Source of the DNA: a virus
Strand: one strand, 5' to 3'
IMG/VR virus record: IMGVR_UViG_3300028298_000036
Span: 1-21,754 of that record
Length of the DNA: 21,754 nt
Made by a program: the position numbers and the translations under genes. Shown here in pieces: positions 1 through 21,754 of this stretch; position 1 is the stretch's first letter; each line of letters begins with the position of its first letter. Below the pieces are notes generated by a model. It was not told the origin of the DNA. It worked only from the letters and a program-made list of their open reading frames with translations, and made no database searches.

Positions 1-2
1 TA

Positions 3-233
3 AAAAGAGATATTGGCGCTGAAGTATGCGCCGCAATGAAGAAAGGCCAGCAAATTGACTTTATAACGCAGTATACCGGCCGGTTGTCACCTATACAGCG
101 CCGGATCCAAAAATCAAAATGTCCAGCTTGTAAAGAGGGCCGGCTGCATAAAGTGGTGGGAGAAACTGAGATCATGTTATGGTGTAATAGTTGTCTTTTT
201 GCTATGGATAGCGACGGAGGGTGTACCGCATGA
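3..233 (+). CDS. Small zinc-ribbon protein, 5' end off the window
   Basis: The frame is open from the left edge. The first ATG (36) has no Shine-Dalgarno sequence, so the gene probably starts upstream and is only partly seen. The C-terminal half carries CPAC and CNSC pairs about 20 residues apart, a four-cysteine zinc-ribbon knuckle usual in small phage nucleic-acid-binding proteins. The stop (TGA 231-233) overlaps the next ATG at 230. No specific function can be assigned. The zinc-ribbon call rests on cysteine spacing alone. Confidence 0.6.
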   Translation, partial: KRDIGAEVCAAMKKGQQIDFITQYTGRLSPIQRRIQKSKCPACKEGRLHKVVGETEIMLWCNSCLFAMDSDGGCTA

Positions 234-376
234 AAAAATCAAAGAAATGGGTATCGGCGTCCGGGCTGTACCTGGCCCGGCTGCGCCGCACTCAAAAACA
301 AATAGGCCGGCTTTTACGCCGGCGCTGGAGCCCGGGAAGTGAAGCTGAAAGAGTATACCGCACCGGAAATTTTTGA
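230..376 (+). CDS. Small basic protein, 48 aa
   Basis: A 48-residue frame starts at ATG 230 in an ATGA overlap with the upstream gene. GGAGGG lies about 8 nt before the start. The product is very basic, with repeated Arg/Lys runs (RLRRTQKQIGRLLRRRW), so it may bind nucleic acid. I recognise no family. Coupling and the good ribosome site argue that it is real; its short length keeps confidence moderate. Confidence 0.45.
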   Translation: MKKSKKWVSASGLYLARLRRTQKQIGRLLRRRWSPGSEAERVYRTGNF

Positions 377-391
377 TTCTCCGTCGGAGAA
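377..391 (+). promoter_or_regulatory. Small inverted repeat upstream of a promoter
   Basis: TTCTCC-GTC-GGAGAA is a perfect 6-bp dyad lying 8 nt before the -35 box at 400. No U-run follows on the plus strand, so it is not a clear intrinsic terminator. It could be an operator for the downstream promoter or a weak transcription boundary. Function is inferred from position only. Confidence 0.3.
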
Positions 392-399
392 ATAGACCC

Positions 400-428
400 T
401 TGACAAAACACGGAGTATAGTGTATACT
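400..428 (+). promoter_or_regulatory. Consensus sigma70 promoter for the RlpA-like gene
   Basis: TTGACA (400-405), a 17-bp spacer, then TATACT (423-428). The predicted transcription start is near 435, only 2-4 nt before ATG 438, so the message would be leaderless or nearly so. This separates the RlpA-like gene from the genes to its left. Confidence 0.75.
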
Positions 429-437
429 TCTTTTACT

Positions 438-812
438 ATGAAAAGAGTGATGCTAATCACTTTGGCACTAGTGGTGCTGTCGGGTATGGCGGAAGCGGAA
501 ACAACAGAGGCTTCATGGTTTTCAAATTATGAAACAAAAAACAGAAAATGCGCCGATAACCGGCGCCATGATCTTCAAAAGGAGTATGTCGCCGCTTCCT
601 GGGATTATGATCTCGGAACAAAGCTCCGGGTGTCATTGCTCAATACACCGAACATATCCGTCATTGTCACAGTCGTCGATCGCGGCCCGGCTTGGGAGTG
701 GTACTACAAAGGCCGGAGGCTTGACCTGGCTCTGGCGGCGTTTAAGAAACTTGCAAATCCAGATGTAGGGCATATTGATGTTAGAGTGGAAAGATGCGAA
801 GATACTGATTGA
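438..812 (+). CDS. Secreted RlpA-like double-psi beta-barrel protein
   Basis: The 124-aa product begins with a signal peptide: Lys-Arg, a hydrophobic run at residues 4-16 and an AEA-type cleavage region near 20. An RlpA-like double-psi beta-barrel follows: AASW near 52, GTKLRV near 60-65, DRGP at 81-84, RRLDLALAAF near 93-102 and a GHIDVRVE end. RlpA proteins act on or bind denuded peptidoglycan in the envelope, so a lysis or cell-wall role is likely. The frame is open upstream to a GTG at 420, but that codon overlaps the -10 box, so ATG 438 was chosen. An ATG at 450 is a further option. Most bacterial RlpA proteins are longer and many carry a SPOR domain; this is the barrel alone. Confidence 0.75.
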   Translation: MKRVMLITLALVVLSGMAEAETTEASWFSNYETKNRKCADNRRHDLQKEYVAASWDYDLGTKLRVSLLNTPNISVIVTVVDRGPAWEWYYKGRRLDLALAAFKKLANPDVGHIDVRVERCEDTD

Positions 813-966
813 AGAGGCCCGGGCGCTAAAATACCATGGAACAATGTTCGAGCGCTCCCGGATAGAGGTTATTGAGGCACTACAACCCGCAACGCTTACG
901 CCGGCTGATGAAAAGCTAGTGATAAATATATACCGTAAAGCTGCGGGGTTTTGGAACAGGGGGTGA
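778..966 (+). CDS. Hypothetical protein, 62 aa
   Basis: Starts at ATG 778 after GGG at 768-770, overlapping the end of the RlpA-like gene in another frame. The product is mostly helical and mixed in charge (MLEWKDAKILIEEARAL...). It contains LTPADEKLVINIYRKA, reminiscent of small phage proteins next to replication genes. No domain is recognised. It sits just upstream of the HTH gene and is probably co-transcribed with it. Confidence 0.5.
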   Translation: MLEWKDAKILIEEARALKYHGTMFERSRIEVIEALQPATLTPADEKLVINIYRKAAGFWNRG

Positions 967-972
967 TATAAT

Positions 973-1188
973 ATGAGAGCACCTGATATGGACGGAGTGA
1001 AGACGCTGGATCCTAACGCTGTATTTTCAGTAGGCGAAGCCGCCAGGCTATTAGGTATGTCGCATAATGGCATGCTGGATAGAATCAAAAAAGGTAAAGT
1101 AAAAGCTGGTAGGTCCGGCAGCAGATATTTTATACCCGGAAGTGAAATACAAAAACAGATAACGTTGCCTGGAGAGATTGATGTCTGA
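973..1188 (+). CDS. Excisionase/MerR-like HTH DNA-binding protein
   Basis: The 71-aa product holds one winged helix-turn-helix of the HTH_17/excisionase type at about residues 17-60: VFSVGEAARLLGMS, then a recognition-helix region and RYFIPGSEI, the usual final strand. Such proteins act as excisionases or small transcription regulators; which one cannot be told from the sequence. No integrase gene is in the window, so a regulator or replication-accessory role is as likely. GGGGGTG precedes the ATG. It overlaps the primase gene by 8 nt. Confidence 0.7.
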   Translation: MRAPDMDGVKTLDPNAVFSVGEAARLLGMSHNGMLDRIKKGKVKAGRSGSRYFIPGSEIQKQITLPGEIDV

Positions 1189-3268
1189 TATAGTAGCTGC
1201 TTACGCCCAGGCCGGATATCGAATTATCCCGCTTGTAGGCAAGGTGCCGGACGTACCTAAAGGTACAGACTGGCGCGTATTACCGAAGGATCCAAAGGCT
1301 TGTAGGGCTGATTACCTAGATAACTACGGCGTGGTGGCTGAAGAGCGCCTTATTATAGACGTAGATGTAAAGAAAAATGCTCCCGGTAAAAAATCCTTCC
1401 AGCAACTCACAAAGGACGCCGGGCTCGAAAAGGGGTGGGAGAAGGCCACATTCCTTGTCCGGACCGGTACCGGGGGCTACCATATTTACCTGGACGTACC
1501 CAAAGGCCACGGGCCCATCCGGTTGCTTCACCCTGACTATCCCGGGATAGAGTTCAGATATGGCCCATTTTACGTTGTAGGGGCTGAAAGTATACATCCT
1601 GACACTAATGGGCTGTATGAGGTGCTTTATGGAGCTCCTGGAGCCCTCCAGGCTTGTCCTGAAGCCATCCTACGGCTGGTTACTAAGGTGGAGCGGGTGC
1701 TTTTGGGCCCCGTGGCTGAGGCCGGCTTCATAGATGATGATCCAATCAATGTAGAGCGGTATAAAGATACCCTGGCAGAGATGCCGGCTATCCCCAAAGG
1801 CGGAGGACAGACTAACAGTTTGTATATAGTAGCTTGCCGCGGCCGGGACCTGGGCTTGAGCCAGGCAAAGACCCGGGAAGTCATCCATACAAGCTATAAC
1901 AACATCAAACTCACCCCGCCGGTTGATGATTCTGAGATTGAGCATACGGTGGCTTCCGCCTACAAGTACGCGAACGAGAAGGCCGGACACCTTAATGTTA
2001 AAGCCATATTCAAAACGACAGAGGTTGGGGAAAAAGAAAAACTGACCAATTTGAGTTTTGATTATAAAGCCGGCACCGATATTGCCTTAAAAACCCTCAA
2101 GAACGCGGTGAACTACATTATGACCTTACCTTTGGTTGATGATGCTTTCCGCTATAACTGTTTCTCCGGTATGATAGAGATAGCCTCGTCCGCGCCGTGG
2201 TACAAGGAACGTGGATCCAGAGGCGCAAACTTAACCGATACTGATACCGCCTTGTTACGGTTTTACATGATTAAAGCCGTGGCGGTTGAATTTGCTAAAA
2301 ATACCGTCGAGGATGCCATTATTATAGCCGCCCACAAACGTCATTATCACCCTATCAGAAACTACCTCAACTCATTGAAGTGGGATGGTGTGAAGCGTAT
2401 AGACACATGGTTGGTAGACTACGGCCACGCGGTTGATACATCATACACCCGGGCGATAGGAAGAAAAACTTTATGCGCCGCGGTGAAGCGCGTTATGGAG
2501 CCCGGCTGCAAGTGGGACCATGTACTTATTATAGAGGGCTCTCAAGGCATTGGCAAGTCGACAGCTTGCCGGATCCTGGGCCGCAATTGGTCCGGGGATA
2601 TGAACTTGGATCCTCATAGCAAAGATTCTGTAGCCATGATGTTAAATAAATGGGTGATCGAACTATCAGAGATGACTGCGCTTAGGTGGGCAGATGCGAA
2701 CGCTTTGAAGAGCTTCATAACCCGAGAGAAAGATACCGTGAGGCTTGCCTATGAGCGCCACGCTAAGGATTTCCCGCGCCAATCCATATTTATAGGTACA
2801 GTGAACCCGGAGCATGTCGGCTACCTTAAAGACATCACCGGCAACAGACGTTATTGGGTGGTACGCTTCAATGGGCAAGTGGATCTCGTCGGGCTGGAAA
2901 ACAACAGCGATCAGTTGTGGGCTGAAGCTAGGGCGATTTACGCCGATGAACGTTTGTACTTGGAGGGGGAAGCGGAGTCGCTGCAGGTTATGGAAGCTCA
3001 ACAACGTATGCCGGAAGAGCCGATGCGTATAAATGTCAATAGGTGGATAAGAGAGAACCCGGACGTCACAGAAGTCCGCACAGATACAATATTGGAGTAT
3101 ATAGGTACACCCATGAAGAACATGACGCGCGCCGATCAGTCCCGGGTGGCTCAGGCTTTGACTGAGCTTGGGTGGGAAAAGAAACTTGAGCGTGTAGATG
3201 GGGTGTATTATACATCATATACAAAACCGCTGAGGGATCAGATCTCAGCAATGATGGAGGGTGTGTGA
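1181..3268 (+). CDS. PrimPol + VapE-type primase-helicase
   Basis: The 695-aa replication protein has two parts. The N-terminal bifunctional primase/polymerase domain shows the catalytic DVD (D60, D62) and RTGTGGYHIYL (94-104) with its histidine. The C-terminal VapE/VirE-like P-loop ATPase shows the family string GVKRIDTWL, Walker A GSQGIGKST (about 453-461), an acidic IELSEM Walker B region and GNRRYWVV. It would prime and unwind phage DNA. ATG 1181 was preferred over the adjacent TTG 1178 because GGAGAG sits well placed for it. The VapE name reflects homology, not a virulence role. Confidence 0.9.
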   Translation: MSDIVAAYAQAGYRIIPLVGKVPDVPKGTDWRVLPKDPKACRADYLDNYGVVAEERLIIDVDVKKNAPGKKSFQQLTKDAGLEKGWEKATFLVRTGTGGYHIYLDVPKGHGPIRLLHPDYPGIEFRYGPFYVVGAESIHPDTNGLYEVLYGAPGALQACPEAILRLVTKVERVLLGPVAEAGFIDDDPINVERYKDTLAEMPAIPKGGGQTNSLYIVACRGRDLGLSQAKTREVIHTSYNNIKLTPPVDDSEIEHTVASAYKYANEKAGHLNVKAIFKTTEVGEKEKLTNLSFDYKAGTDIALKTLKNAVNYIMTLPLVDDAFRYNCFSGMIEIASSAPWYKERGSRGANLTDTDTALLRFYMIKAVAVEFAKNTVEDAIIIAAHKRHYHPIRNYLNSLKWDGVKRIDTWLVDYGHAVDTSYTRAIGRKTLCAAVKRVMEPGCKWDHVLIIEGSQGIGKSTACRILGRNWSGDMNLDPHSKDSVAMMLNKWVIELSEMTALRWADANALKSFITREKDTVRLAYERHAKDFPRQSIFIGTVNPEHVGYLKDITGNRRYWVVRFNGQVDLVGLENNSDQLWAEARAIYADERLYLEGEAESLQVMEAQQRMPEEPMRINVNRWIRENPDVTEVRTDTILEYIGTPMKNMTRADQSRVAQALTELGWEKKLERVDGVYYTSYTKPLRDQISAMMEGV

Positions 3269-3759
3269 AGATAGAACTTGAACTATATAACTTAAAACAG
3301 ATAAGCGTTTCTATATCTGCCGTCCAAAACGCTATTGAAGGAAAAGCGCCCAGAGCCGTTGATTACGTACCGCTAATATATCTGAAAAGCATACTTGAAG
3401 AAATAAAAAGAAAGACGAGAGCTACCCCACCAGAGCAAGAGTGTCCTGAAGAAAAGACCCTCGATGAGATAATAGGAATATTAAGGGCTTATTGCGGAGA
3501 AAAAGGAAATAATGAGGGTGCCGTAGATACTTTGTTGCGACTTGAAGATGAATTGTTGGCTTATAGGCGTGGCAAACCCCAAGAAGGGAGCGATGTGAGA
3601 GAGAAGATGGTAAAGGCGATAAATGAAGTATTAGCGAAATACGCAAGTGGATTATTCACTAAAGCAAGCGGTGGTGAATTAGAAAAGAATATAGCCTCCG
3701 CAATCCTCTCCATTCTCCCAAAGATGGCGACGGATATTGACAAGCAGGATAAAAAATGA
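3265..3759 (+). CDS. Hypothetical helical protein, 164 aa
   Basis: GTG start in a GTGA overlap with the primase-helicase stop, with GGAGGG upstream. The product is helical and Lys/Glu-rich with no recognised domain. A proline-rich linker near residues 53-62 separates an N-terminal region from the C-terminal helices. Its last codons contain the TTGACA -35 box of the following HNH cassette, and its TGA abuts the -10 box. The C-terminus may therefore have been rewritten when the cassette arrived. Confidence 0.6.
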   Translation: MKIELELYNLKQISVSISAVQNAIEGKAPRAVDYVPLIYLKSILEEIKRKTRATPPEQECPEEKTLDEIIGILRAYCGEKGNNEGAVDTLLRLEDELLAYRRGKPQEGSDVREKMVKAINEVLAKYASGLFTKASGGELEKNIASAILSILPKMATDIDKQDKK

Positions 3760-3765
3760 TATACT
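3737..3765 (+). promoter_or_regulatory. Consensus sigma70 promoter of HNH cassette 1
   Basis: TTGACA (3737-3742), a 17-bp spacer, TATACT (3760-3765). The -35 box lies inside the last codons of the upstream gene. The predicted transcription start, about 7 nt after the -10 box, coincides with the first base (3772) of a 17-bp RNA stem. Confidence 0.75.
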
Positions 3766-3771
3766 TATATT

Positions 3772-3870
3772 GTCAAAGGAAAGGCGGTATTTTTATGTCA
3801 ACTGTTCAGGCAATCTTGCGGTGGAGAGACTTAACCGTTTTTCCTTTGACCCCGTAGGGTTGCCTGTTTT
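3772..3870 (+). ncRNA. Pseudoknotted structured RNA, copy 1
   Basis: This non-coding stretch folds in an A-B-A'-B' order. Stem A: GTCAAAGGAAAGGCGGT (3772-3788) pairs with ACCGTTTTTCCTTTGAC (3834-3850), 17 bp with two G-U pairs. Stem B: CAGGCAATC (3807-3815) pairs with GGTTGCCTG (3858-3866), 9 bp with one G-U pair, followed by TTTT. Because B starts inside loop A and ends outside it, the pair forms a pseudoknot. It may be a roughly 99-nt RNA or an attenuating leader for the HNH gene 12 nt further on. A similar element lies at 19029-19123. It matches no RNA family I can name. Confidence 0.65.
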
Positions 3871-3882
3871 ATTGGGGGTGTT

Positions 3883-4353
3883 GTGGAAAAGAAATCACAG
3901 TTAGTAGTAAATTGTAGAAGATGGCGTAAGCATAATCCGTGGGCGGTTCATTATCACGGGGCAAAAAGTAGATGCAGAAATGGCAAATATGCAAAAAGGG
4001 GTGTTAGGTTCTTACTTACAATGGAAGAAGTTGAGTTTATGTGGGTTAGAGATGAGGCTTGGAAGTTAAAACGCCCAAGTATAGATAGGAAAGATAGCAA
4101 AGGACATTACGAATTTTATAATTGTAGGTTTATAGAACGCTTAGCAAATATTTATAGAGATAGGGCTATGGTTATTGAACAATATAGTAAAGACGGGAAG
4201 TTTATTAAACGACATGAAACTATATCATCGGCGGCACGAGCAATGGGAAACATCAATTATAAAACAAGCATAGCCAGAGTAGTTAGCAATAAAATGCACA
4301 ATGGTTATCTTGCCAAAACCGCCTGTGGGTATAAATGGAGGATTGCAGAATGA
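3883..4353 (+). CDS. HNH homing endonuclease with NUMOD1-like tail
   Basis: The 156-aa product starts at GTG 3883 after GGGGG. The N-terminal half shows the AP2/HNH-associated pattern of freestanding phage endonucleases: HGAKSRCRNGKYAKRGV, then PSIDRKDSKGHYEFYNCRF (65-83). The C-terminal half (98-153) resembles a NUMOD1 DNA-binding module: VIEQYSKDGKFIKRH, TISSAARAMG and GYKWRI. It would nick or cut a specific DNA site to spread its own gene. It has its own promoter and an RNA element upstream, and the composition is more AT-rich than the replication genes. Confidence 0.75.
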   Translation: MEKKSQLVVNCRRWRKHNPWAVHYHGAKSRCRNGKYAKRGVRFLLTMEEVEFMWVRDEAWKLKRPSIDRKDSKGHYEFYNCRFIERLANIYRDRAMVIEQYSKDGKFIKRHETISSAARAMGNINYKTSIARVVSNKMHNGYLAKTACGYKWRIAE

Positions 4354-4670
4354 AAGATAATAAAATATCAAAGCCATTAACAGACATCAGGTATCTCGGT
4401 AAGGGGGTGTTTGAGTGTCGTCATGTAAAAGAAGATACCATTGCAGAAGATTGTTCTGTATGCAATCTTCATGCGGCTGACGCACAGATAAAATATCTTA
4501 AATCTAAGATGAAGCCATTAACAGATGAGCAGATAGAGAAGATACTGTCGGACTTCGCCCAAAAAATAAGGGAAGAATACGATGAATGGTTGACTGTTAA
4601 GGGGCATAAGCCAAGCGATAAAAAGTTAATAGACGACTGCAAATCCGCCCTCAAAGAAAGGAATATATGA
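4350..4670 (+). CDS. Hypothetical protein, 106 aa, possible mosaic
   Basis: ATG 4350 overlaps the HNH stop (ATGA). The N-terminal part has a Cys/His cluster (FECRHVKE..CSVCNLH) that could bind zinc. From about residue 54 the protein reads MKPLTDEQIEKIL, which looks like a typical protein start. A 14-bp sequence encoding KPLTD is present at both positions (4371 and 4512). The gene may be a fusion of two similar leaders joined by recombination. Function unknown. Confidence 0.55.
   Translation: MKDNKISKPLTDIRYLGKGVFECRHVKEDTIAEDCSVCNLHAADAQIKYLKSKMKPLTDEQIEKILSDFAQKIREEYDEWLTVKGHKPSDKKLIDDCKSALKERNI
4371..4525 (+). repeat. 14-bp direct repeat within one gene
   Basis: AAGCCATTAACAGA occurs at 4371-4384 and 4512-4525 in the same frame, each time encoding KPLTD. 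The second copy follows an in-frame ATG. This suggests a past recombination or duplication at a gene start. Confidence 0.6.
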
Positions 4671-4801
4671 GCTATAAAAGTAAGACATGTAAGTGCGGAC
4701 ACAATAAAAAGGCACATGGATATTATTATGGATGTAATAGATGTGGATGTCAGAAGTTTGTAAGAAAGAATAAACACACAAAGGAGAGCCACTATGAGTA
4801 A
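4667..4801 (+). CDS. Small zinc-ribbon protein, 44 aa
   Basis: ATG 4667 overlaps the previous stop and AAAGGA lies 5-6 nt upstream. The product has CKCGH near residues 8-12 and CNRCGC about 12 residues later, a compact zinc-ribbon pattern. It ends 8 nt inside the next gene. Such tiny zinc-ribbon proteins are common in phage early operons, usually without known function. Confidence 0.5.
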   Translation: MSYKSKTCKCGHNKKAHGYYYGCNRCGCQKFVRKNKHTKESHYE

Positions 4802-5033
4802 ATTGGAAGTTGCCCCACTAAGACATTATACGGAATGTAAGAGCCTCAAAGATGTAATTAACAAATGGGTAGCTATGTGGTTAGAACCCCTACCGAATAT
4901 TGAAGCTGGCAAAGTAGAATTACAACTCGCCATCCTTGAAGTGGTGAGGGGAACAATACCAAAAAGAGACTCAAGGAATACTCAAGAGTGTAAGATGATA
5001 GACAGCATAAACTCTAAGATAGGAGGGTTATGA
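4794..5033 (+). CDS. Hypothetical protein, 79 aa
   Basis: ATG 4794 follows AAAGGAGAG. The product is helical with a Trp-containing segment (VINKWVAMWLEPL) and no recognised domain. Its last residues, NSKIGGL, are encoded by a 16-bp sequence repeated at the end of the next gene, where NSKIGNL is encoded. It overlaps the next gene by 4 nt. Confidence 0.5.
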   Translation: MSKLEVAPLRHYTECKSLKDVINKWVAMWLEPLPNIEAGKVELQLAILEVVRGTIPKRDSRNTQECKMIDSINSKIGGL

Positions 5034-5205
5034 AGAAATATCGGGTTTATATAAGAAACAAGACTTTGAAAGATAAACGATGGAGTCCTTTGTTAGACTA
5101 CCATGATAAAGTAAAAAGAGACGCTAATTTATTAGCCTTTCAAAAGCATGAGGATGGCTACTTTACTAAAGACTGTGAATTTAAGGCGGTAAACTCTAAG
5201 ATAGG
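5008..5205 (+). repeat. 16-bp direct repeat at two gene ends
   Basis: TAAACTCTAAGATAGG occurs at 5008-5023 and 5190-5205. Both copies encode the C-terminus NSKIG and lie immediately before the next start codon, where the purine-rich part may serve as ribosome site. The repeat brackets the 61-aa gene at 5030, as expected if that gene was inserted or duplicated through this short homology. Confidence 0.7.
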
Positions 5206-5215
5206 TAATCTATGA
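5030..5215 (+). CDS. Hypothetical basic protein, 61 aa
   Basis: Starts in an ATGA overlap with AGGAGGG immediately upstream. The product is Lys- and Arg-rich (MKKYRVYIRNKTLKDKRW) and predicted to be a small mixed alpha/beta fold, but no family is recognised. It ends with NSKIGNL, matching the tail of the previous gene. Its stop overlaps the start of the thiamine-enzyme gene. Confidence 0.5.
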   Translation: MKKYRVYIRNKTLKDKRWSPLLDYHDKVKRDANLLAFQKHEDGYFTKDCEFKAVNSKIGNL

Positions 5216-5808
5216 ATAAAGAAGAGCTCATAGCTTTTGAGGAGGGGTTAAAAACCCTTTGGCACGAAGGCAAAATAAAATGCCCCCATCATTTTTGCGG
5301 TGGGAATGAGGACGTCCTCATCAAGTATTTTAAGGACCATGTCGGGCCAAAAGACTGGGTGTTTTCTACCCACCGGAGCGCCTATCACTGGCTGCTCAAG
5401 ACTGGTGACACAGAGTTTTTGATGGATCAGATCCTAAACAAAAATAATTCGATGCACATCATCGACTTAAAAAGGCGCTTCATATCAACAGCCATCGTCG
5501 GGGGTGGCTGCGGTCCGGCGGTAGGCACCGCCCGAGCAATATATGAAGCCGGTGACAATGAACGCGTGCATTGCTTTGTTGGTGACGGCGCTATGGATCA
5601 AGGTTGGTTTTGGGAGGCGATACGCTACGCTATCGGATGGGAGTTGCCAATCGTCTTTATTATAGAGGACAACAACCGATCAGTATGTACAGACAAAGCT
5701 ACCCGCTGGGGTAAAATGATCAACATCGACTCCTGGCCGCATATTTTCCGGTATGAATACAAGGCAACGTACCCGCATTGTGGAGATGGGAGGGCGATAG
5801 AATGGTAA
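5212..5808 (+). CDS. TPP-dependent E1 alpha-like subunit (PP domain)
   Basis: The 198-aa product matches the pyrophosphate-binding domain of E1 alpha/transketolase-type enzymes. It has SMH at 80-82, GPAVGTARA near 101-109, and the full TPP/Mg motif GDGAMDQGWFWEA (124-136) ending in NN at 154-155. The segment ELPIVFIIEDNN is the standard end of that motif. Family members usually have about 320-400 residues, so this is a minimal version. The partner domain is in the next gene, overlapping by 7 nt. Together they should form a two-subunit enzyme that cleaves or makes a C-C bond next to a carbonyl. The substrate is not evident; a keto-sugar or 2-oxoacid is likely. Confidence 0.8.
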   Translation: MNKEELIAFEEGLKTLWHEGKIKCPHHFCGGNEDVLIKYFKDHVGPKDWVFSTHRSAYHWLLKTGDTEFLMDQILNKNNSMHIIDLKRRFISTAIVGGGCGPAVGTARAIYEAGDNERVHCFVGDGAMDQGWFWEAIRYAIGWELPIVFIIEDNNRSVCTDKATRWGKMINIDSWPHIFRYEYKATYPHCGDGRAIEW

Positions 5809-6308
5809 CCTATAGAGAACAGCTGCATAAGTCGATGTTGAAATTGGCGCAATACTCAAAGACACGCTTTGTCGGCTACAACACCGCTCACGGTCCACAG
5901 ATGAATGGCACGCTGGTCGGGTGTGAAGAAAAATGTATTGAGATGCCGGTGGCGGAGAACCTGATGTGTGGCGTGGCCATGGGACTGGCGTTGAAAGGGT
6001 ATCTTCCGGTGTTGTGTTTTGAACGTTTCGATTTTTGTCTGGCCGGGGCCGACGCTCTCGTCAATCACATCGGGGCGCTTCAACAGTATGGGCTCATACT
6101 CCCGATGATCGTGAGAGTGTGTGTAGGCTCGCACAAACCTTTGAACCCGGGACCACAACACACAAGAGATCATTCTGAGTTTTTCCGAAGGCATTTTATG
6201 CTCGATGACTTGGATTCGGTACAAAAAATCAGAGACGTTTACGGAAGCCGTATAACAATGCCGTGGATGTTTGTAGAATATAGGAGCCTTTATGACACAA
6301 CAACTTAA
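5802..6308 (+). CDS. TPP-dependent E1 beta-like subunit (PYR domain)
   Basis: The 168-aa product carries the pyrimidine-binding domain. MPVAEN includes the glutamate (E52) that activates the thiamine ring. It is followed by GVAMGLALKGYLPVL, the DALVNHIGAL segment and GPQHTRDHSEFF with the conserved histidine (H120). It ends at PWMFVEYRSLYD, equivalent to the end of the E1 beta PYR domain. The C-terminal transketolase domain found in typical E1 beta (about 325 aa) is absent. ATG 5802 was chosen because GGGAGGG lies 7 nt upstream. It overlaps the radical SAM gene by 17 nt. Confidence 0.8.
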   Translation: MVTYREQLHKSMLKLAQYSKTRFVGYNTAHGPQMNGTLVGCEEKCIEMPVAENLMCGVAMGLALKGYLPVLCFERFDFCLAGADALVNHIGALQQYGLILPMIVRVCVGSHKPLNPGPQHTRDHSEFFRRHFMLDDLDSVQKIRDVYGSRITMPWMFVEYRSLYDTTT

Positions 6309-7086
6309 TTACATAGGGGTGTTTTTGACGTTCAAATGTCGTATGGGATGCAGTTACTGCATAAATCGCCACGGAGCGTTTGCCCCACGGAAAGAGATAA
6401 CCTTTGTAGAGTGGATGCGAATCTTGGGCCCGGTGGCCACTCGGGAAGATCTGCCTATCACGCTCCAGGGTGGGGAGCCTTTTGAGTACGAAGCTATCTA
6501 TGAGCTCATGTATCAATTACATAGAGCGGGCAAGAAGATGGATATCCTCACGAATGGTGATTTTGATGTTGACAAGTTTATCTTCCTGACGACACCGGCG
6601 ATGTTTGAAAGAAAGGCGCCGTACGCTTCTATACGTTTTTCATATCACTACAATTCAATAGGCGCGGAATTGGTACAGAAAGTTGAGAAACTACAAGACA
6701 AAGGGTATTCAGTGGGCATCTGGGGGTTGGATCACCCATGGATGGCTGAACGGAACGTACTTATGGCCGCCATGTGCCGCCGGTACAAAATTGATTGGCG
6801 CATGAAAGAGTTTTTGGACGAGAGACATGGGACGTACAAATATCCAGAGTATATGAAAGGCGACATAGAGAGTTGCCTGTGCAAATCGTCAGAGATGTTA
6901 TTCGCCCCAGATGGGCAAATACATAGATGTCATAGAGATTTGTATGCTGGGGTAAACCCACAAGATAAGTTTATTGAGGGGTTTAGACTGTGCGTGGCCC
7001 CACGTTGCAATAATTGTGATGTCAAGATGAAGACAAATCGGCTGCAGCAAGGTGGTCATTGTAGTGTGGAGATAAAAAAGATTTGA
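6292..7086 (+). CDS. Radical SAM enzyme with SPASM-like cysteine tail (1)
   Basis: The 264-aa product has the CxxxCxxC cluster motif (C16, C20, C23) for the SAM-binding 4Fe-4S centre, and LQGGEP (58-63), the usual glycine-rich strand. The C-terminal part has C195, C197, C213, C234, C239, C242 and C257, with a CLCKSSEMLFAPDGQIHRC segment, like SPASM/Twitch domains that hold extra Fe-S clusters. These enzymes start radical reactions on peptides, sugars or other small molecules. The tight overlap with the TPP subunits suggests a shared pathway. AGGAG precedes ATG 6292. The substrate cannot be read from the sequence. Confidence 0.8.
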   Translation: MTQQLNYIGVFLTFKCRMGCSYCINRHGAFAPRKEITFVEWMRILGPVATREDLPITLQGGEPFEYEAIYELMYQLHRAGKKMDILTNGDFDVDKFIFLTTPAMFERKAPYASIRFSYHYNSIGAELVQKVEKLQDKGYSVGIWGLDHPWMAERNVLMAAMCRRYKIDWRMKEFLDERHGTYKYPEYMKGDIESCLCKSSEMLFAPDGQIHRCHRDLYAGVNPQDKFIEGFRLCVAPRCNNCDVKMKTNRLQQGGHCSVEIKKI

Positions 7087-7111
7087 CAAAGTGCAAACCA
7101 TATGGTATAGT
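7083..7111 (+). promoter_or_regulatory. Consensus sigma70 promoter of the LAGLIDADG gene
   Basis: TTGACA (7083-7088), a 17-bp spacer, TATAGT (7106-7111). The -35 box contains the TGA stop of the radical SAM gene. The predicted start, near 7118, lies about 23 nt before ATG 7141 and would also serve the downstream genes. No pseudoknot element follows, unlike at the two HNH cassettes. Confidence 0.7.
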
Positions 7112-7140
7112 TAAACAACGAAAACAAAAGGGGGTATCAT

Positions 7141-7659
7141 ATGGATAAACAAAAATACAATCAGAAAAGACAAGAGAAAAGACGAGTTATCTGGATACAA
7201 AAATACCAACAAAAAATGTCAACCATTAAAAAACAACCCACAGACATATTGGCCTATACCGCGGGGTTAATCGACGGAGAGGGTTGTATCTACATATCAA
7301 AAGGCAAGCCTCGAGGGGCGCGTTTAAACAGCCAATACACTTTAAAAGTAGCCGTCGGAATGTCTGTTGCTACGGCGGTTAAAAAAATACAACACCACTT
7401 TGGCGGAGCATTGAGAGAACGAAATAACCGCCAATATAAACCTATACATCGATGGGAGCTTTCTTCTGTGGAGGCGGAACGATTTTTACGGCGTATACTG
7501 CCCTATCTAATAGTTAAAAAAGAAGAAGCCGTCTTAGGGCTAGAATTTCGAGAGCACATGAACGGATATATAAGAACTAAAGGTCGGACACTAACAGTGA
7601 AAGAAATAGCTGTAAGAGAGGCGTACAAATTAAAAATGGAGGAACTAAAACGTGGATAG
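7141..7659 (+). CDS. LAGLIDADG homing endonuclease, single motif
   Basis: The 172-aa product has one LAGLIDADG-type helix, AYTAGLIDGEG (38-48), followed by a beta-rich saddle region (CIYISKGK, YTLKVAVGM, HRWELSS). One motif per chain means it should act as a homodimer cutting a pseudo-palindromic site. A basic N-terminal extension (residues 1-32) precedes the domain. GGGGG lies 6 nt before ATG. It is a freestanding mobile gene between two radical SAM genes, with its own promoter. Its stop overlaps the next GTG start. Confidence 0.85.
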   Translation: MDKQKYNQKRQEKRRVIWIQKYQQKMSTIKKQPTDILAYTAGLIDGEGCIYISKGKPRGARLNSQYTLKVAVGMSVATAVKKIQHHFGGALRERNNRQYKPIHRWELSSVEAERFLRRILPYLIVKKEEAVLGLEFREHMNGYIRTKGRTLTVKEIAVREAYKLKMEELKRG

Positions 7660-8719
7660 AAAAGATCCCTGGCTACTTGATGGTTCGAAACTCCTCTGGC
7701 ACATGGACCGGGTACACAAACATTTTGTCCGTGGCAAGCGCATCGCCCCAATAATGATCGACGCCGGCATAACAAAGTTCTGTAATGTTAAATGCGAATT
7801 TTGTTACGGAATTTTCCAGAAGATGACAGGCGAGATGATACCGGAGAAAGCGCTTGTAAAGCTATTTTCTGACGCGCCAAAGGTGGGCGTCAAAGCTCTG
7901 GCCATCGTCGGGGATGGGGAGCCTACACTACACCCGGCGTTGATAGAGGCTGTTAGAGCCGGGGCGGAAGGCGGCCTGGATATGGCGATAGCAACGAATG
8001 GGGTAAAAATACCCTCCCTTCTCGAATTGCTCAACAGAATGGTATGGTTCCGTTTTAATCTTTCAGCTATTGAAGAAGGGTACGAAGTAGTCCATGGCCG
8101 TCCGTATTGGGATAAGGTAGCAGCAAACATCTATGCAGCTACTAAATATAAAAAACTGGCCGGGGTGCCCGTCACCATCGGCCTCCAGATGGTGCTCACC
8201 AAGAACGCCTTACCTTATGTACTCAGGGAGGCCCAATTCGCTATCGACGCCGGAGTAGACTATTTTGTGATCAAACAGTATTCGGAGCCTAAGGGTGAAG
8301 GTATGATAGGTATGTCTCCGGAAGAACAGAACGACCCAGAAGTACAAAGGATATTGAGGAAAGCCATGGCCATGTCAACAGAAAAGACAGCTGTTGTGGC
8401 CAAGTTCAACGCCATGGAATATGGGATGAAACGGCCCTATGATCATTGTCTTGACGTGCCGTTACTTTTCCAGATATCTGGAGACGGAAAGGCATACCCG
8501 TGCGGGTTTTTGTTTGGTAATGAAGCCTATTGCTACGGGGATTTGGCAAAGCAGGGGCTTGGGGAGATCCTGGCGTCGGAGAGATACTGGCGCATCGTGA
8601 ATCATATGCAGACAGGATTTAATGTACACACGCAATGCGAAGGATGTTGTCGCCATGACAGCAGTAACTTATTTATGCACAATTTTATGAACGGACCCCA
8701 ACATCGGAATTTCGTATGA
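7652..8719 (+). CDS. Radical SAM/SPASM enzyme (2)
   Basis: The 355-aa product has CNVKCEFC (C44, C48, C51) and GDGEPTLHP (88-95 region), both typical radical SAM features. Its C-terminus has a clear SPASM-type cysteine set: CLDVP, YPCGF, CYGD and CEGCC, with the GDGKAYPC and LGEILASERYW strings usual for this class. The start is GTG 7652 with GGAGG about 9 nt upstream. It ends in an ATGA overlap with the DUF6165-like gene. Family members modify peptides, sugars or nucleotides. Here the neighbours (TPP enzyme, glycosyltransferases) favour a sugar or small-metabolite substrate, which is inference. Confidence 0.85.
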   Translation: MDRKDPWLLDGSKLLWHMDRVHKHFVRGKRIAPIMIDAGITKFCNVKCEFCYGIFQKMTGEMIPEKALVKLFSDAPKVGVKALAIVGDGEPTLHPALIEAVRAGAEGGLDMAIATNGVKIPSLLELLNRMVWFRFNLSAIEEGYEVVHGRPYWDKVAANIYAATKYKKLAGVPVTIGLQMVLTKNALPYVLREAQFAIDAGVDYFVIKQYSEPKGEGMIGMSPEEQNDPEVQRILRKAMAMSTEKTAVVAKFNAMEYGMKRPYDHCLDVPLLFQISGDGKAYPCGFLFGNEAYCYGDLAKQGLGEILASERYWRIVNHMQTGFNVHTQCEGCCRHDSSNLFMHNFMNGPQHRNFV

Positions 8720-9093
8720 CCCGCCCAACAGGCATAAACATGAGTCTTGGCGACGCTATTGACCGTATAAGCATACTCACCCGTAAGATATACTTTGGCG
8801 AGGAAGGCGCGTACAAAGAATTTGTTTATTTGACTGAGGCGATAGACAAACTGGGTTTGCCATTGACGGGAGCGCTATTGGCAGCCATCATCCGTATCTC
8901 ACAAATGAATTTTGAGATATGGATCCGGGAGAACACCTTTCGCCGGGGAGAAGAGATGTCGCCGGAGGCTGTCAAGAAGATGATGATAGAAGTCCGGGAC
9001 TGTAACTCCAAAAGGCTCGAAAACAAAAACGAAATCAACCGTCTCACCGAGATGGGGTTTCGTGAGTTTAAAATTCAACACAGGAGTAGATAA
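8716..9093 (+). CDS. DUF6165-like protein of glycan clusters
   Basis: The 125-aa product begins with SLGDAIDRISILTRKI, close to the SVGE-x-x-DKITILxIK signature I associate with DUF6165. It has an NFEIWIRE centre and an N-x-x-R-x-x-x-KNEINxL end with E-x-K, as in that family. DUF6165 genes sit in polysaccharide and glycosyltransferase loci, and the biochemical role is unknown. ATG 8716 overlaps the previous stop; a second ATG at 8740 begins exactly at the conserved segment and could be the true start. Confidence 0.5.
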   Translation: MTRPTGINMSLGDAIDRISILTRKIYFGEEGAYKEFVYLTEAIDKLGLPLTGALLAAIIRISQMNFEIWIRENTFRRGEEMSPEAVKKMMIEVRDCNSKRLENKNEINRLTEMGFREFKIQHRSR

Positions 9094-9881
9094 TGGACAA
9101 AAAAGTTTTGATAGCTTGCCCCACATTCGCCCTGGATCCCAACCCAACAAAGTGGTTGATATCGCTGCTCACCATCTGCCAGGATCTTAAACGCGCGAAC
9201 ATAGAGCATGGGTTTCTTTTCCCGTACCGGAAGTCAATATACAAGGCTGAAAACCAGATAATAATGCAAGCTCTGACTGGCGGGTACACGCACATACTCA
9301 GGCTTGACGACGATATCTGGGGTATACAGCCAGGCGACGTTTTAAAGTTAATTGACGCTGACAAAGAATTTATAAGCGCTGTCATGTTCATACGTGGATT
9401 TCCTTTTTCCCGTTGCGCGTTCACAAAAGCGTTTCCGGAGTTATCGCTGGCTGAATGTGAAGCCCGGGGCCGTGATACATTGCATGAAGTCGATGGCGAT
9501 GGCGTACAACCGGTGGACCTGACGGCTTTTCCATTCACCCTCTTCAAGATAGAGTTGTTCTACAAAATGAAATACCCCTACTTTGACGACACAATAAAAG
9601 GTTCTCCTGACGCTCAATTCTGTGATAAATGTAAAGCCATGGGTGTGCAGCCGTATGTACACATGGATATACAAATCAATCATCAGGATGTCACGCCATG
9701 GAACCGGCTATTCCTGTTTAATTCCGAAGCCCGGCGGTTGTTGATGAACGGGAAGATGGATCCTTCAGATCCAAGGCACAGCGTATTTACTGAATGGTTT
9801 GGTAAGGATGGACTAAAAGACCTATACATACTGAAAGGAACCGGCCGTGAACCCAAGACTATTGACGATAGTACCGAGTAG
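9093..9881 (+). CDS. GT-A fold glycosyltransferase (1)
   Basis: The 262-aa product has a nucleotide-sugar fold: VLIACPTF at the start, a helix with KAENQIIMQAL, and HILRLDDD (67-74) giving the metal-binding DxD at the end of a strand. The later segment QFCDKCKAMGVQPYVHMDIQ resembles the acceptor/metal-binding histidine region of phage GT2-like enzymes. AGGAG precedes ATG 9093. It is adjacent to a second GT gene. It probably transfers a sugar from an NDP-sugar; donor and acceptor are unknown. Confidence 0.65.
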   Translation: MDKKVLIACPTFALDPNPTKWLISLLTICQDLKRANIEHGFLFPYRKSIYKAENQIIMQALTGGYTHILRLDDDIWGIQPGDVLKLIDADKEFISAVMFIRGFPFSRCAFTKAFPELSLAECEARGRDTLHEVDGDGVQPVDLTAFPFTLFKIELFYKMKYPYFDDTIKGSPDAQFCDKCKAMGVQPYVHMDIQINHQDVTPWNRLFLFNSEARRLLMNGKMDPSDPRHSVFTEWFGKDGLKDLYILKGTGREPKTIDDSTE

Positions 9882-10554
9882 AGGACGCCCAGAGTTGCTT
9901 CTCGAGATGATGGACTCATGGGCCCGAACCCGTGAAGTTGAGGGCATGTTGATTGCCTACATAAGCCCGGATGATCCTAAGTTTGACGACTACGTGCGCA
10001 TTTGCCCATTGCCGGAAGAGTGCTACCTTATCCAAGGCCCTCGGCGGTACATCACACACTCATACAACGCTATCGTAGCGGAAAATCCTGGCTTTACTCA
10101 CTACTCTCCCCTGAATGACGACCACTACTGTATCACTCCGGGGTGGGACAAGAAACTTATCAATTTGTTGGACCGGTTCTCGCGGGGCTGGGGGTGTGCC
10201 ATGGCGGAAGATAATCTCACTAACTGGAATACGCACCCACACCCGTCCGGGTGTGTGATATCCAAGAAGACCATAAAAGCGCTCGGATATATGTTTTACC
10301 CAAAGCTACGGCATATAGGTAATGATGTCATTGTGGGACGATTGTTTGGCAACCTTGGGATTTTACATGGCACGAAAGATGTCGTCATAGAACACCGTCA
10401 TTGGGTTAATGGCAAGAGACTCTTTGACGAGAACTACAAGTGGGTGTATGGCCAGGAAGAACAGTCTTATGGGGAGATGGTAGTGACCCACTACCTCCAC
10501 CACCAATACGAAATTGATAAAGCAAAGCTGGAGAAAGCGATGGCTGAAGAATGA
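9847..10554 (+). CDS. GT-A fold glycosyltransferase (2)
   Basis: The 235-aa product starts LLTIVPSRGRPELLLEMMDSW, the typical GT2-like first strand and helix. It has PLNDDHY (88-94) as the DxD-like metal site and later HIGNDVIVGRL and IEHRHW segments that fit the metal-coordinating histidine region. GTG 9847 lies 35 nt inside the previous gene, so the two are translationally coupled. It is the last gene of the metabolic island apart from a 48-aa ORF before the cytosine methyltransferase. Confidence 0.65.
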   Translation: MNPRLLTIVPSRGRPELLLEMMDSWARTREVEGMLIAYISPDDPKFDDYVRICPLPEECYLIQGPRRYITHSYNAIVAENPGFTHYSPLNDDHYCITPGWDKKLINLLDRFSRGWGCAMAEDNLTNWNTHPHPSGCVISKKTIKALGYMFYPKLRHIGNDVIVGRLFGNLGILHGTKDVVIEHRHWVNGKRLFDENYKWVYGQEEQSYGEMVVTHYLHHQYEIDKAKLEKAMAEE

Positions 10555-10697
10555 ACCAGACAGAGATAGTAAATCGAGCATTAAAAGCCTTGAATGATAA
10601 ACGACGTCGGAAGATTATGCTTCCGGGGAGACAGATGTTTAAGACTGAATTGATAAAACGTTTAGCAAAAGATATCGGTAAGGAGTTGGAGAAATGA
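10551..10697 (+). CDS. Small basic protein, 48 aa
   Basis: The frame runs from ATG 10551, overlapping the glycosyltransferase stop, to TGA 10697, overlapping the methyltransferase ATG at 10694. Both junctions are ATGA overlaps, which supports a real gene filling the gap exactly. The product is helical and basic (LNDKRRRKIMLPGR, LIKRLAKDIGKELEK). No family is recognised and the ribosome site is weak. Confidence 0.5.
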   Translation: MNQTEIVNRALKALNDKRRRKIMLPGRQMFKTELIKRLAKDIGKELEK

Positions 10698-11803
10698 GAC
10701 ACATTGATTTGTTCAGCGGTATTGGAGGGTTCGCTCTTGCAGCCCGTGAAGTATGGGGCGATGAATACGAGAATGTATTATTTTGTGATAACAATAATTT
10801 TTGCAAACAAGTGCTTCGTAAAAACTTTGGAAAGGATATAATAATCTATGACGACATCAGACAGCTTACTGCCGACGCCCACAGGGACAGATTACAAGTC
10901 AAGGGGGCCGAACAGCAAACAAGTGGGGATAGACAATTTTCTGAAACTTCTACCAACACCGAGGGCAGGCAATCCGGGCAGTCGCAAACCGGGAACAGGA
11001 GGGAAGATATTGGGAGAAGTTATATCGACTTGCTCACCGGCGGCTTTCCCTGCCAACCATTCAGCCAAGCCGGAAAACGGAAAGGAACCGATGATGACCG
11101 CTACTTGTGGCCAGAGATGTTACGAGTTATACACGATTTCAAACCAACATATGTCGTCGCTGAAAACGTGCGTGGAATCCTTACTATTGAGCAAGGCATG
11201 GTATTCGAGCAAGTGTGCCTTGACATGGAAAGAGAAGGTTACGAAGTCCAAACGTTTATTATTCCAGCTGTCGCCGTCAACGCTCCGCACAGAAGGGACC
11301 GCATCTGGATTATTGGGAACGCCAAGTCTAATGGACGTAAGGAGCGATATTCGGCGCCCGGAGGAGAAGAGCGACAAAGCGAAGAAGGGCGGATGTTGCA
11401 ACCTGCGGGAGCAAGTGGGATTAGCAATGCTCCCGACACCACAAACGCAAGGCTTGAAGGAGTGCGTGGACGGGAAGACACAACCGATGATGCTCCCGAC
11501 ACCGGCAACGAGGGACTACAAAGGGGCGAACGGTCCAGAACACTTCAAGCCGGGTGCGAGAGCGCACATGGGGCAACTACCGAACGCAGTGGAAATCCCT
11601 CATGGCTCAAAAACTGGCTTGAAGTTGCAACCGAGCTTTGTGGAGTGGATGATGGGCTACCCGCAAGGGTGGACGACTTTACCCTCACCAAAGCAGGCCA
11701 CCGCGTCGAACGACTCAAAGCCCTTGGCAACGCTATCGTCCCTCAAGTCGCTATACAGCTTTTTAGAGGATTAAAACTCGCTATGTTGATGGAGACATTA
11801 TGA
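10694..11803 (+). CDS. DNA C5-cytosine methyltransferase
   Basis: The 369-aa product has the ordered motifs of the family: I DLFSGIGGF (5-13), IV GGFPCQPFS with catalytic C120, VI ENV (157-159), VIII HRRDRIWIIG (199-208) and X GNAIVPQVA (about 346-354). It would transfer methyl from SAM to C5 of cytosine at an unknown site, protecting phage DNA from host restriction or marking it. Two stretches, about residues 58-108 and 211-330, are hydrophilic and low in structure; the second sits where the target-recognition domain belongs. These are the parts that read as repeated motifs in the +1 frame (10848-11774). GGAG precedes ATG. Confidence 0.9.
   Translation: MRHIDLFSGIGGFALAAREVWGDEYENVLFCDNNNFCKQVLRKNFGKDIIIYDDIRQLTADAHRDRLQVKGAEQQTSGDRQFSETSTNTEGRQSGQSQTGNRREDIGRSYIDLLTGGFPCQPFSQAGKRKGTDDDRYLWPEMLRVIHDFKPTYVVAENVRGILTIEQGMVFEQVCLDMEREGYEVQTFIIPAVAVNAPHRRDRIWIIGNAKSNGRKERYSAPGGEERQSEEGRMLQPAGASGISNAPDTTNARLEGVRGREDTTDDAPDTGNEGLQRGERSRTLQAGCESAHGATTERSGNPSWLKNWLEVATELCGVDDGLPARVDDFTLTKAGHRVERLKALGNAIVPQVAIQLFRGLKLAMLMETL
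10848..11774 (+). CDS. Overlapping +1-frame ORF inside the methyltransferase gene
   Basis: A 308-codon frame is fully embedded in the methyltransferase gene. Its product is not random-looking. It repeats LLPTPTGTDYKS, LLPTPRAG, MLPTPQTQ and MLPTPATRDYKG, contains SSLKTCVESLLLS, and ends with FVEWMMGYPQGWT. I recall these motifs (PTPTA-x-D-x-K, FVEWMMGFP-GWT) as recurring in phage ORFs near methyltransferases, but know no function. ATG 10848 has only a distant AGGA (11 nt). Conserved motifs IV-VIII of the methyltransferase are encoded in the same bases. It is either a true overlapping gene or a conserved shadow frame. Confidence 0.45.
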   Translation: MTTSDSLLPTPTGTDYKSRGPNSKQVGIDNFLKLLPTPRAGNPGSRKPGTGGKILGEVISTCSPAAFPANHSAKPENGKEPMMTATCGQRCYELYTISNQHMSSLKTCVESLLLSKAWYSSKCALTWKEKVTKSKRLLFQLSPSTLRTEGTASGLLGTPSLMDVRSDIRRPEEKSDKAKKGGCCNLREQVGLAMLPTPQTQGLKECVDGKTQPMMLPTPATRDYKGANGPEHFKPGARAHMGQLPNAVEIPHGSKTGLKLQPSFVEWMMGYPQGWTTLPSPKQATASNDSKPLATLSSLKSLYSFLED

Positions 11804-13203
11804 TCAAACTCATGCCCTTCCAGGAGACCGGACGTGACTTTCTTGTCCTTCGCGCCAACGCCATACTGGCTGACGACATGGGTTTGGGGAAAACGTACGA
11901 AATACTTGAGGCGATAAAGAAGCTGGGCATAGCCTCTGGCATCATTATCTGCCCTCAGTCGATCCGAAGGTCCTGGGTAAAACGCACACGCGAACAGATC
12001 CCGTTGGCATTTATTAAGGAGATAACCACATCCAAAATAGTACCTGAGCCTAACGCCTTCAACATCGTCAATTATGATATCGTATGGAAAGAACCATTGA
12101 TCACTCTCTTGCATGAACAGACCTGGCCGGTGCTGGTGTGTGACGAAAGCCACTATCTCAAAAACATCGACGCCAAGCGCACAAAGCGTATTTTGGGCAA
12201 GAAAGGTCTTTATAATCGCTGCGAACGTCGTTGGATGGCCACAGGAACCCCGATCTTGAACCGACCCATAGAATTGTATTCGGTACTTCGAGCACTGTTT
12301 CCACATGCCCTTGGAGAGAAGTATGTCTCGTACTATGACTACGCTTACCGCTTTTGCGCCGCATACCAAGGGCAATTTGGGTTTGACGCTACCGGGGCGA
12401 GTAATATGGGAGAATTGGCCAAGCTCCTGGCACCATTGATGATCCGCCGGCTGAAGAGTGAGGTGATGCGCGATCTCCCCGCTGTGACATACGATAAGAT
12501 ATATCTGGACCCGTCTGACAAACTGATAAAGCTCACTCAAATGGAGCGTAAAGAATTCAACGCCGGGAAGATCATTGGGGAGAACTCTTCGCTCAGGCAA
12601 GCGTTGGGGGTTATAAAGTGCGACGCCGCTATCAAACATCTTTACAATGTGTTGGAAGAAAAGAAAAAGGTTGTTGTATTTATTTGGCATAAGTCTGTAG
12701 CCGACAGACTCATGCAGGAGTTCGGGCCAAAAGCCGTTCGGTATACAGGAGGAGAAAGTGCGAAAGAGAAAGAAGAGGCAATCCGACGTTTCCAAACAAA
12801 TACAGAAACGCAATTGTTTATCGGAAATATCCAATCTGCGGGTTTTGGCGTGGATGGTCTCCAAGATATTTGTGACACAGCCATATTCGTCGAAATGTCA
12901 TACGTGCCTAATGAAATTAAACAGGCGATTGATCGACTTAATCGTATCGGTCAGAAGAGTTCAGTCCAAATCCAATTCCTTGTTGCGGAAAAAAGCGTAG
13001 ACGAAGACCTTATCGATACGCTATCAAGTAAAGCCAAGAACATCAACATCATAATGGGGGAAGAAAGGGGGGCGAATGGAGCACAGTTTGTAGAGACGCG
13101 GTGCCGCGTGTGCGGCAAAGTAACAGAGATGAAAGAGTTGAAAAGAGTAGCAAAGATACCAGTCTGTCAAGACTGCAAAAAAGAAATGGAGTGTGTAGCA
13201 TGA
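11800..13203 (+). CDS. SNF2-family DEAD/H helicase with C-terminal zinc ribbon
   Basis: The 467-aa product is a compact SF2/SNF2 ATPase. Motif I is DDMGLGKT (25-32), motif II DESH (115-118) and motif III ATGTPILNRP (147-155); the C-terminal lobe has QSAGFGVDGLQ and motif VI QAIDRLNRIGQ. It should translocate on dsDNA and remodel protein-DNA or branched DNA structures during replication and recombination. The last 30 residues hold CRVC and CQDC, a zinc ribbon fused to the helicase. GGAG precedes ATG 11800, which overlaps the methyltransferase stop. Confidence 0.88.
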   Translation: MIKLMPFQETGRDFLVLRANAILADDMGLGKTYEILEAIKKLGIASGIIICPQSIRRSWVKRTREQIPLAFIKEITTSKIVPEPNAFNIVNYDIVWKEPLITLLHEQTWPVLVCDESHYLKNIDAKRTKRILGKKGLYNRCERRWMATGTPILNRPIELYSVLRALFPHALGEKYVSYYDYAYRFCAAYQGQFGFDATGASNMGELAKLLAPLMIRRLKSEVMRDLPAVTYDKIYLDPSDKLIKLTQMERKEFNAGKIIGENSSLRQALGVIKCDAAIKHLYNVLEEKKKVVVFIWHKSVADRLMQEFGPKAVRYTGGESAKEKEEAIRRFQTNTETQLFIGNIQSAGFGVDGLQDICDTAIFVEMSYVPNEIKQAIDRLNRIGQKSSVQIQFLVAEKSVDEDLIDTLSSKAKNINIIMGEERGANGAQFVETRCRVCGKVTEMKELKRVAKIPVCQDCKKEMECVA

Positions 13204-13589
13204 GTATAGAAAAGTCGTTAGAGAGAATAGCGGATGCGCTGGAAGTAATAACGAGTAAGATGGGAGTCCCACCCGCACCAGCAGCAGTGCAGAAGCATGT
13301 TGCGCCGAAGTTAATACCCGACGATGCTATCCCCGGAGTAGGGGACGAAGCGCCGGCGGATGCGGGCATGGACAATGCCGCGCTGAGAGATCTGGCTCAG
13401 AAGTATATCCAGGTAGCCGGAGAGAAGACGGGGGCGCTTGTCAGCTTTATCAAAGATGAAGTGTGCAAGAAGCTCAACCCGAAAGAGCCAAAGCTCCTCA
13501 AGATACCGGCGGATAAGATAGAACAGGCCGCTAAGGCGATCGAGACGTTCGCCAAGAAGAATGGGATAACGCTACCCATTGAGGTGTAA
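13200..13589 (+). CDS. Hypothetical phage protein, 129 aa
   Basis: The frame is open from 13101, but ATG 13200 overlaps the helicase stop (ATGA) and begins MSIEKSLERIADALEVI, a typical phage protein start, so it was chosen. A flexible Ala/Pro/Asp-rich middle (about 24-60) links an N-terminal helix to a helical C-terminal region (LLKIPADKIEQAAKAIETF). No domain is recognised. Its place between helicase and DUF2800 genes suggests a replication or recombination accessory. Confidence 0.6.
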   Translation: MSIEKSLERIADALEVITSKMGVPPAPAAVQKHVAPKLIPDDAIPGVGDEAPADAGMDNAALRDLAQKYIQVAGEKTGALVSFIKDEVCKKLNPKEPKLLKIPADKIEQAAKAIETFAKKNGITLPIEV

Positions 13590-13590
13590 T

Positions 13591-13731
13591 ATGTTAAACA
13601 CCTGCGATAATCACGACGATTGCATTGTCGTTCATGATACAAAGATGTGTCCTGTTTGTGAGCTTCAGACAAAAGCTAACGACTCTGAAGCCAAGGTGAC
13701 TGACCTTCTACAGCAACTTAAGGAGGTGTAA
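13591..13731 (+). CDS. Small zinc-binding-type protein, 46 aa
   Basis: The frame runs from ATG 13591 (GAGG about 6 nt upstream) to TAA 13731, filling the gap between its neighbours almost exactly. The product has C5, C11 and CPVC (20-23), with histidines nearby, so a small zinc site is plausible. A short helix follows (EAKVTDLLQQLKEV). AAGGAGG at its 3' end is the ribosome site for the next gene. Confidence 0.5.
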   Translation: MLNTCDNHDDCIVVHDTKMCPVCELQTKANDSEAKVTDLLQQLKEV

Positions 13732-13732
13732 C

Positions 13733-14830
13733 ATGACTGAGCCCATCAAAAAGACTCACACGTCTCTATCACCTTCAAACGCTGATAGATGGATGCACTG
13801 TCCGGGGTCAGTGGCGCTATGCGCTCAGATGCCAAAGCCGGAACAGTCGGCGTACGCTGGAGAGGGCGAGGCTGCCCACACGCTACTCGAGCGCTGTCTC
13901 AAGAACCCCAAGATCCTACCGTACGACATGGTAGGAACCCAGATTGGGGATTTTGAAGTCGACGACGAGATGGCGGAGGCGGTGAGCTTCGCGCTCGAAG
14001 CAATACGCGCAAGAATAGCCAAAGGTGGTGAAGTGCTTATAGAGAAGAAAGTCGAGATTGCTCCGGGGATATCGGGGTATCTCGATGTGGGGATTATCCG
14101 ACCCTACGATAGTCTTGACATTATTGATTTTAAATATGGCAAGGGCATTGTAGTGTCAGCAGTTGATAATGTTCAGCTTCTTCTATATGGTCTACCATTG
14201 GCTTTACAGGCAGAAGTTAAGGACGTAAATCTCATTGTCATCCAACCCAGAACCGAAGGCATGATGTCTTCGTGGAGTTGTGACATGGATTATATGACTA
14301 CTTTTGCTGCGGAGGTGGAAAGAAAGATAGCCTTGACTAAAGAGCCGAAGGCACTGACATCTTCTGGTTCCTGGTGTAAGTTCTGCTGGGCAAAACCAAT
14401 CTGCCCGGCGTTGCGCCAGAAAATCAGTGACGCGCTACCGGCGATACCAGAGAAGCAGTCTCTGTTTCCTGATGTCAAAGGGTTGGCGGTTCCGACCATT
14501 CAAAAGATCCTGGAGTATCGGGATTTGATAGAGGAATGGTTGGGGGCTGTAGCAGCCTACGCCCAGGAAGTAGTCGAAGCCGGCGGTGAGATCCCCGGTT
14601 GGGAGTTGGCCAAGAAGCGGGCGAATCGTCGATGGATTGACGAAGCCGCGGCGTTGGCGGCATTTTCTGATCTGGAAGAGAAAGCCTACAAGGTGAAGTT
14701 GTTGTCCCCGGCCCAGATGGAGAAGATAGCAGGTAAGGAGCGAGTAGCACCGTTGACGGAAGTCCCGGATAACGGAGTGACACTAAAAAGAGTAACAATA
14801 GACAAAAAGGTAAAGGAGTTACTGACATGA
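13733..14830 (+). CDS. DUF2800 Cas4/PD-(D/E)XK-like nuclease
   Basis: The 365-aa product starts SLSPSNADRWMHCPGS, the hallmark of DUF2800 and related RecB-type nucleases. The nuclease core shows SGYLDVG and DIIDFKYGKG (motifs II and III, D-x-K near 130-134), then VDNVQLLLYG. Cys23 and a later CKFCWAKPICP cluster could hold a 4Fe-4S centre as in Cas4. The expected role is ssDNA or dsDNA end processing in phage recombination. It overlaps the DUF2815 gene by 4 nt, the usual pairing of these families. AAGGAGG precedes ATG. Confidence 0.85.
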   Translation: MTEPIKKTHTSLSPSNADRWMHCPGSVALCAQMPKPEQSAYAGEGEAAHTLLERCLKNPKILPYDMVGTQIGDFEVDDEMAEAVSFALEAIRARIAKGGEVLIEKKVEIAPGISGYLDVGIIRPYDSLDIIDFKYGKGIVVSAVDNVQLLLYGLPLALQAEVKDVNLIVIQPRTEGMMSSWSCDMDYMTTFAAEVERKIALTKEPKALTSSGSWCKFCWAKPICPALRQKISDALPAIPEKQSLFPDVKGLAVPTIQKILEYRDLIEEWLGAVAAYAQEVVEAGGEIPGWELAKKRANRRWIDEAAALAAFSDLEEKAYKVKLLSPAQMEKIAGKERVAPLTEVPDNGVTLKRVTIDKKVKELLT

Positions 14831-15474
14831 ACAAACAAGTAAGAGAAACATACGTGACGTCGGCGTTCAGACTGTCGTACCCAGCGTTGTTTGAGGCTGT
14901 GGCCGTGATGGGTGATGAGACGAAAAAGAAATACGGGGCGACGATGCTGTTCCCCAAGAAGTCGTTGATAGCAACCATGCAAACCGCCAACCATCCGGCG
15001 GTGAAGTACACGGCAGCGGACAATTGCGCCGCTTTTTACCAGGCGGTGTGTAAGGTGGCGCGTGCCAACTTTGGCCCGGATGTGGATTTGAAGAGCCTCA
15101 AACTCACCAAGTTCCGTGATGGTGATAAGGCCAAGGACTCAGGCAAGATAGACGATAACGAGAAAGGTCATATCGTCGTGAGGACATCCTCCAACGAGAA
15201 GAACAAGCCTCAGTGCCTGGATCAGTCCAAGAAGCCTATCACTGACGCTGGAGAGTTGTACCCAGGCTGCTGGGTAAGAGCGGTGTTGACGATAGCGCCA
15301 TTCGTGAAGCCCACACGCGGTGTGACAGTGTACTTGGCTGGCATACAGAAACTGGCGGACGACGCCACGTTCTCTTCAAGGCCCAGAGCTGAGGATTCGT
15401 TCGATGAGATCGCGGTGGAAGCGGTGGACCCGACGGGTGCGGGTGGGGTACAGACGGATGATCTTCCGTTCTAA
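14827..15474 (+). CDS. DUF2815 ssDNA-binding-like protein
   Basis: The 215-aa product has the DUF2815 layout: an AFRLSYPALFEA start, KKYGATMLFPK, PGCWVRAVLTIAPF and a closing acidic DDLPF tail. An acidic aromatic tip is typical of SSB proteins that recruit replication partners. It probably coats ssDNA during phage replication and annealing, working with the neighbouring nuclease and polymerase. AGGAG precedes ATG 14827 in an ATGA overlap. Confidence 0.85.
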   Translation: MNKQVRETYVTSAFRLSYPALFEAVAVMGDETKKKYGATMLFPKKSLIATMQTANHPAVKYTAADNCAAFYQAVCKVARANFGPDVDLKSLKLTKFRDGDKAKDSGKIDDNEKGHIVVRTSSNEKNKPQCLDQSKKPITDAGELYPGCWVRAVLTIAPFVKPTRGVTVYLAGIQKLADDATFSSRPRAEDSFDEIAVEAVDPTGAGGVQTDDLPF

Positions 15475-15482
15475 AGGAAAAC

Positions 15483-15880
15483 ATGGATAAGTTTAAAGGC
15501 ATGATGACATCTCTCTCTCTCCACATTGGGCTACGCCTAAATGGTTGTACGCCGAATTGGATAAAGAATTTCATTTTGACTTTGATCCTTGCCCGCTCAA
15601 TTCAAAAGCTGATGGTTTGTCTGTTCAGTGGGGGAAGCGAAGCTATATCAACCCACCGTACGGACGAACTATCGGCTTGTGGATTAAAAAGGCTTTTGAA
15701 TCCGGATCTTTGTGCGTCATGTTACTCCCAGCTCGTACAGATACCAAATGGTTCCATGATTACTGCATGAAAGCGGATGAAATCCGATGGGTAAAAGGGC
15801 GGCTAAAATTTGGCGACGCTAAGAACTCGGCACCGTTCCCGAGTATGATAGTCGTCTTTGGAGGTATTCTCGATGACTAA
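15483..15880 (+). CDS. Dam-type phage N6-adenine methyltransferase, frameshifted at (TC)6
   Basis: Two frames together make one protein. ATG 15483 (AAAGGA upstream) gives MDKFKGMMTSLS; the other frame continues SPHWATPKWLY and then FDPCP (SAM site), NPPYGR (catalytic NPPY) and LLPARTDTKWF to TAA 15880. The switch falls in a (TC)6 tract at 15510-15521. Removing one TC restores a single roughly 131-aa frame with the usual family start. As written, only a TTG at 15545 could start the second frame, and that loses WATPKW. It may be phase-variable, frameshifted in translation, recently broken, or a sequencing error. Intact product: methylation of adenine in phage DNA. Confidence 0.75.
15510..15521 (+). 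repeat. (TC)6 dinucleotide tract in methyltransferase gene
   Basis: Six TC units lie about 10 codons into the adenine methyltransferase gene, exactly where the reading frame is lost. Loss of one unit rejoins the two frames. Dinucleotide tracts inside methyltransferase genes are a known basis of phase variation, though usually longer than this. Confidence 0.8.
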
Positions 15881-16007
15881 ACTATTCCCAATAGTTTTAA
15901 TTGTGTTAGACCTGTGCGCCGCTATAGTATACCTATGCAATGGTGATATACGACGAATGGTATATTGGTGCGCGGCCGCAGTATTAACTTTAACGGTTAC
16001 TCTATGA
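15873..16007 (+). CDS. Small membrane protein, 44 aa
   Basis: ATG 15873 follows GGAGG by 8 nt and overlaps the methyltransferase end. TGA 16007 overlaps the polymerase ATG. The product has two hydrophobic stretches, LFPIVLIVLDLCAAIVYLC (4-22) and a second from about 31 to 44, with GDIRRM between, so a two-helix inner-membrane hairpin is likely. It could be a holin-like or other accessory protein; function unknown. Confidence 0.55.
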   Translation: MTKLFPIVLIVLDLCAAIVYLCNGDIRRMVYWCAAAVLTLTVTL

Positions 16008-17875
16008 AACACGTCTACATAGATTTTGAGAGTCGTAGTCAATGTAATATCTGGGATAGCGGGGCGTATCGGTACGCCGAAGACCCGACCACAGAAATCC
16101 TCTGTCTCGCCTGGGGAGTTGATGATGGTCCGGTCCAAGGCGCCCTCAAAGGCATCGAATTGATGGACGCCGTAACCGACCTAAACAAACTCGTTCAAGA
16201 AGGTGCGGAGTTCCACGCTCACAATGCGTATTTTGAGAGATGGATATGGGCAAAGAAGCTCACTCCCTTGTACGGTGCATTGCCCATCCCAATAAAACAA
16301 TGGCGATGTACCGCGGCCAAGGTGAGCGCTCACGCACTCCCGCGCCGGCTTGAGCTGGCGGCAGCAGCTTTGGGAGTGACGCACCAGAAGGATAAGGAAG
16401 GCTCCTACCTTATGCGTGCTCTATCCGCTACAACCGGCCCTATAGAGCTGGCAAGACTTGAGCGCCTCTTGCTGTACTGTAAACGTGATGTGGAGGCCGA
16501 ACGGGATATTGATCGCGCGTTGCCAGACTTGTCGCCACAAGAACAACGCGTGTGGTTTATGGATCAATACATCAATGATACTGGGGTATGTGTAGACGTG
16601 GACGCGGTCAAAAAGGCTGCGGCCTTAATAAAAACTGAGACAGAGGTTCTCAATAAAGAACTCTTTGATCTCACAGGAGGGTTAATAAATGCTGGAACAA
16701 AGACAGCGGCCATCAAAAAGTATCTCGAAAGCAAAGGTGTTGCGCTCCCGAATCTACAGAAGGCGACAGTCAAGAAAGCCGTCACCGAAACTGGTGGCGA
16801 CAATCTGCGTATACTCCAGTTGCGGCAACAGCTTTCACTCACCAGTAATGCAAAGTTTTCTGCGTTGCTTGACGCTCTCTCGTCGGACAACCGGGTTAGG
16901 GATCTCCTTATCTATCACGGCGCATCGACCGGTAGGTGGGCGGGGAAGCTCGTCCAAATACAAAACCTTGTTAAAGCGCTCATCGCCGCCGGAAAAATCA
17001 ACGAGGCAATCGATCTTCTTAAAAGGTCGCCAGATGGGTTTAGCCTCTGTTATGAGGTACTGCCGACACTGTCGTCGTGCATCCGGGGGATGTTCATACC
17101 GTCTCCAGGGTACCGTATGTTCATCACTGACTTCGCTGCTATTGAAGCAAGGGTTGTCATGTGGCTCGCCGAAGAAGAACGAGGTCTTCGGCTATTCTCC
17201 AATAAAGACGCGCACCCAGAAGTAGACGACATATATGTCCACATGTCCAAAATGATTGGGGGCGGTGCCACACGCCAGCTCGGTAAACAGGCAATTTTAG
17301 GTTGCTCATACGGTATGGGGGTTGCTAAATTTACCGACACGTGCGCCAAGTACGGAGTGGCGGTGACGCCCGCTCTGGCCGAACGCGCAGTGACAATGTA
17401 TCGGAAGACGTTTGCCAAAGTCCCTGCCTTCTGGTACATGATGGAAGATGCTGCCAAGAAGTGTGTATTGTCTGGAAAGCCAAGTAAGTTCTGGACTATG
17501 GACGGGGAGTTCTTGAGGATGGTTCTGCCGTCCGGCAGGACCTTGGCCTACCATCGTCCACAAGTCAACGCCGAAAACAAACTCACATTCATGGCCCAGA
17601 ATCCTGTCACCCACAAGTGGGAGCGTGAAGAAACTTGGGGTGGAAAGTTAGTCGAGAACGCCACTCAGGCAGTCGCGCGCGACATTATGGTAGAGGCGAT
17701 GTTTCGTCTGATCAAGACATACCGGATTCTCTTCACTATCCACGATGAGCTTGTGCTGGAGAGCAAAACTGGGTCAGTGGAAGAGATATTAAAGATCGTC
17801 CGGGTTATTCCGGCGTGGGCCGCTGGCTGCCCTATAAATGCGGAGTGCAAAGAGACAAGGAGATATGAGAAATGA
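16004..17875 (+). CDS. Family A DNA polymerase with 3'-5' exonuclease
   Basis: The 623-aa product has both halves of a phage PolA. The exonuclease shows Exo I IDFES (D7, E9), Exo II AHNAYFE and Exo III YCKRDVEAE. The polymerase shows motif A TDFAAIEARVVMWLAEEE (D376), motif B GKQAILGCSYGMG (K428) and motif C TIHDELVLE (H580-D581-E582). There is no 5' nuclease domain. ATG 16004 was chosen because it overlaps the previous stop and begins directly at the exonuclease; an upstream in-frame start at 15965 would run through the small membrane gene. This is the main replicative polymerase. Confidence 0.93.
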   Translation: MKHVYIDFESRSQCNIWDSGAYRYAEDPTTEILCLAWGVDDGPVQGALKGIELMDAVTDLNKLVQEGAEFHAHNAYFERWIWAKKLTPLYGALPIPIKQWRCTAAKVSAHALPRRLELAAAALGVTHQKDKEGSYLMRALSATTGPIELARLERLLLYCKRDVEAERDIDRALPDLSPQEQRVWFMDQYINDTGVCVDVDAVKKAAALIKTETEVLNKELFDLTGGLINAGTKTAAIKKYLESKGVALPNLQKATVKKAVTETGGDNLRILQLRQQLSLTSNAKFSALLDALSSDNRVRDLLIYHGASTGRWAGKLVQIQNLVKALIAAGKINEAIDLLKRSPDGFSLCYEVLPTLSSCIRGMFIPSPGYRMFITDFAAIEARVVMWLAEEERGLRLFSNKDAHPEVDDIYVHMSKMIGGGATRQLGKQAILGCSYGMGVAKFTDTCAKYGVAVTPALAERAVTMYRKTFAKVPAFWYMMEDAAKKCVLSGKPSKFWTMDGEFLRMVLPSGRTLAYHRPQVNAENKLTFMAQNPVTHKWEREETWGGKLVENATQAVARDIMVEAMFRLIKTYRILFTIHDELVLESKTGSVEEILKIVRVIPAWAAGCPINAECKETRRYEK

Positions 17876-18189
17876 TAATCAGAATTGCTGGGGGACCACC
17901 AGATTGTCCGTTGTGCGGTAACAAGATGCGTGAAGTCATTACCGGACGCCATACGTTCTACACCTGCACCCGAGAGATGTGCATGATTTCAGTGAATAAG
18001 AACGACCCATGTATAAAGAAGTGGAGCATGCTGAACAGCGCCGACCAGGCGCCTAAGTGTCAGTTCTGCAACAAGCCAATGAAAGTTTTTGTGAGGAAGG
18101 ACGCACTGGTGATAATGCAATGCCGAGATAAATCCCACCGGCCTTACCAAGTCGCCAGAGGAGACGCTCGAGCGTTACCACCACTATGA
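17872..18189 (+). CDS. Double zinc-ribbon protein, 105 aa
   Basis: ATG 17872 overlaps the polymerase stop (ATGA). The product has two cysteine clusters: CPLC (12-15) with C32 and C37, then CQFC (63-66) with C84. This looks like two tandem zinc-ribbon/topoisomerase-like fingers. It probably binds DNA or RNA as a replication accessory. No specific family name can be given with confidence. Confidence 0.6.
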   Translation: MIIRIAGGPPDCPLCGNKMREVITGRHTFYTCTREMCMISVNKNDPCIKKWSMLNSADQAPKCQFCNKPMKVFVRKDALVIMQCRDKSHRPYQVARGDARALPPL

Positions 18190-18290
18190 ACTGGGACACC
18201 GAAGACATCAAATTTGACTGGGGTTCTTGGTGTATGGCTGTTGCCCTTATGATTTTGGGATTGGTATTCTTGTGGGGAATACTTCCATGA
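18186..18290 (+). CDS. Tiny single-helix membrane protein, 34 aa
   Basis: ATG 18186 overlaps the previous stop and TGA 18290 overlaps the next ATG (18287), so the frame bridges its neighbours exactly. An acidic N-terminus (NWDTEDIKFDW) precedes a hydrophobic helix, CMAVALMILGLVFLWGIL. No clear ribosome site is seen, so translation would depend on coupling. Function unknown. Confidence 0.4.
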   Translation: MNWDTEDIKFDWGSWCMAVALMILGLVFLWGILP

Positions 18291-18622
18291 CCGAATACCA
18301 AATCCAATCAGCGTTTATCCGCTATCTGGATCTCATGTACCCGGATTTGCTCTACACCATCTCTCCCGCCGGCTTCATCATGTCCGCCGGCATGGCGATG
18401 AAGATGATGAGAATGGGGTATAGAAAGGGCACACCCGATGTTATGATCTTCGAACCTAGGGGATCCTTGCACGGTTTTTTCATCGAGTTTAAGTGCCCGG
18501 GGGACAAAACGTCCGAAAGCCAGGATTTGTTCCTGGCTCTCGCGCGTTCTAGGGGCTATGGTACAGCCGTGTGTTTTGATGCTGCTTCAGCTATTACTCT
18601 TCTGGACGAATATCTCCGATAA
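18287..18622 (+). CDS. VRR-NUC domain nuclease
   Basis: The 111-aa stand-alone VRR-NUC (PD-(D/E)XK) domain shows EYQIQSAF, then RKGTPDVMIF (D51), FFIEFKCPGD (E67, K69) and SESQDLFLALARSRGY (Q79). Phage VRR-NUC proteins are structure-specific nucleases, probably for Holliday junctions or flaps. ATG 18287 overlaps the preceding small gene and follows GGGG. Its 3' end overlaps the convergent minus-strand gene by 36 nt; this is the right end of the plus-strand replication block. Confidence 0.88.
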   Translation: MTEYQIQSAFIRYLDLMYPDLLYTISPAGFIMSAGMAMKMMRMGYRKGTPDVMIFEPRGSLHGFFIEFKCPGDKTSESQDLFLALARSRGYGTAVCFDAASAITLLDEYLR

Positions 18623-18856
18623 CTTCACCATCAGCTTTTTGGCAAACTCCGGTCCGTACTTCTTCAGCGTCTCCACGAGCAGATTATAAATACTTTTCTG
18701 CATGCCCGGCGATAGCTTGGCCCACGCATCTTGGCACTTCTTCCGGATCTCCGGATCGTCGTAGTCCTTCCAGAAGTCGTACTCCTTTTGGAGTTTTGAT
18801 CCCCACACGTCGTACGCCTGTCTGCTCCAATTTTCCCACTTATCTATCAACCACAT
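18587..18856 (-). CDS. Hypothetical helical protein, 89 aa
   Basis: The frame opens further upstream, but ATG at 18856 has a strong AAGGAGG 6 nt before it and was chosen. The product is helical and rich in Trp and Lys (MWLIDKWENWSRQAYDVWG), with an LSPGMQKSIYNLLVETLKKYG centre. No domain is recognised. It lies in the minus-strand block of small structural or lysis-type genes and overlaps the convergent VRR-NUC gene. Confidence 0.6.
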   Translation of the reverse strand: MWLIDKWENWSRQAYDVWGSKLQKEYDFWKDYDDPEIRKKCQDAWAKLSPGMQKSIYNLLVETLKKYGPEFAKKLMVKLSEIFVQKSNS

Positions 18857-18992
18857 TTTCCGCCTCCTTTTGTTTTTTCTCTGATATGTCCCTAAAACCG
18901 TCTTTACGCTCTTGCTCTGCCGGATCAAAAGCCGGGCCATCCGAGAATATCTTGAACCTGAAACCGCGCTTTAGTAAATCTTTTAGATTCAT
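18840..18992 (-). CDS. Small charged protein, 50 aa
   Basis: A 50-residue frame runs from ATG at 18992 to TAA at 18840-18842, overlapping the next minus-strand start by 17 nt and containing its ribosome site. The product (MNLKDLLKRGFRFKIFSDG...) is charged, with a helical Lys/Glu tail. The start has no Shine-Dalgarno sequence and lies 1 nt from the -35 box of the opposing HNH cassette, so its original upstream region may have been displaced by that insertion. Confidence 0.5.
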   Translation of the reverse strand: MNLKDLLKRGFRFKIFSDGPAFDPAEQERKDGFRDISEKKQKEAENVVDR

Positions 18993-18993
18993 A

Positions 18994-19021
18994 TTGACAA
19001 TTCTGTTAAATATGCTATACT
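18994..19021 (+). promoter_or_regulatory. Consensus sigma70 promoter of HNH cassette 2
   Basis: TTGACA (18994-18999), a 16-bp spacer, TATACT (19016-19021). The predicted start, 8 nt after the -10 box, falls on 19029, the first base of stem A of the downstream RNA element. It is the only plus-strand promoter seen within the minus-strand block. Confidence 0.75.
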
Positions 19022-19028
19022 ATTATTA

Positions 19029-19123
19029 CTTGAGAGAAACGGATTTATTGTGTCCGAAACTTTGGCCGTGAGTAGGCGTAGAAACCTAACCGTTTCTTTC
19101 AAGTCGCTGAAAACGGCCTTTTT
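19029..19123 (+). ncRNA. Pseudoknotted structured RNA, copy 2
   Basis: Same A-B-A'-B' plan as the element at 3772. Stem A: CTTGAGAGAAACGG (19029-19042) pairs with CCGTTTCTTTCAAG (19090-19103), 14 bp with one G-U pair. Stem B: GGCCGT (19064-19069) pairs with ACGGCC (19113-19118), followed by TTTTT. Loop lengths are close to copy 1 (A to B 21 versus 18 nt; B to A' 20 versus 18; A' to B' 9 versus 7). The TAACCGTTT block is identical, while most paired bases differ. From -10 box to start codon both loci span 126 nt. It could be a small RNA or an attenuating leader. Confidence 0.65.
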
Positions 19124-19138
19124 GATTATGGAGGATAT

Positions 19139-19762
19139 ATGTTTAAATCCATTAAAAAAATTTGTCCCATGTGTAAAAAAGAATTTTATTGTAGACCAAG
19201 TCAAATATATTGTTCTAAAAAATGCTTCGGAAAAAGTTGTTCTAAAAGCGTAACTAATATATGTAAAATTTGTGGAAATCAAATTCTTGTTCCTTTGGGA
19301 AGAATTAAAATAGGTAGAGGCAAATATTGCTCTAAAAAATGTCATAATATTTCTAAGATAGGTAAGATTGCTTGGAATAAAGGACTTAAGGGTTTTGGAT
19401 CTAAATTCGGTTTTCAAAAAAATCATACATTTTGTAAGGGTGGAGAAAAGGGGTGGTTCAAAAAGGGTGATCACGTAGGAGAAAATCATCCTAATTGGAA
19501 GGGTGGAAAATACAAAACGAAAACAGGATATATTTTCATTCTTTGTCATTCTCATCCTTTTTGTAATAAACAAGGGTACGTATTGGAGCATCGACTTGTG
19601 ATGGAAAGGTATCTTGGGCGATACCTTAAACCCGAAGAGAGAGTTCATCACATTAACGGCATTAAAGATGACAACAGAATTGAGAATCTTATGCTGTTTG
19701 CAAATGAACGAGAACACCAAAAATTTCATTATGCTCATAAAGCCCTCTTAAAAGCCTCATAA
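19139..19762 (+). CDS. HNH endonuclease with two N-terminal zinc fingers
   Basis: The 207-aa product has two Cys4 fingers (C9, C12, C25, C29 and C42, C45, C64, C68), a Lys/Gly-rich linker with NHPNWKGG near 116-123, and an HNH core: YVLEHRLVMERYLGR (147-161), VHHINGIKDDNRIENL (169-184) and H193. This is the layout of freestanding phage homing endonucleases. GGAGG lies 4-5 nt before ATG. The gene is markedly AT-rich and runs against the surrounding minus-strand genes, both signs of recent insertion. Its end overlaps the convergent gene by 28 nt. Confidence 0.85.
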   Translation: MFKSIKKICPMCKKEFYCRPSQIYCSKKCFGKSCSKSVTNICKICGNQILVPLGRIKIGRGKYCSKKCHNISKIGKIAWNKGLKGFGSKFGFQKNHTFCKGGEKGWFKKGDHVGENHPNWKGGKYKTKTGYIFILCHSHPFCNKQGYVLEHRLVMERYLGRYLKPEERVHHINGIKDDNRIENLMLFANEREHQKFHYAHKALLKAS

Positions 19763-19953
19763 CATCCATCTATCCACCCCACAAGCTTTGGCAGGAACTT
19801 CCGGTACGCCCCCTCGCCTATTTGGTTCGTGACAAGCCGCCGGACGTAGAGGCCCGCTATCTTCCCGGCCTCTACGGGGTCCTGGTTGTCGAGCACGTCC
19901 GAAATTATCTTCGGGGCTATGAACGCCGCCATCGTCTTACTTAGGTTCGCCAT
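19735..19953 (-). CDS. Hypothetical protein, 72 aa
   Basis: ATG 19953 has GAGGGG 4 nt upstream and gives MANLSKTMAAFIAPKI. Starts at 19965 and 19980 are also possible and would add up to 9 residues. The product is a small helical protein (DPVEAGKIAGLYVRRLVTNQIGEGAYRKF) with no recognised domain. It overlaps the 3' end of the upstream membrane-protein gene, so the two are probably coupled. Confidence 0.55.
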   Translation of the reverse strand: MANLSKTMAAFIAPKIISDVLDNQDPVEAGKIAGLYVRRLVTNQIGEGAYRKFLPKLVGWIDGCYEAFKRAL

Positions 19954-20134
19954 TCTGCCCCTCATGATATTTTGACCCATAGTAAAAACCTATAACAATT
20001 CCAAAAGCGAGCTTCAGCGCTTCTTTCATTACATTAGCTTTCTCCTCAAACGCGAGAATGCATACGGTAAGAGTTATCATCAAAAATACTAGCGCCCTTA
20101 CTGAACCGTCTGGCATCCATAAAGGTTTACTCAT
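19937..20134 (-). CDS. Two-helix membrane protein, holin-like size
   Basis: AAGGAGG precedes the ATG. The 65-aa product has PDGSVRALVFLMITLTVCILAF as a first membrane helix and LKLAFGIVIGFYYGSKY as a second, with a short charged loop and a polar tail. The W-x-PDGSVR start and FYYGSKY end recall small membrane proteins of siphophage lysis or tail regions. A holin role is possible but not shown. Confidence 0.6.
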   Translation of the reverse strand: MSKPLWMPDGSVRALVFLMITLTVCILAFEEKANVMKEALKLAFGIVIGFYYGSKYHEGQNGEPK

Positions 20135-20237
20135 CCTTATCCTCCTTTACCATTTTTTCAATAACCTTACCTATCTTATCCAGAAGTTTCTGTGTCTCTA
20201 AAAGCAGGTGTATAAGATTATGTAGCCGGGAGTCCAC
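20127..20237 (-). CDS. Tiny coiled-coil protein, 36 aa
   Basis: A GTG start at 20237 with AAAGG about 8 nt upstream gives MDSRLHNLIHLLLETQKLL and a Lys/Glu-rich end. Leucines fall in a heptad-like pattern. It overlaps the upstream gene by 20 nt and the downstream ATG by 8 nt, and its tail contains the ribosome site of the next gene. Real expression is plausible but unproven. Confidence 0.4.
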   Translation of the reverse strand: MDSRLHNLIHLLLETQKLLDKIGKVIEKMVKEDKDE

Positions 20238-20445
20238 TCTTCAACCTTTCGTATACCGCTATGTATTTCATATTGTCATCAAGTTCCGAATGCCATTTCC
20301 AAGTATCCTTGCGTGGGCTTTCGCAAAATGAGACTATCTTCTCGGCCCGGCGCCAGTCGGAGTCCTGATTTCCAAGAGAAAATCCGATACGCTCTTCTTC
20401 AGCGATCCTATCTTCGTATATGATGTATGCGAGTTTGTCTATCAT
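20218..20445 (-). CDS. Hypothetical protein, 75 aa
   Basis: ATG 20445 overlaps the stop of the upstream gene (ATGA). The product is acidic and helical (MIDKLAYIIYEDRIAEEERIGF) with a Trp-containing centre (DTWKWHSELDDN). No domain is recognised. It is part of a coupled run of small minus-strand genes downstream of the fibre gene. Confidence 0.5.
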   Translation of the reverse strand: MIDKLAYIIYEDRIAEEERIGFSLGNQDSDWRRAEKIVSFCESPRKDTWKWHSELDDNMKYIAVYERLKSGLPAT

Positions 20446-20684
20446 TTTATCTTCGCAATAGATACCTTTATATCCGTAATATCTGATTGCATCCTATCAA
20501 GTTTAATCTGTATCGCATCTTTATCTGATTGCCTTATGCGGTCATTGTCCACTATCCCGTCAGCAATCTTTACTCCTGCGGCACAGGTAAAGGCGTAACT
20601 TCCTGCTGTAAAAGCAAATGAACAAAGTATTAGTGTCCAAAATACGGTCTTAACTACATATCCGTTTCTTTCTTCAGGCGACAT
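20442..20684 (-). CDS. Single-helix membrane protein with coiled-coil tail
   Basis: GGAGGG precedes the ATG. The 80-aa product has a short charged start, a membrane helix (about 10-37: VKTVFWTLILCSFAFTAGSYAF) and a C-terminal coiled coil (DKDAIQIKLDRMQSDITDIKVSIAKIK). The N-in, membrane-anchored coiled-coil layout is like spanin- or haemolysin-XhlA-type phage lysis proteins, but no signature settles this. Confidence 0.55.
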   Translation of the reverse strand: MSPEERNGYVVKTVFWTLILCSFAFTAGSYAFTCAAGVKIADGIVDNDRIRQSDKDAIQIKLDRMQSDITDIKVSIAKIK

Positions 20685-20900
20685 TTATCCCTCCAGTAAG
20701 GCTTTTTTAGCCTGCAAATCGGCAATCTGCTTATCCAATCTCTCTAGTCTTTCCGCTTTCCACGACGCTATCTTCTCGTTTATTACTTCGTCCGACATAA
20801 GAGCTACTTCCTCCAGTAACTGCGGTGTAACATTGAGCAAACTTTGCCTGCCAAAACACCCCTCACAAATCGCCTCTCTCAACTCCTTAATATTTACCAT
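20685..20900 (-). CDS. Hypothetical coiled-coil protein, 71 aa
   Basis: ATG 20900 follows GGGGG. The product begins MVNIKELREAICEGCFGRQ and ends in a coiled coil (ERLDKQIADLQAKKALLEG). Two cysteines (ICEGC) near residue 12 may be structural. It directly abuts the next gene (stop at 20685, ATG at 20684). Likely a tail- or fibre-associated accessory given the adjacent gene, but this is inference. Confidence 0.55.
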   Translation of the reverse strand: MVNIKELREAICEGCFGRQSLLNVTPQLLEEVALMSDEVINEKIASWKAERLERLDKQIADLQAKKALLEG

Positions 20901-20939
20901 ATTTCCCCCAATTATGTTTCGCTTACAAGCAACCCGTCT

Positions 20940-21164
20940 TTAAAGGTTAGCTTCTGCGATGTGTCCTTTGATGACCGCTATTTCTGCGTTTAACCTTGCG
21001 ATGTTATCATTATAATAAACAAGGGTGTTGGTCTTGCTTACTTCAAGAGCCGCTATCTTCGCTTCCAGTTCTTCAATATTTACTTTCTCCTCTGCTGTTT
21101 TTACCTCAGTGGAAATAATTACAACCCGATTATCCTCTTTGGTGTAAGAGTAAGCTGTTTTCAT
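20940..21164 (-). CDS. Hypothetical coiled-coil protein, 74 aa
   Basis: AAAGGAG precedes the ATG at 21164, just downstream of the fibre gene stop. The product has a beta-like start (TAYSYTKEDNRVVIISTEV) and a long heptad coiled coil (VNIEELEAKIAALEV through NAEIAVIKGHI). Small coiled-coil proteins after fibre genes often act as fibre chaperones or trimerisation partners; that role is only suggested here. Confidence 0.55.
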   Translation of the reverse strand: MKTAYSYTKEDNRVVIISTEVKTAEEKVNIEELEAKIAALEVSKTNTLVYYNDNIARLNAEIAVIKGHIAEANL

Positions 21165-21179
21165 TTGTTTCTCCTTTTG

Positions 21180-21754
21180 TTATGGAGTAGTCCAAGATAA
21201 TACTCCATTTCCATCTGTGGTTAATACCTGCCCTGCGTCACCATCATTTAAAGGTAAGGTGTATGTTACGTTCTGTGTCTGCGTCCCCGTCTTAATAGTA
21301 GTAGAATAGGCGTTGTCGCCATCACTCCACATCTTTAAAATCCCCTCATTATTAACCGTACCATCAGTTGCGTCTTTGCCTATAGTTACGCCTGTTGTGC
21401 CTGCGATATGCAGATTTGTTTCTGGTGCCGTCGTCCCGATGCCGACGTTGCCGTTCTCATCAACATTTATTCTCTGGTTTCCCTCTCCGTCTGCGATGAT
21501 AATATTATTGCTTAAATCAGCATCTAGTCCTGTTACATTAGCCCCAATAATAGTATTGTAATCTCCTGTAGTTATTCCTCTTCCTGTATTGTAGCCAATA
21601 GCAGTGTTTTGAATACCTTCGGTGAGGTCGTAGAGGGAATCATACCCCATAGCGGAGTTACGGTATCCTGTGGTGTTGGCGTAGAGGGAATCATACCCCA
21701 TAGCGGAGTTATTGTTTCCTGTGGTGTTGGCGTAGAGGGAATCATACCCCATAG
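21180..21754 (-). CDS. Repeat-rich tail-fibre/adhesin-like protein, 5' end off the window
   Basis: The frame stays open to the right edge, so only the C-terminal part is seen. It has tandem 17-residue units of the type NSAMGYDSLYANTTG, like the YadA/Hep_Hag head repeats of trimeric adhesins and phage fibres. A GNVGIGTTAPETNLHI segment and a closing GDAGQVLTTDGNGVLSWTTP follow, both common in phage fibre proteins. It is probably a trimeric receptor-binding or decoration fibre. The repeats have a 51-bp period in DNA, which allows unit gain or loss. Confidence 0.75.
   Translation of the reverse strand, partial: MGYDSLYANTTGNNNSAMGYDSLYANTTGYRNSAMGYDSLYDLTEGIQNTAIGYNTGRGITTGDYNTIIGANVTGLDADLSNNIIIADGEGNQRINVDENGNVGIGTTAPETNLHIAGTTGVTIGKDATDGTVNNEGILKMWSDGDNAYSTTIKTGTQTQNVTYTLPLNDGDAGQVLTTDGNGVLSWTTP
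21630..21754 (-). repeat. 51-bp tandem repeat in the fibre gene
   Basis: GTAGAGGGAATCATACCCCA starts at 21630, 21681 and 21732, giving an exact 51-bp (17-codon) period with nearly identical units continuing past the window edge. The units stay in frame, so copy-number change would alter fibre length without breaking the gene. Confidence 0.85.

Follow-up and report, generated by a model that had tools for sequence, protein, structure and literature searches.

Gene Content of the Cassette

What would a virus gain by encoding a TPP enzyme, two radical SAM enzymes and two glycosyltransferases side by side? These genes lie in the IMG/VR virus record IMGVR_UViG_3300028298_000036, of which a stretch of 21,754 nucleotides (hereafter the window) was analyzed, in a run of same-strand, mostly overlapping ORFs at positions 5212–10554 (+). 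The order is TPP alpha, TPP beta, RS1, a LAGLIDADG ORF, RS2, a small protein, gtA and gtB. An earlier note, made from the sequence alone, described the block as an overlapping operon. This held for most of the ORFs and failed between RS1 and RS2, where the LAGLIDADG ORF (7141–7659, +) interrupts the series.

The split TPP enzyme proposed in that note was borne out by Pfam matches for both halves. TPP alpha (5212–5808, +; 198 aa), the PDH-E1-alpha-like, TPP-binding half, matched PF00676 (E1_dh, 2.8e-15) and the N-half of phrog_34187. TPP beta (5802–6308, +; 168 aa), the pyrimidine-binding half, matched PF02779 (Transket_pyr, 1.5e-6); its start was taken as the ATG at 5802, the ORF list giving a TTG at 5778. 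Alpha and beta matched consecutive halves of phrog_34187, a single viral protein family, and their relatives also occur as single-chain fusions. The GDG...NN TPP motif of alpha was intact, with core residues, including G124 and D125, invariant in 22 sequences, and the Glu of beta expected to activate TPP was invariant in 20 sequences. Compared with the PDH-E1 / alpha-KADH2 superfamily, alpha supplied the E1_dh-type half and beta the pyrimidine half with the catalytic Glu. Beta, at 168 aa, comprised the pyrimidine-binding domain only and lacked the C-terminal transketolase-type domain, which, judged by sequence, makes the window TPP pair a minimal relative rather than a full PDH-E1 member.

RS1 (6292–7086, +; 264 aa) and RS2 (7652–8719, +; 355 aa) both matched the radical SAM family PF04055 (6e-7 and 1.5e-12, respectively). 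They had been described as two radical SAM/SPASM enzymes; a Pfam SPASM match was found in RS2 only (PF13186, 7.6e-7), and RS1 carried C-terminal auxiliary-cluster cysteines. Residues C16/C20/C23 and C197/C213/C234/C239/C242 of RS1 were invariant in 11 sequences. In RS2, C44/C48/C51, C266, C284 and C329 were invariant and C333 was conserved in at least 90% of sequences. The CxxxCxxC motif, auxiliary-cluster cysteines, PF13186 match and fold place RS2 among the radical SAM SPASM/twitch enzymes. The best Foldseek matches of its AF2 model (pLDDT 89) included SuiB, DesII, SkfB, BlsE and anSME, with peptide maturases and sugar enzymes among them, and the fold showed no particular closeness to a known radical dehydrogenase. 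A specific assignment to BtrN, a radical SAM/twitch dehydrogenase of 2-deoxystreptamine biosynthesis, was rejected as unsupported by sequence or fold, BtrN appearing at Foldseek rank 28 with a TM of 0.38 on the query.

The ORF between RS1 and RS2, absent from the earlier description, was LAGLIDADG homing-endonuclease-like (PF00961, 4.2e-5; phrog_5046, 9.8e-23). It was present in the related locus L006, missing from L007 and L008, and is probably a mobile passenger.

The small protein (8716–9093, +; 125 aa) had been named DUF6165, a name that we dropped: none of nine family members matched DUF6165 in Pfam at E ≤ 1, and seven of the nine were weakly DUF4254-like. It adjoins alpha or RS1/RS2 in several lineages. 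Both glycosyltransferases were confirmed, gtA (9093–9881, +; 262 aa) by a predicted GT-A fold and gtB (9847–10554, +; 235 aa, GTG start) by a match to phrog_14945 (glycosyltransferase, 5.1e-24). The AF2 model of gtA (pLDDT 78) returned mostly glycosyltransferases in Foldseek (top match 2c0n, E 2e-9), and D72/D74 were invariant. A residue check against alignments found the catalytic residues of the cassette enzymes intact. Within the window's cassette, no sugar-nucleotide synthesis gene was recognized.

Relatives of the Cassette and Exchange of the TPP Enzyme

Scanning IMG/VR with the alpha protein by itself gave no matches; an alignment query was needed to find relatives. The search for the same gene order, as suggested in the earlier note, was productive: because the same genes recur together across dozens of viral lineages, their co-occurrence is not chance. 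A scan of genome contigs yielded at least seven cellular loci. One Acinetobacter match (L005) was an ordinary acetoin dehydrogenase operon and was excluded. Deposited phages searched at the DNA level held no near match to the window. No phage TPP/radical SAM sugar cassette came up in literature searches, and the earlier statement that no described phage pathway has this exact gene set holds within the searchable literature. Gene decay, or homologous clusters shown to serve an unrelated purpose, had been named as what would speak against a sugar pathway; the genes were intact and not decaying, and no such cluster was found.

The TPP partner of RS1 and RS2 was drawn from three families, assigned by Pfam/NCBIfam: PDH-E1-like, split transketolase and acetolactate-synthase-like (ALS-like). 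Among 45 RS1 lineages, 23 had an E1-like partner, 11 a split transketolase, six an ALS-like enzyme and five none, in a set of loci that (here and below) consists of the top matches of each scan rather than a random sample and whose lineages are not independent. Of the five lineages lacking a TPP enzyme, three came from short contigs or lay close to the end of a contig. The RS1 tree showed 12 changes of TPP family. In L253, near kin of the window, a transketolase pair stands in place of alpha/beta, and the RS1-RS2-DUF-gtA-gtB-SNF2 order found in the window's kin is retained. An independent test starting from RS2 found a TPP enzyme in 36 of 40 RS2a lineages and in all 12 RS2b lineages. In the literature, keto-sugar branching has been reported or proposed for these same three TPP families.

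Exchange of Radical SAM and Zn Alcohol Dehydrogenase

A second exchange concerned the enzyme beside the TPP pair. Among 85 alpha lineages, a radical SAM gene lay within 3.5 kb in 42 and a Zn alcohol dehydrogenase (ZnADH) in 41, with both in none and neither in two. The 41 include L126, in which one 716-aa ORF is a ZnADH-alpha-beta fusion; its position in the alpha tree was ignored on account of an extremely long branch, a result of its row covering the ZnADH portion at the front of the ORF. The two enzymes can occupy the same slot, as in the order c3-beta-RS2-alpha of L011 and L016 vs. c3-beta-ZnADH-alpha of L085. In the ZnADH relatives, both the nucleotide-binding motif and the catalytic Zn ligands were conserved. 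In the test starting from RS2, ZnADH was found in none of 119 newly fetched loci.

With the BtrN assignment unsupported by sequence or fold, it is solely from its gene exchange with ZnADH that RS2 is proposed as a putative sugar alcohol dehydrogenase. NeoA is the Zn-dehydrogenase counterpart of BtrN, and the RS2/ZnADH exchange resembles this pair. Like BtrN, RS2 is twitch-type, with a distant fold match between the two.

Proposed Pathway and Known Systems

What the sequences show directly is the set of genes, the preservation of active-site residues, the recurring linkage of the genes, and enzyme families that exclude one another and replace each other in the same slot. From these we infer, with moderate confidence, a viral sugar-modifying cassette for oxidation, C2 addition and glycosyl transfer, including its reactions, their order, the product and the target. 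RS2, or in other viruses ZnADH of the Zn-dependent MDR type, would oxidize a (nucleotide-)sugar at a hydroxyl, yielding a carbonyl to which the two-subunit TPP enzyme would then add two carbons (as acetyl from pyruvate, or as ketol); the resulting sugar would be branched-chain or otherwise C2-extended. RS1 may perform a further radical change, and the most likely acceptor for the sugar transferred by gtA and gtB would be a virion protein or a glycan of the host surface. The comparison lends further weight to the earlier suggestion that an unusual (branched or keto) sugar is made and attached: the partners are of dehydrogenase type and TPP type, the latter from families linked in the literature to keto-sugar branching. 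More tentatively, we suggest an undescribed viral "oxidize, then branch" pathway in which both slots are modular (radical SAM/twitch or Zn-MDR; three TPP families) and repeatedly exchanged, RS2 being a possible new sugar dehydrogenase.

Each step has partial counterparts in known systems. The ALS-type ThDP enzyme YerE of the yersiniose A pathway branches a keto-sugar, its keto acceptor being CDP-3,6-dideoxy-4-keto-D-glucose (PMC12247030). YerE is a TPP enzyme with keto-sugar chemistry, and ALS-like members fill the TPP role in some viral cassettes; in contrast, the proposed viral carbonyl source is a radical SAM enzyme or ZnADH, and the window TPP enzyme is E1-like and split. AviB1/B2, Pau11/12 and KbDH-alpha/beta are PDH-E1-like sugar-branching enzymes and, compared by description, two-subunit PDH-E1-alpha/beta-like TPP enzymes as in the window, although Pau11/12 are 325 and 345 aa long vs. 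198 and 168 aa for the viral subunits (PMC4425429, PMC4753412, PMC12247030). For KbDH-alpha/beta, transfer of C2 units onto keto-sugar analogues has been reported. In miharamycin biosynthesis, split transketolases are proposed to branch a keto-sugar after a keto-forming oxidoreductase. TPP-enzyme relatives are also annotated in cyanophage sugar islands. Those of P-TIM68 and S-SM2 hold a homologous TPP enzyme (42–44% identity to alpha) beside ZnADH and sugar genes, but there alpha/beta is fused, ZnADH replaces radical SAM, and a kinase and an epimerase are present.

If the pathway is correct, viruses would encode a branched-sugar chemistry whose descriptions to date come from bacterial polysaccharides and secondary metabolites, and the pattern of exchange would predict reactions for two uncharacterized radical SAM families. 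Carried on virions or host glycans, branched sugars could alter the range of phages able to adsorb to a cell.

Alternative Readings

The sugar genes around relatives (HldE-kinase-like, HldD-like and GT9) speak for a sugar-modifying cassette and also bear on a different product. The TPP enzyme could extend an aldehyde or build a ketose (heptulose/octulose, transketolase-like), so that a linear higher-carbon sugar feeds heptose-type activation and transfer. Aldehyde acceptors are common among TPP enzymes, an HldE-kinase-like gene (TIGR02198, 4e-32) is usual in ZnADH lineages, P-TIM68 also has an HldD-like epimerase (TIGR02197, 2.6e-54), and some relatives have GT9 heptosyltransferase-like genes nearby. 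However, ALS-like members in the same role better fit C2 branching from pyruvate, the kinase was seen near radical SAM lineages in one of ~150 loci, and the window's cassette is without heptose genes; we consider a linear product unlikely and retain oxidation followed by branching. Because the HldE-like kinase is typical of ZnADH lineages and lacking in radical SAM lineages, the substrates of the two cassette kinds may differ.

Most ZnADH cases form one clade with fused enzymes and the kinase, as would be expected if RS2 and ZnADH were not functional equivalents and their exclusion reflected two separately inherited pathways sharing a TPP enzyme. This correlation is broken by L085, with a split TPP enzyme and ZnADH between beta and alpha, and by L162, with a fused TPP enzyme and RS2 upstream. 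In the alpha tree, L162 and L163 (RS2 with fused alpha/beta) are nested inside the ZnADH clade, and their RS2 is 72–75% identical to RS2 of split cassettes. The tree holds up to four label changes between radical SAM and ZnADH, at least two of them forced by starred branches. Such repeated exchange makes separate inheritance improbable and supports RS2 and ZnADH as alternatives in one oxidation step.

The earlier note also allowed for a DNA target, i.e., base hypermodification together with an adjacent cytosine methyltransferase. A Dcm-family gene (PF00145, 4e-43) does lie directly downstream of the cassette in the window, and in L052 a DNA methyltransferase of another kind, ParB-linked, lies within a few kb of the cassette. 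The link was not conserved: of the 91 other loci in the first analysis, none had a methyltransferase recognizably related to that of the window, and an iterative search for it returned the window alone. In L006 and L007, gtB runs directly into the SNF2 helicase gene without a methyltransferase, and in other groups the cassette has head and tail genes, or the genes of cyanophage sugar islands, as neighbors, which leaves DNA modification very improbable. Equally remote is a reading as radical SAM/SPASM maturation of a peptide (RiPP-like), with neighboring genes that are unrelated to it. The RiPP maturases SuiB and SkfB are among the top folds for RS2, but no precursor-peptide gene was recognized in the cassette by eye, and what constantly recurs beside the radical SAM genes is a TPP enzyme, usually accompanied by glycosyltransferases.

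Cassette Genes and Their Predicted Functions

The window, an IMG/VR virus record of 21,754 bases, is probably a fragment of a virus genome. Its cassette is flanked by a primase/helicase gene (1178-3268) on one side and by replication and recombination genes on the other (an SNF2 helicase, an exonuclease, an ssDNA-binding protein, and a DNA polymerase). The genes that the earlier note listed at 5212-10554 were all present, although a LAGLIDADG endonuclease ORF between RS1 and RS2 (7141-7659) had been overlooked. This ORF looks like a mobile passenger, since it recurs between RS1 and RS2 in the related locus L006 (2340-2972) and is absent from L007 and L008. A second endonuclease-like ORF, of HNH type (3883-4353; phrog_3377, 6e-5), lies upstream of the cassette. 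Just upstream of the cassette, at 3501-5500, the G+C content dips to 0.38-0.39; most of the stretch as far as about 18.5 kb has values of 0.43-0.53.

The TPP enzyme subunits alpha (5212-5808) and beta (5802-6308) matched the two halves of phrog_34187, respectively, as well as TPP domains of the PDH-E1 type, and the PDB matches of relatives with fused subunits were PDH E1 alpha and beta. The TPP motif core was invariant in 22 aligned alpha sequences, as was the glutamate expected to activate TPP in 20 aligned beta sequences. The viral beta is small, without the C-terminal domain found in PDH-E1 beta; it is therefore a minimal relative and not a PDH-E1. RS1 (6292-7086) and RS2 (7652-8719) are radical SAM enzymes, in which CxxxCxxC and the auxiliary cysteines were invariant or nearly so among the aligned sequences. 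The predicted RS2 model (pLDDT 89) matched the SPASM/twitch enzymes SuiB, DesII, SkfB, BlsE, and anSME, with BtrN at rank 28. The small protein at 8716-9093, previously labelled DUF6165, gave no DUF6165 match and weakly resembles DUF4254. A GT-A-like fold was predicted for gtA (9093-9881; pLDDT 78), and gtB (9847-10554) matched a phage glycosyltransferase family. Within the window cassette, no gene was recognised that would synthesise the initial nucleotide sugar. The putative functions of these proteins draw on sequence, predicted structure, and gene exchange.

Distribution of the Cassette

Relatives of alpha were collected by alignment-based scans, the loci surveyed being the best matches per scan; the best 80 of 388 viral relatives were fetched, and at least seven cellular contigs carried relatives. 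The search for the same gene order elsewhere, suggested in the earlier note, recovered nearly the window's order in L006-L009. A large group has the order gtB-c3-beta-RS2-alpha, preceded by a P22-coat-like major head protein and followed by a tape-measure gene; c3 had no match in Pfam or PHROG and by eye looks like a GT-B glycosyltransferase. The order beta-RS2-alpha was also found in a huge phage, and cyanophage sugar islands carried a fused alpha/beta behind a Zn-dependent alcohol dehydrogenase (ZnADH). Two bacterial MAG contigs (L086, L087) contained RS1, RS2, alpha, beta, and a GT2 gene; the L087 locus is likely chromosomal because a sigma-54 gene is on the same contig. There is an apparent intein within RS2 of L052 and L055 (in L052, 1867-3897, a 676-aa ORF with internal Hint, intein-splicing, and LAGLIDADG matches), and in L055 a B12-binding radical SAM protein (6416-7771) adjoins alpha.

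Exchange of Both Partner Enzymes

Partner genes were counted within 3.5 kb of 266 alpha ORFs, which formed 85 lineages at 90% identity. Radical SAM genes accompanied 42 lineages, ZnADH 40, both none, and neither three. One of the last three, L126, encodes ZnADH, alpha, and beta in a single 716-aa ORF (5987-8134), giving 41 with ZnADH and two with neither. Over whole loci, only L090 had ZnADH plus a weak radical SAM match, on the opposite strand. Fisher's p for exclusion was 3e-22, a statistic that ignores kinship, and the alpha tree, a quick one with many open forks, required four changes, at least two forced by starred branches. The argument for exchange consequently relies on same-slot cases, such as c3-beta-RS2-alpha in L011 versus c3-beta-ZnADH-alpha in L085. 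In L162 and L163, RS2 accompanies a fused alpha/beta whose place on the tree is within the ZnADH clade.

The TPP enzyme is exchanged as well. A scan from RS1 gave 54 loci, with E1-like enzymes in 23 RS1 lineages, split transketolases in 11, ALS-like enzymes in six, and none in five (the family assignments were verified by Pfam and NCBIfam searches of member sequences). The RS1 tree required 12 changes of TPP type. L253, which adjoins the window's kin on this tree (SH-aLRT 82-91), keeps RS1-RS2-DUF-gtA-gtB-SNF2 and has a transketolase pair in place of alpha/beta. Extra transketolase genes occurred in 0/266 alpha loci versus 12/29 RS1 loci without alpha, and ALS genes in 5/266 versus 9/29. A separate test from RS2, whose set overlaps the earlier loci and is thus a test from another gene rather than wholly new data, found one of the three TPP types in 36/40 RS2a and 12/12 RS2b lineages. 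Among the four RS2a exceptions, a missing neighbour is possible in L317, where RS2 is at the contig end, and in L338/L339, on contigs of about 7 kb. None of the 119 loci newly fetched with RS2 carried ZnADH. The ALS-type cassette of L286 (2904-9267) further includes genes resembling those for a GDP-mannose 4,6-dehydratase and a cytidylyltransferase, together with an aminotransferase.

Proposed Pathway and Target

What stayed constant across cassettes was the presence of an oxidising enzyme alongside a TPP enzyme, usually with glycosyltransferases nearby. Carbon branches are added to keto-sugars by YerE, of the ALS type (PMC12247030), and by AviB1/B2, Pau11/12, and KbDH-alpha/beta, of the PDH-E1 type (PMC4425429, PMC4753412, PMC12247030). 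For miharamycin, a keto-forming oxidoreductase followed by split transketolases that branch the keto-sugar has been proposed in the literature. Because the three families exchanged in viral cassettes are the same three tied to keto-sugar branching, we infer that RS2 or ZnADH would make a carbonyl on a sugar, to which the TPP enzyme would add a C2 unit. The BtrN/NeoA swap in 2-deoxystreptamine biosynthesis is a precedent for the RS2/ZnADH exchange. A rival reading, in which the TPP step is chain extension or heptulose formation, is favoured by HldE-like and HldD-like genes in the ZnADH cyanophage cassettes.

The position of the cassette differs between groups: among replication genes in the window, L006, and L007, between head and tail genes in the L024 group, adjoining tail-fibre genes in L280, and within sugar islands in cyanophages. 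This favours a virion or host-surface glycan, without a choice between the two, over DNA as the target. DNA had been suggested from the adjacent methyltransferase, for which its own search found no relative elsewhere; the suggestion is not supported. The methyltransferase of L052 is ParB-linked and unrelated to that of the window.
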